From an uncultured Geobacteraceae bacterium (GTDB lineage: Bacteria; Desulfobacterota; Desulfuromonadia; Geobacterales; Pseudopelobacteraceae), in contig CAIUSO010000071.1 in the NCBI GenBank assembly GCA_903901875.1, positions 1-64,000 of the forward strand: 64,000 bases of DNA. Direction: 5' to 3'. Numbering within the stretch: the stretch's first letter is position 1; the number at the start of each line of letters is the position of its first letter. Shown in pieces: positions 1-64,000 of the stretch. The position numbers and the translations under genes are program-made. The notes under the pieces were generated by a model, which searched no databases, had not been told where the DNA came from, and saw nothing but the letters and a program-made list of their open reading frames with translations.

Positions 1-191
1 AATAGAACAGGAGAGGATATCGATACTGATCCTGGATAAGATGGCATGAATTGATATTACATGCAGAAAAAGGAAAAGACCAGTGATTTTTATTTCATCT
101 GGAATAGCGTGTAGTTGAAAATGACTTTGACGTGACCCTGACAGACACCATATATTCATCCGGCATTGTACCGGAGTTGCCGTGAGCCTTG

Positions 192-1265
192 TCACGACAA
201 AATCCACCCGCCACCCAGCACCCGCTCTTCATGGTACAGTACGGCAGCCTGTCCCGGAGTGATTGATGACTGGGGAGTGTCAAAATGTACGTCAAACCGA
301 TGATCGGAATGAATCACAACCGAGCAGGGGGCAGGGGTATGGCGATAGCGTATTCGGCATGAAGCCCTGAATTCTGTCTGCTTTTGGGGCTCTATCCAGG
401 TGGCGTGGCCTGCCGTCAGGGTGGTACGCGTGAGAGCTGAAGCAGCAGCGACGACAACCCGGTTGTGTGCGCTGTCAAGGGAGTGGACATGGAGCGGGTG
501 GTCCCAGGCGATTCCCAAGCCTTTGCGTTGTCCGATGGTGTACCGGTGGGTTCCCTGGTGGGTGCCGATAACGGTTCCATCACTCAGAACAATGTCACCT
601 TGTACCGATGGCACCCCATTTCGCTCCAGAAAACCTGCATAATCATTATCCGGGATAAAGCAGATTTCCTGGCTTTCATGCTTCTGGGCCACCGGAAGGG
701 CAAACGAGGTGGCAAGTTCACGGACACGCTTCTTGGTGAGAGCACCGACCGGAAAGATGATCCGTGATAACTGCTGTTGGGTGAGGGTGAAGAGGAAGTA
801 TGACTGGTCTTTGGACGGGTCGTTGCCCATTCTGAGCTGATACTGACCCGGTGTGGTTTCTTCTGTTTGAACATAATGTCCGGTGGCCAGCAGTGCTGCG
901 CCAAATTGCTGTTGCGCACGTCGTAACAGCAGATCAAACTTGATCCGTTCATTACAGCGGATACAGGGATTTGGAGTACGTCCGGCGGCGTATTCGGATA
1001 TGAAATTATCAATCACAACCTGCGCGAATTCGGCACGCATATCGATGACTTCAAAGGGGATGCCGAGCTTTTTGGCAACCCGGCCTGCATCGAGAACATC
1101 GTCCAGCGAGCAGCAGGTTTTTGAACGACAGGAGGCGTCTTTTGCAATCGGGTCATACAGTTGCAGGGATACGCCGATTACATCGTATCCCTGCTCTTTC
1201 AGCAGGGCGGCGCTGACTGAAGAGTCAACGCCGCCACTCATGGCAATTACTACTCGTGTGCTCAC
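192..1265 (-). CDS. mnmA: tRNA-specific 2-thiouridylase MnmA
   Basis: N-term MSTRVVIAMSGGVDSSVSAALLKEQGYDVIGVSLQLYD (PP-loop SGGVDSS), TGHYVQ, NPCIRCNERIKFD. Confidence 0.95.
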   Translation of the reverse strand: MSTRVVIAMSGGVDSSVSAALLKEQGYDVIGVSLQLYDPIAKDASCRSKTCCSLDDVLDAGRVAKKLGIPFEVIDMRAEFAQVVIDNFISEYAAGRTPNPCIRCNERIKFDLLLRRAQQQFGAALLATGHYVQTEETTPGQYQLRMGNDPSKDQSYFLFTLTQQQLSRIIFPVGALTKKRVRELATSFALPVAQKHESQEICFIPDNDYAGFLERNGVPSVQGDIVLSDGTVIGTHQGTHRYTIGQRKGLGIAWDHPLHVHSLDSAHNRVVVAAASALTRTTLTAGHATWIEPQKQTEFRASCRIRYRHTPAPCSVVIHSDHRFDVHFDTPQSSITPGQAAVLYHEERVLGGGWILS

Positions 1266-1267
1266 AA

Positions 1268-2272
1268 TTATCTCTTCTGAGGAGCGTAAATCTGATCAAA
1301 GGTGCCGCCGTCGGAAAAGTGGGTCTTCTGTGCTTTTTGCCATCCGCCGAACACTTTGTCGATGGTGTAGAGTTTCACTTTTGCCAGTTTGGTCGGTATT
1401 TTGGTGTTAATGGGACGGTAGTAATGTTTGGCGGCTATCTTCTGACCTTCGTCGGTGTAGAGATAATTGAGGTACGCTTCGGCCACTTTACGGGTTCCCC
1501 GTCTGTCGGCAACCTTATCTACCACGGTTACCGGAGGCTCTGCCAGGATGCTTTCCGACGGTGTCACAACTTCGAATTTATCCGGTCCCAGTTCGTTGAT
1601 GGCCAGAAATGCCTCATTTTCCCAGGCGAGCAGCACATCGCCCAAGCCCCGTTGGACAAAGGTGTTGGTGGCACCACGGGCACCGGAATCAAGCACCGGT
1701 ACATTCTTCAGCAGCTTACCGACAAACTCCTTGGCTTTGGCCTCGTTACCACCCGGTTGATGGAGTGCATACGCCCATGCGGCAAGATAGTTCCAGCGGG
1801 CTCCACCCGATGTTTTCGGGTTAGGGGTAATGACCGAAACACCCGGTTTGATCAGGTCGTCCCAGTTTTTGATTTTTTTCGGATTACCTTTTCTGACCAG
1901 AAACACAATGGTTGAGGTGTAGGGGGAGCTGTTGTGTGTCAGCCGCTTTTGCCAGTCAGGTTTGATAAGCCCCTTTTCCGCAATTGCGTCAATATCGTAG
2001 GCAAGAGCCAACGTCACAACATCGGCTTCCAGACCGTCGATAACTCCCCGTGCCTGCTTGCCGGAACCGCCGTGGGATTGCTTTATGGTAACCTTGTCGC
2101 CGGTTTTCTGCTCCCACACTTTTGCAAACGAGCTGTTGATGTCAGTATAGAGCTCACGGGTCGGGTCATAGGAAACGTTCAGCAGGGTCACTTCTTTGGC
2201 AACTGCCGCAGAAGTTGTGGAAACAGCCAATACGGCTGCAATGAGGAAGGTGGCAATGGAACTCGTTTTCAT
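1268..2272 (-). CDS. sbp: sulfate ABC transporter substrate-binding protein (Sbp/CysP family)
   Basis: Signal peptide, then [68 protein letters not shown], typical of sulfate-binding proteins. Confidence 0.93.
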
Positions 2273-2325
2273 TTTAAACTCCTTTTAACTATATATTTTG
2301 TAGATAATTAGTGTGAAAAAATAAC

Positions 2326-2553
2326 TTATTCATCCTGCTTTTCAATATCAAGAACATAGTGTCCTTCTTCGGCCTGTTTCAGTGCCAGCAGTTTGTGGCC
2401 ATCGGCTTTGAGGCTGCGGGGAACGTTTTTAACCGGTTCGCCATCGTCAAGCAGGATACGGGCAGTGGCTCCGTTGTCAAGATCTTCCAGGGCCAACTTT
2501 GCTTTGACAAAATTGGTGGGACAACTGACGCCACGCAGATCAATCAGCTGCAT
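2326..2553 (-). CDS. TusA-like sulfurtransferase family protein
   Basis: MQLIDLRGVSCPTNFVKAKLALEDL, SirA/TusA CPxx motif, 75 aa. Confidence 0.85.
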   Translation of the reverse strand: MQLIDLRGVSCPTNFVKAKLALEDLDNGATARILLDDGEPVKNVPRSLKADGHKLLALKQAEEGHYVLDIEKQDE

Positions 2554-2571
2554 GAAGTTCTCCTTTCTTCG

Positions 2572-3516
2572 TTATTTTCCGACCTGAGTTTCAATAACCT
2601 GGGGTGCAATGGTGTGTGAAACGATATATTCGGGAAACTGATCCCGAAGGTGGTTCAACAGCTCAGCAGCACCTTCCCTGATAATGGTGTCCCCCAATCT
2701 GATGCGCCCCAGTCCTTCCGCCTTGAGTTTATACCATTCCAGCACCGAGGCAATAAAGGCAACCACCTGATCTTCGGGGAGGAACGTTGCGAACAGGGTG
2801 CCAACCAGAGGACTTCGACCCCATTTGCCACCGATGCGCACCGTATAGCCACGTCTTTTTTCACTCCAGGCACCGGTGGGGCAGACTTTGACGCAATCAC
2901 CGCACCAGATACAGGGATCATTGTTAAACACGGGCTTATTGTCATCACCGGTAACAAGTGCTTTGGGAACACAGTTTTTCGTGCAGAGACCACAGCTGAT
3001 ACAGGCATCCGTGTCGAACTGTGGATAGATGGCACCCTGAAAACCGATATCGTTGGTTGCCGACTTGGGACAGTCAAAGGGACACCCGGCAAAAGCAACT
3101 TTAAATTTGTGATGTCCGGTCGGGGTGCCAAACAGTTTGTCGTCAACTTCCAACGCTGATTTCTGGGTATCAACCAGACCATTGGGGTTATATTCACAGC
3201 CGCCACACGCCACCGGCACCCGGACCCTGGCACCGCACGAGGCGACCTTCTGGCTTTTTTCTCCCAGCTCTTCGACTACCGCATCGAAATCCTTATAGTT
3301 GATATTAATCAACTCAATGGACTGACGTACCGAAAGATGAACAAATTCGCCACCGAATTTTTCGGCAACCTCGGCTATTTTCTTCAGCCGGGGTACGCTC
3401 ATTCTGCCGCCGGGAACGCGGAGACGCACGGTGAAAAGATCCTTGCCCCGCTCCTTGATGAAACCGCCCGCTTTCAGATTATTCAAGTCAAGTTTTGTCT
3501 GTTTTTCTTCGGACAT
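2572..3516 (-). CDS. Sulfite/nitrite reductase family protein (siroheme, 4Fe-4S; assimilatory type)
   Basis: GGRMSVPRLKKIAEVAEKFGGEFVHLSVRQSIELI, CPFDCPKSATNDIGFQG, two ferredoxin-type clusters CISCGLCTKNC and CIWCGDCVKVCP. Confidence 0.88.
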   Translation of the reverse strand: MSEEKQTKLDLNNLKAGGFIKERGKDLFTVRLRVPGGRMSVPRLKKIAEVAEKFGGEFVHLSVRQSIELININYKDFDAVVEELGEKSQKVASCGARVRVPVACGGCEYNPNGLVDTQKSALEVDDKLFGTPTGHHKFKVAFAGCPFDCPKSATNDIGFQGAIYPQFDTDACISCGLCTKNCVPKALVTGDDNKPVFNNDPCIWCGDCVKVCPTGAWSEKRRGYTVRIGGKWGRSPLVGTLFATFLPEDQVVAFIASVLEWYKLKAEGLGRIRLGDTIIREGAAELLNHLRDQFPEYIVSHTIAPQVIETQVGK

Positions 3517-3544
3517 GTATCGGCTCCAGAGTAAGGTTAATCAC

Positions 3545-3610
3545 TGTAATATCAGAAATGAATTACTTTGTCCAGATATAAAATATATATCTATAGGTTT
3601 ACTATAGTAT
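3545..3610 (-). promoter_or_regulatory. Predicted promoter plus upstream motif for the sulfite reductase operon
   Basis: Minus strand: TATAGATA (3588-3595), 13 nt, TGGACA (3569-3574), 17 nt, TATTAC (3546-3551); CTATAG repeat further upstream. Confidence 0.55.
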
Positions 3611-4003
3611 ATATTCGATGGTTTCGGGTTCAACGGTTCCCGAGCTGATCTTAAAGGATTTGACCACCGGGCTGGCGGGATCGGCCAGGGAAATGATCAG
3701 ATACGAGACATCGGGGGTCAGGGCGAGTTTGATGTCCTCTTCAGATGGCCGTGCCGGGGTTTCCGGATGGGAATGATAGATGGCGACCATCGCAAGTCCC
3801 TTGCTCCGCAGCTGCTTGATGACGGCAAACTGCTCACGGGGCTCCATCATGAAATGCTCATTGCTGGCATCGGTATTGGTCATGGGAAAAAACTCGGTGA
3901 CCGTATCCTCGGTTCCACCAAGAATTCCGCATACCTCCAACGGAAAGCCCTCATTGGCGTGGGTGACCATGGCAGCACGTATCGAGTGGGGTATCCGTAT
4001 CAT
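3602..4003 (-). CDS. M67 (JAMM/Mov34) family metallopeptidase, HcyD/Mec-like
   Basis: JAMM core HSHPETPARPSEEDI; adjacent to ThiF and ThiS homologues. Confidence 0.88.
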   Translation of the reverse strand: MIRIPHSIRAAMVTHANEGFPLEVCGILGGTEDTVTEFFPMTNTDASNEHFMMEPREQFAVIKQLRSKGLAMVAIYHSHPETPARPSEEDIKLALTPDVSYLIISLADPASPVVKSFKISSGTVEPETIEYIL

Positions 4004-4004
4004 G

Positions 4005-4817
4005 CTACGGCTCCTTGAGGTCGCAGACGGTCATGGCGTCAAGTTCGTCCACCGCTTCGGTGATGGTGGGATTGTCACCGCACACCGGACAGGAAGCGTT
4101 TCGTTTAATCGGAATTTCCCGAAATTTCATTCGGAGTGCGCTGTAGGTCAGCAGTCGATTGGTGAGCGGATCGCCAATTCCCAGCAGATATTTGATCGCT
4201 TCGGTGGCCTGCAGTGTGCCGATTATGCCAGGAAGTACGCCGATAACACCGGCCTGGGAGCAGGTGGGGATGGCATCCTTTGGCGGTGGTTCGGGAAAAA
4301 TGCAGCGGTAGCAGGCCGACTCTTTTGGCTTGACGGTAATGGTCTGACCGTCGAACTGGAGGATTCCACCGTGGGAATACGGTTTTCCGGCCAGCACACA
4401 GGCGTCGTTGATGAGAAATTTGGCGGCAAAATTGTCGGTTCCGTCAATGATAAAGTCATAATCGGCAATTATCCGGTTGATGTTTGCCGCTGAAATCCAC
4501 TCTTTGTAGGTATGCACCTTCACATCAGGGTTGATTGCTTCCATCTTTTGCCGGGCCGATTCAACCTTCGGTTTGCCCACATCGGGGGTAAAGTGGATCA
4601 CCTGGCGCTGCAGGTTGGACAGGTCCACATCGTCGGCATCGGCGATACCGATGGTGCCGACACCGGCTGCCGCCAGATAGAGGGCAATCGGTGCGCCGAG
4701 GCCGCCGGCACCGATTATCAACACGCGCCCGTCAAAAAGTTTTTGCTGCCCTTTGCCGCCAACCTCTTTCAGGATGATATGACGTGAATACCGTTCAATC
4801 TGCTCATCGGTCAGCAT
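4005..4817 (-). CDS. ThiF/MoeB/HesA family adenylyltransferase (HcyF-like)
   Basis: MLTDEQIERYSRHIILKEVGGKGQQKLFDGRVLIIGAGGLGAPIALYLAAAGVG; internal Met chosen over the longer ORF start. Confidence 0.9.
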   Translation of the reverse strand: MLTDEQIERYSRHIILKEVGGKGQQKLFDGRVLIIGAGGLGAPIALYLAAAGVGTIGIADADDVDLSNLQRQVIHFTPDVGKPKVESARQKMEAINPDVKVHTYKEWISAANINRIIADYDFIIDGTDNFAAKFLINDACVLAGKPYSHGGILQFDGQTITVKPKESACYRCIFPEPPPKDAIPTCSQAGVIGVLPGIIGTLQATEAIKYLLGIGDPLTNRLLTYSALRMKFREIPIKRNASCPVCGDNPTITEAVDELDAMTVCDLKEP

Positions 4818-4818
4818 A

Positions 4819-5031
4819 TCAGTGCCCTCCGCCCATGAAATAGAGGAATTCAATAACATCTCCTTCTTTGACCGGAGTTCCGGTAAAGGCGTCACGATCA
4901 AGGACATCGCCGTTGAACTCAACAGTGACGTAGAGGCGTTGGGAAACGTTCAATTCTTCGAGGAGAGAGTCGATGGTGCGTGCCGGATTTTCCGGCAGAG
5001 TGGTTTCTTTTCCATTAACAGTAATAATCAT
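4819..5031 (-). CDS. ThiS/MoaD-like sulfur-carrier protein (HcyS-like)
   Basis: 70-aa ubiquitin-like protein MIITVNGKETTLPENPARTIDSLLEELNV...VIEFLYFMGGGH, Gly-rich C-terminus with an extra His. Confidence 0.88.
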   Translation of the reverse strand: MIITVNGKETTLPENPARTIDSLLEELNVSQRLYVTVEFNGDVLDRDAFTGTPVKEGDVIEFLYFMGGGH

Positions 5032-5045
5032 GGCTGATCTCCGTA

Positions 5046-6290
5046 TCAGATGGCGTCAAGTGCCTGTGTGAAATCTTCAATAATGTCTGAAATGTCTTCG
5101 ATGCCGACGGAAACACGTATGGTATCTTCCGTGACTCCCATCAGCTCTTTTTCATCGCTCTTGTAGTCGGCACAGATGGTGCTGGCCGGGTGAATAACCA
5201 GGGTTTTTGCATCACCGATGTTGGCGAGATTTTTAGCCAGCGTGAGGCCGTTGATAACTTTGAAAGCGGAAGGTTTGTCACCGGTTCCGAAGGTCAACAG
5301 CCCGCCGAAACGGCCGCCGTACAGTTTACGGGCAATTGCATGCTGGGGTGAATCCTCCAGGCCCGGATAACGTACCCATGAAACCTTTGGATGATTAGCA
5401 AGAAAACGGGCCAGTGTCAATGCGCTGGAACAGTGCCGGTCCATCCTGAGGGCCAGGGTTTGGACACCTTCCGTCAGCAGATAGGAGTTAAATGGCGACG
5501 GGCAGGCACCGAAATCTTTATGAACGAGTTTTCTTACCCGGGCAGTGAAGGCAAAGGAACGATATTTTTTGTAAAAGGATTCAAAGTGGGGAAATTTCGG
5601 GCTGTTCCAGTTGAACACTCCCCGGTCAATAATGACTCCGCCGATGGTCGTGCCGGTGCCATTAATGTACTTGCTGGTGGAATAGGCGAGTATATCCGCT
5701 CCGATTGAAGCACCGCTGGCCAGGTAGGGTGTGGACACGGTTGTGTCAACCATGATAGGCACCCCCGCTTCATGGGCGATACGGGCCAGTTCTGGAATGT
5801 CAGGCACGTCAAGCTTGGGGTTGCCGATCGTTTCCACGAAGAGCAGGCGGGTACGCTCATTAAAAGCGTTCTTTACCGCGTCCAAGTCGAGGGGATCAAC
5901 AAACGTGGCAGTGATGCCATAATTGGAGAGCGTGTCACGGAACAGTGAAAAGGTGCCGCCGAACAGTGACGATGATGAAAGAATCTCATCACCGGCACGA
6001 AGTATGGTCAGTACTGCGGTGGTTATGGCTGCCATGCCGGAAGCGGTGACTATGGCAGTGCCGCCCCCCTCCAGCAGGGCAAGACGGCGCTCCAGTGATT
6101 CGCTGGTCGGGTTGCCAATGCGGGTATATACTGATCCCACCGCTCTCCCGCGAAACACGTCTTCCAACGCTTCAGCGGTGTCATAGGCAAAAGAGCTTGA
6201 CTGCACGATGGGCACAGAGGTTGCCCCGGACGGTCCTGGTTCCAGGCCACCATGCACAAGCAATGAGTCGAAGCGGAGAGACTTTTCCAT
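5046..6290 (-). CDS. metY: O-acetylhomoserine aminocarboxypropyltransferase / PLP-dependent Cys/Met enzyme
   Basis: VHGGLEPGPSGATSVPIVQSSSFAYDTAEALEDVFRGRAVGSVYTRIGNPT; PLP-Lys region ADILAYSTSKYINGTGTTIGG. Confidence 0.88.
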   Translation of the reverse strand: MEKSLRFDSLLVHGGLEPGPSGATSVPIVQSSSFAYDTAEALEDVFRGRAVGSVYTRIGNPTSESLERRLALLEGGGTAIVTASGMAAITTAVLTILRAGDEILSSSSLFGGTFSLFRDTLSNYGITATFVDPLDLDAVKNAFNERTRLLFVETIGNPKLDVPDIPELARIAHEAGVPIMVDTTVSTPYLASGASIGADILAYSTSKYINGTGTTIGGVIIDRGVFNWNSPKFPHFESFYKKYRSFAFTARVRKLVHKDFGACPSPFNSYLLTEGVQTLALRMDRHCSSALTLARFLANHPKVSWVRYPGLEDSPQHAIARKLYGGRFGGLLTFGTGDKPSAFKVINGLTLAKNLANIGDAKTLVIHPASTICADYKSDEKELMGVTEDTIRVSVGIEDISDIIEDFTQALDAI

Positions 6291-6338
6291 GTACCCCTCT
6301 TTTGTAATAGAATCTTGACTAAAATTATCTATAAATGA

Positions 6339-6399
6339 GGAATAACAGTTCAGCTCTTGGCTGTCAAGGGCAAATTTTTATATCTCTATTTTTTATAGA
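6339..6399 (-). promoter_or_regulatory. Predicted promoter plus upstream motif for the metY operon
   Basis: Minus strand: TATAAAAAATAGAGATA (TAGAGATA 6381-6388), 13 nt, TTGACA (6362-6367), 17 nt, TATTCC (6339-6344). Confidence 0.6.
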
Positions 6400-6402
6400 C
6401 AA

Positions 6403-7269
6403 TTAAATGCAGAAATCAAACTCCACGTAGTGATCCATAAATTTCCCCGGTTCGGTGGATTTTGGTTTGCCCACTACTTTGGCCGGAATGCCGGCAACCG
6501 TTGTGTGGGGTGGAACTTCGTTGAGTACAATGCTGCCGGCAGCGATCTTCGATCCATCGCCGATTTTAATATTGCCGAGGATTTTGGCGCCGGCACCGAT
6601 CAGTACCCCATTGCCAACCTTGGGGTGGCGGTCCCCCGATTGCTTGCCGGTACCACCCAGGGTGACTTCATGGAGCATTGATACGTCATCACCAACCACA
6701 GCGGTTTCGCCAATGACGACGCTGGTGCCGTGATCAATCAGAATACCTTTGCCGATACGGGCAGCAGGGTGGATATCCACGTCAAACGCTTCGGATATCC
6801 GGCTTTGCAGGTAGAACGCCAGGGAATGCCGATCCTGATGCCAGAGCCAGTGGGCCACCCGATAGGACTGGAGGGCCTGGAATCCCTTAAAGTTCAGGTA
6901 GGGAAGGGCGAGGCTCCGGGCGGCGGGGTCACGTTCAACCACTGCAGAGAGGTCGCGGCGGACCGCTTCGCGGATATCAGCCGAAGCGGTCAGTGCCTCA
7001 TGGAATATGTCCCGCAGTGACGTGGTTGTCAGGTAGGGTGAAGCAAGTTTACCGGCCAGAAAGTAAGAGATTGATCCTTCCAGTGTGGCATGCTTAAGGA
7101 CTGTGTCGTGCAGATACCCGGCCAATATCGGTTCGGCCTTGGCATTCATGAATACATCCTGACGCAGGCGGGTCCAGATTGGGTCGCTCTGTTCCGGTTT
7201 GTCCCGGTAGACATTCCGCTCCTGATGAATACCGGTCAGGGTCACTTTTTTTGCATATTCCGGGGTCAT
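6403..7269 (-). CDS. cysE: Serine O-acetyltransferase (EpsC/CysE type)
   Basis: Hexapeptide-repeat region DIHPAARIGKGILIDHGTSVVIGETAVVGDDVSMLHEVTLGGTGK. Confidence 0.92.
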   Translation of the reverse strand: MTPEYAKKVTLTGIHQERNVYRDKPEQSDPIWTRLRQDVFMNAKAEPILAGYLHDTVLKHATLEGSISYFLAGKLASPYLTTTSLRDIFHEALTASADIREAVRRDLSAVVERDPAARSLALPYLNFKGFQALQSYRVAHWLWHQDRHSLAFYLQSRISEAFDVDIHPAARIGKGILIDHGTSVVIGETAVVGDDVSMLHEVTLGGTGKQSGDRHPKVGNGVLIGAGAKILGNIKIGDGSKIAAGSIVLNEVPPHTTVAGIPAKVVGKPKSTEPGKFMDHYVEFDFCI

Positions 7270-7283
7270 GGTTCCACCTCTCT

Positions 7284-9011
7284 TCAGCGTAATTGTTTCA
7301 GGGCCGCCACCAGGCGATCTATCTCTTCAAAAGTGTTATAAAAGGAATAAGAGGGGCGCACCGTTGCCTCCAGACCAAAGCGGCGCAGTGACGGCTGGGC
7401 ACAATGGTGGCCGGCCCGCACCGCAATGCCTTGCTGGTCCAGATATTTTCCGATTTCGGGAACCGGTTTATCCTTGAGAACAAAAGATGTTACCGCTACC
7501 TTCTCCCGGGCATTGCCGATGATAGTCAAGCCGTTGACCGATCGGAGATGTTCCGTTGCGTATTCCAGCAGGCGGTGTTCATAGGCGGCGATAGCGGGAA
7601 GTCCGATGCGGGTGACATAATCCAGGGCAATTCCCAAACCATAGGCATCGGCCACATTGGGTGTTCCGGCCTCAAATCTGGCCGGTACATCGCTGTACAG
7701 TGTCTGCTCAAAGGTGACATCCTTGATCATGTTGCCACCTCCCTGCCAGGGGGGGAGCTCTTCGAGCAGTTCCCGTCGTCCGTAGACGGCACCGATGCCG
7801 GTGGGCCCAAATATTTTATGACCGGAAAAGACGAAGAAGTCGATGCCCAGTGCCTGCACATCCACCGGCAGATGGGCCACCGACTGGGCACCATCTATCA
7901 GTACGTGGGCCCCGGCACGTTTTGCCAGCACCGTCATTTCGGCGATCGGCAGCACCGTGCCAAGACTGTTGTTGGCATGGGCAAGGCCAACCAGTCGCGT
8001 GCGTGGATTTAATAGTCGCTGATATTCGGCCAGATTGATTTCGCCGCTGTCGGTAACGGGAATTACTCGAATGATCGCGCCCCGTTCCTTGGCGACGATC
8101 TGCCACGGGACGATATTTGCGTGGTGTTCCAGTTCTGACAGGAGGATTTCGTCCCCCGGTTGGAGAAAACGTTTACCGTAGGCGTTGGCAACCAGGTTGA
8201 CCCCCTCGGTGGTACCCCGGACAAAAATAATCTCTTCACTGGAACCGGCATGGAGATAGTCGCGGATTTTGTCCCGTGCGCCTTCAAAGGCATCGGTGGA
8301 GCGGGCAGCCAGGGTATGGGCGGCCCGGTGGATATTCGAATTGTCATGGGCATAAAAATAACTCAACCCATCAATGACCTGGCGCGGCTTCTGGGTGGTG
8401 GCGGCGTTATCAAACCAGACCAGCTGCTTGCCATGGACCTGCTGATGAAGAATGGGGAAGTCGGCACGGATCGCAGCCACATTAAAGGCCGGATTGCCTC
8501 CCCGGATACCCCCTTTGGGGAGGGTGGCCTGCAGCAGACGTGCAAAGGGATCGGCGTACTTTCCCTCCCCATCGGTACTGCCGGACAGGTCGTGACGGCA
8601 GGACTGAATGTTTTTGACGAAGCCCTTTAAGTCTCCGTGGCTGGCGTTCTGATCTTTATAGGTTTGCTGCCGCACCAGATGGTCAGCCTGCTGGCCCAGG
8701 GTGGGAGCCGGTTGCAGGTTGGCCGATTGCAGCAACTCATGGGCAAAGGGAACTGCGGTATGCGTTGACGGCGAATTGTCCTTAATCGTCTGAAAAATCT
8801 GTGAGATACGATCAAGGGGATCGCCACCGGCCGGTATGATGCCGACAGCACCGGTCGGAAGGGCAGTGGTGTCTTTTTGCGCCCGGTCTATCAGAGATGC
8901 TGCAATGCAGCGCGAGTCCGAAGCGTCCCCGGTGAACGATTGCTCACCGGGGCGTTCGTTGTAGAGTCGTGAGGCAACCTGGGCAACCAAGTCAGGAGTA
9001 ATATCTGGCAT
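7284..9011 (-). CDS. SufS-type cysteine desulfurase with ~180-aa N-terminal extension (candidate encapsulin cargo)
   Basis: Catalytic part from ~residue 180 (AIRADFPILHQQVHGKQLVWFDNAATTQKPRQVIDGL; FVFSGHKIFGPTGIGAVYG; IAVRAGHHCAQP), preceded by a Pro/Gly/Asp-rich extension. Confidence 0.93.
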   Translation of the reverse strand: MPDITPDLVAQVASRLYNERPGEQSFTGDASDSRCIAASLIDRAQKDTTALPTGAVGIIPAGGDPLDRISQIFQTIKDNSPSTHTAVPFAHELLQSANLQPAPTLGQQADHLVRQQTYKDQNASHGDLKGFVKNIQSCRHDLSGSTDGEGKYADPFARLLQATLPKGGIRGGNPAFNVAAIRADFPILHQQVHGKQLVWFDNAATTQKPRQVIDGLSYFYAHDNSNIHRAAHTLAARSTDAFEGARDKIRDYLHAGSSEEIIFVRGTTEGVNLVANAYGKRFLQPGDEILLSELEHHANIVPWQIVAKERGAIIRVIPVTDSGEINLAEYQRLLNPRTRLVGLAHANNSLGTVLPIAEMTVLAKRAGAHVLIDGAQSVAHLPVDVQALGIDFFVFSGHKIFGPTGIGAVYGRRELLEELPPWQGGGNMIKDVTFEQTLYSDVPARFEAGTPNVADAYGLGIALDYVTRIGLPAIAAYEHRLLEYATEHLRSVNGLTIIGNAREKVAVTSFVLKDKPVPEIGKYLDQQGIAVRAGHHCAQPSLRRFGLEATVRPSYSFYNTFEEIDRLVAALKQLR

Positions 9012-9092
9012 ATGAAATCCTTTTAAAGTCTTGTCAGAATGCTAACCAACCGGCATAACGAGGTGGTTTCTAAATTCGGTAGTGGCGGCATA

Positions 9093-9223
9093 TAGTTGAC
9101 ATAGCTGTCATCCTGAGCGACAGCGAAGGATCTGCTGTGGTTTTCGATGGTGCAAGAGCAAAAAAACAGATTCTTCGCTTCACTCAGAATGACAAACTGG
9201 CTGCTGGAACTTGGTGTCAACTA
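9093..9223. repeat. MITE/REP-like inverted-repeat element
   Basis: TAGTTGACA (9093-9101)/TGTCAACTA (9215-9223) enclosing GTCATCCTGAGCGACAGCGAAGGATCT / AGATTCTTCGCTTCACTCAGAATGAC. Confidence 0.75.
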
Positions 9224-9238
9224 AATGGTGACATCACG

Positions 9239-10696
9239 CTAAATCCCCGCTCCGGAGTTATAGGCAACCGGTACGCTATGCTCGTAATGGTGATAGTAGC
9301 CCACCTCGACATTTTCCAGGACGCCGATGGCGTCGTCGGTCAGTACGGCTGCGGAGAAGTAGAGCGACAGCAGGTATGAGGCCACACCCAGGTTGTCCAG
9401 TCCCATCAGCCGGGCCGACAGGCTCGGGGAAATTTCCCCCGGAATTCCCTGCTGATGGAGTCCTACTACCCCCTGGTCTTCTTCGCCGACCCGGATCAAC
9501 AGGATATTGGTGGTGCCGAGCCATTGATTGTGGGCATAGCGGCTCTTCACTTCGAGCTTGTCGGACGGGATCAGCGGAATACCGCGCCAGAGTATTACCG
9601 GCGTGCCAAACACCGTCGTCGTATTCGGTGGAACGCCGCGCCAGGTGCATTCCCGCTCAAATGCGGCAATGGCTTTCGGGTGTGCCAGGAAGAAGGCCGG
9701 TTTTTTCCAGACCAGTGCCAGCAGTTCATCAAGGTCATCGGGGGTCGGAGCACCATAGCGTGCGCTGATCCGGTGGGAAGGATGAACCGAGTGGAGCAGG
9801 CCGTAGTTCTTATTGTTGATCAGCTCCCATTCCTGTCGCTCCTTGATCCCTTCAATGGTCAGGCGGAGCTGTTCTTCCAGCTGGTTGTACGGATTATTGT
9901 AGAGATCGGAGACACGGGTATGGACACGTACCACCGTCTGCACGGCGCTGAGGGAATACTCGCGGGGGGTTGCCGAATAATCGACAAAGGTTTCCGGGAT
10001 AATGACGTTTTCCGCCAGACCGGAGACAAGATCGATATTTCGCTCGCCATATTTATTGACCGCCGCCAGCAGTTCCAGATGCTCCTCAACCGCCTTGGTA
10101 AATTCCTGTTTCAAGCCGGAATTCTTACTGAGCAGGGCATCCAGATCGGTACGGGACAGTGTCAGCAGTACGCATGGGTTAATGGTGCGAATGGTGACAT
10201 CCGATGGTTTGTCCGACACCAGGTCAGCCTCACCGAAATATTCCCCCTCACTCAACAGGGCAATACGGAGATCGCTGCCATGGACCCCTTTGCTCAGTAC
10301 TTCCACCTGTCCCTGGGCAATCACAAAGAACTTGTTACGGTCCTTTCCTTCGGTTACCAGGGTGTTACCCAGAGTGACATTTTCGGTTTTAAAGCTTGCC
10401 GCAATCTTGCCGATGATGCCGTCGGAAAGTTTAGCAAAGAGCGGTACACTTCGAAGAGCCTGGGGCGCAAAGGTTGCCACGCTGTCGGTCAGAGTAAACT
10501 CGACCCGCTCTGCGGTGGGAAGCTCAACTCTGGTACGGTTTACCCGGTAGGTACCCCCCTCAACGTGAACCCAGGGGAGCAGGTTGAGCAGGTGGCGCGG
10601 GGTTATTGAAGCGAGTTGGGGTGCTGTTTTAGTGGTGCTGGCAAGGTTCCTGGCCACCGATGTGGTAACGCTGCGTTGAATGAGATTGTCTGCCAT
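9239..10696 (-). CDS. Family 2B-type encapsulin shell protein (HK97 fold with inserted cNMP-binding domain)
   Basis: ARNLASTTKTAPQLASITPRHLLNLLPWVHVEGGTYRVNR, cNMP-like domain ~residues 85-205 (LFAKLSDGIIGKIA...GEYFGEADLVSDKPSDVTIRT), capsid part through VEVGYYHHYEHSVPVAYNSGAGI. Confidence 0.88.
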   Translation of the reverse strand: MADNLIQRSVTTSVARNLASTTKTAPQLASITPRHLLNLLPWVHVEGGTYRVNRTRVELPTAERVEFTLTDSVATFAPQALRSVPLFAKLSDGIIGKIAASFKTENVTLGNTLVTEGKDRNKFFVIAQGQVEVLSKGVHGSDLRIALLSEGEYFGEADLVSDKPSDVTIRTINPCVLLTLSRTDLDALLSKNSGLKQEFTKAVEEHLELLAAVNKYGERNIDLVSGLAENVIIPETFVDYSATPREYSLSAVQTVVRVHTRVSDLYNNPYNQLEEQLRLTIEGIKERQEWELINNKNYGLLHSVHPSHRISARYGAPTPDDLDELLALVWKKPAFFLAHPKAIAAFERECTWRGVPPNTTTVFGTPVILWRGIPLIPSDKLEVKSRYAHNQWLGTTNILLIRVGEEDQGVVGLHQQGIPGEISPSLSARLMGLDNLGVASYLLSLYFSAAVLTDDAIGVLENVEVGYYHHYEHSVPVAYNSGAGI

Positions 10697-10719
10697 GTGT
10701 TGTCTCCTTTAATGTGGTG

Positions 10720-10947
10720 TTACGGCTTTTTGATGGTAATTTTATGGATGTTATCGCGGACGTGAACCGATTCCAGTACCTGGTATCCCTGTTCCGTGGC
10801 GGTGCGTGGTACGTTGTCCAGCGGCTCACCGGCAGCCAGAAGTATCTCGGTGATGTCTCCCGGTTCCAGTTGTTCAAGGTGAAGTTTCGCCTTCACGAAT
10901 GTCATGGGACAACGCTCTTTGGTGATGTCGAGATTGAATGTGCTCAT
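10720..10947 (-). CDS. TusA-like sulfurtransferase family protein
   Basis: MSTFNLDITKERCPMTFVKAKLHLEQL. Confidence 0.85.
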   Translation of the reverse strand: MSTFNLDITKERCPMTFVKAKLHLEQLEPGDITEILLAAGEPLDNVPRTATEQGYQVLESVHVRDNIHKITIKKP

Positions 10948-11423
10948 ATGAACAGTGTCTGACCTCCTTTTGAAAGTTCCAGGAAGGAAGCGACGCCAAG
11001 GACATCTTTCACTTCCGGTATAAAATCATCTTTGGTTAATCCCAACACATGCATGGCCATTTCACAGGCAAAAAAGTTGACCCGCAGTGCCTTAGAAGCA
11101 TCAAACAGCTCCTCCAGGGTTGCCACATTTTTTCCCTTCATCATGCCGGTCATCAGGATCGGGCTTAAACCACCAAAATTAAGTCGACTGAGTGGCAGGC
11201 TCTTTCGTCCGCCGAGCAGGAAGTTGAAAAACCGGGCCAGAAAACCGCTGCCGATAAAACGGTGACTGGTGACCTTCTTGATGCTGTTCAGCCCCCAGAA
11301 GGTAAAGAAAATGTTCACTTCATATCCCACTGCTGCCGCACCGGATGCCAGGGTGAATACTGCGATTACTTTATCAAAATCCCCACTCATGCTTATGATG
11401 GATAGTTTATTTTTCTCTGCCAT
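10944..11423 (-). CDS. DsrE/DsrF-like family protein
   Basis: VIAVFTLASGAAAVGYEVNIFFTFWGLNSIKK ... KALRVNFFACEMAMHVLGL, overlaps the tusA start by 4 nt. Confidence 0.85.
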   Translation of the reverse strand: MAEKNKLSIISMSGDFDKVIAVFTLASGAAAVGYEVNIFFTFWGLNSIKKVTSHRFIGSGFLARFFNFLLGGRKSLPLSRLNFGGLSPILMTGMMKGKNVATLEELFDASKALRVNFFACEMAMHVLGLTKDDFIPEVKDVLGVASFLELSKGGQTLFI

Positions 11424-11452
11424 TGGTGCCTCCTTGCCGTGCTATACGGATA

Positions 11453-11579
11453 AAAAAAGAGGTCAAGGATAGAGAGCAGACTCGCTCTTTCCTTGACCTC
11501 CAGTTTTCTGGTCAGTCTCAGTTTGTGTGAGGGGGTGATACGGGAGCAAGTGCTCCCAGTGGTACGTTTTACTGGGGTG
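11453..11579 (-). promoter_or_regulatory. Structured 5' leader ending in an intrinsic terminator-like hairpin upstream of dsrE-tusA-encapsulin
   Basis: Minus strand: CCCAGT..ACTGGG, GGGAGC-ACTT-GCTCCC, GACCAGAAAACTGG, then AGGTCAAGGA..TCCTTGACCT + T7. Confidence 0.7.
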
Positions 11580-11637
11580 AAAATAACAAACGGAGCATGC
11601 CCTGTCAATAAAAAATTGTTTATCTATATTTTTTATA
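11580..11637 (-). promoter_or_regulatory. Predicted promoter plus upstream motif for the dsrE-tusA-encapsulin operon
   Basis: Minus strand: TATAAAAAATATAGATA, 12 nt, TTGACA (11603-11608), 17 nt, TATTTT (11580-11585). Confidence 0.65.
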
Positions 11638-12186
11638 TTATTTAGTTGTGCCTTTCTGGTATATGGCACTTATGGCATGGGTCCGATAATAATGACTGAT
11701 ACGCTGGAGTCCATGGGGATTCAGGAGTAAATCCAACTCGTGGTGGGTCAGCGTTTTTGAACATTCATCGCAGGAGAAAAAGTCTCTGCAGGTTGGGTCG
11801 CATCGTTCGCTCAGCTGGCGGCAGCGGACCTCCATCAATAAATAGCCGCCCGGTTTCAGATTGCGTACCACATTGTCAAGATATGCGCGGCGGTCATTGC
11901 TTTCCATAATGATATTGAATACATAGGTGGAGAGCACCAGATCGACATTGAGTTGTGAGGTGGGAAGCTCGTCGGTCGCCATCAGGCGCTCCACAACGGG
12001 GCCACCGGTCCTGCTCTTCAAGCGTGCTACCTGCTCCGGAAGGTCTGCGGCGTAGACCATGAAGCCATGTTTTTCCAGATAGAGCGCATTGCGCATGGTG
12101 CCGGTTCCGTAATCAAGCACCGTTGTTGCCGAGTTCTTTTTAAAAAATGAACGGTATCTTTTAACGCTTTCAGCGACTGTGGCCAT
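11638..12186 (-). CDS. Class I SAM-dependent methyltransferase
   Basis: ATTVLDYGTGTMRNALYLEKHGFMVYAADLPEQ, VDLVLSTYVFNII. Confidence 0.8.
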   Translation of the reverse strand: MATVAESVKRYRSFFKKNSATTVLDYGTGTMRNALYLEKHGFMVYAADLPEQVARLKSRTGGPVVERLMATDELPTSQLNVDLVLSTYVFNIIMESNDRRAYLDNVVRNLKPGGYLLMEVRCRQLSERCDPTCRDFFSCDECSKTLTHHELDLLLNPHGLQRISHYYRTHAISAIYQKGTTK

Positions 12187-12228
12187 GGGGGATTCTCCTG
12201 ATAACTGTATCTGTCTGTTCTTGCGGTG

Positions 12229-13095
12229 TTAAATTGCCGCTCCATCCGAAACCAGTCCATTCTCAAGTACGTTGATCCTCTCCGCCCAATCAAGACGCCA
12301 CTCGCTTAACCGCTCCGTGGATAAGGGGAAAGGCTGATTTCGGGATGAAGGCACCTCGGTGGCGTCTACAATCTGGTTAGCCAGTCTCCGGTAATAGTAT
12401 GACTGGTTCGATTTTGGCCGGGCCTCGATTACGGTTGTGCCATACAGTTCAGATTGCCGTACCGTTGCAGAACGGGGAATCTTGCCGATGGGCCTGACAT
12501 TGGTATGGTAGGCAAAGTCATTGGCAAATGCCTCTTCAAAGGAACTGGAAATGTTATTCAAAATCAGTCCACCCAGGGGAAGTGACCTGCCATATTCCCT
12601 GTCATATCCTCCCAGGAACCGGAATATGTCGTTTGCCTTCTGTAATGCTTTCAGGTCGGCAGAGGTAATGACAAAAAGCAGCTCCAATCCTACTTCATCG
12701 ACGATGGCTTTCAGTGTGCCGTTCGAACCGTCACCCGGTACATCAAACAATATAAAATCCGGTTTCCACTCAGAAAAAGCCCCCTCAGCGTGCAGTCTCT
12801 TCAAATTCGAAACTGCTCCTGAAGTTGTGTCAACTCCATGGAGTTCTACGCATCCCGCACCTTTGAAACCTGAAATAACGGTTTTTTTCAGGATAGAAGC
12901 AGGGAGAGTGCTCACTTCATGTGACACTGCCGACGGCACGGAAGGATCCAGTAATTGAGAGCAAGAGTCTGCGTCCGGGGAGCAGCCCACCATGAGCACA
13001 CGAAACCCTGCCTCAGTGAGTGCTGCCGTTATATTGGAGACCACTGTTGTTGTGCCAACTCCGTTTTTGCCAAGAAATGCGATATGGTGTGCCAT
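12229..13095 (-). CDS. Divergent NifH/ParA-like P-loop protein
   Basis: MAHHIAFLGKNGVGTTTVVSNITAALTEAGFRVLMVGCSPDADSCSQLL aligns with the NifH N-terminus; PDFILFDVPGDGSNG matches NifH YDVLGDVVCGG. Confidence 0.75.
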   Translation of the reverse strand: MAHHIAFLGKNGVGTTTVVSNITAALTEAGFRVLMVGCSPDADSCSQLLDPSVPSAVSHEVSTLPASILKKTVISGFKGAGCVELHGVDTTSGAVSNLKRLHAEGAFSEWKPDFILFDVPGDGSNGTLKAIVDEVGLELLFVITSADLKALQKANDIFRFLGGYDREYGRSLPLGGLILNNISSSFEEAFANDFAYHTNVRPIGKIPRSATVRQSELYGTTVIEARPKSNQSYYYRRLANQIVDATEVPSSRNQPFPLSTERLSEWRLDWAERINVLENGLVSDGAAI

Positions 13096-13117
13096 GACTT
13101 TCTCTTCTCTCTGAATT

Positions 13118-13196
13118 AGTGCTGAAAAAATCAAGGCCGGAAAAGAACATCGTTATGATGTCTTAACCGGCCTCCAGTTTTTCTGGTCAGCGGGGT
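13118..13196 (-). promoter_or_regulatory. Leader hairpin plus terminator-like stem upstream of the NifH-like gene
   Basis: Minus strand: CTGACCAGAAAAACTGGAGGCCGG...CCGGCCTTGATTTTTT. Confidence 0.65.
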
Positions 13197-13212
13197 AAAA
13201 GTTAGGGTCTTC

Positions 13213-13395
13213 CTAGATGCCACTCCCGTCTATATGACTGGAACGATTAATGCGTATTTTTTCGTTTTTCTCTATCTGAATTACCCTTCCATCCTGCACG
13301 ACCAGGCTAACCGTACCAAAGCGGATGGTTTCGAGCGCGTCACGAATCAGCAGCTCAAGCTCTTTATTCCAATATTCCGTCGCGTTACTACTCAT
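13213..13395 (-). CDS. YezD-like (DUF2292) small protein
   Basis: 60 aa: ALETIRFGTVSLVVQDGRVIQIEKNEKIRI. Confidence 0.75.
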   Translation of the reverse strand: MSSNATEYWNKELELLIRDALETIRFGTVSLVVQDGRVIQIEKNEKIRINRSSHIDGSGI

Positions 13396-13431
13396 GAGCA
13401 GGTTCCTTTAATCTATAAACTACTATAACTA

Positions 13432-13460
13432 TAGATAATACATAAAATTAACATTGTCAA
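13432..13460 (-). promoter_or_regulatory. Predicted sigma70-type promoter of the yezD-like gene
   Basis: TTGACA (13455-13460), 17 nt, TATCTA (13432-13437) on the minus strand. Confidence 0.5.
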
Positions 13461-13548
13461 GCATTTTTTGCAGGGTACAGGAGCCTATCGGACGGATGCC
13501 AGGCCTTCATTGTGGCTCAAACTGATGCACTCGACAAAAAGCAGACAA

Positions 13549-13660
13549 GTCCCCTCCCCAGGAGGGGGAGGGGTAGGGAGGGGACGTTTTCTGATGTTAT
13601 CTCAATAAGATGCAAAAAATCCCCCCTCCTGACCTCCCCCCGCTTGGGGGAGGAAATTAC
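13549..13660. repeat. G/C-tract palindromic intergenic repeats
   Basis: GTCCCCTCCC..GGGAGGGGAC, and a second CCCCCC-type palindrome nearby. Confidence 0.6.
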
Positions 13661-13692
13661 TTTTTGCGAGAGCATCCTGGGTGAGGTTATAA

Positions 13693-13738
13693 AAAACACA
13701 AAACCCGTAAGGGGAGCAGATACATCGCCCTACGGGTA
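13693..13738 (-). terminator. Intrinsic terminator downstream of rnhA
   Basis: Minus strand ACCCGTAGGGCG...CCTTACGGGTTTTGTGTTTTTT. Confidence 0.55.
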
Positions 13739-13770
13739 ATTGATAAGAAGTTAATTGTGTTGAACCGGAC

Positions 13771-14214
13771 TTACGTCGGGATTCCCTCTCTGGCCAACTG
13801 ATCACAACGCTCATTTTCGGCGTGTCCGGCGTGCCCCCGCACCCATTTCCATTGCACCGAATGGCAAGAGGTGAGACCCAGGAGCAGTTCCCACAGGTCC
13901 CGGTTGACAACCGGTTCTTTCTTGCTGTTGATCCATCCTTTCCGTTGCCAGCCGCCAATCCATTCCGTCATCCCCTTAACCAGATACTGGGAATCGGTGG
14001 TAATAATGACACTGCTGGGGCGTTTTAAAAGGCGGAGTGCTTCAATGGCGGCGGTCATCTCCATGCGATTGTTGGTGGTGTTGGCACTGCCCCCATTCAA
14101 TTCTTTTACCAGTTTTCCATAGCGGAGGATCGCCCCGTATCCCCCCGGTCCCGGATTGCCACTGCAGGCTCCATCGCAGAAGATCTCAACAACCTGTTCT
14201 TTACTTTCCGGCAT
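13771..14214 (-). CDS. rnhA: Ribonuclease HI
   Basis: [58 protein letters not shown]. Confidence 0.95.
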
Positions 14215-14854
14215 CGATGCTCCTCTCTTCGGCCAGTAGCCGTGCGATGGCCTCCATAACCCGCTCCACAATCAGCAGGTGTGTTTCTTTGCAATCCTCT
14301 CGCAGAAACAGGTCGCTAAATTCCAGTGGGGGGCCGAACACAACGGCGGCTTTCTGACCGAAACCGGGGAATTTCCAGTGGTTGATACCGACCAGGGCGG
14401 TTGGTATGACGGCCGGTCGGGTGTCGTAAATAATCTTGCCTACGCCCCGGTTACCGCTCCCCAGCTGTCCATCTTTATGGCGGGTCCCCTCGGGGAAGAG
14501 CATGACCTTCTGGTCCAGCAGCAGGTCATTGAGTGTGCGTCCTGCTCTCATATCCCGCTTTCGTTTAACCGGAAAGGCACCCCATGAGGTGTACAGCAGG
14601 CGTTGAAACATCTTAGTAAATAATTCTTCCTTGGCGGGTGCCCAGACCATCTGGAGAGGGTTGTGCCGTATCACTGCCCAGGGGAGAAAGATCGTATCAT
14701 ATGCCGAAATATGATTGGATGTGATGAGCACCGGGCCCGAACGGGGGATGTTTTCACTTCCTTTGATGACAAAGCTGTTCAACAGCGACGCATAAATTCC
14801 GATCACATAGACGGAAAACGTCACCCAACAACGTTGAAAAATGGATGCCTTCAC
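14201..14854 (-). CDS. plsC: 1-acyl-sn-glycerol-3-phosphate acyltransferase
   Basis: [14 protein letters not shown] and [10 protein letters not shown]. Confidence 0.88.
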
Positions 14855-15003
14855 ACGACTCCTTCGCTACTCGTCTGTCTCATGTTTCAGGTCATCATAT
14901 CACACCGGGACCATTGAGGCAATATTCCACCGACGATGCATTACATCTTGCAATACAGTGCGGTCTGGTATAGGAAGAGACCATACGCGGAGATTGTGAT
15001 GTT

Positions 15004-15351
15004 ATGATTGTATTTGCCGTCAGCGAAGAGAAAAACAGGTGGCTTCAGCAGAAAATGGCCGAGCTGCAGGTGCGTGAAGAGGACCTGCAGGAGAGTTTTG
15101 TCCGCTCTTCGGGAAATGGCGGACAACACGTCAACAAAACATCAAGTTGTGTGCAGGTGAAGCATCTGCCGAGCGGCATTCAGGTGACCTGCATGCGGGA
15201 GCGGAGCCAGTCGGTCAACCGGTTTCTTGCCCGCCGTGAGCTGCTTGAACGGATTGAGGCCGCTTCCGGTGTGGTCACCAAAGAAATGAAACGTATTGCC
15301 AGGTTGCGCAAGCAGAAAGACCGCCGAAGACGGCGGGCTACGTCTGCTTAG
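15004..15351 (+). CDS. RF-1 domain (GGQ) peptidyl-tRNA hydrolase-like protein, ArfB-type
   Basis: SFVRSSGNGGQHVNKTSSCVQVKHLPSGI, basic C-terminus. Confidence 0.8.
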   Translation: MIVFAVSEEKNRWLQQKMAELQVREEDLQESFVRSSGNGGQHVNKTSSCVQVKHLPSGIQVTCMRERSQSVNRFLARRELLERIEAASGVVTKEMKRIARLRKQKDRRRRRATSA

Positions 15352-18092
15352 TGGGCCTCACTCCAGTTGACTCCGTAATTGATATCCACCTTGAGGGGAA
15401 TTCGGAGATCTACGGCCCGCTCCATCTCTTCTTTCACAAGCAGTTCCACGGCTATTAACTCCTCCTCAGGTATCTCCAGCACCAGTTCGTCGTGAACCTG
15501 CATGATCAGGCGGCTGTTGAGCCGTTCACGGCCGAGTCGTTCCCATACCCGGATCATTGCCGCTTTAATAATGTCGGCGGCTGAGCCCTGAATGGGGTAG
15601 TTGATGGCGTTACGACGGGCAAAGGCCAGGGTGTTACCGTTGGAACTATGGATGTCAGGAATGGGGAGACGTCGTCCCAGAATTGTTGTCACCGCGCCGT
15701 GCTCTTCTGCCTGCCGGATGCAGGAATCAAGATAGGCCATGGCACCGCTATGACGTTCCCGGTAGGCGGCAATGAATTCTTCGGCGGTTTTCCGGGCAAT
15801 GCCAAGTTGCTTTGCCAGGGAAAAAGCTCCTTGGCCGTAGATGATGCCAAAGTTAATGGTTTTGGCCTGACGGCGCATTTCGGGAGTGACCATTTCCGGG
15901 AATAACCCGAAAATTTCGGCAGCGGTCCGGGTATGGATATCCTCATCATTGGCAAAGGCGTGACAAAATACCTTGTCTTCCGATACATGGGCCAGCACAC
16001 GGAGCTCGATCTGGGAGTAGTCGGCCGAGAGGATGACATGGCCGGGGGGGGCGATAAAGGCGTGGCGGATACGGCGGCCATCTTCGCTCCGGATCGGGAT
16101 GTTTTGCAAATTCGGCTCCGAAGAAGAGAGTCTCCCGGTATTGGTGACAGTCTGGTTATATGAGGTGTGAACCCGACCGGTGCGTGGGTTGACCAGGCGG
16201 GGGAGGGCATCCGTATAGGTTGATTTCAGCTTGGCCATACTCCGGTATTCGAGAATGAGTCTGCCGATTTCGTGTTCTTCTGCCAGGGCCGTCAATACTT
16301 CATTGTCAGTGGACCAGCCGGTTTTCCCCTTTGTCTTTTTCGCACTTTTCAGCCCCATCTTTTCAAAAAGAACCTCCCCCAATTGTTTGGGAGAGTTGAG
16401 ATTGAACGGTACCCCGGCAACCGTAAAGACCTGTTGTTCAAGCAGTCCCATCCGTCCGGAAAAATCGGCGGACAGGCTGTCCAGCAGGGGGGAGTCCAGC
16501 AGTACCCCCTTGTTTTCCATTTCGGCCAGAATCGTCACCAACGGCATTTCCACGGAGCGAAACAGCGGTTCAGCTCCCCGTTCGTCCAGCAGGGGTGAGA
16601 ACCTGCGGTAGAGCAGCCAGGTGGCATCGGCATCTTCCGCCCCATAACGGGCGGCAGTGGCAATGTCAACCTGGGAAAAATTAAGTTGTTCCTTGCCGCT
16701 GCCGGTTACCTCCCGATAGCTGATCATCTTATGTCCCAGATGTTCCTGCGCCAACGCATCCAGACCATGTCCCTGCCGAGACGGATTAAGCAGATAGGAC
16801 GCGACCATGGTGTCAAACCAGACACCACCGACGATGATGGAGTAATTGGCCAGCACCTGCATGTCAAATTTAATGTTTTGGCCAACCTTGCGGAGATTGG
16901 AACTCTCCAGCAGGGGGCGAAGACGTTCTAAAACGTCCTGCCGGGGGAGTTGGTCTGGGGCGAGTAGGTATCCGTCTTCTTCGGCCGGTTGGCTGGCGAA
17001 GAGGGTGCCGAAGTCGGCAGCGGGGGAGGGGGAGGCGGTCACATGGCCGACCGGAATATACCATGCCTCATGGTCCCTGAAGGAAAAGGACAGCCCGACT
17101 ATGTGTGCCATGCGGGGATCTAGATCGGTAGTTTCAAGGTCAAAGGCGCATTCTTCCACGTGGCTCAATTCGGCAATGAACCGATCCAGCTGCTCCGGTG
17201 TGGTAATGGTATGGTACGCTTCGGTTGAAAGTGTGGAGTGGGCGGTCAGTTCCTTGATGAGGGTGGTGAAGCCGAACTTTTTGAAAAAAGCGTTGAGAGT
17301 TTCCTGGTCGGGCTCCCGGCTATGGAGGCTTTCGGGAGGGACCTCCAGGGGAACATTGCACTCAATCGTTGCAAGTCGCCGGGAGAGCAGTGCCTGATCA
17401 CGGAATTCCCTCAGTTTCTCTCCAATCTTCCCCTTAACTTCGCCCGCACGCTCCAATAGCCGGTCCAGGGAGCCGAACTCCTGAATCAGTTTGGTGGCGG
17501 TCTTCTCACCAATGCCAGGGACTCCGGGGATATTGTCGGAAGTATCTCCGGCCAGCCCCAGGATGTCGATAACCAGTTCCGGCCCAACGCCGAATCGCTC
17601 CACCACATCGGCTATGCCTGAAGCTTTTCCCTTCATCGTATCAAGCAGGGTGACCCGGTCGGTGACTATCTGCATCAAATCTTTGTCGCCGGTTACCACT
17701 ACTACGTTTCCTCCCTCTGCGGCAAAGCGACCGGCCAGGGTACCAATGAGGTCATCGGCTTCAAAGCCGGGCAGTTCCAGTGTCGCTATGTTGAAGGCCC
17801 GCACCACTTCGCGGATCGGCTCCATCTGTACCCGCAGGTCATCGGGCATTGCCACACGATTGGCCTTATATTCCGGGTACATTTCGGTCCGAAACGTCGT
17901 ACGTCCGGCATCAAATACCACGGCCACCCGGGTCGGTTCATGCTCTTTCAGCAGCTTCAGCAGCATCTGGATGAATCCGTAGATGGCATTGGTCGGATGG
18001 CCGCTGGGGGAGGAGAGGTGGCGTATTGCAAAATAGGCCCGGTAGATGTAGGAAGAGCCATCAACCAGATAGAGTGTAGAGTCCTTATTCAT
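15348..18092 (-). CDS. polA: DNA polymerase I
   Basis: MNKDSTLYLVDGSSYIYRAYFAIR; DYSQIELRVLAHVSED; QVHDELVLEIPEEE. Confidence 0.96.
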   Translation of the reverse strand: MNKDSTLYLVDGSSYIYRAYFAIRHLSSPSGHPTNAIYGFIQMLLKLLKEHEPTRVAVVFDAGRTTFRTEMYPEYKANRVAMPDDLRVQMEPIREVVRAFNIATLELPGFEADDLIGTLAGRFAAEGGNVVVVTGDKDLMQIVTDRVTLLDTMKGKASGIADVVERFGVGPELVIDILGLAGDTSDNIPGVPGIGEKTATKLIQEFGSLDRLLERAGEVKGKIGEKLREFRDQALLSRRLATIECNVPLEVPPESLHSREPDQETLNAFFKKFGFTTLIKELTAHSTLSTEAYHTITTPEQLDRFIAELSHVEECAFDLETTDLDPRMAHIVGLSFSFRDHEAWYIPVGHVTASPSPAADFGTLFASQPAEEDGYLLAPDQLPRQDVLERLRPLLESSNLRKVGQNIKFDMQVLANYSIIVGGVWFDTMVASYLLNPSRQGHGLDALAQEHLGHKMISYREVTGSGKEQLNFSQVDIATAARYGAEDADATWLLYRRFSPLLDERGAEPLFRSVEMPLVTILAEMENKGVLLDSPLLDSLSADFSGRMGLLEQQVFTVAGVPFNLNSPKQLGEVLFEKMGLKSAKKTKGKTGWSTDNEVLTALAEEHEIGRLILEYRSMAKLKSTYTDALPRLVNPRTGRVHTSYNQTVTNTGRLSSSEPNLQNIPIRSEDGRRIRHAFIAPPGHVILSADYSQIELRVLAHVSEDKVFCHAFANDEDIHTRTAAEIFGLFPEMVTPEMRRQAKTINFGIIYGQGAFSLAKQLGIARKTAEEFIAAYRERHSGAMAYLDSCIRQAEEHGAVTTILGRRLPIPDIHSSNGNTLAFARRNAINYPIQGSAADIIKAAMIRVWERLGRERLNSRLIMQVHDELVLEIPEEELIAVELLVKEEMERAVDLRIPLKVDINYGVNWSEAH

Positions 18093-18267
18093 GGTGCGTT
18101 TCCTCTCTGGTGAATAGAACAAAGGCCATGGCCGGGCGTTTGCTGGATTCCCGCATGGCAAACTGCATGCCGTCAAAGTGCCATCCTTTGGCACTCCAGT
18201 CATTAAGAACCTCTTCGATCGCCTCTTCGGTGACGGTGGTGATTTCAATTACTTTATAGGTGAGCAT
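18085..18267 (-). CDS. DUF4177-like small protein
   Basis: MLTYKVIEITTVTEEAIEEVLNDWSAKGWHFDGMQFAM. Confidence 0.65.
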   Translation of the reverse strand: MLTYKVIEITTVTEEAIEEVLNDWSAKGWHFDGMQFAMRESSKRPAMAFVLFTREETHHE

Positions 18268-18393
18268 GGAGTGTGCCTTTACATTCGGGATAGCCAGAAC
18301 AGCCCAAAAACTGTAATCCGACGTTTTTGCCCTGTGTACGGAAAGTTAGTTCAAAAAAAAGGCGGCCCGAAAGCCGCCTGTTGCTGGAAGTTG

Positions 18394-18563
18394 ACGAGAA
18401 GCCTGTCGGACTGAGGAGAAATCTGCTGCAAATCCGTCTGAACGGATCATATTTTACCGTTTTCTCGGTCAATAGAACGACTATTGACCTTCAAAATCGT
18501 CAAAATCTGCTCTCGCCCAGCCGAATTTTCGCGACGATTTCCTCAGTCCGACAGACTTCGCGA
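18394..18563. repeat. Inverted repeat with ~22-bp arms
   Basis: CGAGAAGCCTGTCGGACTGAGG (left) and reverse complement CGCGAAGTCTGTCGGACTGAGG (right). Confidence 0.7.
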
Positions 18564-18564
18564 G

Positions 18565-19347
18565 TTACTTTTGGTAACCGAGTTTTGAAGAAATTTCGTC
18601 GCCTGCTTTCAGCACCAGCGGAATAAGCTCGCTGTGGATACGCTCGTCGGAAAATCTCATGGAAGGACCGGAGATGCTGACCGCTCCGATGATACGCCGT
18701 GTATAGTCCCGGATGGGGGCACTGACACACTTGACACCGATATCAAGTTCTTCATTATCAAGGGCATACCCCTGTTCTGCTATGTTCTTCAGCTGCAACT
18801 TGAGTGCGTCACGGTCCGTAATGGTGCTGGGCGTATAGCTTTTCAATTCTTTTACCGGCAGATAGGTTTCCAGCTCTTCATCGCTCATGTAAGCAATTTG
18901 TACCTTGCCGGCTGCCGTACAGTATGCCGGAAGGCGGGAGCCGACCCGTGGCACAACCCTGACGGTCATGCCGGTTTCGACCACATCAAGATAGACGATA
19001 TTGAAATCTTTCAGAATGGAAACATAGGTGGTTTCATTGCAGTTCTCCACCAGCGTTTCCAGTACCGGTTTCGACTGGCGGAGCAACCCCATCTGTTTGA
19101 TGAAGGTCTGTCCCAGTTCAAGTGTTCTCAAACCAAGACGGTAGTTTTCTGTCACCTTGTTTTGCTCAATATAACTGCGTGATTCAAGGGTTGCCAACAG
19201 CCTGAATACGTTGTTTTTATGGAGTTTCAAGCGCTTGCTCAGTTCCGTAACTCCCAGTTCGTCAACTTCACCGTGAAACTGCTCCAGAAGATCAAGAGCG
19301 TGGGAAACGGCTTGTATGAGATAGTCAGATTTTTCTTTTTTTGCCAT
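18565..19347 (-). CDS. IclR family transcriptional regulator
   Basis: N-terminal wHTH (LGVTELSKRLKLHKNNVFRLLATLESRSYIEQ) and IclR effector domain. Confidence 0.9.
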   Translation of the reverse strand: MAKKEKSDYLIQAVSHALDLLEQFHGEVDELGVTELSKRLKLHKNNVFRLLATLESRSYIEQNKVTENYRLGLRTLELGQTFIKQMGLLRQSKPVLETLVENCNETTYVSILKDFNIVYLDVVETGMTVRVVPRVGSRLPAYCTAAGKVQIAYMSDEELETYLPVKELKSYTPSTITDRDALKLQLKNIAEQGYALDNEELDIGVKCVSAPIRDYTRRIIGAVSISGPSMRFSDERIHSELIPLVLKAGDEISSKLGYQK

Positions 19348-19456
19348 GGTCCGATTCCTTTTCAATAAATGGTGAGGAAAGCCTCTGTAACAGCCGAGAA
19401 TATTTATGAAAAAAGTACTTTTATAAAATAATTGGGTAAAATTGTCTTTGAATTAA

Positions 19457-19481
19457 AATTGTAGAATATTGTTTTACAATT
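19457..19481. promoter_or_regulatory. Candidate operator (inverted repeat) upstream of the IclR-type gene
   Basis: AATTGTAG-N9-TTACAATT. Confidence 0.4.
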
Positions 19482-19566
19482 GTCAAGTGTGAAAAATTGT
19501 TTTATATGTCAATTACTACTGTCGTTAACCTGTATACAGTGCAGTCATTTCATAGGTGAGGTTATC

Positions 19567-20019
19567 ATGCTTAGCTTACGCAAAAAGATACTCGTGGCAA
19601 TAGACGGATCACCCCAGTCCGATAAGGCGGCTGAGGAGGCGGTGCGCATGGCATCCGGCAACCAGAGCCAGTTTAAAAGCCGCATATGTGCTCTTCTGGT
19701 GCTGCCGAACGCCCCGACTGCCACATACACTGATTTTGTGCCGTCAGCTCCCATGACTGAATCGAAAAAATGGGATGAGCTGCGGGAACGTTTGTTTTAT
19801 GTCGTTGAAAAGTGCGCCGTGGAGCATGACATTCCACTGGAGATGATTGTTGAATACGGCGATCCGGCTGACAAGATTATCTCCCTTGCCAAGCGGGAAG
19901 AGGTTGATGTGATTGTTATCGGCAGTTCAGGGAAGGGTTTTCTCCAGCGGCGGATCAAGGGGAGTGTTTCCCATAAGGTTGCCACCAATGCGGAATGTTC
20001 CGTGTATATTGTAAGATGA
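19567..20019 (+). CDS. Universal stress protein (UspA family)
   Basis: KKILVAIDGSPQSDKAAEEAVRMA ... VDVIVIGSSGKGFLQRRIKGSVSHKVATNAECSVYIVR. Confidence 0.9.
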   Translation: MLSLRKKILVAIDGSPQSDKAAEEAVRMASGNQSQFKSRICALLVLPNAPTATYTDFVPSAPMTESKKWDELRERLFYVVEKCAVEHDIPLEMIVEYGDPADKIISLAKREEVDVIVIGSSGKGFLQRRIKGSVSHKVATNAECSVYIVR

Positions 20020-20042
20020 TTGATACAAGAAAGGTGCTGTTC

Positions 20043-20834
20043 ATGGTGAAGTCTGTTTTTTCGATACTGTTGTTAGTGCTGCTGACCCTGTTTCCTCTGG
20101 CCTCATTGGCCGCCGATTCGTTTCGGGTTCCCATTCTGCTTTATCATCGTTTTGGGGCCACCGTTGCCGATGGCATGACCATGACCACCCCGGTTTTTGA
20201 AGCGCAGATGAAGTACCTCCATGACAATGGCTATAAGGTAATTCCGCTTCGGCAGCTTGTTGATTATTACCGGGGAAAGGCACCGGTTCCCGGACCGAAG
20301 TCGGTTGTCATTGTGGAAGATGACGCCCACAAATCGGTCTTCAGTGATATGCTTCCCATCATCAAAAAATATCGGTTCCCCGTCACTATTTTTACCTATC
20401 CGTCGGCGATTTCCAACGCAAAGTATGCCTTGACCTGGGATCAGATGAGGGAGTTGGTCAAAACAGGGCTGTTTGATGTGCAGTCCCATACCTACTGGCA
20501 TCCCAATTTCAAGAAAGAGCGGAGAAAGCTGAGCCAGACCGCCCTTGATGCCCTGGTGAACAGCCAGCTCACCAAATCAAAACGCCGTCTGGAGTCCGAG
20601 TTGGCAACAAAAGTGGATATGCTTGCCTGGCCTTTCGGGATTTATGACGACTACCTGATCGGCAAGGCCAAGGAAGCTGGCTATGGGGCCACCTTTACCA
20701 TTGAACGCCGGCACGCCACTGCCTCCGATTCAGTGTTCAAACTTCCCCGCTATCTGCTGGTCAATGCCGACAGCGGCAAGGCGTTTGTTCAGCTGCTGGA
20801 GGGGAATGCGGTGAAGCGGAATGTCGTCTATTGA
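20043..20834 (+). CDS. Polysaccharide deacetylase family protein, secreted
   Basis: Signal peptide; FRVPILLYHRFG; SVVIVEDDAHKSVFSDMLPIIKKY; VQSHTYWHPNF. Confidence 0.85.
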   Translation: MVKSVFSILLLVLLTLFPLASLAADSFRVPILLYHRFGATVADGMTMTTPVFEAQMKYLHDNGYKVIPLRQLVDYYRGKAPVPGPKSVVIVEDDAHKSVFSDMLPIIKKYRFPVTIFTYPSAISNAKYALTWDQMRELVKTGLFDVQSHTYWHPNFKKERRKLSQTALDALVNSQLTKSKRRLESELATKVDMLAWPFGIYDDYLIGKAKEAGYGATFTIERRHATASDSVFKLPRYLLVNADSGKAFVQLLEGNAVKRNVVY

Positions 20835-20850
20835 GAGTGTGGCTGGTTGA

Positions 20851-22389
20851 CTATGTTTTCAACGCCTCACGGGAGGGTGTATGCCGGGGAACTCTTCGGA
20901 TGACCTCGGCATAATACTCCCTGCTTTGCTTCTTCTTACCCATCTCTGCGTATAAGTCTGCCAACAAAAACCAGCCCCATGGATGGTCCGGTTCATGTTC
21001 CGTAATCTCCCGCAACTCTTTCTCTGCCTGTGCATAGCCCCCACGCTGTCGATACTGCTCGGCGGCTAGTATGTTGGTAGTGGAACAGTAACCAAGATGT
21101 GCCTTCTGCTCAGAGAACGGCTTTACCCCCCGGGAACGGCTTGTTGTCACTGTTTTCAGCAGTCGGGACGATGATTTTCCCCCGGTGGGGAGTGCGTACA
21201 GTGCGGGAAGCGGGGAATGGTTGAAGATGGTGGCGGTGGTTTTTCCCGTTGCCACTGCCTCTTTATAAAGCTGTGTGCCGGGAAAATAGGCAAGTGGCGA
21301 GACGTAGCCGTCGTCGGCGTTAATCGTACGGATCAGTTCATTGGTCAGGCGAATATCCTCGGGAGTTTCTCCCGGGACGTCACCGATCAGGTAGATGGAA
21401 AGATTTATACCGATGCCATGGACAAGTGACGCTGCCCGCAGAATCTGTTCCGGCGTAATATTCTTTCCCAGTTGCCGTAAGATGGCCGGTGAACCGGACT
21501 CGACGCCGAGCTGAATGCACTCGCAACCGGCCCGTTTCATGGCGGTTACCAACTCTTCGTCAATGGCTGAAACACGGGATTGACAGTTCCAGAGGATGTG
21601 TTCTTTCTGTTCCTGTAACAGGGAACAGAATTTCAGTACCCTGGTACGGTCGGCGGTAAAGGTGTCATCACGAATGGAAAAGTAGATGAGTCCGAACTTT
21701 TCACGTATGAAGCTTATTTCGGCAATGATAGCTTCGGGGGAGCGAAATCGGACCTTTCTTCCCCAAAAGTCGGGGGAACTGCAAAAAGAGCAACTCGACG
21801 GGCACCCTCTGGTCGTGACAATAAACTCTGCCTGCAGTTCCACATCTATCCCGACCGATTCATTAAGATAGACAGCCGGGGTAGGGAGGAGATCAAGATT
21901 CTCCAGCCGGGCCCGGGGGGCGGTTGTGACGATGGTGTCGCCTCGTCGAATGGCAATTCCATTAATATCTCGCCAGTCATGGTGCGACGAGAGACGTGAC
22001 ACGAGTTCAGCCAGAGTGGCTTCCCCTTCACCAAGTACCACGGCATCGATCGGTGAGCCCTCGTATAGCAGATCTTCGGCACAGAATGTAGCGTGTCCCC
22101 CCCCCATGATGATTGTTGCAGCGGGAAGCAGTTGCCGGCAGAGACGGGCCAGTTCGAGGGAGGCGTGCCGGTTATGGGTCCACTGGGATATGCCTATGAG
22201 CGTGGGAGAAAATGACTGAAGTTGTTGGGTGATTGCAGCTGTTGACCAGGCGGAAAAATTTGCCAGAAGCGAAGTATGCCCGGCATCGCGGAGGGATGCG
22301 TGGAGATAGCAGAGTCCCGTCGGCACCAGGGTGATGTAGGGGTCTTCGCGGTGGCTTACTCCCGATTGATAGGCAAGAAGAGCTTTCAT
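20851..22389 (-). CDS. B12-binding domain radical SAM protein with C-terminal TPR-like region
   Basis: GGGHATFCAEDLL, TTRGCPSSCSFCSSPDFWGRKVRFRS (CxxxCxxC). Confidence 0.88.
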   Translation of the reverse strand: MKALLAYQSGVSHREDPYITLVPTGLCYLHASLRDAGHTSLLANFSAWSTAAITQQLQSFSPTLIGISQWTHNRHASLELARLCRQLLPAATIIMGGGHATFCAEDLLYEGSPIDAVVLGEGEATLAELVSRLSSHHDWRDINGIAIRRGDTIVTTAPRARLENLDLLPTPAVYLNESVGIDVELQAEFIVTTRGCPSSCSFCSSPDFWGRKVRFRSPEAIIAEISFIREKFGLIYFSIRDDTFTADRTRVLKFCSLLQEQKEHILWNCQSRVSAIDEELVTAMKRAGCECIQLGVESGSPAILRQLGKNITPEQILRAASLVHGIGINLSIYLIGDVPGETPEDIRLTNELIRTINADDGYVSPLAYFPGTQLYKEAVATGKTTATIFNHSPLPALYALPTGGKSSSRLLKTVTTSRSRGVKPFSEQKAHLGYCSTTNILAAEQYRQRGGYAQAEKELREITEHEPDHPWGWFLLADLYAEMGKKKQSREYYAEVIRRVPRHTPSREALKT

Positions 22390-22391
22390 GC

Positions 22392-22422
22392 CGAAAAAAA
22401 ATCCGGGTCCTGGGACCCGGAT
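22392..22422 (-). terminator. Intrinsic terminator
   Basis: Minus strand ATCCGGGTCCCAGGACCCGGATTTTTTTT. Confidence 0.75.
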
Positions 22423-22449
22423 GATGAGAGAACATAGTGAGTTCTTAAA

Positions 22450-23487
22450 TTATTTCGCAAGGTTAAGTGATACTCCCATGGTATCGTTCGTCAGGATATC
22501 TCCTTCAGATTCTTCCTCCACTCCGACCAGCAACTCATTGAAGTCAATGGAATCGGACGTAACGTTGGTCATGCGCCGGGCACCCAGATAGCGGGAGAGA
22601 TAATAAGGGGTGTCCATTGTTGAAATCACGACCCGGTGCTCACGGGAAGAGGCGTGAATCATCTTGCGGTTGCCGAGGTAAATGCCGACGTGGGAGGGGA
22701 AGCTGGCATAGGTCTGGAAAAAGACCAGATCACCCTTTTTCAGGTCACCCCGTACGACTTCGTTGCCAACATAAAACTGCTCTCGCGCGGTGCGGGGGAG
22801 TTTGACGCTCTGCTCACGAAACACCTGCTGGGTGAAGCTGGAGCAGTCCAGAGAGTTGCGACTGGTTCCGCCAAAACGGTAGCGGGCCCCGAGAAAGCTG
22901 TAGGCACTTTTTTTCAGGCTGGTAATGGCCTGGTTAGTTTCCAAGGATTTAGCCAAGTCAACCGGACGGTCGGCATCAAGATCGGTCAATTCAGCCAGGG
23001 TATTGGATAATTCCTGCTCGTTCAAGAGGTCTTTGTTAATGAGCTGGAGTCTGTTTGAGGCGACCGAAGCTACGGCACGGGGGGCGGAATCAGTTGCCAC
23101 CAGAACGAGGACCTGGCCCGGTTTGATCCGGTTTCCCTTCAGCCCGTTCAGGCTCCTGATTTCAGACATTTTTACCCCGGTTTTTTTAGCTATTTTGGGG
23201 AGGGTATCGCCCCGGGAAACCTTGTAACTGTCGGGGCGGGCAACGGCAGCCGATTTGTTTTGCTGTGAGTCGGCATGTGAGGGAATGATGAGCCGTGAAC
23301 CTTTGGCCACGTGGGATGCGGTAAGGTTGTTAACCGATTTTAGTTCATCGACGGAGACGTGATATTTGCGGGCAACGGACTGTAAGGATTCCCGCTTGCG
23401 TACCACGTGGGATTTCGATGCCAGAACAAACTGCGGGAGTGCGAGGAGTATGAGGCATGCTGCGAGAGCATTACGGAAATGGGCCAT
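22450..23487 (-). CDS. LysM plus NlpC/P60 cell-wall peptidase
   Basis: Two LysM motifs; LDCSSFTQQVF ... HVGIYLGNRKMIHASS. Confidence 0.9.
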   Translation of the reverse strand: MAHFRNALAACLILLALPQFVLASKSHVVRKRESLQSVARKYHVSVDELKSVNNLTASHVAKGSRLIIPSHADSQQNKSAAVARPDSYKVSRGDTLPKIAKKTGVKMSEIRSLNGLKGNRIKPGQVLVLVATDSAPRAVASVASNRLQLINKDLLNEQELSNTLAELTDLDADRPVDLAKSLETNQAITSLKKSAYSFLGARYRFGGTSRNSLDCSSFTQQVFREQSVKLPRTAREQFYVGNEVVRGDLKKGDLVFFQTYASFPSHVGIYLGNRKMIHASSREHRVVISTMDTPYYLSRYLGARRMTNVTSDSIDFNELLVGVEEESEGDILTNDTMGVSLNLAK

Positions 23488-23607
23488 GTTCCCTCCTTAT
23501 TTTTGGTTTAATGTTGACAACTTGAACTCATTACTACAACAGCCGGGGAAAAAAGTCAAGATAAATCAAGTTCCATCATGGTAAAATACTAGCAAGCACC
23601 GTGCCAA

Positions 23608-25110
23608 TTATTGTTTATTCGGCTTGGCGCGTCCCATTACCTTGATGATTACCGGGGTTTCTCTCATGATGGAAATCTGTTTTTCCGGTGCCCTCAGACT
23701 TTTGTGATATTCAGTGCCCCGTTGCAGCCGTGATGCGTCGATATCTTCAGTTGCTATGGAGAGTGTCTGGCTAATCTGGCTGGCCGGGCCTTCAATCTCC
23801 ACCATATCCGGTTCGCAGACAATCCGCTGTCCTGACAGGGGGGCGGGGAGTTTGCCCCGCAATGATAGCTTGACCGGCACACTTTTACGCAATTTCTTTT
23901 CGGTGCTAATACGAATGCTGGCAGGGGAGATGGAGGTGATTCTCATTCCCGAGGGCATGGTGACGTTATGGTGCTCGACCCGGATGGCGGTGGAGCCTTC
24001 AAAAACCCGGGACGCGTCAATATCGGCAAAGAGATCCAGCTTGGAAGGTGTGGGAGCCAGGCTTGACATGGCCTTTACCTGCACCGTCACTTCTTCGGGA
24101 ATGGTGTCAAGGAGCACAAGCCGGTCCGGGAGGCCATGGAGCCGAACCGGAACAGTAACAGTTGTTATCTGCCCCTGACGGATGGTGATCAACGCCCAGA
24201 AAACGGTGACGCCGAGCAGGAGCAGGGCCTTGGGAAGGATGTGTGAAAAGAGCCGTTTCAGCAGGGTGTCCCGTGGCTTTTCGTAGTCACTTTTTAAAAG
24301 CTGGTCCAATGCCATAATTAATTCGGCAGGGGTTCCCATGGGACGAAATGTCCCGGCGGTGACCAGCGAGACCTCTCCCCGCTCTTCGGAGATGACCACA
24401 ATGACGGCATCACTCCGTTCGGAGAGTCCCAGGGCAGCCCGGTGGCGGGTACCCAGATGCTGGGGAAGGTCCGGACTGACCGAGAGTGGCAGGTGGCAGG
24501 CGGCTTTTTCGATTTTTCCGTCACAGATGAGGGCCGCACCGTCATGAAACGGTGCTCCGTTGTAAAAAATCGATTCCAGCATTTGGGGTGAAATGTCACT
24601 GTTAATCACCACCCCGTTGGTCATGAGGTCGTTCAGTGCCTCGCTCCCCTGGAAGACGATAAGAGCACCGGTTTTTTGTGCTGCCATCCGGAAAAGGGTC
24701 TCGGCAATTTCCTGAAACTGGCCATGCCGGGTGTCTTGACGGCTGTCGAGCATGTGACGCAGTAAGCTGAAACGGTAGAGTGCCTGCCTGATCTCATTCT
24801 GAAACACGACGATAATAAGGATGATCAGGACGGTGCCAAGCTCCTGGAGTACCCAGCTGGTCATGTAGAGATCAAGAAAACGGGTGGCAAAGTAGATGAG
24901 GGTAACGACTCCCAGGCCGATGAGAACCTGTATGGCCCTGGTGCCGCGAAACCATGAGTAGAGCTGGTAGAGCAGAAAAGTCATGATCAGAATGTCGGCT
25001 ATATCCTGAATGCGGATGGTCGGGGTCACGGTCGGGGCAGCTCCTGTAGTGGCTGGAATAAGTTTTTTTCTGGTTAAGAGTGGAATAAATGTGCTACAAC
25101 AGCACCGCAT
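23608..25110 (-). CDS. Diadenylate cyclase CdaA fused to YbbR/CdaR-type repeats
   Basis: CdaA TM region, DAC motifs FHDGAALI and GTRHRAALGLSE, then TM and YbbR repeats in the same ORF; start codon uncertain. Confidence 0.87.
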   Translation of the reverse strand: MRCCCSTFIPLLTRKKLIPATTGAAPTVTPTIRIQDIADILIMTFLLYQLYSWFRGTRAIQVLIGLGVVTLIYFATRFLDLYMTSWVLQELGTVLIILIIVVFQNEIRQALYRFSLLRHMLDSRQDTRHGQFQEIAETLFRMAAQKTGALIVFQGSEALNDLMTNGVVINSDISPQMLESIFYNGAPFHDGAALICDGKIEKAACHLPLSVSPDLPQHLGTRHRAALGLSERSDAVIVVISEERGEVSLVTAGTFRPMGTPAELIMALDQLLKSDYEKPRDTLLKRLFSHILPKALLLLGVTVFWALITIRQGQITTVTVPVRLHGLPDRLVLLDTIPEEVTVQVKAMSSLAPTPSKLDLFADIDASRVFEGSTAIRVEHHNVTMPSGMRITSISPASIRISTEKKLRKSVPVKLSLRGKLPAPLSGQRIVCEPDMVEIEGPASQISQTLSIATEDIDASRLQRGTEYHKSLRAPEKQISIMRETPVIIKVMGRAKPNKQ

Positions 25111-25148
25111 TTATACCACTTAACTCGGATAAAAGGTAGCGGAAACAG

Positions 25149-25859
25149 ATGTTCAGGCTTTCTGATAAAGGTGAAAAAATTCAGCAGATGTTCGGGGCCA
25201 TTGCACCGAAATACGATTTTCTTAACCGCTTGCTCAGCTTGGGTATTGACCGGCGCTGGCGCACGACTGCGGTACGTTTGCTCAAGTTTCAGGAGGGGTC
25301 ACGCATTCTTGATGTTGCCACCGGAACCGGCGATGTGGCCCTGGAAATTGCCCTTCGTACCCCCAAATCGGTCAAAATTACCGGTGCGGATTTCTGCCGG
25401 GAGATGGTCGAGCTTGGTGCGGTAAAAGTGGCGGCCTCCCCCTATGCCGACCGCATCGATCTCAAGGTGGCCCCCTGTGAGGACCTTCCCTTTGCCAGTG
25501 ATACCTTTGACTCCATAACGATCGCCTTTGGTATTCGCAACGTGGTTGACCGGCGGTTGGGTTTGGCTGAAATGTGGCGGGTGCTCCGCCCCGGCGGCAG
25601 GATGATCATACTGGAATTCTCCACCCCCCGTTCCCTCTTGTTCAGAGAAATCTACTATTTTTACTTCCGTCGTCTTCTGCCGGTGGTTGGGGGGATGTTT
25701 TCACGCTATAACGCCTACAAGTACCTTCCCGACTCGGTTCTTGAATTCCCTTCCCCGGAAGAATTTTCACAGATGATGGCCGGCGTGGGTTTCCGTAATA
25801 TCCACCTCCACGAGCTTACCTTTGGCATTGCTACCATTTATGTCGGTGAAAAGCAATAA
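25149..25859 (+). CDS. ubiE: Demethylmenaquinone/ubiquinone methyltransferase
   Basis: FGAIAPKYDFLNRLLSLGIDRRWR; ILDVATGTGDVALEIA; AFGIRNVVDR. Confidence 0.92.
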   Translation: MFRLSDKGEKIQQMFGAIAPKYDFLNRLLSLGIDRRWRTTAVRLLKFQEGSRILDVATGTGDVALEIALRTPKSVKITGADFCREMVELGAVKVAASPYADRIDLKVAPCEDLPFASDTFDSITIAFGIRNVVDRRLGLAEMWRVLRPGGRMIILEFSTPRSLLFREIYYFYFRRLLPVVGGMFSRYNAYKYLPDSVLEFPSPEEFSQMMAGVGFRNIHLHELTFGIATIYVGEKQ

Positions 25860-25876
25860 CCGGAAAAATCAGCATG

Positions 25877-26479
25877 TCATCCGTTCAATAATTTAACGGT
25901 TGCCCGGCCATCGTCGTAATAGTCGATGATGTTCAGGCAGCCGTAATTCTGTTCGATAGTGAACATACCGGCCAGCGGGGCACCGATGGTATTGAGCAGA
26001 ATGATCCGGTTGACCCCGCCGTGGGCTGCAACCAGCACACTTTCTCCCCGGTGTCGGGCAATGATATCGGAGATGACCGGCATCACCCGCGTCTCCACAT
26101 CCAACAGATTTTCCCCCTCAGGTGCCCGGTAATTGACCAGATCGGCGAGACGGGTCCGCCATCCTTCGGGCCATGTTTCCCGTATTTGCTGCCAGGTCAG
26201 CCCCTCCCAGATTCCGATGTTCAGTTCCCGTAATGCCGGGAGAGAAACCGGTGTAAAGGGATATTCCCGGCAGATGATGTCGGCACCGATGGTGCAACGG
26301 GACAGGTCGCTGGTATAACAGGCGGTCAGATGAGCGTCTGCCAGGCGGTCTTTCAGTGCGTGATATTGTTCGATTCCGTAATCGGTCAGGGAAACGTCAC
26401 TCTGGCCGTTATATCGGGGTTGATCAAAACCGGCCACCTGGCCATGGCGGATGAGGTAGATCCTGGTGTGTGGGGTCAT
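25877..26479 (-). CDS. cobC: Histidine phosphatase, probable alpha-ribazole phosphatase
   Basis: IYLIRHGQVAGFDQPRYNGQSDVSLTDYG; operon context with cobS/cobT/cobU. Confidence 0.82.
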   Translation of the reverse strand: MTPHTRIYLIRHGQVAGFDQPRYNGQSDVSLTDYGIEQYHALKDRLADAHLTACYTSDLSRCTIGADIICREYPFTPVSLPALRELNIGIWEGLTWQQIRETWPEGWRTRLADLVNYRAPEGENLLDVETRVMPVISDIIARHRGESVLVAAHGGVNRIILLNTIGAPLAGMFTIEQNYGCLNIIDYYDDGRATVKLLNG

Positions 26480-26521
26480 GGGGGGTCTCCTGGTTGGTGC
26501 CTGAATTTAAATTGTTACCAT

Positions 26522-27277
26522 TTACAAATGAAATATCCCGGCTGCGGGCAGTGCCGATATGACCGTCAGAGCCAATATTTCATTCAGTTCGCTGATACAG
26601 CCGATGGTGTCTCCGGTCAGCCCGCCCAGTTTCGCCTGGAAAAACCAGCGGCCGGCACCGGTAGAGAGAAGTACTGCCACCAGAGGAAGGATGCCTCCGG
26701 CACCCAGGAGCAGGACGCTGGCAGCGGCGGTCGTGGCTCCGGCCACGATGAGTACCGTTACCCCGGTCCCCTCGGTAAAGGCGGCACCAAGTCCGTCGGC
26801 TTTGGCCCGCCGGGCCCCGGTCATGGTCAGTACCTGCCCGAATCGGGCCACTGCCGGGAAGAGCAGGAGTGCCTGCCACTTCAATCCGTCCGGCACTGCC
26901 GTCACTGCCTGCCATTTGAGTAACAGTCCCAACACCAGGCCAACCACCCCCACTGCTCCCACCCGGGAATCTTTCATTATTTCGAGGAAACGTTCCCGGC
27001 TCCCCCGTGCTGCCAGGCCGTCACAGACATCGGCCAGTCCATCCAGGTGGAGGGCACCGGTAACCACCGTAGCGACGGTAATCAGTAGAGCGTCACAGAG
27101 GGACCGGGCCAGCAACGGGGATAATAGCCAGTTAGCTCCTGCCATGGCCCCGCCGATGAACAGACCCACGAGGGGGAAAAAGAGGGTGGAACGCCCCAGG
27201 TCACCCGGTTCGTGGCGGATGGTGCCGGGAAGGGGGATGATGGTCAAAAATTGAAAGGCGATCAGAAACAGGCGCAT
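26522..27277 (-). CDS. cobS: Adenosylcobinamide-GDP ribazoletransferase
   Basis: FLTIIPLPG...TGALHLDGLADVCDGLAARGSRERFLEIMKDSRVGAVGVVGLV. Confidence 0.92.
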   Translation of the reverse strand: MRLFLIAFQFLTIIPLPGTIRHEPGDLGRSTLFFPLVGLFIGGAMAGANWLLSPLLARSLCDALLITVATVVTGALHLDGLADVCDGLAARGSRERFLEIMKDSRVGAVGVVGLVLGLLLKWQAVTAVPDGLKWQALLLFPAVARFGQVLTMTGARRAKADGLGAAFTEGTGVTVLIVAGATTAAASVLLLGAGGILPLVAVLLSTGAGRWFFQAKLGGLTGDTIGCISELNEILALTVISALPAAGIFHL

Positions 27278-27295
27278 GAGTCATTCCCCTTCATG

Positions 27296-28606
27296 TCAGA
27301 TTTTATCCCCTCTCAGGTCATCGGCAAAGAGCTTGCCGGCACCGCGGGATGCGCAGAAGTCGCCGCACATGGTACAGCTGTTTTCATCTTCAGGGCATCT
27401 GCTGGCCCGTATGGCACGGGCATCTTCGGGGTAGAGGGCCAGTTGGAACTGCTTTTCCCAATTCAGATCCCGGCGGGCCTTTGACATTTCCTTATCCCGC
27501 TGACGCCCCTTTTCCGGGTATTTGTTCATGTCACCGATATATGCGGCTATCCTGGCCGCCTTTACTCCCATCCGCACATCTTCCTCATTGGGGAGGGCAA
27601 GATGTTCGGCGGGGGTGATATAGCAGATGAGATCGGCCCCGAAGCGGCTTGACTGTGCCGCACCGATGGCGGCGGTAATATGGTCGAACCCGGGGGCCAC
27701 ATCGGTGGCAATGGGGCCGAGCATATAATAGGGGGCTCCGCCACTCATCCGCTTTTGAAGCTGGATATTCCCCTCTATCTCGTCCAGCGGCACATGTCCT
27801 GGTCCTTCCACCAGCATTTGGCACCCCATGTCACGACCGATTTCCGCCAGTTCGCAGTTGAAAATCAGCTCCTGGATCTGTGCCCGGTCCGAGGAGTCAT
27901 GGATGGCACCGGCCCTGAGACCGTTGCCGAGAGAAAGCACCGTGTCATATTTTTTCAGAATTGATACCACCCGGTCGAAGTGGGCGTAGAGCGGGTTTTC
28001 ACGGTTATTGGCAATCATCCAGGCCACCATGGAAACGCCCCCCTTGCTGACCAGACCGCCATACCGGTACCCCTGTTTGCGGAGCCGTTCAATGGTGCAG
28101 AGGTTGATGCCGCAGTGTACCGCCATAAAGGCCATGCCGTCGGAACATTGCTGCTCAATTATGTCAAAGAGCAGCTCTTCATCGAGACGGTTCGGATCAC
28201 CGTACTTGCGGGCCGCTTCACAAAACGCCTGGTAAAGTGGCACATTACCAACCGGCAGGTCCACAGCGGCAATCACTTCACGGCGCACCCGGTTCAGGTC
28301 GCCGCCAACGGAAAGTTCCATCAGGGTGTCGGCCCCCGATTCCTGGGCAATCAGTGCCTTGCGGACTTCGGCCTCATAATCGATAATATCGGAAGAGGTG
28401 CCGATTGAGGCATTCACTTTGGTCCTCAAGCCTTTACCGATGCCGGCCACGCGGGAGGGCTTACGATTATGATTCCAGGGAATGACGATTTTCCCTTCTG
28501 CCACCATCTGGCGGATATACTCCTCCCCAAGCTGTTCGCTCTCAGCCACGGTCTGCATCTGGGGGGTAATGATGCCCTGACGGGCCAATTCTATCTGGGT
28601 AGCCAT
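27296..28606 (-). CDS. bzaF: ThiC-family radical SAM enzyme, probable 5-hydroxybenzimidazole synthase BzaF
   Basis: ThiC-like, C-terminal CTMCGDFC motif; located between cobT and cobS; LSLGNGLRAGAIHDSSDRAQ differs from ThiC LSLGDGLRPGxxxDATD. Confidence 0.72.
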   Translation of the reverse strand: MATQIELARQGIITPQMQTVAESEQLGEEYIRQMVAEGKIVIPWNHNRKPSRVAGIGKGLRTKVNASIGTSSDIIDYEAEVRKALIAQESGADTLMELSVGGDLNRVRREVIAAVDLPVGNVPLYQAFCEAARKYGDPNRLDEELLFDIIEQQCSDGMAFMAVHCGINLCTIERLRKQGYRYGGLVSKGGVSMVAWMIANNRENPLYAHFDRVVSILKKYDTVLSLGNGLRAGAIHDSSDRAQIQELIFNCELAEIGRDMGCQMLVEGPGHVPLDEIEGNIQLQKRMSGGAPYYMLGPIATDVAPGFDHITAAIGAAQSSRFGADLICYITPAEHLALPNEEDVRMGVKAARIAAYIGDMNKYPEKGRQRDKEMSKARRDLNWEKQFQLALYPEDARAIRASRCPEDENSCTMCGDFCASRGAGKLFADDLRGDKI

Positions 28607-28642
28607 ACAATTATCCTTTGGTGGTGGCGAACCGTCACCCTG

Positions 28643-29695
28643 TTATCCCTGGGAAACGCCAGCCTGCTCGAAGGTGGCCATTTCTTTCAAAATAGCCACT
28701 CCGGCATCGATGAGGGTCATGGCAAGGGCTGCCCCGGTTCCCTCACCCAGCCGGAGTTTCAGATCGAGTATCGGCTCAACACCAATTCGCTCAAGCATGA
28801 AGCGGTGGCCTATTTCCACCGACTGGTGGGCGGCAAAGATGTAGTCGCGCACATGGGGATTGATTTCAGACGCGATCAGTGCACCTGCGGTAGAGATGAA
28901 ACCATCAATGACCACCGGGATTGAGTTGGCAGCACAGCCAAGTACCAGTCCGGCGATGGCAGCGATTTCCAGGCCGCCGACCTTTGCCAGTACATCCAAC
29001 GGATCTGCTGCATCAGGTTTATTCAGTGCCAGTCCCTCTTCAATGACCCGGATTTTATTGGTCAGAGCTGCATCGCCGATGCCGGTACCACGATGGGTTA
29101 CTTCGGCGACGGTTTTACCGGAGAGGGCGGCGATAATGGCCGATGAGGGGGTCGTATTGCCAATACCCATCTCTCCGGTTCCCACCAGCCCTATCCCTTC
29201 GGCACGGCATTGGTTCGCCAGTTCGATGCCGACCGTGATGGCAGCCAGGGTCTCCTCGCCGGTCATGGCGGGGCCCTTGGCAAAGTTTTTGGTACCCCGG
29301 GCAACTTTTTTATGGATCAGGCCGGCAACTCCACCAAAATCATAATCCACACCCACATCGACCACCCGCACATCGGCTCCTACGTGGCGTGCCAGCACAT
29401 TTACCCCCGCTCCGCCGGAGAGAAAATTCAGTACCATCTGGGGGGTCACCTCACGGGGAAAGAGCGAAACCCCCTCTTCGGTAACACCGTGGTCTCCGGC
29501 AAAGGTGAAAACAACTTTCTTTGAAATATCCGGGTTGGTACTGCCGCTGATGGCAACGATACGGCGGGCGAATTCTTCCAGCCGCCCCAGTGAGCCGAGT
29601 GGCTTGGTCTTGTTGTCGAGCCGAAGCTGCGCCTGTTGCAGCAGTTCCTGATTTACCGGTGTGATGCGATCGACTGTTTCCTGATAGAGACCCAT
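28643..29695 (-). CDS. cobT: Nicotinate-nucleotide--dimethylbenzimidazole phosphoribosyltransferase
   Basis: [38 protein letters not shown]. Confidence 0.95.
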
Positions 29696-29708
29696 AATGT
29701 TGCTCCTT

Positions 29709-30239
29709 TTATTTTATTTTCAGCGGGATACCACTTAGTACCATGTACACATCATCGGCTGCAGCCGCCAGTGACTGGTTTGCCGCACCGGCAATGTCCC
29801 GAAACAGACGGGACAGGTGATGCTCTGGAACAATTCCCATGCCGACTTCATTACTGACCAGAATCACCGGCGTTGACATCCGTTGCAGTGTGGTTGTTAA
29901 CCGACCAACTTCCTCCCGGATACGCGTTTCCACATTGCCGGTATCTTCGAAGGCAAACAACAGATTGGTAAGCCAGAGGGTCACACAGTCAACCAGAATG
30001 GCGTCATATTTTCCCTCGGTATTTTCCACTGCCTGGGATAGCTGAATTGGTTCTTCGATGGTTTGCCACTCAGGACCACGCCGGGTGCGATGGCGTTCAA
30101 TCCGGTCGGTCATTTCTGCATCCAGGCTTTGGGCCGTCGCCAGATAGCCGAGACGATTACCGAATTCCAGTGCCTTTTTTTCAGAAAACACGCTCTTGCC
30201 GCTGCGGGCACCGCCGGTTACAAAAATGGTATGTGCCAT
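29709..30239 (-). CDS. cobU: Adenosylcobinamide kinase/guanylyltransferase
   Basis: [47 protein letters not shown]. Confidence 0.95.
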
Positions 30240-30257
30240 GGTTTCCTCCTCTCCATA

Positions 30258-30300
30258 TAAAAAGCCCCTGTCCGTAGGGGGACAGGGGCTCAAAACCGGG
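30258..30300 (-). terminator. Terminator-like hairpin between cobalamin riboswitch and cobU
   Basis: Minus strand GAGCCCCTGTCCCCCTACGGACAGGGGCTTTTT. Confidence 0.75.
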
Positions 30301-30359
30301 CAATCACAATGATCGGGCTTCGGCCCCTCGTTCCACGGAGGTCCCAAAACAGTCACAGA

Positions 30360-30515
30360 AATGGCAGGTTTCCTGGCTCCAGGGTCATCTTACTTGCCGC
30401 GCCTTCCCAGGGTTGCCCCAGTGGCATAATGCAGCGTTCATCGCCTGTTACAGTTGCGGGACAGCGAAGGATTTGCACCTTCTTCCCTTTTAACTATGCT
30501 TTCATGGCATAGCAC
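30360..30515 (-). ncRNA. Cobalamin riboswitch
   Basis: Minus strand GGGAAGAAGGTGCAAATCCTTCGCTGTCCCGCAACTGTAA...GCCACTGGGGCAACCCTGGGAAGGCGC...GAGCCAGGAAACCTGCC. Confidence 0.93.
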
Positions 30516-30725
30516 CAGATCTGGTTGTGAAACAGTTGTAGAGTAATATGTAGCAAACTACTGACGTGAAAGTCAAAAGAAATGAGACAGAGAAACGAGA
30601 AGGGTATCACTTCATAACCCTTGGGTACTATCCTACGTAACGGTCAGTTCGTCCTGATTTTCAAGTCAGTAAGCCCATTCAGAGAGTCTCCTTATCGTGC
30701 AGATGCTGCGCTTTACTCTTCATCT

Positions 30726-32351
30726 TCACACCCTGAACTGGTTGACGAGAGACTGCATATCGTGGGCCTGTTTTGAAAGTTGACCGGCAGCACTTGCGGT
30801 TTCTTCCGAACCGCGTGCGGTCTGATGCACTACATCTGTCACCTGCAGCAGGTTGGATGCAATCTCTTTGGTAGTTGCCGTCTGTTCTTCAGCAGCCGTT
30901 GATATCTGATTGATTTGCAGGGATACTTCGTGGATGCGGTCAAGTATCTCCACTAATGCCTGGCCAGACTTCTGCGACGATACGGCACCTTTTTCAACCT
31001 CTTTGACCCCTTCCTCCATGGCGTTGACCGCATCGTTGGTATCTCGCTGTATTGCCTTGATCATTTCACTGATTTCACGGGTTGCCCGTGTGGTCCGCTC
31101 TGCCAGTGCCCTCACTTCATCGGCAACGACTGCAAATCCCCGTCCCTGCTCTCCCGCTCTGGCGGCCTCAATTGCCGCATTCAGTGCGAGTAGATTCGTC
31201 TGGTCGGCAATATCCTCTATTGTCCCGACTATTTCACCGATTTGATCCGAGCGGGCACCAAGTGCGGCAATGGTTGTGGATGTCTGGCGTACCCGTTCGG
31301 CGATGGTGTTCATGCCGGAGATGGTTTCCTGAACTACCTGCGCCCCACTACGGGCCGATTCTGTGGTATTGTGTACCGCATCAGCAGCGAACGTGCAGTT
31401 TTGTGCAATGTCACTGCTTGTTGATGACATCTCTTCACTGGAAGTGGCAACCAGATTGGTCTGATTCGCCACTTCCTGGGCCCCCGTTGAAATCTGCTCT
31501 GCCGTTGCCTGAAGCTGTGTTGAGGAGGCTGCGACCTGTGATGAGATCTGACCGATACCGGCAATTGTTGTGCGCAGGCTCTGGGACATGCGCTGGAAGG
31601 ATCGGGCAAGTTGACCTATCTCATCGCTTGAATCGCAGGCAATTTCAACGGTGAGATCCCCCTCGGCAAGCTTGTCGGCCTGTGTGGTGAGGATCGTTAC
31701 CGGAACAATAATTGATCGTGAGATGGCATAACATACAAACAGTGCGGCAAAGATTGCCACCACTAACAAGACGGCCATGAGTGACATGGCTGCCTTTCGC
31801 GAAGCACTCCCGGCAATCAGTTCTTCTTCAGCATCTTTGGAATATTTTTCTGCCAGAGCAACGGCAAGGGTTTCTGTTTTGTGGGTTGCCGGTTTAAATG
31901 GCTCCATCTGCTGGTTGGCAGCGTCTTTGCTCTTTATTTCTCCCCGGACTATCTGGTCATAGACGCCACTGAACCCTTTGAGATAGGCAGCTGAATTCTC
32001 TCTCATCTCGGCGATGAGTGCTTGCTCTTTCGCGTCCGACTCAAGCTTTGACAGCTGTTCAAAGCGCTTCGTAAAATGTTCCACCGTTTCGTCATACTGT
32101 TTTTTATACTTGGTGACCTTTTCCGGTGATTCTATGTTCAGGAATATATCCTTTTCAAACCGCCTCAGCTGATTGATATTGGCCCTGATCCGCTGGGAAT
32201 ACTCTACCGCTTGGTAATGATTGGTAATGGTAGCGACCTCGCGGTCCATACGCACCATGTTCCAGATGCCACTACTTCCGATGCCGATCAACAGGGCAAG
32301 CAGCAGACCAAAACCGAGAAGCAGCCGAGTTATAATTTTTAAATTGTTCAT
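30726..32351 (-). CDS. Methyl-accepting chemotaxis protein (4HB sensor, HAMP, MCP signal domain)
   Basis: [48 protein letters not shown]. Confidence 0.95.
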
Positions 32352-32401
32352 GTCATACCCCTGTTCATCTCTAGAATAAAAGAAGGGGAGACAAATTCCC
32401 T

Positions 32402-32482
32402 CCTTGGCAACCCGACTATCCGCACTCGATGGACTCGTGGTTTTGCGTCCCCAGGTTACCCCGAGTTTGCCCTTTGCAAAGA
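32402..32482 (-). ncRNA. GEMM-I (c-di-GMP-I type) riboswitch upstream of the MCP
   Basis: Minus strand GCAAAGGGCAAACTCGGGGTAACCTGGGGACGCAAAACCACGAGTC...GATAGTCGGGTTGCC. Confidence 0.85.
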
Positions 32483-32905
32483 AAACGATGTTATATCGTC
32501 ATCTGTTACGCCATCTTGAGCACTATTGTCAAGAAGTAATGTTCGTGAAGCTCTTGTGACTACATACGGAAGTCAATTCATAAATACGATTATTTCGTAA
32601 CCTGGTCGCTGTTGGTTGGAAAAAGCCGGTCGGCAGCATATTCCGTGATATCGATACCAAAATGGACATAAAGCTCGTCGACTCCTGCAAGCGGCACCCA
32701 GTAACCGTCGATGACCTGACTGAGGTGCTCGTAATAGGCAACCTCTCGTATCCTGTTTACCTTGTAAATGTCTGAAATAAGATTACAATGGAACCTATGT
32801 CACTACGGTACGTCAAAGCATTTACAAACACTCAGCTTTGTAAGGGGCTTTGATTTATCACCGTTTCTCTCTGTAGAGTGGCTGAATGAAAAAGGGATAG
32901 TTAGT

Positions 32906-34429
32906 ATGAACCAGTTGATAAAAAGAATTCTGTGTGTGGATGATGACCCTCGAAATCTCAGTTTGTTACAGGCGGTGCTGATTTCGAGGGGATATGATGT
33001 TGTTACGGCTTCAAACGGTTTTGAGGCACTTGAGAAGATTCAGCATGAGCGAATTGACATCTGTCTTTTGGATGTGATGATGCCGGGAATGGATGGTTTT
33101 GAGGTTTGTTCCCGGATTAAAAACGATGATCTTCTTCGTAACATTCCGATAGTCATGATTACCTCACTCGGAGATAAGGAAAACCGGATCAGGGGAATAG
33201 AGGCCGGTGCCGAAGATTTCATTTGCAAGCCGTTTGATACCACCGAAGTGTTGGCAAGAATCAAGATGCTTCTCCATGTTAAATCACTCAATGATAGACT
33301 TAATTCGGCATATCAGAACATATCTCGACTGAGTGTGTTTGGCGAACAGATCATTACCAGTTTTGATCCCGTACATTTTGATTTTATGGAAAAAGTTGAC
33401 AGCATTGTCAATCAGATCATTCGAAAAGGATTTGATTTGGTAGATAGTCCCCAAATTGTTATCGTCGGTATTCTGGATCAGGCCGGCTCATGTCAGTGGT
33501 CCCGCTACGATTCCCGAGGCAAAACAAGCGATAGAAGTCCCATGACTCTGAATCTTGCCGCCCACCTTACGTTCTCTGAAAGCGGTAGTTCGGAAGCAAT
33601 ATATTACAATCAGTCAGATTCTGAAATGAACATATCTGAACTTGTCACGGGACTCAAGGACCACCAGATTCCGGTGTTGAATATGGTCCGATATGCCAAT
33701 GAAAGCTTTTGTCTCATTGCTCTCAATTACGGTCGGGAAGTTACCATCTACGATTCAACCGTACTAAACAGCGTCGTCATGCAAAGTCTCTTTCTTAAAT
33801 CATTGGCGTGTCAGGTCATGAACACAAAATCTGCCTTTGAGTACACGGTACTGGCCCTTGCCCGGGCATCGGAGGCAAATGATGAGGATACCGGTGACCA
33901 TGTCCTGCGGGTAGGTGATTATTCTGCCATGCTTGCGAGACAGCTGAATCTGCCGGAACAGTTGGTACACGAGATCCGTGTCCAGTCGGCCCTGCACGAT
34001 GTGGGGAAAATTCATATTTCCCCTGCCATCCTTAAAAAACCTGGTAAGCTGACCGATGTTGAATGGGGCGAAATGAAACAACATACTCTGTACGGCTCTA
34101 AAATCATAGGGGGGCATGATCAGATGGGCACGGCAAACCGGATCGCCCTTAGTCATCATGAACGGTATGATGGCAGTGGGTATCCTTATGGTTTAAAAGG
34201 TCCCCAGATTCCGATCGAAGGGCGTATTATGAATCTGGCAGATCAGTATGATGCCTTGCGTAACAAAAGGTGTTACAAGGACGGATTTGACCATGATACG
34301 GTATTCCGCATACTGACAGAGGGGGACGGCAGAACCATTCCGCAGCATTTTGATCCGGAGGTACTAAACGCTTTCAGAGAGATACACGGAAAGTTTGCAG
34401 AGCTTTTTGAAAAAGGGGATAAGGGGTAA
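32906..34429 (+). CDS. Response regulator with C-terminal HD-GYP domain
   Basis: REC: RILCVDDDPRNLSLLQAVL...DICLLDVMMPGMDGFEVC; HD-GYP: HDVGKIHIS ... HHERYDGSGYPYG. Confidence 0.92.
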   Translation: MNQLIKRILCVDDDPRNLSLLQAVLISRGYDVVTASNGFEALEKIQHERIDICLLDVMMPGMDGFEVCSRIKNDDLLRNIPIVMITSLGDKENRIRGIEAGAEDFICKPFDTTEVLARIKMLLHVKSLNDRLNSAYQNISRLSVFGEQIITSFDPVHFDFMEKVDSIVNQIIRKGFDLVDSPQIVIVGILDQAGSCQWSRYDSRGKTSDRSPMTLNLAAHLTFSESGSSEAIYYNQSDSEMNISELVTGLKDHQIPVLNMVRYANESFCLIALNYGREVTIYDSTVLNSVVMQSLFLKSLACQVMNTKSAFEYTVLALARASEANDEDTGDHVLRVGDYSAMLARQLNLPEQLVHEIRVQSALHDVGKIHISPAILKKPGKLTDVEWGEMKQHTLYGSKIIGGHDQMGTANRIALSHHERYDGSGYPYGLKGPQIPIEGRIMNLADQYDALRNKRCYKDGFDHDTVFRILTEGDGRTIPQHFDPEVLNAFREIHGKFAELFEKGDKG

Positions 34430-34595
34430 CAGTTATGTCAAGTGTGACAGTTATTTCATACGGATTAATTACTGAAAAAAACAATTTACTCGATTTAACT
34501 AAATAAAATCATCTGGTTATGATCATTGACTTATTTGGTATACTTGTTGCCAGTGCTGTCGTGTAGTAATCACTCTTGAGAAGGTGGTGGACACA

Positions 34596-35249
34596 ATGCC
34601 AGTAGATACGATTACACCGATAAGTGACATTTCACAAACAGCAAACAAATCGCTCGCAGATTATTTAGCAGAAAAGAAAAACATTGCGGATGAGCAGGCG
34701 GCTAAAACAGCAGCACTGCAGGTCGCCAAAGTTGCCCAGGAAGTAAAAGATCTCAAAAAAATTGAAGATGAAAAATCTGAGGAAGCAAAGCTCGCTGGGG
34801 CAGATCAAGAGGTGAAGTACCAAACCACTAAAGAAACTAACAAACAGCTGCTGGAAGATAAATATGCACAAATGGATGCTGTAAAAAAAGCCAGTGCCAG
34901 TCACTTCCACGCAGCCGAGGTTAATTCGAAGGCTGCTCGAGATAAAGCCATCGCGACCATTGACCAAAATACAGTTGCTCTTGAAGATTTTTTAGCAGCC
35001 AAGACCTCCACCGCAGAAGTTAAACGGCTGGCGGATAACGCGGCGGCATCCGACATGGTACATTCAACTATTCTTAATTCGAAATCGGAAATGAAGCAGG
35101 CTGTTGTGGCCTATCATGACAATATGGCTACGCAGATTACGCGACAAGAGACCGTAAAGGCGACAGAAGCCGCACGAGCAGCAGGGGCCACGGCACTGAA
35201 AATCAGTCAGGAAATCCCGCCGACTTCACACATTAATGTTATGGATTAA
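34596..35249 (+). CDS. Hypothetical Ala/Lys-rich, probably helical protein
   Basis: 217-aa ORF, no recognised domain. Confidence 0.55.
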   Translation: MPVDTITPISDISQTANKSLADYLAEKKNIADEQAAKTAALQVAKVAQEVKDLKKIEDEKSEEAKLAGADQEVKYQTTKETNKQLLEDKYAQMDAVKKASASHFHAAEVNSKAARDKAIATIDQNTVALEDFLAAKTSTAEVKRLADNAAASDMVHSTILNSKSEMKQAVVAYHDNMATQITRQETVKATEAARAAGATALKISQEIPPTSHINVMD

Positions 35250-35298
35250 GCCATGGTCATTTCCAACTCGACATCGCACGGGGGAGATTGAACACATG

Positions 35299-35334
35299 AA
35301 ACTGTCGCATTATCAATTCCGGGGACATCATACG
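35299..35334 (+). repeat. Copy 1 of an intergenic repeat (AACTGTCGCATTATCAATTCCGGGGACATCATACG)
   Basis: Near-identical second copy at 36057-36090. Confidence 0.6.
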
Positions 35335-35618
35335 TAATTTTTTTAGCCCCACGATTACCTCACGAAAAAGCCCGATTAAAACAGGGGTACCGCGCAGATA
35401 GTTGATGTGCCGCTTGTTGAAAGCTATAAACAGGAACCGCAGATGCACGCAGATGAACGCAGATAAAATATAACATTCAGATTTCTATACATTTGTAATG
35501 CTTGGCACTTCGGCAGTTCCTCTCCTGTGCTCTTCTCTGGCGCGAAGATAGACAAAAAGAGAAAGTTATCTTTTCAGTTTTGATGTAACAAGTAGCGTCC
35601 CCCTGGTACCCCTCCAGT

Positions 35619-35774
35619 TCATGCTGCCCACGGATTATAAACTCTCACGCTGCATCTCTCAATATCCCTGACATTCCGCGTAACCACAACCAACCCGTGT
35701 GCTATAGAGTTCTTGGCTTCTTGAAGCTGCCATTCCCGATCATGAGCTGACCGAATAATTTTATTGGTCTTCAT
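35619..35774 (-). pseudogene. Toxin-antitoxin relic: antitoxin-like N-terminus joined in frame to a VapC-like C-terminus
   Basis: MKTNKIIRSAHDREWQLQEAKNSIAHGLVVVTRNVRDIERCSVRVYNPWAA* (51 aa, below the ORF-track cutoff). Confidence 0.65.
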
Positions 35775-35803
35775 AAATACCTTCCTTTATGAGGCTAGAC
35801 AGT

Positions 35804-35989
35804 CAGTGTTGTCCGGTTAGAAAATTGCTGGCGAAAAACGCTGCCTTATCCCCTCATCCGGCCTTCGGCCACCTTCTCCCGGGGGGAGAAGGTTTGCGTT
35901 TTTTTCCTTCTCCCTCTGGGAGAAGGTGCCCGTCAGGGCGGATGAGGGCGAACAGTTGCCTCATGCAAAAAACTAACCGGGCAACGCTG
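35804..35989. mobile_element. MITE-like element with 17-bp TIRs and a 9-bp target-site duplication
   Basis: TIRs CAGTGTTGTCCGGTTAG / CAGCGTTGCCCGGTTAG (right arm reverse-complemented); CTAGACAGT at 35795-35803 and 35990-35998. Confidence 0.8.
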
Positions 35990-36056
35990 CTAGACAGTCT
36001 AGCTATTTCAGGCGAGCACAGTACCGATAAATATAAAATACAAATAGAATACACGC

Positions 36057-36090
36057 AACTGTAGCATTATCAATTCCGGGACATCATATT
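36057..36090 (+). repeat. Copy 2 of the GCATTATCAATTCCGGGACATCAT repeat
   Basis: Matches 35299-35334. Confidence 0.6.
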
Positions 36091-36300
36091 TTGCGCCCCT
36101 CAAGACACTCGCTCGGAACCCGATGTTAATCCTGATTATAAGGTGTGCCGCTGTGTCGAAGGATGGTGGCCATAAGCCCGTTTCAGCACGGCATCAATAT
36201 ATTTTTGAAAACTGGTGACGAGCGACATTAAATTGTCTATTATCGCTGGTGCGTATCAGAATCAATCACCGCACGTCACCCTGCCAGGAGGTACCACCCT

Positions 36301-36759
36301 ATGTCCGGAAAATATGTGCATACCCTTTACTCCCAAAAGTCCGGTCTGGATATTGCCGGCGTTGTAAAAGAACTTGAGAAAAAGAATATACGCACCGGTA
36401 TGGTTCAACTGAGGTTTTTCCACCTCCTGCCCCCTGTCGAGAGGAAAATAACCCAGATTAAGTTTAATCTTGAACCGTGGGAAGCCTATGATCTTTTCCT
36501 TCGGATCAACAAGGTCTTTCGGGATGGCGGCAAGGAGAAGATCACCCACAAGTTTAAAACCGCTGACCGGGAGATTGTCACGAGTGTTACGGTTGAGAAG
36601 TGGGAGCGGGATGGTAAAGCGGGACTGGGAATTGCCGCAGGCAGGGACAAGGATTTCATCAGTGTGCCGATCAGCCAGGATAACGCCTCACGGTTTCTCT
36701 ACGTTGGTGAGTTTCTCAAATTTCTCTCCACTCACCAGCAATTTGTGGAAACGGAGTGA
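36301..36759 (+). CDS. Hypothetical protein preceding the hydrogenase operon
   Basis: 152-aa ORF, RBS-like AGGAGG upstream, same strand and close to the hydrogenase genes. Confidence 0.65.
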   Translation: MSGKYVHTLYSQKSGLDIAGVVKELEKKNIRTGMVQLRFFHLLPPVERKITQIKFNLEPWEAYDLFLRINKVFRDGGKEKITHKFKTADREIVTSVTVEKWERDGKAGLGIAAGRDKDFISVPISQDNASRFLYVGEFLKFLSTHQQFVETE

Positions 36760-36771
36760 CAGGGAGAGTGT

Positions 36772-37749
36772 ATGTCTGAAAAACCGAAACTTGTCGTCTA
36801 TTGGGGGGCGTCGTGCGGTGGCTGCGAAATCGCGATTCTCGATTTGCACGGGCAATTTCTCGACATGACCGCCGCCATGGATTTGGTCTTTTGCCCCTGT
36901 CTGCTGGATACCAAAAAGAAGGATCTGGAGGCGTTTCCCGACCGGTCCATTGCAGTGACGTTATTTAATGGTGCCCTGCGCACGGAAGAAAACGTGGAAA
37001 TGGCGCAGCTTCTCCGACGTAAATCGAAGATTCTGGTGGCTTTTGGCTCCTGTGCTCAAGGTGGCTGCATACCGGCTCTGGCAAATTTCACTTCCAAAGA
37101 TGCCCTGCTCAACACGATATTCATTGACAATCCGTCGGTTGATAACCCGTTGGGGATCATTCCACAGGTTTCGACCGCCGTACCCGAGGGACATATCCCA
37201 CTGTCACCCCTGCTTGAGTCGGTGAAACATCTTGCCCAGGAAGTGGATGTGGATTACTTTGTGCCCGGATGCCCCCCCGAGCCCCATCAAATCTGGCGTG
37301 TGATCCAGACACTTCTGTCCGGTGATCTTCCTCCTGGTGGAAGTACGATCGGCTGTGGTACGTTGACAGTCTGTGATGAGTGTGACCGGAAGAAAGAAGA
37401 AAAACGCCTAACGGCATTTCGCCGAAACTACGAATTTTATCCCGAACCGGGTGTCTGCCTGCTGGAACAGGGGTTGCTCTGCATGGGCATCGCAACACGG
37501 AGCGGCTGTGGCGCACCCTGTACCAAGGCCAATATGCCCTGTACCGGATGTTATGGCGCACCGGATGGGGTGAACGATCAGGGGGCCGCCATGGTGGCGG
37601 CACTTGGTTCAGTGATGGATCTTGGTGATACTTCCCGCCTGTCTGAAGAGGCCCTTGGGCAGAAAGTTGACGACTTTCTGGCTTCCATCCCGGACTATGC
37701 CGGTCAGTTCTACAAATATTCGCTGGCCAGCTCGCTGCTTGGGAGGTAA
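36772..37749 (+). CDS. [NiFe]-hydrogenase small subunit, Mvh-type
   Basis: VVYWGASCGGCEIAILDL; FGSCAQGGCIPALAN; FVPGCPPEPHQI. Confidence 0.88.
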   Translation: MSEKPKLVVYWGASCGGCEIAILDLHGQFLDMTAAMDLVFCPCLLDTKKKDLEAFPDRSIAVTLFNGALRTEENVEMAQLLRRKSKILVAFGSCAQGGCIPALANFTSKDALLNTIFIDNPSVDNPLGIIPQVSTAVPEGHIPLSPLLESVKHLAQEVDVDYFVPGCPPEPHQIWRVIQTLLSGDLPPGGSTIGCGTLTVCDECDRKKEEKRLTAFRRNYEFYPEPGVCLLEQGLLCMGIATRSGCGAPCTKANMPCTGCYGAPDGVNDQGAAMVAALGSVMDLGDTSRLSEEALGQKVDDFLASIPDYAGQFYKYSLASSLLGR

Positions 37750-37752
37750 CCG

Positions 37753-39246
37753 ATGACACGTATTACCATTGATCCGATTACCCGCCTTGAAGGACATGGC
37801 CGGATCGATATTTTCCTTAATGATCAGGGAAGGGTGGAAAATAGCTATTTTCAGATACCGGAACTGCGCGGATTTGAGCAGTTCTGTGTGGGACGCATGG
37901 CCGAGGAGATGCCGGTCATAACCAACCGAATCTGCGGGGTCTGTCCCGAGGCGCACCATCTTGCCGCCACCAAGGCACTGGACAAGCTGTTTGGTGCCGA
38001 ACCGCCTCCCGTGGCAAAGAAACTCCGTGAAGTTCTCTATATGGCGTTTTTTGTCACGGATCATACGACCCATTTCTATGCTCTGGGAGGGCCTGACTTT
38101 ATCGTGGGGCCCGATGCACCGGCCTCTGAACGGAATATACTCGGTGTTGTCCGCAAAGTCGGCGTTGAGGTTGCCGGTGAAGTTATCGCCTGTCGCAAAC
38201 GCAACCAGGATATTATTGCCTTTCTGGGGGGGAAGTCCATTCATCCGGTGGCCGGAGTGCCTGGCGGCTGGAGTCGTGCCATCACTGAGAATGAACGTAT
38301 TCAGATTGAAGAAACCGCACGTAAGAATATTGATTTTGCGCGGTTTTCACTCTCCCTGTTTGAAAAAATAGTTCTCAAAAATAAGGTATATCTTGATCTG
38401 GTCAACTCGGATATCTACCTGCACCGCACCTATTCCATGGGGACGGTGGATGCAAATAATCAGGCCAATTTCTCTGACGGTATGATTCGGGTCGTCGATC
38501 CTGAAGGGGGGGAGTTTGCACTCTATCCACCGGCACAGTACCGTGAACAGATTGCCGAACGGGTGGAGGCGTGGAGCTACCTGAAATATCCGTATCTGAA
38601 AAAAGTAGGGTGGCGGGGATTCACGGACGGCATTGACAGCGGAGTTTACTGTGCCACGCCACTGTCACGTTTGAATGTCTCGGAGGGGGTGGCCACTCCG
38701 TTGGCGCACGCCGAATATCAGCGCATGTATGAAAGCTTCGGCTGTAAAAAAATCACGGAGAACCGTTATGCGCCGATCCACCATCGTCTTGCCACACACT
38801 GGGCCCGGCTGATCGAATTATTATATGCGTCGGAGCGGATGCTTGAGCTGGCGCAGGATCGGGAGATTACCTCGCCGGAGACCCGAAATATTCCTGATCG
38901 GGCCTGTTTTGTGGGCGAGGGGATCGGCAGCGTCGAAGCTCCCCGCGGCACGCTGACCCACCACTATAAAACCGATGAACGGGGCCTGTTAACCATGGTC
39001 AACATGATCGTCGGTACCACCAATAATTATGCGCCAATCTCGATGTCTATCACCCGCGCCGCAGAAAAGCTGATTACCTGCGGGGCCCCTGACGAGGCAA
39101 TTCTTAACCGGGTTGAAATGGCATTTCGTCTGTACGATCCCTGCCTTTCCTGTGCCACCCACTTTCTGCCGGGCAAGATGCCCCTGACGGTCTCCATCCG
39201 GGACAGTCAGGGGGGGCTGCTGCGGGAAATGGGGAGAAACCGGTGA
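37753..39246 (+). CDS. [NiFe]-hydrogenase large subunit, Mvh-type
   Basis: ITIDPITRLEGHGRIDIFL; NRICGVCPEAHHLAA; DPCLSCATH. Confidence 0.92.
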   Translation: MTRITIDPITRLEGHGRIDIFLNDQGRVENSYFQIPELRGFEQFCVGRMAEEMPVITNRICGVCPEAHHLAATKALDKLFGAEPPPVAKKLREVLYMAFFVTDHTTHFYALGGPDFIVGPDAPASERNILGVVRKVGVEVAGEVIACRKRNQDIIAFLGGKSIHPVAGVPGGWSRAITENERIQIEETARKNIDFARFSLSLFEKIVLKNKVYLDLVNSDIYLHRTYSMGTVDANNQANFSDGMIRVVDPEGGEFALYPPAQYREQIAERVEAWSYLKYPYLKKVGWRGFTDGIDSGVYCATPLSRLNVSEGVATPLAHAEYQRMYESFGCKKITENRYAPIHHRLATHWARLIELLYASERMLELAQDREITSPETRNIPDRACFVGEGIGSVEAPRGTLTHHYKTDERGLLTMVNMIVGTTNNYAPISMSITRAAEKLITCGAPDEAILNRVEMAFRLYDPCLSCATHFLPGKMPLTVSIRDSQGGLLREMGRNR

Positions 39247-39719
39247 ACGGGGGGACGGTTATCATAGGCATGGGGAATCCGCTGCTCTCCGATGATGGTG
39301 TGGGGTCTGTGGTGGCCCATGCCGTGGCCCAGCGGCTCATGCATCGAACCAATCTGTCCCTGGTTGAGCTGCATACCGGAGGAATCCGTCTGATGGAGGC
39401 CATGGTCGGTTACCGGTGGGCCGTGGTGGTGGACGCCATGGTGAGTGGTGCGCCCCCCGGCACGGTACACCGTTTTGATCCCCATGATTTTGTTACCACC
39501 AAGAATACTTTTTCCAGTCACGACACCGATTTTGCCACGGCCTGGGATCTGGGACGCATGGCAGGAGTCGCACTTCCCGAACAGGTGGCTTTCTGGGGGA
39601 TCGAGGGGCGAGAATTCGATCTCTTCGGTGAAACCTTGAGCGGTGAGGTTGCAGCAGCGGTTTCGGAGAGCGTGGATTTGATTGTGGAGCAGATCGCAGC
39701 ATGGCAGGGGGCGGCGTGA
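39243..39719 (+). CDS. Hydrogenase maturation endopeptidase (HyaD/HycI family)
   Basis: VIIGMGNPLLSDDGVGSVVAHAV. Confidence 0.9.
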   Translation: MNGGTVIIGMGNPLLSDDGVGSVVAHAVAQRLMHRTNLSLVELHTGGIRLMEAMVGYRWAVVVDAMVSGAPPGTVHRFDPHDFVTTKNTFSSHDTDFATAWDLGRMAGVALPEQVAFWGIEGREFDLFGETLSGEVAAAVSESVDLIVEQIAAWQGAA

Positions 39720-41668
39720 AGATAGGGATCTATTTTTGTAACTGCGGCAGTAACATTGCTGACAAAATCAGTGCTGATGCGGTCAGGGAGGCATCCCGCA
39801 CCTTTCCCGACCAGCCGTATGTTGCCACGGTGGATTTCATCTGTTCAGAATCGGGGCAGGAGCAGTTTGTGGAAAGCCTGACGTTTGAACGGCCGGACCG
39901 GGTTGTCGTGGCTGCCTGTTCTCCCCGTGACCACGAAGGAACCATGCAGCACTGTCTGGCCAGGGGGGGGATAAACCCCTACCTGATGCAGATGGTCAAC
40001 ATTCGCGAACAGATCGCCTGGGTGACTGAAGATAGGGACCGTGCCACAGAAAAGGCGATCACGGCCATTCGGGGGGCGGTCTACCGGGTACGGCTTCAGG
40101 AACCGTTGCGGAAGAAACAGGTGGCAGTCTGCACCGATGTACTGGTGATTGGTGCGGGTCCGGCCGGGATGAAGGCCGCGGTATCCCTTGCCGAGGCGGG
40201 ACGATCGGTGGTGCTGGTGGAGCGGTCCCCCTTTATTGGTGGCTTGCCGGTTCGCTTTGATGAACTCTTTCCGGCCCTGGAGTGTGCTCCCTGTCTGCTG
40301 GAACCGCTGATGGGGGAGCTGCTCCATGGTGACCATTCGGAGGCCATCGAATTGCTCACCTTGGCGGAGCTGTGGCAGGTAACCGGTTTTTACGGTAATT
40401 TTATTGCCAAAATCAAAAAAAAGCCGCGCCATGTTTCGCTCCATGGATGTATCGGCTGCGGCGAGTGTACCCTGGCGTGTCCTGCCACAACCCGAAACCG
40501 CCTTCATAACAACGGCAGTGAGCAAAAAGCGGTGGACTTCGCCTTTGCGGGTATGCTGCCGAATGCACCGTTTTTGAGGGAGGAAGTCTGTCTCCGTTTC
40601 CAGGGAAGTGACTGCCGGGCCTGTAAGGATGCCTGCCCCATGGGTGAAGATGTCATTGATCTGGATGAAGGGGAATCCCTGCTTGAGCGAAACATCGGAG
40701 CTATTATTATCGCCACCGGTGCCGGGCTCTTTGATGCTTCCCGGCTTGCCGGCATGGGGAGGGGAATGCTGCCCGATGTGTATGATGCCCTGCAGTTCGA
40801 GCATATGCTGTCATCGACCGGTCCCACGGGGGGGGGAATTGTCACGTCATCGGGAGAGGTGCCGGCTGCGGTGGCCATCATTCATTGTGTCGGCAGTCTT
40901 GATGGGGACCATTGCGCCTACTGCTCGGGAATCTGCTGCCAGTACGCGTTCAAGTTCAACCATGCCATCAGTGCGAAGTACCCGGAGACGGTCATAACCC
41001 ATTATCATCGAGAGCTGGTTGCGCCGGGCAAGGAGGCGTACGCCCTTATGGAAGCGGCCCGCACCAGGCGGAATTCCTCGTTTATACGTTGCGATAGCGG
41101 CAACTATCCGGTCATAACACCGGAGGGTACTGGCCGGTTGCAGGTGAGGGGGGAGGACGTGGTGACGATTGCCGACATGGTCATTCTCTGCCCGGCTATT
41201 GTTCCTGCCGAGGGGGCGGACCGGCTTGCCGCACTGCTGGATATTAATCGTGATTGCGCCGGTTTTTACGATGAGCTCCAAGGTCGAATGGACGCTTCCC
41301 AGAGCACCCTGAAGGGCATCTATCTGGCAGGTGCCTGTCGGGAGCCGATGGATATACAAAAGGCCCTTCTCGAAGGGATGGCGGCGGTGGGTCATGCCCT
41401 GGCCGGACTTCAGCCGGGACGTATGATCGAAGTCGAGCCGGCCACTGCGGAAGTAGCAACATCAAGGTGCGCCGGGTGCCATCTCTGTAGTTCCGTCTGC
41501 CCGTACCATGCCATATCCTTTGATTCAGAACAGCATGTTTCCTCGGTCAATGGTGTGCTCTGTCGTGGCTGCGGCACCTGCGTGGCAGCCTGTCCCGCCG
41601 GAGCGATCACCGGCCACCATTTTACCAATGAACAGATTCTGGCTGAGATAGAAGGGCTTCTGAAATGA
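39701..41668 (+). CDS. HdrA-like FAD/iron-sulfur protein (heterodisulfide reductase subunit A family)
   Basis: GIYFCNCGSNIAD; VLVIGAGPAGMKAAVSLAEAGRSVVLVERSPFIGG; two C-terminal 4Fe-4S motifs. Confidence 0.9.
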   Translation: MAGGGVKIGIYFCNCGSNIADKISADAVREASRTFPDQPYVATVDFICSESGQEQFVESLTFERPDRVVVAACSPRDHEGTMQHCLARGGINPYLMQMVNIREQIAWVTEDRDRATEKAITAIRGAVYRVRLQEPLRKKQVAVCTDVLVIGAGPAGMKAAVSLAEAGRSVVLVERSPFIGGLPVRFDELFPALECAPCLLEPLMGELLHGDHSEAIELLTLAELWQVTGFYGNFIAKIKKKPRHVSLHGCIGCGECTLACPATTRNRLHNNGSEQKAVDFAFAGMLPNAPFLREEVCLRFQGSDCRACKDACPMGEDVIDLDEGESLLERNIGAIIIATGAGLFDASRLAGMGRGMLPDVYDALQFEHMLSSTGPTGGGIVTSSGEVPAAVAIIHCVGSLDGDHCAYCSGICCQYAFKFNHAISAKYPETVITHYHRELVAPGKEAYALMEAARTRRNSSFIRCDSGNYPVITPEGTGRLQVRGEDVVTIADMVILCPAIVPAEGADRLAALLDINRDCAGFYDELQGRMDASQSTLKGIYLAGACREPMDIQKALLEGMAAVGHALAGLQPGRMIEVEPATAEVATSRCAGCHLCSSVCPYHAISFDSEQHVSSVNGVLCRGCGTCVAACPAGAITGHHFTNEQILAEIEGLLK

Positions 41669-42078
41669 GTGCGAACGGTGGATTTGAACCCAAAATCATC
41701 GCCTTCCTCTGTAACTGGTGCTCCTATGCGGGGGCCGACAAGGCGGGAGGTATGCAGAAACCCTATCCTCCCAATGTGCATATCATTCGCGTCATGTGCA
41801 GTGGACGGGTTGATCCCCACTTCATTCTTTCTGCCTTTGCACAGGGGGCCGATGGCGTGTTGATTCTGGCATGCCACCCCGGAGATTGTCATTATAAAGA
41901 GGGGAACTGCCGGGCCTTGCAGCGACACCGTCTGTTGAGTCTGGTACTTCAGCAGTTCGGGATTGTTTCAGCTCGTTGCCGCATGGATTATGTTTCAGCA
42001 GGCGAAGGGGAAAAATTCAGACGAATTATCACCGAGATGGTTGAAGTCTTACGAAAACGAGAAGCTCTGCCGGAGTAG
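41665..42078 (+). CDS. MvhD-type hydrogenase iron-sulfur subunit
   Basis: IIAFLCNWCSYAGADKAGG; RVMCSGRVDPHFILSAFAQGADGVLILACHPGDCHYKEGN. Confidence 0.9.
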   Translation: MSANGGFEPKIIAFLCNWCSYAGADKAGGMQKPYPPNVHIIRVMCSGRVDPHFILSAFAQGADGVLILACHPGDCHYKEGNCRALQRHRLLSLVLQQFGIVSARCRMDYVSAGEGEKFRRIITEMVEVLRKREALPE

Positions 42079-42088
42079 TGAAATAAAT

Positions 42089-43426
42089 ATGAAGTTACCC
42101 CATGTACGCCCCCTGCTTGAACTTGCTATCCCGATGATCCTGTCAACGTCAGCAATCTCCATAATGCAGATAATTGATGCCATCATCTTGTCGCGTCACT
42201 CCAGCGAAGCCGTTGCGGCCATAGGACCATCGGGGCTTGCGGTCATTCTGTTCCAGGGGCTTCTGTTTGGTACTGCCGGGTACGCCGGGACATTTGTTGC
42301 CCATAGCCATGGTCGGGGTGACCCCTCGGGTGTACGGGCGTCCGCCTGGCTTGGTATCTATACCGCAGTGGCCTCCGGGTTAATAGCCCTTGCGGTTGCC
42401 TGGCCCCTTGCCCAACTATTCTTTATGGCGGGCCACGAACCCAAGGTTGCACAGGATGAATGCATCTATTTCGGGATCTGTATGGCCGGTTCCCTCTTTC
42501 CGGTACTGAGTTCCGCTTTGACCGGCTGGCTCTCGGGCATAGGCCGTCCGGTTATCGTTACCGGTGTGACATTTATTTCACTTGTGGTGAATGCTCTGTG
42601 CGCCTGGGGTCTGGTTTTGGGGGAGTGGGGCCTTCCCCGGATGGGTATTGCGGGGGCTGCCCTTGCCACTGTGGGTGCTCAAGCCGTTACGGTGATTCTC
42701 TGTGTGGTCCTGTTTGGAATGTCGGGGGGGCTTACGGATCCGCTTGCCCGGCGGATTAACTGGGGTGAGTACCGGCGGTTTTTGCTGGTGGCTCTGCCCA
42801 TGGGATTGCGTATCAGTGGTGAGCTTGCGGCGTGGACGCTCTTTCTGGTTGTGGTAGGGCGATTGGGTACGGTGGAACTTGCGGCCTCCAGCATCGCCTT
42901 CAGAATAAACGGTACGGCTTTTTTCCCCGCCCTTGGCCTGGGGCAGGCAGCCGGTGTGTTGGTGGGCCATGCCCGTGGGGGAGGGCGGGACAGCGACATA
43001 CCCGGAATCGGCTGGCAGTCCCTCATGGTGTGTGAACTATGGATGGTGACCATGGCACTGCTGTTCGCAGTGGCATCGGCCCCGCTGGTTTCACTGTTTG
43101 CCGGGACCGGTGCCGAAAGTGCCGGGATTGTGAGGACCGGTTCCCTGCTTATGAAGTTTGTGGCCTTCTATTGTATCTTCGATGCCGCGAATGTGGTTAT
43201 TGGCAGTGTGCTGGCTGCGGCGGGGGATACCCCGTGGATCGCCCGTACTTTTTTTGCCTGCTCGGGGCTCTTCGTGGTGGCACTCTGGCTGATTGATCGA
43301 ACTATTCCCGGTTTGGTGGCGGAATGGTCACTTGCCACATTTTTTGTGTTTGCAACCGCAGTCATCTGGTCTATTCGTTTCCACGCCGGTGTGTGGCGGA
43401 AACTCAAGCCCTTTGTTACCCGGTAA
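42089..43426 (+). CDS. MATE family efflux transporter
   Basis: LLELAIPMILSTSAISIMQIIDAIILSRHSSEAVAAIG, multi-TM. Confidence 0.9.
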   Translation: MKLPHVRPLLELAIPMILSTSAISIMQIIDAIILSRHSSEAVAAIGPSGLAVILFQGLLFGTAGYAGTFVAHSHGRGDPSGVRASAWLGIYTAVASGLIALAVAWPLAQLFFMAGHEPKVAQDECIYFGICMAGSLFPVLSSALTGWLSGIGRPVIVTGVTFISLVVNALCAWGLVLGEWGLPRMGIAGAALATVGAQAVTVILCVVLFGMSGGLTDPLARRINWGEYRRFLLVALPMGLRISGELAAWTLFLVVVGRLGTVELAASSIAFRINGTAFFPALGLGQAAGVLVGHARGGGRDSDIPGIGWQSLMVCELWMVTMALLFAVASAPLVSLFAGTGAESAGIVRTGSLLMKFVAFYCIFDAANVVIGSVLAAAGDTPWIARTFFACSGLFVVALWLIDRTIPGLVAEWSLATFFVFATAVIWSIRFHAGVWRKLKPFVTR

Positions 43427-43443
43427 CAAAGGGCCTCTTCGAA

Positions 43444-44919
43444 TTACTCCAGCCCTTTTTCAGCGATTTCGATGGCCCGGCGAGCTGCCATGGCCTTGTT
43501 GACGGTTTCCTGCCATTCGGCTGCCGCGTCTGAATCTGCAACCACGCCACCACCGGCCTGCAGGTGTACCATGCCATCCTTGATAACCAGAGTCCGGATG
43601 GTAATGGCCAGATCCATATTCCCTGAAAAGGAGAAATAGCCCACGGCACCACCATAGATTTCACGGCGGGACGGTTCAAGCTCGTCAATAATCTGCATGG
43701 CCCGGATTTTCGGGGCACCGGAAAGAGTACCGGCCGGAAAGGCGGCCCGCACCAGATCGAAGGCATCACGCCCCTTTTCAAGTTCTCCCCGCACATTTGA
43801 AACGATGTGCATGACGTGGGAATACCGCTCAATAATCATCAGCTCGGTGACGGTGACCGAACCGGTGGTACAGACCCTTCCCAGGTCGTTTCTACCCAGA
43901 TCAACCAGCATCACATGCTCGGCACGTTCCTTGGGATCTGCCAGCAGTTCATCGGCCAGTCTGCCGTCTTCTTCAGGGGTTGCTCCCCGTGGTCTGGTTC
44001 CGGCGATGGGGCGCAATTCAACACGGGTTCCCTCTTTTCGGACCATAACTTCCGGTGAGGCTCCGGCGATTACCGTATCGTCGAGGCGGAGGAAGAACAT
44101 ATAGGGGGAGGGATTCAGTGTCCGCATGACCCGGTAGATGTCAAAGGGATCGGCCGAGAGCCTGCCGCTGAAACGCTGGGAGGGAACAACCTGAATGATG
44201 TCTCCCGCCCGAACGTACTCCTTGGCCTTTTCCACCGAGGCTTCATACTGCTCACGGGTCATGTTCGAGGTCAGTACCACCGGGGTTACGGCTGGCACAC
44301 GTGTTTCCGCCGGCAGAGGGGTCTTCAGCCGGGCGACGATGGCATCGATCTTCCTGGTCGCCTCATCATATGCCTGTTCGGCAGAGACCTCTCCGTTCAG
44401 GTGGGCGTTTGACACAACTTTTATTTTCTGACTCATGGTGTCAAAAATGACGATGGTGTCGGTTATGAGAAAGTAGGAATCATAGGCGTCAATGAGGGCC
44501 GGTTTTTTTGTGGGGAGGTGTTCAAAGTGCCGCACCATATCATACCCCAGATAGCCGACGGCACCGCCGAAAAAGCGGGGGAGTCCCTCAACCTCTACCG
44601 GTTCAAATGTTGCCAACAGGGCGCGGATTTCGGCCAGGGGGTCTTCGGAAACGATCGTGGTGGTGATATTGTTTTCAATGGTTTCAACAACAGAACCCTT
44701 TGAACGGATGATCAGGGAGGGATTTGAACCGAGAAAACTGTAGCGACCCCATTTTTCCCCCCCCTCAATACTTTCGAGAAGATAGGAAAATTGACCATTA
44801 TCGATTTTTCGAAAGGCCGATACCGGTGTATCCATATCAGCCATGATCTCCCGGTAAACCGGAATAAGATTACCCTCTGTGGCAAGGGTGTGGAATGTGG
44901 CGCGTGGCGGGAAAAACAT
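43444..44919 (-). CDS. trpE: Anthranilate synthase component I
   Basis: PYMFFLRLDDTVIAGASPEVMVRKEG; RPIAGTRPRGATPEED; FPAGTLSGAPKIRAMQIIDELEP. Confidence 0.94.
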   Translation of the reverse strand: MFFPPRATFHTLATEGNLIPVYREIMADMDTPVSAFRKIDNGQFSYLLESIEGGEKWGRYSFLGSNPSLIIRSKGSVVETIENNITTTIVSEDPLAEIRALLATFEPVEVEGLPRFFGGAVGYLGYDMVRHFEHLPTKKPALIDAYDSYFLITDTIVIFDTMSQKIKVVSNAHLNGEVSAEQAYDEATRKIDAIVARLKTPLPAETRVPAVTPVVLTSNMTREQYEASVEKAKEYVRAGDIIQVVPSQRFSGRLSADPFDIYRVMRTLNPSPYMFFLRLDDTVIAGASPEVMVRKEGTRVELRPIAGTRPRGATPEEDGRLADELLADPKERAEHVMLVDLGRNDLGRVCTTGSVTVTELMIIERYSHVMHIVSNVRGELEKGRDAFDLVRAAFPAGTLSGAPKIRAMQIIDELEPSRREIYGGAVGYFSFSGNMDLAITIRTLVIKDGMVHLQAGGGVVADSDAAAEWQETVNKAMAARRAIEIAEKGLE

Positions 44920-45187
44920 GGGCAACTCCGAAATTTTAATGACCTGAAAAAAACTAACACAGGCACCGGAGAGAGTCAAGTAACCCACGGACCTTTTCAG
45001 GGTCAGGAGGCTGACAATAATAAGATGACCGGAAGATGAGATGGAAGCTGTTCGTGGTATTGTTGCCTGCCTCCTGAGAAAAAAATCCCGAGAGTAAAGT
45101 TAGTTTGTATTTTTCTTTGTATGCTGTATATTAGCCCGTGAACATGAACGGATTGCTATGCCACACGTGAAAGGTGACCAACCGACT

Positions 45188-46129
45188 ATGAAGCAGAGTA
45201 AAATACTTCTTGAAAGCGATACCAATGAACTTGAGATTGTTGAGTTCAGGATCGATGAAGTTGATTGGCATGGTACTGTTCTTCCCTGCTACTACGGTGT
45301 CAACGTGGCCAAGGTGCGCGAAATAATCCGTCTGCCCCAAATGTCACGGGTGGTGAACGCCAAGCCGGGTGTTGAGGGGATGATAAAACTTCGTGACAAG
45401 GTGATCACTATAATCAACCTTGCCACGGTACTCAATAAATCCGTCGGTGATCTTGTTGCCGACCGGGTGGTGGTTCTTGAGTTTAATAATTTGATGGTCG
45501 GGGTCCTTGTTCATTCGGTGTCCCGTATCTACCGTATTTCCTGGAGAAACGTTGAAGCACCTTCTGCTGCGGTCCACAGCGATGAGGTTACCGGTCTGGT
45601 AAAAATGGATGACCGTATCATCCTTGTTCTCGATTTCGAAAAAATAGTGGCGGAACTTTGTTCCGAAAGTGCCCTCAAACCCCTGGATGAAATGCTGCTT
45701 GAACGGGAAGAACCCCATCCGGAACGGGTACAAAAAACAGTTTTGGTGGCGGATGACTCAGTATTTATCCGGAAAACACTCTGTTCCGGTCTCCGGTCGG
45801 CCGGCTATAATGTCATTGAAGCGGAAAACGGTTTACAGGCGTGGGAAATTATCCAGGAAACCCTTGAAAAGGTTGCCAAGGGGGATGGAACCTTGTTGGG
45901 GCATATCAGTATGTTGATTACCGATGTGGAGATGCCCCAGATGGATGGTCTCCATTTGACATCGCTGGTACGAAAAGACGATGGGCTGAAAGATATGCCG
46001 GTGGCCATATTCTCATCACTGGCATCGGATGACAACAAGCGTAAGTGGATCGGACTCGGTGCCAACTGTATTCTCACCAAACCGGATCTCCCCCGTCTGG
46101 TAACCGTTGTTGACGAACTGACCGCATGA
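45188..46129 (+). CDS. cheV: CheV-type chemotaxis protein (CheW plus REC)
   Basis: CheW-like N-terminus, REC with VLVADDSVFIRKTLCSGL and ITDVEMPQMDGLHLTSLVRKD. Confidence 0.88.
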   Translation: MKQSKILLESDTNELEIVEFRIDEVDWHGTVLPCYYGVNVAKVREIIRLPQMSRVVNAKPGVEGMIKLRDKVITIINLATVLNKSVGDLVADRVVVLEFNNLMVGVLVHSVSRIYRISWRNVEAPSAAVHSDEVTGLVKMDDRIILVLDFEKIVAELCSESALKPLDEMLLEREEPHPERVQKTVLVADDSVFIRKTLCSGLRSAGYNVIEAENGLQAWEIIQETLEKVAKGDGTLLGHISMLITDVEMPQMDGLHLTSLVRKDDGLKDMPVAIFSSLASDDNKRKWIGLGANCILTKPDLPRLVTVVDELTA

Positions 46130-46172
46130 TTGTCACTTGACAAGCTGTCAACTCTATGATTAAGTGAAGCCT

Positions 46173-46256
46173 ATGAACTCACACAGCTTCTTTACAGCTT
46201 TTAACTTTTATTTCTGGTACGGCTATTTCATGCCGTCTGCCCGGGTAGAGGTGTAA
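46173..46256 (+). CDS. Aromatic-residue-rich leader peptide (attenuation) upstream of DAHP synthase
   Basis: MNSHSFFTAFNFYFWYGYFMPSARVEV*: 10 of 27 residues are F/Y/W in a block, followed by alternative hairpins and a terminator. Confidence 0.8.
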   Translation: MNSHSFFTAFNFYFWYGYFMPSARVEV

Positions 46257-46282
46257 GCCGAGAAGCTATCACACAAAACCAC

Positions 46283-46317
46283 AACCGGGGCAGACGCGAA
46301 TCTTCCCCGGTTTTTTT
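46283..46317 (+). terminator. Attenuator terminator of the DAHP synthase leader
   Basis: AACCGGGG-N14-CCCCGGTT followed by Ts. Confidence 0.8.
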
Positions 46318-46391
46318 CTGTCTTTCAGAGAACAGTAAGAGCCGGGGTAGTTTCCCGGCTCTTACTTGTTTGTGGCATGAAAGGACACCAT

Positions 46392-47411
46392 ATGATTATC
46401 GTCATGAAGGCAGGAGCTGCAAAGAAGGACCAGGATGAAGTTTTGAAGCGGATCAAGGAACTGGGATACACCTCCCATGTGATCCATGGTGCTACCCGCG
46501 ATGTGATTGGGGCCATTGGAGATGAACGGGGAAAAATGGCACTTCAAGCCCTTGAAACCCTCCATGGTGTTGAAAATGTCGTACCCATCCTGCAACCGTA
46601 TAAATTGGCTTCCCTAGAGGTAAAAAAGGAGTCAAGCACGGTACGCATCAGTGATGATATCGTTATTGGCGGTTCCCGTATCATTATGATGGCCGGTCCC
46701 TGCTCGGTGGAAAGTGAAGAGCAGATTATTGAGTCGGCCCTCGCGGTGAAAAAATCCGGTGCCCATATTCTGCGGGGCGGTGCCTTCAAACCCCGCACCT
46801 CTCCCTACTCCTTCCAGGGGCTTGAAGAGGAAGGGCTCAAGTTGCTGGCCAAGGCCAGGGACCTGACCGGACTTCCCTTTGTCACGGAAGTTATTAATCC
46901 GGAAACCGCCGACATGGTGGCAGACTATGCCGATATTCTGCAAATCGGTGCCCGTAATTCACAAAACTTTGCCCTTCTCAAAAAGGTGGGACAACTCGGC
47001 AAGCCGGTACTGCTGAAACGGGGTATGGCCATGACTATTCAGGAATTGCTCATGAGTGCCGAGTACATCATGAGTGAGGGGAATCAGTCGGTTATTCTCT
47101 GTGAACGGGGCATCAGGACCTTTGAAACGGCCACCCGGAATACACTGGATCTGTCGGCCATACCGGTGTTGAAGGGGAAAACCCACCTGCCGGTGGTCAT
47201 CGATCCGTCCCATGGTACGGGTAATCACCATTATGTTGCTCCCATGAGTTATGCTGCCGTTGCTGCCGGTGCCGATGGTCTGATCGTTGAGGTTCATCCG
47301 GACCCCGAACATGCCTCCTCCGATGGGGCGCAATCGTTGAAGCCGGGAAAATTTGATGAAATGATGAAAAAGTTGCGCCTCTTTGCCGAAGCGGATGGCA
47401 GGACACTGTAG
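46392..47411 (+). CDS. aroF: 3-deoxy-7-phosphoheptulonate (DAHP) synthase
   Basis: [61 protein letters not shown]. Confidence 0.95.
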
Positions 47412-47418
47412 TCAGTTA

Positions 47419-47482
47419 AGAGGGGGGATTTGTTTGAAAGCAAATTCCCCCTGACCCCCCTTTTATAAAGGGGGGGAAATAT
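47419..47482. repeat. Palindromic intergenic repeat
   Basis: GGGGGATTTGTTTGAAAGCAAATTCCCCC plus CCCCCCTTTTATAAAGGGGGG. Confidence 0.6.
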
Positions 47483-47518
47483 ATGTGTCATCTTTTTTCA
47501 AAACGGGGATGATGAAAT

Positions 47519-48766
47519 TTAGCTCTCTTCCGAATGATCCGGATATAGCTTCTCTATCTGCCGGAAGGTATCAATTGACTCAATGAAAATCTCCACCAGT
47601 TCCGGGTCAAACTGTTTTCCCGCCTCACTTCGTATGTTGTCCAGCACATCCGATTCACTCCACGCTTCCTTGTAACATCTCCTGCATGAAAGGGCGTCAT
47701 AGACGTCGGCCAGTGCCACTATTCTGCCAAAAAAAGGAATTTCCTCCCCCCGTTTACCTCGGGGGGTGCCATCTTCATTGGCATGGTCCGGGAGCGGTTG
47801 CTGGGTATGGGGGTCAATGTAGCCCGGATAACCGTTGCCGTCCCACCGTTCATGGTGATTAATGGCCACAATAGCCGCCGATTCGTCAAAATCGGAATAC
47901 ATCTCGGAAAACAGATTGGCACCGTAGAGGGTGTGGAGTTTCATAATCAGGTATTCATCCGGTGTGAACTTCCCCGGTTTCTTCAGGATAGCATCGGAAA
48001 TGGCAACCTTACCGACGTCATGGAGCATTGCCGACATCCGGAGGGTATCACGGGTTCGGTCGATTTCTTCCTGGCAAATCCCCTTTTTAAATGCCCATGC
48101 CTCATAGAGTGCTACCGAGTAGGCGGCGACGCGGTTGACGTGGGGACCGGTTTCCTTGGGGTCCCGCAATTCCGCCATCTTATTCATCCTCAGTATTATT
48201 TCTCTGGTCATCTTCGCCCGTTCAATGGCCGCCGTAGCATTGCCGGCGTAATAGACGATGATCTCCTCATCCTGTGCGGCAAAGGGAATCGTTGTGCCAT
48301 CGGTTTCATCTTTGGCATTGATCAACTGCAAAACTCCGATAACCTCACCACGGAAATTCTGAAGGGGAATGGTCAGCATGGAACGGGTCCGGTACCCGGT
48401 GATGTCATCGTAGGAACGGTTAAAGGAGAAGGGGTACTGTTCATCAAGGTCATACACATCGGCAATGTTGAGGATGGTGCCATGGGTCGCAACATAACCG
48501 GAAATGGAGGAACTGTCGATGGGAACGGTAAAGGTTGTGTAGGGGAGCTTTTTTCCAGGGGGCAACTGTTGCACCATGGTATCATTCTGTGCATAGCGGA
48601 ATCTGAGCTGCCCATTTTCACGGATATAGATGGAACCGGCATCGGCATTGGTGAAACTCCGCGCTTCACGGAGAACCTTTTCCAGGAGCAGGTCAATATC
48701 CTTGATCTGGGAAACAATCAACCCCAGCTCAATTACCTTCCGAAGTTTCTCTTCACGATGGGACAT
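47519..48766 (-). CDS. GAF plus HD-GYP domain protein
   Basis: GAF-like N-terminus; MLHDVGKVAISDAILKKPGKFT; NHHERWDGNGYPGYIDP. Confidence 0.9.
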   Translation of the reverse strand: MSHREEKLRKVIELGLIVSQIKDIDLLLEKVLREARSFTNADAGSIYIRENGQLRFRYAQNDTMVQQLPPGKKLPYTTFTVPIDSSSISGYVATHGTILNIADVYDLDEQYPFSFNRSYDDITGYRTRSMLTIPLQNFRGEVIGVLQLINAKDETDGTTIPFAAQDEEIIVYYAGNATAAIERAKMTREIILRMNKMAELRDPKETGPHVNRVAAYSVALYEAWAFKKGICQEEIDRTRDTLRMSAMLHDVGKVAISDAILKKPGKFTPDEYLIMKLHTLYGANLFSEMYSDFDESAAIVAINHHERWDGNGYPGYIDPHTQQPLPDHANEDGTPRGKRGEEIPFFGRIVALADVYDALSCRRCYKEAWSESDVLDNIRSEAGKQFDPELVEIFIESIDTFRQIEKLYPDHSEES

Positions 48767-48944
48767 GGGGGTACCTCCCGTTAATCTGGTCTAAAATATA
48801 GTACAACAAATGGGGCATCATATCAAAGGAGAGAATTGGTGAATCCCCATTATTATTTTTGAAGTTGTGTGGGATAGATGTTTAATCTACAATATCATAA
48901 TGTTATGTTTTAAGACCCGCTATTTTCTCACTTCAGGAGGTCCC

Positions 48945-49421
48945 ATGAAAGACATGGTTCGATTGTTCGCAGTAATGATGCTGTTGCTCGTGGTGCCGGT
49001 GTCTGGGCACACACAGGAGGGTGAAACGCCACTGGAAAAAAGTATGTCCCGGACTCTGGATGCCTGGAGGGAAGGGCGCTATGAGCTGCTCTTTGATATG
49101 CTGTCCAAGCGGGGGAAAGTATCCCGCGAACAATTTATCGTAAAAATGAGGGATACGTCAGTTCGTCCCGCCTGTTGCTGGGAAAAAATGGAGAAGTTTA
49201 CGGTACTTTCCGAAAAAACGTCGGAAGCAACGGTCTATGTCAAGATCGGTCTGGAGGGAACCCCGCTGGATACGAAATCGATAACCAGAGAATTCAAGTT
49301 GACAAACCAGGGGGGAGACTGGAAGATGCATCTTTCTGATATTTTTTCCATTGCCGGGATATCGCCGGTCAAGAGTCCGCCGAAAAAGCGGCACAGCAGG
49401 AAAATACTGACGTACAACTGA
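48945..49421 (+). CDS. Hypothetical secreted protein
   Basis: Signal peptide MKDMVRLFAVMMLLLVVPVSGHTQ. Confidence 0.65.
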   Translation: MKDMVRLFAVMMLLLVVPVSGHTQEGETPLEKSMSRTLDAWREGRYELLFDMLSKRGKVSREQFIVKMRDTSVRPACCWEKMEKFTVLSEKTSEATVYVKIGLEGTPLDTKSITREFKLTNQGGDWKMHLSDIFSIAGISPVKSPPKKRHSRKILTYN

Positions 49422-49433
49422 GGGACTATTACC

Positions 49434-50576
49434 ATGACCGATGCCATGGAACGAAATGATCTGGCCGGCTACGCCTGCCGCAGCTCCGCCTCCCGGGGGC
49501 GCAAACATGATGAGGAACTTCGGGACAATCGCCCCGCCTTTGAACGGGACCGCGATCGGATTATCCATTGCGCCGCATTCCGGCGCCTGGAATATAAAAC
49601 CCAGGTATTCGTCAACCACGAAGGGGACTATTACCGGACCCGCTTGACCCACTCCCTTGAGGTTGCACAGATCGGTCGGGCCATTGCCCGGAAACTCCGC
49701 CTGAATGAAGAGCTCACCGAAGCACTGGCGTTGTCCCACGATTTGGGACACACCCCCTTTGGCCATACCGGAGAAGAGGTGTTAAACCGTCTTATGGCCG
49801 GTTTTGGTGGATTTGAACATAATCTGCAGTCGTTTCGGGTGGTGGATGAACTGGAAGAACGGTATCCCGGTTTCAACGGACTGAATCTGACCTGGGAAGT
49901 GCGGGAGGGGATCATCAAACACTCGTCCCACTATGACGCTACCAGTGAGGTCATGGCCGAATTCCTGCCGGGAACGGTATCATCAATTGAAGGGCAGATT
50001 ATCAATTATGCCGATGAAATAGCCTATAACAATCATGATATCGATGACGGCCTGAAGGCCGGCTACATTACCCTTGAACAGCTTGAACAGGTTGAGCTGT
50101 GGCGGGAGGCTTGTGCAGGAGTACGCAGGAAATATCCGGCAATAGATCAGAAACGTCTCGTGTATCAGACCATCAGTGCCTTGATCGGCCTCTTGATCAG
50201 CGATATCTGCGTAACAACCGGGTCAAATATTGAACTCTACTGCATAACGTCACCCGATATATTACGCAGTAATAACCGTGCTGTTGTTCATTTTACCGAT
50301 GACATCACCGCCCGGAATCTTGAGTTGAAGAAGTTTCTGTTCCATAATCTGTATCGTCACTATAAAGTTGACAAAATGCGGGTGAAGGCGGAAATCTTCA
50401 TCACCCGGTTATTTGAAACCTATTGCCGGTATCCCAACCTGCTCCCCCCCAAATATCAGGCCCGGTTGGAGCAACGGGAGCTTCATCGGGTTGTCTGCGA
50501 CTACATTGCCGGCATGACCGACCGCTTTGCCCTGGATGAATATAAACGGCTTTTCGAACCCTATGAGAGAGTATAA
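49434..50576 (+). CDS. dgt: dGTPase-like deoxynucleoside triphosphate triphosphohydrolase
   Basis: RDRIIHCAAFRRLEYKTQVFVNHEGDYYRTRLTHSLEVAQIGRAIAR; ALSHDLGHTPFGHTGEEVL. Confidence 0.93.
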   Translation: MTDAMERNDLAGYACRSSASRGRKHDEELRDNRPAFERDRDRIIHCAAFRRLEYKTQVFVNHEGDYYRTRLTHSLEVAQIGRAIARKLRLNEELTEALALSHDLGHTPFGHTGEEVLNRLMAGFGGFEHNLQSFRVVDELEERYPGFNGLNLTWEVREGIIKHSSHYDATSEVMAEFLPGTVSSIEGQIINYADEIAYNNHDIDDGLKAGYITLEQLEQVELWREACAGVRRKYPAIDQKRLVYQTISALIGLLISDICVTTGSNIELYCITSPDILRSNNRAVVHFTDDITARNLELKKFLFHNLYRHYKVDKMRVKAEIFITRLFETYCRYPNLLPPKYQARLEQRELHRVVCDYIAGMTDRFALDEYKRLFEPYERV

Positions 50577-50578
50577 CA

Positions 50579-51184
50579 ATGACACCAATTGCCGAACCGG
50601 AACAGCATGATTTTTTCGCTTTTCTTTCCCGCATGCGCTACATCGGACGCTGGGGTCTCATGCGCAACACCGTGCCGGAAAATATCCAGGAACATAGTCT
50701 GGATGTGGCCATTATTGCCCATGCCCTGGTCATGATCCGTATTACCTATTACGGTGGCACTCTCGACCCCTCACGCGCCGCGATGTACGGTATTTTTCAT
50801 GATACCAGTGAAATCTTTACCGGTGATATGCCGACGCCTGTCAAACATTTCAATCCGGATTTCAAACAGTCATTCCATGAGCTGGAGGATCGGGCCCGGA
50901 GAAAACTGCTGGCCATGCTCCCGGCCGAACTTGCGAAGGAATATGAGCCTCTGTTTTTCTTCGATGAGCAGGAGGAGTATGTTCAGGTGGTCAAGGCCGC
51001 AGATAAAATTGCGGCCCTGACCAAATGTATCGAGGAGGGAAAGAGTGGCAATAATGAATTCCGCCGAGCCGAGGCGGAACATTTTGAGCAGCTTTCTGCC
51101 AGTACACTGCCGGAAGTGGGCTATTTTCTCAAACGGCTGCTCCCCGGTTACCGGCTGTCGCTTGATGAGCTGAAGCTGGGGTGA
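50579..51184 (+). CDS. 5'-deoxynucleotidase YfbR-like (HD domain)
   Basis: RYIGRWGLMRNTVPENIQEHSLDVAIIAHALV; FHDTSEIFTGDMPTPVKHFNP. Confidence 0.9.
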   Translation: MTPIAEPEQHDFFAFLSRMRYIGRWGLMRNTVPENIQEHSLDVAIIAHALVMIRITYYGGTLDPSRAAMYGIFHDTSEIFTGDMPTPVKHFNPDFKQSFHELEDRARRKLLAMLPAELAKEYEPLFFFDEQEEYVQVVKAADKIAALTKCIEEGKSGNNEFRRAEAEHFEQLSASTLPEVGYFLKRLLPGYRLSLDELKLG

Positions 51185-51203
51185 GACCCCAGGAGACAGA
51201 TTC

Positions 51204-52211
51204 CTACGCCACCAGATATTTTCCCACGGCAGCGGGCCCCATGTCATTACAGACGGTGAACTCCTGCCGTGAATCATTAAGGCGCAGTTCCATCCGACAG
51301 TGGCTTCCCGGTTCGGCTTTGGTATAGCGGAGCAGTATGCGGGCACCCAGAGTATAGTGCTTTTCGTCCTGAACACCGGTGATGATAACCACCGGGGTAT
51401 TGCCATCCTGCCAGGTCACTGCTGCCTCGCCCGGTTGTCGGAACTGTTCAAGCAGATTATTGTCGGCTTCGTTGCGCCCCATGATCGCCTTGCTTCGGGG
51501 GGCGATGCGGAAATGTCTGCCGGTTTTGAGCAGGCGAAAATCCCGAAGATTGAGCTCTTCCGCATGGTCGAACACATCCTTGATTTTCGGAACGAACGAC
51601 AGTTCGGTCAACAGGCAGCCACCTGCGGGGCAGGGGTAGTTCTTCACGTCCAACTCTTCCGCCAGCTGCATCTGTATCGACCGGGAACGCCCTTCGATAT
51701 CTAACAACTTACTCCGGTCTACCCACCCCTCTTTTTCCGGAATGGTCGGCTCAAAATGCCGTGCCGACAGGGGACGGAGCAGTAACCCTTCCAGACCGCT
51801 TTCCCGCTCAATAACGCGCAGGGTGTCCCGTCGCTGACTCATTGGCCGCTGGCCAAGGACTTCGCCGGTAAACACAAAGTCTGCCCCGATCTCTTCCATA
51901 TATTCCTTGGCCTTTTTAAGGAGGAATATTCTGCAATCGATGCAGGGATTAACCCCCTTGCCATGTCCATGGACCGGATTACGGACGATTTCCAGGTAAT
52001 CTAACCCCTTGTGCATGACTTTTATCGGAATATCGTACTCCTCGGCAACGCGTACCGCCTCGGATTTACAACCTGAATTCTTGCCGGTGCAGGTGCAGAA
52101 CGGCGAAGTGAAATTGAGTGCCACCACCTCGATGCCGCAGTCAAGCATCATCTTGACCGCGAGGGTGGAATCCAGCCCTCCTGAGAGGAGGGCGATTGCT
52201 TTACGTTTCAT
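51204..52211 (-). CDS. PP-loop ATPase, tRNA sulfurtransferase-like (ThiI-related)
   Basis: KAIALLSGGLDSTLAVKMML; NPCIDCRIFLLKKAKEYMEEIGADFVFTGEVLGQRPMSQ. Confidence 0.82.
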   Translation of the reverse strand: MKRKAIALLSGGLDSTLAVKMMLDCGIEVVALNFTSPFCTCTGKNSGCKSEAVRVAEEYDIPIKVMHKGLDYLEIVRNPVHGHGKGVNPCIDCRIFLLKKAKEYMEEIGADFVFTGEVLGQRPMSQRRDTLRVIERESGLEGLLLRPLSARHFEPTIPEKEGWVDRSKLLDIEGRSRSIQMQLAEELDVKNYPCPAGGCLLTELSFVPKIKDVFDHAEELNLRDFRLLKTGRHFRIAPRSKAIMGRNEADNNLLEQFRQPGEAAVTWQDGNTPVVIITGVQDEKHYTLGARILLRYTKAEPGSHCRMELRLNDSRQEFTVCNDMGPAAVGKYLVA

Positions 52212-52250
52212 TACATCTCCAGTACATGTATAAAATTAATCCCGAAAAGA

Positions 52251-53051
52251 CTATCTGCCAAAAATTTCTTTGAAGAACTTGATCGACTGGGCCCAGGAAT
52301 CACGATCCGCCTGTGCATCATAGGCAACGGGAAGTTTGAACTTTACGGCATAGGCGTCGGCGTCCGGGTTGGTAAAGCTGTGCAGTACGCCCGGATATCC
52401 GACATACCGGAATGACGCGCCGGCCTTGGTCATTTCATTCTTAAAGGCGGCCACTTGTGTGGCGGGAATCATCTTGTCCGCTTCACCATTGAATACCAGA
52501 ACCCGTGCCTTTACGGCACCTTTTTTGGCCGGGGCATCGGTTGCCAGGCTGCCGTGGTAGCTGGCAACCCCCTTCAGGTCGGCCCCTTGACGGGCCATGT
52601 GAAGCACGACCCCTCCACCGAAACAGTAGCCGATGGCGGCAATATTCTTTGGATCGACGGCAGGCTGTTTTTTAACAAATTCGAGGGCCGCATTGAAACG
52701 GGCCTCTCCAACAGCCATGTTTTTCATGACTTCGCCGGCAAACTTTCCGGCATCATCGGGGTGCTGTGCGGTTTTGCCGTCACCGAACATATCAACGGCA
52801 AGTGCCACATAGCCCAGTTCAGCCAGCATTTTCGCCCGTGAACGGGCATATTCGTTGTGTCCCCACCATTCATGGACCACCAGAACAGCGGGACGTTTCC
52901 CCTTCAGAGCCGTATCCTGGGCCAGGTATCCTTTGAGAACCGTACTGCCGGTGCGGTATTCGACTTCCTGGCCGGTGACCCCGGCACAGGCGACTGATAC
53001 GGCGCAGACCAACACAATGAGACAACTATTCACCAACGATCTGAAAAACAT
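52251..53051 (-). CDS. Dienelactone hydrolase family protein, secreted
   Basis: VVHEWWGHNEYARSRAKMLAELGYVALAVDMFG; IGYCFGGGVVLHMA. Confidence 0.9.
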   Translation of the reverse strand: MFFRSLVNSCLIVLVCAVSVACAGVTGQEVEYRTGSTVLKGYLAQDTALKGKRPAVLVVHEWWGHNEYARSRAKMLAELGYVALAVDMFGDGKTAQHPDDAGKFAGEVMKNMAVGEARFNAALEFVKKQPAVDPKNIAAIGYCFGGGVVLHMARQGADLKGVASYHGSLATDAPAKKGAVKARVLVFNGEADKMIPATQVAAFKNEMTKAGASFRYVGYPGVLHSFTNPDADAYAVKFKLPVAYDAQADRDSWAQSIKFFKEIFGR

Positions 53052-53200
53052 GGGTAACTCCTTTTGGATTAAAATCGGGGCACTGTAACAGATTTGTCGT
53101 AAATTCGACAGAGGCAATGTGAGTTATTACGGGTGACGTTTATAGCTTGGAGTGTGAAATGAAGTGATATATACTCCAAAAAAACGGGGACTGGTGATTA

Positions 53201-54457
53201 ATGGACGCTCAGTCGGAGAAATTTTTTTTAGGCCGTCAGCCGATTCTTGACAGAAATCAGGATATTATCGGATTTGAATTGCTGTTTCGGTCAGCCGACG
53301 TGGAGACTGCCCGCTTTGACAGTTATTCACAGGCCTGTTCCACCGTCATAAAACAGGCGTTGGATCTGTTCGGCATTCAGGATGTTCTGGGGGGGAAAAT
53401 CGGTTTCATTAACGTGCCCTTGGGAATGTTTCTGTCTGAACTACTGGAATTGTTACCCATTGAACAGACCGCACTGGAGTTACTGGAAATAATCGAGTTG
53501 AATGAACAGGTGGTGGAGCGTTGCCGTGAGTTGAAAAAGCTTGGCTTCACCCTGGCCCTTGATGATCATGTATTCGATGGTGATAACACGGATATTTACG
53601 GGGTTGTGGATATCATAAAAATAGATATTCTTCTGACCGGTATGGAGGCTCTCCCCACTGTCGTCAGACAGTTACGAAAATACCCCGTTAAACTGCTTGC
53701 TGAAAAAGTTGAAACCGCCGAGCAGTTTCAGGTCTGCTACGATCTTGGTTTTGAGCTGTTCCAAGGGTATTTCTTTGCCCGTCCCACCGTACTCAATCGT
53801 CGGAAAGTCGATGTATCACAATTGGCACTCCTCAAGCTGCTGCAGCAATTATCCGCTGAAGCGTCACTTGAAGAGATAGAGCTGACCTTCAAGGAAAATC
53901 CCGGCATATCTTATAATCTGCTCAAACTGGTAAATTCTGTCTCATTTGGGCTGCGGGTAAAAATCAAGTCACTTCGCCACGCTATTCTGCAACTCGGTTT
54001 TAATCAGTTGCGTCGCTGGATACAACTTTCACTGTTTGCGGGAAATGATACCGGCGATATGGATAATCCTCTGCTTGAACTGGCTGCCGTTCGGGGGAGA
54101 ATGATGGAAGGATTACACAAGATTTCCACCTTTTCCCGTTCCGGGAGGGAGCAGGCCGATGGGGCGTTTATGGTCGGCATTGTCTCTCTGCTTGATGTTC
54201 TACTGGATATTCCCCTTGAGGAAATTGTTACCGGTTTGAACCTGAGTGACGACTTGAGTGCGGCCCTTCTGAAACGGGAGGGGGAGCTGGGGACGCTGCT
54301 GCTGGTTGCTGAAAAACTTGAAGTTGCCGACTTCTCCTCAGTTGCCGGGTTGCTGGATAGCTGTGGTGTCTCCCTGGAACAGTTGCTTATGGTTCAGGTT
54401 GAGGCCTTTAGCTGGAGATATTCCGAGTATCACCCCGATAAGGAGTTATCTGAGTGA
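53201..54457 (+). CDS. EAL-like plus HDOD domain signalling protein (YuxH-type)
   Basis: FFLGRQPILDRNQDIIGFELLFRS; HDOD region KENPGISYNLLKLVNSVSFGLRVKIKSLRHAILQLG. Confidence 0.88.
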   Translation: MDAQSEKFFLGRQPILDRNQDIIGFELLFRSADVETARFDSYSQACSTVIKQALDLFGIQDVLGGKIGFINVPLGMFLSELLELLPIEQTALELLEIIELNEQVVERCRELKKLGFTLALDDHVFDGDNTDIYGVVDIIKIDILLTGMEALPTVVRQLRKYPVKLLAEKVETAEQFQVCYDLGFELFQGYFFARPTVLNRRKVDVSQLALLKLLQQLSAEASLEEIELTFKENPGISYNLLKLVNSVSFGLRVKIKSLRHAILQLGFNQLRRWIQLSLFAGNDTGDMDNPLLELAAVRGRMMEGLHKISTFSRSGREQADGAFMVGIVSLLDVLLDIPLEEIVTGLNLSDDLSAALLKREGELGTLLLVAEKLEVADFSSVAGLLDSCGVSLEQLLMVQVEAFSWRYSEYHPDKELSE

Positions 54458-55008
54458 AAGATACCATTGGCCTGTTACGCCGTTATTTTGATGCGGAACC
54501 GTTGGATATTGTGGTGACCCACAGTCGCTGTGTGGCAGATCTGGCCCTAGAAATCGCAGCTCACCTTTCCCTGACCGATGCTGAGCGGATCTTTATTGAA
54601 GAGGCAGCCATGCTCCATGATATTGGTGTGTCCTTGGTACACGCACCCGGCCTTGGCCTGAAAGGGAAGTACCCCTACATTCAGCATGGTACGCTTGGCC
54701 GGTCCATTCTGGAGCGGGAAGGGTATGCGGAACATGGGCTGGTATCAGAACGGCACACCGGAGTGGGCTTGACCAGAGAAGATATCATCAGGCAGGGGTT
54801 GCCGCTCCCCCACCGGGATATGGTGCCTGTGTCGTTGCCGGAGCAGATTATCTGCTTTGCCGACCTGTTCTATTCAAAGAAACCGGGGCATTTGACCGAG
54901 CGCAAAAGTATCCCGCTGGTGCGGAGCAAGCTGATTCCCTTTGGTGAGGATAAGGTTGCCCAGTTTGATCGATGGCTTGAGCAGTTCCGCTCTGGAGCGG
55001 GGGAATAA
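54454..55008 (+). CDS. HD (HDIG) domain phosphohydrolase
   Basis: IFIEEAAMLHDIGVSLVHAPGLG. Confidence 0.82.
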   Translation: MKDTIGLLRRYFDAEPLDIVVTHSRCVADLALEIAAHLSLTDAERIFIEEAAMLHDIGVSLVHAPGLGLKGKYPYIQHGTLGRSILEREGYAEHGLVSERHTGVGLTREDIIRQGLPLPHRDMVPVSLPEQIICFADLFYSKKPGHLTERKSIPLVRSKLIPFGEDKVAQFDRWLEQFRSGAGE

Positions 55009-55070
55009 AAGGTGCCGAAAAGCCATTGCATTTTACGCTTTCATGTTTTAGATTGAGCAACTTTATTTAT

Positions 55071-56177
55071 ATGCAATTTCTTTCAGGCGGTTTCCCAGTG
55101 CAGAATAATGAACCTTCCATTCCGGAACTCCGGGTGCGGATAGACGCCATAGACGATGCCCTCTTGGATCTTCTTAACGAACGATCTAAAGTAGTACTTG
55201 AAGTAGGCAAACTTAAGTCTGGTAAAAACCTTGATTTTCACGTTCCAGGGCGGGAGCGACAGATCTATGAGCGGCTCTTGCAGGGTAACCCCGGCCCCTT
55301 TCCCAATGATGCCCTGAAAACGGTCTTCAGAGAAATTATTTCGGCCTGCCTGGCCCTTGAATCTCCCATGAAAGTGGCGTTTCTCGGCCCGAAGGCAACC
55401 TTCAGCCATTTGGCGACGATGCAGCAGTTTGGTCTGTCCGCCGAGCTGGTGCCACAAAAGTCCATTCCGGCGGTATTTGAAGAGGTGGAAAAGGGGAGAG
55501 CACTCTACGGTGTGGTCCCCGTCGAGAATTCAACCGAGGGGGTTATTTCCCACACCCTTGACATGTTTGTGGAGAGCAAGCTGCAAATAACCGCAGAAAT
55601 CATGCTTGAGGTACACCACGATCTGCTCTCGCGCACCGGCAGGCTTGAGGATATCAAAAAGGTCTACTCCCATTCCCAGCCCATCGCCCAGTGTCGTCAG
55701 TGGCTTGACAGTAATCTCCCCGGCGTGCCGGTGGTGGATGTGGCCTCAACCGCTGTGGCGGCCCAGATAGTCAGCGATGACTACACTGCGGCGGCAATAG
55801 CCAGTGAACTTGCCGCTTCCCTCTATGATCTCAAGGTCGTCAGAAGCCGCATTGAGGATCAAGTCAACAACTTTACCCGCTTTCTGGTGATCTCCCGCAA
55901 GGGGTGTGACCGTTCCGGCAACGACAAAACCTCCGTACTCTTTTCCGTCAAGGATGAGCCGGGTATTCTCTGTCGTATGTTGGAACCTTTTGCCAAACGG
56001 GGGATCAACCTGACAAAAATCGAGTCACGCCCCTATAAAAGCAAGGCGTGGGAATATATCTTCTTTCTGGATCTGTTCGGCCATGCCTCCGATCCCGATG
56101 TCATCGCCGCCTTGGATGAACTGAAAGTCTGCTGTCAGTTCCTGAAAATTCTCGGTTCATTTCCCCGGTCAATGTAA
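55071..56177 (+). CDS. pheA: Bifunctional chorismate mutase/prephenate dehydratase (a GTG start at 55098 is also plausible)
   Basis: IPELRVRIDAIDDALLDLLNERSK; VAFLGPKATFSHLATMQQFG; VPVENSTEGVISHTLD; C-terminal ACT ESRPYKSKAWEYIFFLD. Confidence 0.94.
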   Translation: MQFLSGGFPVQNNEPSIPELRVRIDAIDDALLDLLNERSKVVLEVGKLKSGKNLDFHVPGRERQIYERLLQGNPGPFPNDALKTVFREIISACLALESPMKVAFLGPKATFSHLATMQQFGLSAELVPQKSIPAVFEEVEKGRALYGVVPVENSTEGVISHTLDMFVESKLQITAEIMLEVHHDLLSRTGRLEDIKKVYSHSQPIAQCRQWLDSNLPGVPVVDVASTAVAAQIVSDDYTAAAIASELAASLYDLKVVRSRIEDQVNNFTRFLVISRKGCDRSGNDKTSVLFSVKDEPGILCRMLEPFAKRGINLTKIESRPYKSKAWEYIFFLDLFGHASDPDVIAALDELKVCCQFLKILGSFPRSM

Positions 56178-56180
56178 AGG

Positions 56181-57047
56181 ATGCCAACCGTGATTATTAA
56201 TCGTTTGGCCGTTGTTGGCGTCGGCCTGATCGGCGGTTCCTTTGCCATGGCTCTTCGCCGGGCCGGTGCAGTAGGGAGTATCATCGGTATAGATGCTGAT
56301 CGGGAGAATCTTCTTCTGGCCCGATCGCGGGGTATCGTTGATGATATCTCGGAAGATCTTCTGGCCGGAGTTGCCGAAGCCGATGTGGTGTTTGTCGCCA
56401 CGCCGGTCTGTACCATTGCCGACATCATTCGCGATATGGCACCTGGCCTCAAAAGTGGTGCCATTGTCACCGATGGGGGTAGTGTCAAGGGGACGCTGGT
56501 GGAGCGGTGTGAATCCGTGATGCCCCCCGGGTGCCACTTTGTCGGTGGTCATCCCATAGCCGGTACGGAACACTCCGGTGCTGCTGCTGCTTTTCCCGAT
56601 CTTTTCCAAGGCAGACGGTGCGTACTGACCCCCGCTGCCGCTGCCGATCGGGATGCGGTGGCAATCGTCTCCCGGCTCTGGACCGCTGCGGGCGCGGCGG
56701 TCTGTTCCATGGAATCGGGGCACCATGACCGTATTTTTGCCGAAATATCCCATCTTCCCCACGCCATAGCCTACACGCTGGTCCATGCGGTCGGCACTGC
56801 CGATGTTGAGGGGGAGAATGTGCTCTCCTACACCGCAGGCGGTTTCCGCGATTTTACCCGCATCGCCTCGTCGGACCCGGTCATGTGGCGCGACATAGCA
56901 CTGATGAACCGCGATGCACTGCTTTCAAGCATCGACGGATTTTCTGCCAGTCTTGCCGAACTTCGGCGTCGTATTGACGGCAATGACCGTGATGGTTTAA
57001 CGGAATTTTTTACCACCGCAAAAAAATTTCGCGACGGAATTCTCTGA
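56181..57047 (+). CDS. tyrA: Prephenate dehydrogenase
   Basis: LAVVGVGLIGGSFAMALRRAG; VGGHPIAGTEHSGAAAAFPDLFQGRRCVLTP. Confidence 0.93.
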   Translation: MPTVIINRLAVVGVGLIGGSFAMALRRAGAVGSIIGIDADRENLLLARSRGIVDDISEDLLAGVAEADVVFVATPVCTIADIIRDMAPGLKSGAIVTDGGSVKGTLVERCESVMPPGCHFVGGHPIAGTEHSGAAAAFPDLFQGRRCVLTPAAAADRDAVAIVSRLWTAAGAAVCSMESGHHDRIFAEISHLPHAIAYTLVHAVGTADVEGENVLSYTAGGFRDFTRIASSDPVMWRDIALMNRDALLSSIDGFSASLAELRRRIDGNDRDGLTEFFTTAKKFRDGIL

Positions 57048-57070
57048 AATCCGCGCACCGGGAGAACCGA

Positions 57071-58363
57071 GTGAACACTAATACAATTGGTAAGGCTGCG
57101 TCTGTCAGGGGTGAAATTATCGTACCCGGTGACAAGTCAATATCACACCGTTCAATTATGCTTGGTGCCATCGCCCGCGGTGTGACCACGGTGCGGGGGT
57201 TTCTTCGCGGTGAAGACAATATGTCCACCATGCATGCCTTTCGTGCCATGGGAATAGATATTGCCGATGATGGAGAAATTATTCGGATATCCGGGGGGGG
57301 GCTCTACGGTCTGAAGGAACCGGGCAATGTGCTGGATTGCGGTAATTCGGGAACCACCATCCGCTTGATCACCGGCCTCCTCTCCGGCCAGTCCTTTTTT
57401 TCCGTTGTTACCGGGGACCAGTACCTGCGCAAGCGCCCCATGAAGCGGGTGGTTGAACCGCTCACGCTCATGGGAGCCCGTATAACCGGCCGCAAGGGGG
57501 GGACTTTGGCACCCCTGGCTATTACCGGTGGAGGCTTGAAGGGAATAGACTATCAATCGCCGGTGTCCAGTGCCCAGATCAAGTCATCGCTGATGTTGGC
57601 AGGACTCTATGCCGAGGGGGAAACGACGGTCAGTGAACCGTCCCTTTCCCGCGACCATTCGGAGCGCATGTTCACCCTTTTTGGTGGAACAGTAACCCGG
57701 AACGCATCCGGCATAACGGTGCGGGGGGGGATTGAGCTGACCGCCCAGGAGGTTACCGTACCGGGAGATATTTCGTCCGCCGCCTTTTTCATGGTTGCGG
57801 CACTGATTACCCCCGATTCGGAACTGCTGATTAAAAATGTCGGCGTCAATCCCACACGCACCGGTGTCATCGACATCCTGCTTGCCATGGGTGGGGACAT
57901 CCAACTGCTTGATTGCCGTGAGGTATCGGGGGAGCCGGTGGCCGATATACTGGTTCGCTCATCCCGTCTGAAAGGGATCTCAATAGGGGGGGATGTGGTG
58001 CCGCGGGCCATAGATGAATTTCCGGCAATCTGCATTGCCGCCGCCCGTGCCGAGGGGATAACTTCCATTCGGGATGCCCGTGAACTGCGGGTAAAGGAGA
58101 CGGACCGTATCACCGCCATGGCCGAAAATTTGAGAACCGTTGGTATCACGGTGACCGAAACCGTTGATGGTATGGATATTACCGGTACTGATCTGTTGTT
58201 GGGGGGAACCGTAGACAGCCGGGGTGACCATCGTATCGCCATGTCCCTGTCAATTGCGGGGTTGGTGGCCCAAACCCCCATTACGGTGACTGACACGGAG
58301 TGCGTCGGAACATCATTCCCGACCTTTTACCCTCTGCTTGAAAAGGTTGCGGCACCATGCTGA
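57071..58363 (+). CDS. aroA: 3-phosphoshikimate 1-carboxyvinyltransferase
   Basis: VPGDKSISHRSIMLGAIARG; LDCGNSGTTIRLITGLLSG; RVKETDRI. Confidence 0.96.
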   Translation: MNTNTIGKAASVRGEIIVPGDKSISHRSIMLGAIARGVTTVRGFLRGEDNMSTMHAFRAMGIDIADDGEIIRISGGGLYGLKEPGNVLDCGNSGTTIRLITGLLSGQSFFSVVTGDQYLRKRPMKRVVEPLTLMGARITGRKGGTLAPLAITGGGLKGIDYQSPVSSAQIKSSLMLAGLYAEGETTVSEPSLSRDHSERMFTLFGGTVTRNASGITVRGGIELTAQEVTVPGDISSAAFFMVAALITPDSELLIKNVGVNPTRTGVIDILLAMGGDIQLLDCREVSGEPVADILVRSSRLKGISIGGDVVPRAIDEFPAICIAAARAEGITSIRDARELRVKETDRITAMAENLRTVGITVTETVDGMDITGTDLLLGGTVDSRGDHRIAMSLSIAGLVAQTPITVTDTECVGTSFPTFYPLLEKVAAPC

Positions 58364-59058
58364 TACGGCACCGTCCCCATGGTATTGTTGTGGCAATTGA
58401 TGGCCCCTCCGGTGCGGGTAAAAGTACGGTTGCCCGTCTGTTGGCCGAACGTCTCGGCTACATACAGATTGACACCGGTGCCATGTATCGGGCAGCGGCC
58501 TTTCTCCTGGCAGATGGTGGCATCGAACTGTCCGATCTGGCCGGAGTGGAGGAATTCTGTCGGGATCTTGAAATCAGATTTGAGTTGTTCGAGGGACAGA
58601 AGCTGGTATTTGCCAACAACAGGAACGTTACCGATCTGATTCGTACCCCGGAAATGTCTCTGCTCACCTCCCGCACTTCGGCCCTCAAGCCGGTACGGAG
58701 TGCCCTTTTGAAGGCCCAGCAGCGCATGGGAGACCAGGGGGGGGTCGTTCTGGAAGGACGGGATATCGGTACGGTGGTGTTTCCCGATGCCGAGGTTAAG
58801 TTTTTTCTCACTGCTTCTGTTGAGGAGCGAGCTCGCAGGCGTTTTGAAGAGCTGGTGGCCAAGGGGGAAACCGTTACCCTGGAAGAGACCGTATCTGACG
58901 TTGCCGAACGGGACCGTCAGGATTCGGAACGGGCCATTGCGCCACTCAGGCAGGCGGATGATGCAGTGCCGATTGATTCATCATTTTCTGGCATAGATGA
59001 CGTGGTACAGGCCATGTATGCACACTGTCAGTTGAAGCTCTCAGCACGGGAACAGTAA
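58357..59058 (+). CDS. cmk: Cytidylate kinase
   Basis: VAIDGPSGAGKSTVARLLAERLGYIQIDTGAMYRA. Confidence 0.95.
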   Translation: MLIRHRPHGIVVAIDGPSGAGKSTVARLLAERLGYIQIDTGAMYRAAAFLLADGGIELSDLAGVEEFCRDLEIRFELFEGQKLVFANNRNVTDLIRTPEMSLLTSRTSALKPVRSALLKAQQRMGDQGGVVLEGRDIGTVVFPDAEVKFFLTASVEERARRRFEELVAKGETVTLEETVSDVAERDRQDSERAIAPLRQADDAVPIDSSFSGIDDVVQAMYAHCQLKLSAREQ

Positions 59059-59900
59059 TGAAGATTATTCTGGCAAAACAGGCCGGTTTTTGTTTTGGCG
59101 TCAAGCGGGCCACCCAGATGGCGTTTGAGGCTGCGGGAAAAAATCGGCATACTTTTACCCTCGGTCCCATCATTCATTCCCCCCAGGTGGTGGGAAAACT
59201 GGAGGAGTTGGGGATAAAGGCCCTCAATTCCCTCGCCGGGCTTGATCAGGGAACCATTATTATCCGTTCCCATGGAGTGAAATGTCAGGAACTTGCCGAA
59301 GCGCGGCTGAAAAACCTTGAAGTTGTTGATGCAACCTGTCCCTTTGTCAAAAAGGCCCATGAATATGTGAAAACCCTCTCCGAAGCCGGTTACTGGGTTC
59401 TGGTCGTCGGTGACGCGGATCATCCGGAAGTACAGGGTATTGTTTCCTACGGCGGGGACAAGGTCCATGTGGTTGCATCGGGTGACGACGTGAAGAAACT
59501 GCCCAAAATGAATAAAATAGGTGTGATCGCCCAGACGACCCAGGCCTTTGAAAACTTGCAGAATGTTGTCTGTGAATGTCTGCAGCGGGGGGGAGAAATC
59601 CGGGTATACAACACCATCTGTGACGCCACCTCCGTCAGGCAGGACGAGGCGAAGGCACTTTCCGGGCAGGTTGACTGCATGGTGGTGATCGGGGGGTTCA
59701 ACAGTGCCAATACCTGTCGACTTCTTGAAATATGCCGGGAAATTCAGCCTCGAACGCACCATATCGAGACCGCCTCGGAGATCAAACCGGAGTGGTTTAC
59801 CGGCATTGAAGCCATCGGTATTACCGCCGGTGCCTCAACTCCGAAGTGGATCATAGATGAAGTCATCAACAAAATTGAACAATTGAATAAAAGCGATTGA
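59058..59900 (+). CDS. ispH: 4-hydroxy-3-methylbut-2-enyl diphosphate reductase
   Basis: MKIILAKQAGFCFGVKRATQMA; GPIIHSPQVVGKLEELG; TAGASTPKWII. Confidence 0.95.
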   Translation: MKIILAKQAGFCFGVKRATQMAFEAAGKNRHTFTLGPIIHSPQVVGKLEELGIKALNSLAGLDQGTIIIRSHGVKCQELAEARLKNLEVVDATCPFVKKAHEYVKTLSEAGYWVLVVGDADHPEVQGIVSYGGDKVHVVASGDDVKKLPKMNKIGVIAQTTQAFENLQNVVCECLQRGGEIRVYNTICDATSVRQDEAKALSGQVDCMVVIGGFNSANTCRLLEICREIQPRTHHIETASEIKPEWFTGIEAIGITAGASTPKWIIDEVINKIEQLNKSD

Positions 59901-59977
59901 AATATTCTGATCATATTGATACATTAGTTAGCTCAATATAAAAAGATGAACGATAAACGTCCAGGGGGTATGGTGTA

Positions 59978-61714
59978 ATGGTGAATTTTAAAAGGCTTGA
60001 CGCTGCCGGAGAAGAAAATGAAGAATTCGACGGCGATCAGCAAAGCAGTGAATTTGCAGCGCTTTTCACTGAGAGTTTAAAAGATCGTCCCGAACGGGAT
60101 AAAATCATAGAGGGAACTGTAGTGCGCGTTGATCTGGACACTGTCCTCGTTGATATCGGTCTCAAGTCCGAAGGACATGTGCCCATTGCCGAGTTCCGCA
60201 ATGGCGATGGAACTGTTACTGTACAGATTGGCGACAAGATTCGTGTATTGATGACCCGTCAGGATGGAAAAAAAGGATATGTTCTTTCGAAGAAGAAAGC
60301 AGACTACCTTTCTGCGTGGGATAAAATCGGTGACGCCTGTCAGGAAGGCGGCATCATCGAAGGTACGGTTACCGGTAAAGTCAATGGTGGTTTTACGGTC
60401 GATATCGGTGTTCAGGCATTTTTGCCCTCCTCACAGGTTGATATCCGTCCTTCCTCCGATTCGGACAGCTATATCGGCTTGACCGGCCGTTTCAAGGTCA
60501 TCAAGATCAATCAACGCCGCGATAACATCGTACTGTCCCGACGTGCCGTTCTCGAAGAAGAGCGTGCTTCCATCCGCGACGTTACGCTGGAAAAACTTGC
60601 TGAAGGACAGATTGTTGAGGGTACCATCAAAAACGTAACCGATTACGGCGCATTTGTCGATCTGGGTGGCGTGGATGGACTTCTGCACGTATCCGACCTT
60701 TCCTGGGGACGGGTGGGTAAACCATCAGATGTTCTGAAACCGGGTCAGCACGTTACTGCAAAAGTTTTAAAATATGACCGCACCAAGGGGAAAATTTCCC
60801 TCGGCGTCAAGCAGACCATCACAGATCCCTGGTTGGATGTTCCGGCCAAGTTCCCTGTTGGTGAGCGGGTCCGTGGACGGGTTGTCAGCCTGATGGAATA
60901 TGGCGCCTTCGTTGAACTGTCAACCGGCGTGGAAGGTTTGATCCATGTGTCAGAAATGTCCTGGACCAAGCGGGTACGTCGTGCAGCCGATATTCTTGCC
61001 ATTGGTGATGAAGTAGAAACGGTGGTTCTCGGCATCGATATGGGTAACCGTAAAATTTCCCTCGGCCTCAAACAGGTGTCTGACAATCCCTGGAACACCA
61101 TTGCCGAGAAATATCCGGCAGGTACCAGGATTGAAGGCCAGATCAAAAACATGACTGATTTCGGTATGTTTATCGGTATCGAAGACGGCATCGACGGCCT
61201 GGTACACGTTTCGGATATGTCATGGACCAAGCGTATCAAGCATCCGGGCGACGTTTATGAGAAGGGTTCCCTTGTTCATGCCGTTGTTCTGAAAGTTGAT
61301 GTTGAAAACGAGCGTCTTTCCCTCGGTATCAAACAGCTTGAGCCCGATCCCTGGAGTCTGGCACCCGGCAAATACCGTGCCGGTGCATTGGTGACGGGAA
61401 CCGTTACCTCACTGACCGATTTTGGCATTTTTGTCGAGTTGGAAGAGGGGATTGAAGGGTTGATCCATGTATCCGAACTTTCCCGCGAGAAAGTTGCTTC
61501 TGCCAAAGAATTTGCATCGGTTGGTGACAAGCTTGAAGCTGTAGTGTTAAGTTGCGATTCTAAGGACCGGAGAATTTCCCTCTCCATCAAGTCGCTCCAT
61601 GTTGCCACTGAAAAAGCAGAGTTTGAGCAGTACATGGGTTCCCAGGGTGAGTCAACATCGACCTTTGGTGATCTGCTGAGGCAGGGATTGAACAACAAGA
61701 ATAATTCTAATTAA
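59978..61714 (+). CDS. rpsA: 30S ribosomal protein S1
   Basis: Six S1 RNA-binding repeats (e.g. GTIKNVTDYGAFVDLGGVDGLLHVSDLSW). Confidence 0.96.
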   Translation: MVNFKRLDAAGEENEEFDGDQQSSEFAALFTESLKDRPERDKIIEGTVVRVDLDTVLVDIGLKSEGHVPIAEFRNGDGTVTVQIGDKIRVLMTRQDGKKGYVLSKKKADYLSAWDKIGDACQEGGIIEGTVTGKVNGGFTVDIGVQAFLPSSQVDIRPSSDSDSYIGLTGRFKVIKINQRRDNIVLSRRAVLEEERASIRDVTLEKLAEGQIVEGTIKNVTDYGAFVDLGGVDGLLHVSDLSWGRVGKPSDVLKPGQHVTAKVLKYDRTKGKISLGVKQTITDPWLDVPAKFPVGERVRGRVVSLMEYGAFVELSTGVEGLIHVSEMSWTKRVRRAADILAIGDEVETVVLGIDMGNRKISLGLKQVSDNPWNTIAEKYPAGTRIEGQIKNMTDFGMFIGIEDGIDGLVHVSDMSWTKRIKHPGDVYEKGSLVHAVVLKVDVENERLSLGIKQLEPDPWSLAPGKYRAGALVTGTVTSLTDFGIFVELEEGIEGLIHVSELSREKVASAKEFASVGDKLEAVVLSCDSKDRRISLSIKSLHVATEKAEFEQYMGSQGESTSTFGDLLRQGLNNKNNSN

Positions 61715-61734
61715 TTTTATTACCAGAGGGATGT

Positions 61735-62013
61735 ATGACGAAAAGTGAACTTATTGACAGAGTTGTTCAATCACACAGCATGTTGAATGTCAAAATATCG
61801 GAAATTGTTGTCAATACGGTTTTTGATTCGATAGAAGATGCTCTCAAGTCTGGTGATAAAGTAGAAATACGGGGATTTGGCAGTTTTACCATTCGTGAGC
61901 GTCTGGGGCGTGAAGCAAGAAACCCAAAGAGTGGTGAAGTTGTACGTATTCCGTCGAAGAAAACCCCGTTTTTCAAAACGGGAAAAGAGCTGAAAGAAAG
62001 AGTAAACTGCTAA
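61735..62013 (+). CDS. HU/IHF family DNA-binding protein, IHF beta-like
   Basis: MTKSELIDRVVQSHSML ... VEIRGFGSFTIRERLGREARNPKSGEVVRIPSKKTPFFKTGKELKERV. Confidence 0.9.
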   Translation: MTKSELIDRVVQSHSMLNVKISEIVVNTVFDSIEDALKSGDKVEIRGFGSFTIRERLGREARNPKSGEVVRIPSKKTPFFKTGKELKERVNC

Positions 62014-62034
62014 CCAGTAAACTCTGGCAGCTTC

Positions 62035-62123
62035 GCCCGAATGGCGGAACTGGTAGACGCAAGGGACTTAAAATCCCTCGACACGTGAGTGTTGTGCCGG
62101 TTCGATTCCGGCTTCGGGCACCA
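62035..62123 (+). tRNA. tRNA-Leu (anticodon TAA), CCA encoded
   Basis: GCCCGAA acceptor pairing with TTCGGGC, anticodon loop CTTAAAA, long variable arm, GGTTCGATTCC T-loop, ACCA end. Confidence 0.95.
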
Positions 62124-62154
62124 TAACTTATTGAAATGATTAGGTTATTCCTAA

Positions 62155-62187
62155 TAGGGCACTTCTACCAGAGTGCCCTTTTTTTGT
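62155..62187 (+). terminator. Intrinsic terminator after tRNA-Leu
   Basis: AGGGCACT TCTACCAG AGTGCCCT TTTTTT. Confidence 0.8.
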
Positions 62188-62267
62188 CTTGTGCCCCACT
62201 TGTGCCCTGTTTTGCAAAAACTAAAAAGTGGATAAGACTCGATTTGTGCCCCTTTTTGCAAAAACAG
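62188..62267. repeat. Direct repeats TTGTGCCC(C/T)...TTTTGCAAAAAC; an inverted counterpart lies at 62699-62718
   Basis: CTTGTGCCCCACTTGTGCCCTGTTTTGCAAAAAC and TTGTGCCCCTTTTTGCAAAAAC. Confidence 0.6.
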
Positions 62268-62814
62268 CACAATAAAACCACGATAAAAGCGGAATAGAAA
62301 TTGAAGTTGAGGTATGAGTTTAACAGCAATTCCGGCACACAACGGACAGTCAAAGACTGGCATCGAACAAAAGCAATAAATTCAATGCAAATACATTTTA
62401 GATAAATACGTTGTAGGTCTTCTTTTATGTTCAGGCTGATAAATATTATGGAACCAGGTCAGTGAAACCAATTTCAATACGCCAAAAACGCCACACAAGC
62501 CAATTGAATATATGGACGAATATAAGGAGAGCGACAATACGGGTGGTTGAGGTAAAGGCATTCACAGTGCGGTAGTCTATTTACGAAAAATCAAAGTAGA
62601 AAAGACAGTATTATCTTACAAGTATCGGTTGCAGGATTTGGTAAAAAGCACTCAGCTAAGAAAATGCAGTTTAGCATAGTGAGACTTTTCAGAAAAGCAG
62701 GGCACAAAGGGGCACAACCCTGAAACTAAATAACGCAGTAAATCCACTAACAGAAAACCCCCGCCAGGATACTCTCCGGATAGGGGTTCTTTTGTATTCG
62801 GCATTCGCTAATGT

Positions 62815-63288
62815 CTATATGTCTTCACCCACTCTTGGGTCATTAACAGACATTTCCTGATTTTCACTTCCATCACTAAGCTCAGTTGATTCCACTTTTC
62901 CAGCTTCTTTTTCAGCCTTCTTTTTAGCTAACCGTGCTTCCCATGCTCTTTTAGCTGCAAGCGGAGTTGCATCATCGGAAGGCGTATAGATACCCGAAGC
63001 TATCTTTTCACGGAAAAACGAATCAACCGCTTGTCGGATCGTTTCCCCTGGTTGCTCCCCACCTTGTTTATGATAATCCCGCAGATAGGCGAATTGAAGT
63101 GGATTAAAATAGATTTTAATGCAATCCCGAATCTCAACAACGCCGGAATTCACCTTTTCAGCAATTCTTTTTTTTCTACGTTTTTCTTTTTCTTCTTCTG
63201 ATAATTTTGGACGACCGAGTTCTGTTCTTTTTGCGGGTTTTTCGTTTGTTTCGGGGCGGAACGGGACAACGTTTTCTGGTCTAGTCAT
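62815..63288 (-). CDS. Hypothetical charged protein of the putative integrated element
   Basis: 157-aa ORF, basic/acidic-rich, no recognised catalytic domain. Confidence 0.55.
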   Translation of the reverse strand: MTRPENVVPFRPETNEKPAKRTELGRPKLSEEEKEKRRKKRIAEKVNSGVVEIRDCIKIYFNPLQFAYLRDYHKQGGEQPGETIRQAVDSFFREKIASGIYTPSDDATPLAAKRAWEARLAKKKAEKEAGKVESTELSDGSENQEMSVNDPRVGEDI

Positions 63289-63690
63289 TTTGTAACTCCT
63301 GTATTTGCAGAATAATTATCATTTAAATCAATCTATGGCTTGATAATGCCTTTATTTAACAGTTGTGTCAATAATAAACAGTATAATAGTAAAATAAATA
63401 AAAAATATTTAGACTTGTAATCCCAGCCTGATTAAAACAATCACTGCATGTCACCGTATATTTCTGGAATACTGCTTTAATAAATAGCTGTAATAGCAGG
63501 AATATAGTTTATTTATTGTGAATTATTACGTTGACTCTTAAAAAACGGTACGGTAACCTTGATTTAATAATTGAGCATAAATATAAACCTGAATAAAAAA
63601 TACTAAACATAGTTACTGATGTTTTAGATATAAAGCAAATAGATTAGTTAATAAAACGTGCAAAAAGTGCAGTTTCTGCGGAGATATAAA

Positions 63691-64000
63691 ATGAAAATCC
63701 GTGACGGATACGAACTTAGCCAGGAGCCAACAGAAGAAATTATTTGGCTCGTTGAAAACCTTATTCCTTATGAAATTGCAGGCGACATTTTCAGCATGCC
63801 GGATTGCGGGAAGTCTTCAATATTTCTATCGTTGCTTTCTGCAATCGCTAACAAGGAAGCATACTGGTTTGGATACAAAATAATGTCGGGCAAGGTTGCT
63901 TACGTGGGTGGTGAAAAATCTTCCAATAAAGTATGGACGAGAGATCTTCACAGAGCATCTGCAGGGATACATAAAAAGGGAAGTTTTACCAACCTTGACC
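63691..64000 (+). CDS. RepA/AAA-type P-loop ATPase, partial (runs off the window)
   Basis: IWLVENLIPYEIAGDIFSMPDCGKSSIFLSLLSAIANKEAYWFGYKIMSGKVAYVGGEKS; Walker A-like PDCGKSS. Confidence 0.65.
   Translation, partial: MKIRDGYELSQEPTEEIIWLVENLIPYEIAGDIFSMPDCGKSSIFLSLLSAIANKEAYWFGYKIMSGKVAYVGGEKSSNKVWTRDLHRASAGIHKKGSFTNLD

What the first reader, a model, noticed from the sequence alone, without database searches (positions are those of the whole stretch)
11453..13196. Two leaders share a CTGACCAGAAA(A)ACTGGAGG hairpin fused to a terminator stem: candidate sulfur-responsive regulatory RNA
Upstream of dsrE-tusA-encapsulin: CTGACCAGAAAACTGGAGGTCAAGGA...TCCTTGACCTCTTTTTTT. Upstream of the NifH-like gene: CTGACCAGAAAAACTGGAGGCCGG...CCGGCCTTGATTTTTT. 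In both, a small CCAG/CTGG hairpin abuts the 5' arm of a terminator-like stem ahead of the start codon. The first leader also has hairpins CCCAGT/ACTGGG and GGGAGC/GCTCCC that share the GGG and are mutually exclusive. I cannot match this to a known riboswitch class.
Basis: partly seen in the sequence, partly recalled or inferred. Interest (0 to 1): 0.7.

Follow-up and report, generated by a model that had tools for sequence, protein, structure and literature searches.

The report
Sulfur-gene antiterminator hairpin paired with DUF2292
The two sites belong to a previously uncatalogued RNA hairpin, found in many bacterial phyla, that sits on a transcription terminator ahead of sulfur-uptake genes and nearly always keeps company with the tiny unstudied protein DUF2292 (YezD/OscA), which probably reads it to switch those genes on when sulfur is scarce.

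Summary
Both leaders carry CTGACCAG-A(4-5)-CTGGAGG fused to an intrinsic terminator. The genome holds 11 copies, and 84 of 141 genomes of the order have at least one. Copies occur in about ten phyla ahead of metK, cysK, cysH, sat, OAH sulfhydrylase, sulfonate transporters, rhodaneses and nitrogenase-like genes. No Rfam family matches. Its 3' half is the base of the terminator's 5' arm, so the two exclude each other: it is an antiterminator. The terminator is more stable in 136 of 136 copies, so something must bind the hairpin. Best candidate: DUF2292 (YezD/OscA, about 60 aa). It tracks the element in the order (60 both, 11 element only, 4 DUF2292 only, 66 neither) and in 17 of 19 genomes of other phyla. 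Of 29 DUF2292 loci from a Clostridia-type phylum, chosen by protein alone, 19 contain the element, mostly within 131 nt of the DUF2292 stop. Gammaproteobacterial DUF2292 genes are followed by the same hairpin without a terminator. Binding, direction and signal are inferred; a few element-bearing genomes lack a detected DUF2292.

The parts
11495..11517 (-). Element 1: antiterminator hairpin GACUGACCAGAAAACUGGAGGUC (pairs G-C, A-U, C-G, U-G, [GA]/[A] internal loop, CCAG/CUGG, AAAA loop)
   Evidence: R2 E=1.4e-8; ViennaRNA fold of the element alone gives ((((..((((....)))).)))); covariation
11452..11500 (-). Intrinsic terminator 1 (GAGGTCAAGGA / TCCTTGACCTC, then 7 U), mutually exclusive with element 1
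   Evidence: R1 61.5 bits over 11451-11517
10944..11423 (-). dsrE2-like gene, first gene downstream of element 1
   Evidence: Pfam DrsE_2 3e-40
10720..10947 (-). tusA
   Evidence: Pfam TusA 8e-18
9239..10696 (-). family 2 encapsulin shell with cNMP-binding domain
   Evidence: Pfam SrpI-like 6e-115; NCBIfam family 2B 1e-175
7284..9011 (-). cysteine desulfurase with long N-terminal extension (probable encapsulin cargo), same direction, likely same operon
   Evidence: Pfam Aminotran_5 over residues 198-567 of 575; cargo role and operon inferred
13169..13192 (-). Element 2: antiterminator hairpin CGCUGACCAGAAAAACUGGAGGCC
   Evidence: R2 E=1.3e-7
13125..13174 (-). Intrinsic terminator 2 (GAGGCCGG / CCGGCCTT, then GAUUUUUU)
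   Evidence: R1 57.8 bits over 13125-13192
12229..13095 (-). NifH-like gene downstream of element 2
   Evidence: Pfam Fer4_NifH 1e-38; NCBIfam nifH 153 bits, below cutoff 394
11638..12186 (-). SAM-dependent methyltransferase, next gene after the NifH-like gene
   Evidence: Pfam Methyltransf_11 4e-11
13213..13395 (-). DUF2292/YezD/OscA-like 60-aa protein: proposed trans-acting reader of the element; its stop codon is about 20 nt upstream of element 2
   Evidence: Pfam DUF2292 2.2e-17; NCBIfam OscA 3.8e-9, 36 bits, below cutoff 85; co-occurrence and linkage

Best explanation
The element is a cis-acting antiterminator hairpin of a sulfur-scavenging regulon. As the leader is transcribed, R-C-U-GA-CCAG-loop-CUGG-A-GG-Y can fold and hold the base of the terminator's 5' arm (GAGGY). 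Left alone, the stronger terminator displaces it and transcription stops before the gene. The small protein DUF2292 (YezD/OscA), made when sulfur is limiting, recognises the bulged hairpin (invariant GA/A internal loop), stabilises it and lets RNA polymerase read through. Often yezD is the gene just before an element (like pyrR before its attenuator), and it also acts in trans on the other copies. Supported by sequence: the hairpin, its exclusivity with the terminator, the gene set, and the DUF2292 association. Inferred: binding, antitermination as the direction, and sulfur starvation as the signal.
For: (1) Terminator directly fused to the element in 79 of 83 copies of relatives; three of the four failures are coding-region hits. 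(2) The base before CTGAC covaries with the base after GGAGG: G-C 104, A-U 22, G-U 5, A.C 5; that second base must also match the terminator's 3' arm. (3) 48 cross-phylum copies: 94.5% of cells paired, 7 of 8 pairs with two-sided changes, 0 of 500 shuffles as high, no slid register close; divergent copies with U-A and A-U outer pairs and CTAG/CTAG, CTGG/CCAG, GCAG/CTGC and CCGG/CCGG inner stems. (4) Terminator more stable than hairpin in 136 of 136 (means -25.0 and -8.8 kcal/mol). (5) DUF2292 with the element: Fisher 2.7e-23 in 141 genomes, DUF2325 control 0.04; 17 of 19 genomes of other phyla against a 46 of 300 baseline, p 2e-12; 19 of 29 protein-selected DUF2292 loci carry the element, 15 of them beginning -25 to +131 nt from the stop. 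(6) Downstream of gammaproteobacterial DUF2292: 9 of 13 windows against 0.6% of shuffles. (7) oscA inactivation sensitises P. corrugata to chromate, and oscA-sbp is linked to the sulfur-starvation response (PMC2996968), consistent with a positive role.
Against: No binding or expression data. Genomes with several copies but no detected DUF2292: G052 (6 copies, 98% complete), G137 (7 copies, 88%), G150 (2) and Treponema G059 (4). DUF2292 has no recognisable RNA-binding fold and the window copy is not basic overall (pI 5.7). Gammaproteobacterial copies lack a terminator, so they must act differently. Association could reflect membership of the same regulon rather than physical reading.
Confidence: 0.62

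Rival explanations
1. A metabolite-binding riboswitch: the hairpin with its GA/A internal loop binds a sulfur metabolite directly, and yezD is simply another sulfur-regulon gene.
For: Cis element on a terminator controlling a coherent metabolic regulon, tandem copies in front of one transporter operon, element genomes without detected DUF2292.
Against: Only about 23 nt with three invariant nucleotides, smaller than the natural aptamers I know of; presence follows one protein family closely across phyla; SAM already has its own riboswitch upstream of yezD in some Bacillota.
Confidence: 0.17
2. Another conserved protein, not DUF2292, is the reader of the same antiterminator; DUF2292 is only a co-regulated sulfur-starvation protein.
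For: G052, G137, G150 and G059 keep several elements without a detected DUF2292; DUF2292 shows no known RNA-binding fold.
Against: DUF2292-element adjacency in Bacillota, Chloroflexota, Nitrospirota, Auribacterota, Coriobacteria and Gammaproteobacteria, where downstream genes differ; in single-copy genomes such as G038 and G041 the element lies 30 nt after DUF2292.
Confidence: 0.13
3. Cis-acting translation coupling: the ribosome finishing the DUF2292 reading frame controls whether the nearby hairpin or terminator forms.
For: The element often begins within 0-30 nt of the DUF2292 stop, and in L246 the stop codon UGA is part of CUGAC.
Against: Most copies in Geobacterales have no DUF2292 frame upstream (2 of 11 in this genome); DUF2292 is a conserved protein family poor in Cys and Met (0.88%), not a Cys/Met leader peptide; in Omnitrophota the element can precede DUF2292.
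Confidence: 0.04
4. A DNA operator of a transcription factor that happens to lie next to a terminator.
For: CCAG-N-CTGG is an inverted repeat; the inner stem changes as a palindrome would.
Against: Asymmetric flanks (GA against A), frequent G.U pairs (38 of 48 at one pair), fixed orientation and exact fusion to the terminator, and outer-pair covariation.
Confidence: 0.02
5. Ordinary recurring terminators or a repeat family without regulatory role.
For: Nearly every copy in Geobacterales ends in a good terminator.
Against: Copies lie in 5' leaders before start codons, have different terminator sequences but the same hairpin, and keep to sulfur genes in several phyla.
Confidence: 0.02

Closest known systems
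PyrR-controlled attenuators of the Bacillus pyr operon (from general knowledge)
   Same: Regulator gene followed directly by an attenuator in its own operon, with further copies of the RNA site; small RNA stem with an internal bulge read by a protein.
   Different: PyrR stabilises an anti-antiterminator (represses) and is a phosphoribosyltransferase relative; here the conserved hairpin is itself exclusive with the terminator and the protein is DUF2292.
BglG/LicT-RAT antiterminators (from general knowledge)
   Same: A short bulged RNA hairpin overlapping the 5' arm of an intrinsic terminator, so that a bound protein prevents termination.
   Different: Different sequence and target genes (sulfur, not sugars); a single GA/A internal loop; associated protein is DUF2292.
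ANTAR antitermination (EutV; PMC3369931, listed)
   Same: Protein-dependent antitermination over a regulon of leaders with terminators.
   Different: ANTAR sites are two hairpins with hexanucleotide loops (general knowledge); here one hairpin with 4-5 nt loops suffices.
SAM-I (S-box) riboswitch
   Same: Controls methionine/sulfur genes by termination, also in Geobacter (PMC545781).
   Different: Unrelated RNA; where both occur (Cytobacillus L237, L241, L244) the S-box precedes yezD and this element follows it.
metXZ RNA element of beta-proteobacteria (PMC4239095)
   Same: Proposed terminator-antiterminator element of methionine genes.
   Different: Six conserved regions with a possible pseudoknot, restricted to metX/metZ of beta-proteobacteria.
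OscA, sulfur-starvation protein of Pseudomonas (NCBIfam NF033785)
   Same: Homologue of the window's DUF2292 (E=4e-9); lies with sulfate transport genes; gammaproteobacterial DUF2292 genes are followed by the same hairpin.
   Different: Window protein scores below the OscA cut-off; no terminator after the gammaproteobacterial hairpin.

Membership tests
Any Rfam 15 family | Score at or above a family's gathering cut-off | tested here: not met
   No match at either element in the window nor at copies in loci of several phyla; only S-box and tRNA elsewhere in those loci
Intrinsic-terminator attenuator | Leader position ahead of a start codon with G+C-rich stem and U-run | tested here: met
   79 of 83 copies; downstream starts mostly 50-130 nt away
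Terminator/antiterminator pair | Conserved alternative hairpin sharing nucleotides with the terminator arm | tested here: met
   Outer pairs use GAGGY of the terminator arm and covary
Metabolite riboswitch | Direct ligand binding by the RNA | not testable with these tools
   Needs in-line probing
PyrR-type attenuator | Regulator gene next to its own attenuator | tested here: met
   DUF2292 stop to element -25 to +131 nt in 15 of 19 loci
PyrR-type attenuator | Regulator is a PyrR phosphoribosyltransferase | tested here: not met
   Pfam gives DUF2292 only
BglG/LicT-RAT | RAT hairpin overlapping the terminator arm, read by a CAT-RBD protein | tested here: inconclusive
   Architecture alike; RAT consensus and a CAT-RBD protein were not searched for
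ANTAR site | Two hairpins with conserved hexaloops | tested here: not met
   Single hairpin, loops of 4-5 nt in nearly all copies
Cys/Met leader-peptide attenuator | Short upstream frame rich in Cys or Met codons | tested here: not met
   DUF2292 frame has 0.88% Cys+Met and most copies in this genome have none upstream
DUF2292 (PF10055) | Pfam gathering score 22 bits | tested here: met
   62.8 bits for 13213-13395
OscA (NF033785 equivalog) | NCBIfam cut-off 85 bits | tested here: not met
   36.4 bits: homologue, not certified orthologue

The most novel reading that the evidence does not exclude
A cross-phylum sulfur-starvation system of two parts, a 23-nt antiterminator hairpin and a dedicated 60-aa RNA-binding protein without a known fold relative (DUF2292/YezD/OscA), that controls sulfur scavenging by read-through of terminators in most phyla and by a different, possibly translational, route in Gammaproteobacteria.
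Probability: 0.5. Interest if true: 0.88.

Novelty: new variant of a known kind. Interest (0 to 1): 0.8.

Why it matters
If right, it gives a function to DUF2292, a family of unknown function present in about 15% of a sampled Clostridia-type phylum, and a mechanism to OscA, whose mutants were linked to sulfur starvation and chromate resistance without an explanation. It adds an RNA element class absent from Rfam that unites sulfate, sulfonate, cysteine, methionine/SAM, encapsulin-linked sulfur and nitrogenase-like genes in one predicted regulon, and lets the sulfur regulon of many DUF2292-bearing genomes be read directly from their DNA.

Tried and rejected
Known riboswitch or other Rfam family: none. 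DUF2325, sometimes under the element, as trans factor: its occurrence does not follow the element (p 0.04-0.16). Extra hairpins of leader 1 as a second switch: CCCAGT/ACTGGG not conserved. Solved-structure relatives of DUF2292 by sequence, or by fold of a single and of a natural tandem-domain protein: none. Divergent DUF2292 hidden near elements in G052, G137, G150, G059: none found. Literature for the motif, YezD or DUF2292: nothing describing it; the 224-motif comparative paper was not held. Coding-region matches to the patterns (L010, L019, L022, L091, L131) were discarded; the genomes of L091 and L131 have no DUF2292.

Full report
Observation. The window holds two copies of CTGACCAG-A(4 or 5)-CTGGAGG on the minus strand (11497-11515, 13171-13190), each running into an intrinsic terminator. 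Copy 1 precedes dsrE2-tusA-family 2 encapsulin; copy 2 lies between a DUF2292/YezD gene and a NifH-like gene. No Rfam family matches either.

It is a family. Five exact copies and no reversed-pattern copies occur in the genome. 26 of 58 relatives match. Of 83 collected copies 79 have a stem of at least six pairs starting at GAGG or GG with a U-rich tail; three of the four failures are coding-region hits. A covariance model of hairpin plus terminator (R1) finds 11 copies in this genome and at least one copy in 84 of 141 genomes of the order, up to 17 per genome. A scan of the named genome collection (99 stretches) shows mainly Geobacter, Geomonas, Geotalea, Oryzomonas, Citrifermentans and relatives. 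Terminator-fused copies also occur in Treponema, Syntrophomonas, Clostridiales, Coriobacteria, Chloroflexota, Omnitrophota, Nitrospirota, Auribacterota and Armatimonadota. Whole-genome searches of 19 of these confirm them, several with three or four copies.

Genes. First genes downstream in 115 mostly Geobacterales copies include NifH-like 11, ABC ATPases 11, rhodaneses 11, MetK 8, NMT1-type binding proteins 6, radical SAM 6, Cys/Met PLP enzymes 5, DsrE2 5, NifX-like 5, cysK-type 2, cysE 2. In 17 copies, mostly Bacillota: sat 4, cysK-type 2, cysH 1, OAH sulfhydrylase-type 1, metK 1, binding proteins 2. NifH-like plus radical SAM genes fit nitrogenase-like enzymes that free sulfur from organosulfur compounds, such as isethionate reductase (PMC11423573) and methylthio-alkane reductase (PMC12552129, listed); that assignment for this window's NifH-like gene is inference.

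Structure. The base before CTGAC is a purine in 136 of 136 copies and covaries with the base after GGAGG: G-C 104, A-U 22, G-U 5, A.C 5 (relatedness inflates the p-value, but both states also occur within Omnitrophota). That second base also pairs in the terminator, so three columns move together. A cross-phylum alignment of 48 distinct copies has 94.5% of cells paired for ((((..((((.....)))).)))), two-sided changes in seven of eight pairs and no competing register; G5, A6 and the single A opposite them never change. Two cautions: the gammaproteobacterial members were picked with a pattern that required the inner stem and YYGA...ARG, and the others with a model containing the inner stem; the outer pairs were not part of the search model. 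ViennaRNA folds the lone element exactly this way. Since GAGGY belongs to both structures they exclude each other. The terminator is the more stable in 136 of 136. Default should therefore be termination, with read-through requiring something that binds the hairpin. This direction is inference.

DUF2292. In the order the element (E<=1e-6) and DUF2292 occur together in 60 genomes, element alone 11, DUF2292 alone 4, neither 66; DUF2325, also found in the regulon, shows no such fit. Of 55 genomes with two or more copies, 52 have DUF2292. Of 19 genomes from other phyla 17 have it, against 46 of 300 in the phylum of G076, a Lachnospiraceae genome (p 2e-12). Starting from protein alone, 19 of 29 DUF2292 loci of that phylum contain the element, 15 with it beginning -25 to +131 nt from the DUF2292 stop. 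In Cytobacillus the order is S-box riboswitch, yezD, element, cysH-sat-cysC. In Gammaproteobacteria DUF2292 is rare (12 of 369), yet 9 of 13 downstream windows hold the hairpin against 0.6% of shuffles; the element-only model, which was built with some of these sequences, finds it in 11 of 14 loci at E<=3.1e-4. There it has no terminator, and in several (L271, L273, L274, L280, L281) GGAGG stands 5-6 nt before an ATG or GTG, suggesting a translational role (not followed further).

Known biology of DUF2292. The window protein is homologous to OscA. OscA inactivation makes P. corrugata chromate-sensitive, and the oscA-sbp unit is linked to the sulfur-starvation response (PMC2996968). I found no solved structure and no paper on function under the names DUF2292 or YezD. 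AlphaFold predicts one helix and a beta hairpin with a confident core; some Bacillota have two such domains in one chain. Invariant residues are G27, Q40 and R48, with D35 and K46 nearly so.

Limits. G052, G137, G150 and G059 have elements but no detected DUF2292. Sulfur response, binding and direction are untested. The novelty claim rests on Rfam 15 and an open-access library; some comparative-genomics papers were not readable.

Noticed in passing
L271, L273, L274, L280, L281 (downstream of DUF2292): In Gammaproteobacteria the hairpin has no terminator and its GGAGG stands 5-6 nt before an ATG/GTG, as if it were a Shine-Dalgarno sequence; in L273 the GTG opens a very short frame that overlaps the next start.
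   Followed up: partly
L237:3760-3865, L241:1745-1850, L244:1235-1351: SAM-I (S-box) riboswitches precede yezD in some Bacillota, with the new element after yezD: two stacked attenuators in one operon.
   Followed up: partly
L265, L267, L268: Natural tandem-DUF2292 proteins (two domains in one chain), suggesting that single-domain DUF2292 works as a dimer.
   Followed up: partly
G000:C142:88430-88542 (L004) and L051: Two element-terminator units in tandem, about 60 nt apart, before a sulfonate-type ABC transporter, with different inner stems (CCTG/CAGG then CCAG/CTGG).
   Followed up: partly
window 11560-11640 and dsrE leaders L065, L067, L070, L073: Conserved promoter (TTGACA-17-TATTGTC) with an AT-rich TATAGATATTA box upstream; TATA-type palindromes are enriched upstream of elements (20 of 128 against 1 of 118 in coding controls), possibly an Rrf2/CymR-type operator.
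   Followed up: partly
window 7284-10696: Family 2 encapsulin with a cNMP-binding domain next to a cysteine desulfurase carrying a ~190-aa N-terminal extension: probable sulfur-storing compartment and cargo.
   Followed up: no
G000:C142:111197-111564, L008, L045: DUF2325, another small uncharacterised family, is a recurrent target of the element.
   Followed up: partly
L083, L169: In Armatimonadota-type genomes the element precedes prepilin-type proteins rather than an obvious sulfur gene.
   Followed up: no
window 30346-30534 and 32402-32480, minus strand: A cobalamin riboswitch and a c-di-GMP-I-GGC riboswitch, both above Rfam gathering score.
   Followed up: no
window 13541-13660: G/C-rich intergenic inverted repeat (CCCCTCCCCAGGAGGGGGAGGGG... 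/ ...CCCCTCCTGACCTCCCCCC), resembling a repeat element.
   Followed up: no

Follow-up and report, generated by a model that had tools for sequence, protein, structure and literature searches.

The pheL and trpL attenuators of Escherichia coli are each centred on one amino acid and have a leader ORF led by a Shine-Dalgarno sequence; neither is known to carry a conserved domain beyond its terminator. The AroR leader of Corynebacterium glutamicum is reportedly leaderless, as Neshat et al. are said to have described in 2014.

The pheL-pheA and trpL-trp systems resemble the element described here in having a leader ORF with codons for the pathway product, alternative 1:2, 2:3 and 3:4 helices and an intrinsic terminator (PMC11802643). 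AroR-aroF, likened here by description, also stands before a DAHP synthase gene and has Phe-Tyr-Phe codons (PMC4046766, PMC11802643), although this actinobacterial leader responds to Phe and not to Tyr, and no Trp codon is reported in it (PMC11802643). The uORFC-13-1 motif of Acholeplasma, found by comparison only, places a uORF with Phe codons and a terminator before aroF (PMC8632094). Unlike the present element, it occurs only in Acholeplasma and environmental sequences, and it has a ribosome-binding site, a run of Phe codons and a different structure (PMC8632094). In Sinorhizobium meliloti, the first nucleotides of the trpL attenuator RNA are the ATG of its leader ORF, as is predicted here, but trpL concerns Trp only and controls trpE(G) (PMC7298713). 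For Shewanella and E. coli, too, an attenuator ahead of the DAHP synthase gene aroF has been proposed (PMC2659441); that proposal, again likened by description, involves Tyr sensing and a different class of DAHP synthase (PMC2659441).

Against this background, the mechanism of the element described here is of a known kind, since attenuated, leaderless and Phe/Tyr aroF leaders are all known elsewhere. The element itself is a class-wide and apparently undescribed variant: its codons cover all three aromatic amino acids, its start is predicted to be leaderless in one of the orders, and it carries a further conserved domain. The main text of a broad attenuator survey (PMC2965389) mentions neither Geobacter nor aroF, and the six mentions of Geobacter in a 2005 tyrA paper (PMC1173090) all stand outside its table of predicted attenuators. 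A search among open-licence papers found none describing the aroF element, and an earlier description is possible.

Results

The window, by which we mean the whole 64,000-nucleotide stretch of an uncultured Geobacteraceae bacterium that was analysed, carries aroF at 46392-47411; this gene and the leader features below lie on the forward strand. The product is a type I-beta 3-deoxy-7-phosphoheptulonate (DAHP) synthase with an N-terminal ferredoxin-like domain, which matches NCBIfam models PRK08673 (508.6 bits) and TIGR01361 (397.9 bits) above their cut-offs, and the gene is monocistronic in the window. Judged by Shine-Dalgarno spacing, the start is likely to be the ATG at 46392, behind AAAGGA (46380-46385), and not position 46377. 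The same genome (G000) has another DAHP synthase gene, 54% identical, at C109:256-1239 (L057); it follows a gene for a Crp-like regulator, and no such leader precedes it. The region upstream of trpE (window 44995-45082, minus strand; likely start ATG 44919) contains no Trp leader peptide and carries a long interrupted inverted repeat, CAGGAGGC..AACAATA / TATTATTGTCAGCCTCCTG.

Upstream of aroF lies the leader ORF (46173-46256; coding 46173-46253, TAA 46254-46256). Its 27 codons specify MNSHSFFTAFNFYFWYGYFMPSARVEV, with the 6 Phe, 3 Tyr and 1 Trp that a sequence-only reading of this stretch had claimed. The window copy is atypical, having GYFMPSAR where relatives have GFYFRPSAR and one codon fewer. 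Segment 1 (ACGGC, 46219-46223) can pair with segment 2 (GCCGTCTGCCC, 46232-46242), and the 1:2 hairpin claimed earlier, ACGGC with GCCGT at 46232-46236, is in place. Segment 2 has segment 3 as its other partner. The antiterminator had been placed at 46234-46241/46289-46296 and is in fact one pair longer: nine pairs join CGTCTGCCC (46234-46242) to the segment 3 core GGGCAGACG (46288-46296). It has an inner extension (46250-46282), GGTGT...ACAC in the window and GGTTTG/CAAACC or GGTCTG/CAGACC in other genera. Segment 3, as 46283-46290, can instead pair with segment 4 to form T1 (46283-46317; -16.2 kcal/mol), the terminator expected before aroF, in which AACCGGGG (46283-46290) and CCCCGGTT (46305-46312) make the stem and T46311-46317 the U-tract.

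A simple terminator scan missed T1 because its loop is long; the sole call was a second hairpin, HP2, a terminator-like structure of 14 bp at 46334-46366. Around both runs a long-range helix, P0, in which CCACAA (46279-46284) pairs with TTGTGG (46370-46375), closing HP2 over T1 and ending 4 nt before the aroF Shine-Dalgarno sequence. The sequence-only reading had thus located its elements correctly and ended its span too early, at 46317, as conserved structure continues to about 46375; the domain beyond T1 had escaped it. The fold of 46173-46376 has z = -7.8 against shuffles. An Rfam scan of window positions 40000-52000 (E up to 1; families including T-box and the Phe, Trp and His leaders) placed no leader family at the locus, and its two weak matches lie elsewhere.

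Relatives were then compared. An aroF ortholog is present in 58/58 of them and an aromatic leader in all 56 that have upstream sequence, with the consensus M..RFY.AFSFYFW[FY]GFYFRPSARV. In 132 of 141 Geobacterales genomes, representing all 29 genera, a leader-peptide profile gave a match ahead of the aroF ortholog, and the leader is therefore not a product of chance. Of the nine genomes lacking a match, G417 has a diverged leader that was found by eye. Five assemblies contain no aroF ortholog: in G426, G358 and G351 the 54% paralog is the only copy, and G402 and G423 yielded nothing matching aroF at the threshold applied. In G002 and G019, aroF is cut at a contig end. G398 (L212) has lost the whole aroF leader: only 27 nt separate the end of the upstream CheV-like gene from the Shine-Dalgarno sequence of aroF. 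This is a natural deletion of the attenuator, which leaves aroF with a short, ordinary 5′ UTR. At L056 (G022), the leader Trp codon is lost (TTG), and HP2 and P0 are lost as well; an aroF fragment in this genome has an internal stop, and L056 is either a decaying copy or an assembly error.

When the profile was run on 297 sampled genomes of the phylum, it matched only once outside the order; this hit, in G288 outside the class (E 0.01), was put down to chance and rejected, as it lies inside an unrelated ORF and not at aroF. Scanning every GTDB species genome with a pattern yielded 46 confirmed loci, with titles naming Geobacteraceae, Desulfuromonadales or unclassified deltaproteobacterial sources and, in one case, only Proteobacteria. 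Leaders of the sister order Desulfuromonadales have the same architecture in more diverged form, so the leader is class-wide.

Comparison of relatives bore out the proposed conservation of Phe, Tyr and Trp codons. The single Trp codon is kept in 78/79 non-redundant Geobacterales leaders. Numbered from it as 0, the aromatic positions of these 79 leaders are -9, -8, -5, -3, -2, -1, +1, +3, +4 and +5, and the aromatic fraction is 0.90-1.00 at codons W-3, -1, 0, +3, +4 and +5. Phe and Tyr exchange frequently at codons outside any helix, so that what is kept there is the class of amino acid and not the bases. N-terminal residues vary except at the aromatic positions. At the C-terminal end, xPSAR is conserved at the base level, where it coincides with segment 2, and its first codon is free to change.

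Upstream of the ORF, a predicted promoter includes a -35 box, TTGACA (46137-46142), and an extended -10 element, TGaTTAAGT (46157-46165). TTGAC is found in 96/96 relatives, at 29-32 nt from the leader ATG in 94 of the 96, and the -10 profile TGn[TA][TA][AT]A[AG]T ends 6-7 nt before the ATG. Culturable bacteria of the kind of Citrifermentans bremense and Geomonas carry both the leader and TTGACA, as confirmed at L104, L097 and L098. There is no Shine-Dalgarno sequence before the ATG of Geobacterales leaders, where pairing energy is at shuffle level (-1.24 vs. -1.83 for shuffled sequences). Pairing with the anti-Shine-Dalgarno below -4 kcal/mol occurs in 8% of these leaders vs. 11% of shuffled sequences; by the same measure the values are 78% for Desulfuromonadales leaders and 100% for aroF starts, which served as a positive control (strong pairing in 39/39). 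Given the TTGAC spacing, the extended -10 and the shuffle-level pairing, transcription is predicted to start at the leader ATG or within 1-2 nt of it. Geobacterales leaders thus appear to be leaderless, a feature that the sequence-only reading had overlooked, whereas Desulfuromonadales leaders are Shine-Dalgarno-led. A palindrome, TTGACAagcTGTCAA (window 46130-46151), overlaps the -35 region; it is kept in the sister copy L002 and not in most relatives.

Covariation was measured on one sequence per genus (29 genera) by comparing the duplex energy of each sequence's own two strands with that of strands shuffled among sequences. This duplex test was used because column alignments split some strands; column-based pair counting (alignment A2) was set aside for P0, whose strand MAFFT splits by one base between genera. 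With a shuffle that leaves some shared ancestry in place, own strands were favoured by -2.3 kcal/mol for 3:4 (z -6.4), -1.4 for 2:3 (z -4.5), -1.3 for the inner extension of 2:3 (in5:p5; z -4.0), -2.8 for HP2 (5:6; z -8.4) and -2.5 for P0 (z -5.7). Control pairs mostly gave z -0.4 to +1.4; 1:6 reached -3.8 (0.26 kcal/mol) and 3:p3, which overlaps P0, -2.7. The value for 1:2, a helix of only 4-5 bp (-0.3 kcal/mol, z -3.0), is the same size as that of control 1:6, and effects this small are therefore not to be trusted alone. The compensatory stem changes to be expected in relatives were thus found in both 2:3 and 3:4, an example being the pair GTCCACCC/GGGTGGAC of 2:3 in genus g221. P0 occurs as CCACAA/TTGTGG, CCGAAA/TTTCGG, CCGGAA/TTCCGG, CCAAAAG/CTTTTGG, CTACAAA/TTTGTAG and CCGCAA/TTGCGG; six base-paired versions in different lineages would be hard to explain without selection for pairing.

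A helix between segments 4 and 5 (the latter in HP2) is not claimed. Its strands are complementary in many genera, nearly perfectly so in G354, but they do not covary convincingly (z -1.3 with one sequence per genus). At L156 (G354), HP2 has lost its 3′ strand, and its 5′ strand instead forms a nearly perfect pairing with segment 4 of the terminator, an alternative fold without support in other genera.

The consequences of stalling were modelled in 78 sequences by placing a ribosome footprint at each codon and folding the RNA just before segment 4 emerges. The probability of 2:3 was 0.86-0.89 for stalls from W-6 to W+3, 0.72 at W+4, 0.38 at W+5, 0.04 at W+6 and 0 at the stop codon, and it was 0.46 without a ribosome. 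The last aromatic codon is W+5. In these simulations, the placement of aromatic codons is as would be expected if shortage of Phe, Tyr or Trp were the signal. In full-length equilibrium folds, T1 was favoured at every stall position (P34 at least 0.60). Antitermination would therefore have to be kinetic, decided during transcription, as is usual for attenuators.

Downstream of T1, the two orders differ. In many genera of Geobacterales, the 5′ strand of P0 shares bases with the inner antiterminator helix. A P0-like pairing with a strand before T1 was looked for in Desulfuromonadales and is absent; there, HP2 is closed by another helix, which starts from the T1 U-tract and extends to the Shine-Dalgarno region (own strands -19.8 vs. 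-17.3 kcal/mol, 1 of 2000 shuffles). Both orders thus select a closed structure at this place by different pairings. At the Desulfuromonadales loci L182-L211, the T1 U-tract together with GGATCGATG forms pairs with ATCGATCC and with A-rich bases next to it at the Shine-Dalgarno sequence of aroF, possibly a translational lock specific to this order. A pairing of the T1 U-tract with the aroF Shine-Dalgarno sequence seen by eye in the window was rejected, as it is not conserved in near relatives.

Discussion

Taken together, codon conservation and covarying alternative stems strongly support the claim of ribosome-mediated attenuation at aroF, and we consider it very probable that in this leader the attenuation of transcription is coupled to translation. 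The sequence itself shows the ORF, covarying helices that exclude one another, and aromatic codons placed precisely where a stalled ribosome would be of use; from these we infer the transcription start, termination, stalling and the response to Trp. Transcription would probably start at the leader ATG, with ribosomes presumably loading on the leaderless end. While tRNAs for Phe, Tyr and Trp are charged, the ribosome would reach the stop codon and cover segment 2, 3:4 would form T1, and transcription would end near 46317. Shortage of any one of these amino acids would make the ribosome stall around ..FYFWYGY.. and cover segment 1, leaving segment 2 to capture segment 3 and the inner extension as they emerge; T1 would then come too late, and aroF would be transcribed. 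Without a ribosome, hairpin 1:2 would sequester segment 2 and favour termination. After read-through, P0, T1 and HP2 would fold into a compact domain beside the aroF Shine-Dalgarno sequence.

Sensing of all three aromatic amino acids had been claimed at the outset. For Phe and Tyr this is well supported by the codon record; for Trp it is likely, resting on retention of the codon, but the two G of TGG are base-paired when the 1:2 hairpin folds, so that Trp conservation in Geobacterales is not purely codon-level. An attenuator that reads Phe and Tyr only, its Trp codon being kept for the bases of helix 1:2 or having little effect, would also fit that pairing, a ratio of one Trp codon to about nine for Phe and Tyr, and the precedent of C. 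glutamicum AroR, in which only Phe limitation mattered despite Phe-Tyr-Phe codons (PMC11802643). We regard it as unlikely, though worth keeping in view. Trp sits at the centre of the productive stall window, and it is present in 23/23 Desulfuromonadales leaders examined, even where it has moved and the core motif is broken (L184, L191, L195, L197, L211); because ORF choice favoured aromatic-rich ORFs, that count is supporting and not decisive. Strong conservation of FWxGFYFRPSAR across the class could instead suggest arrest of the nascent chain in the manner of TnaC, with free aromatic amino acids sensed in the ribosome and not tRNA charging. RNA segment 2 explains RPSAR, however, whose first R changes to S, K, Q, G, T or M while the following bases stay constant; apart from the aromatic positions the N-terminal residues vary, and the place where 2:3 forms leads one to expect induction on starvation. 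Arrest is thus very improbable. A shade less probable still is that the ORF is a mere uORF before a constitutive pair of terminators with no regulation: two strong hairpins do stand in tandem, but 2:3 and its inner extension covary independently of 3:4, and the codon content of the leader fits the pathway.

Possible roles for P0 and HP2 are insulation of the Shine-Dalgarno sequence, mRNA stability and a second switch. Most likely, and this is only a guess, the domain serves as a shield or insulator for the ribosome-binding site or for the 5′ end of the mRNA. A second switch would make HP2 and P0 a translational checkpoint, or a second terminator, acting on read-through RNA. Covariation of both helices as strong as that of T1, the P0 3′ strand stopping just short of the Shine-Dalgarno sequence in the window, the Desulfuromonadales helix extending into that region, and the overlap of P0 with the inner antiterminator helix all agree with it. 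In Geobacterales, however, P0 leaves the Shine-Dalgarno sequence itself uncovered; the wiring differs between orders, no flipping signal is known, and a passive role explains the same data, which makes a second switch doubtful. Slightly more tentative is the joint reading of the Desulfuromonadia leader as a two-tier device, in which a tri-aromatic leaderless attenuator and a post-terminator domain controlling translation or stability of the read-through mRNA would share the antiterminator strand and switch together.

Whatever the role of this covarying domain 3′ of the terminator, it is testable. Of particular interest is the predicted switch of one orthologous leader from a Shine-Dalgarno-led to a leaderless start. 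Homologous leaders of the two kinds, the second apparently leaderless, stand in sister orders and make a natural experiment on the mode of initiation in attenuation. For the Geobacterales, a group important for metal reduction, the aroF leader appears to be the conserved point at which entry into aromatic amino acid synthesis is controlled and, if this is true, it would be a clear case of a single leader reading all three end products at their shared first step.
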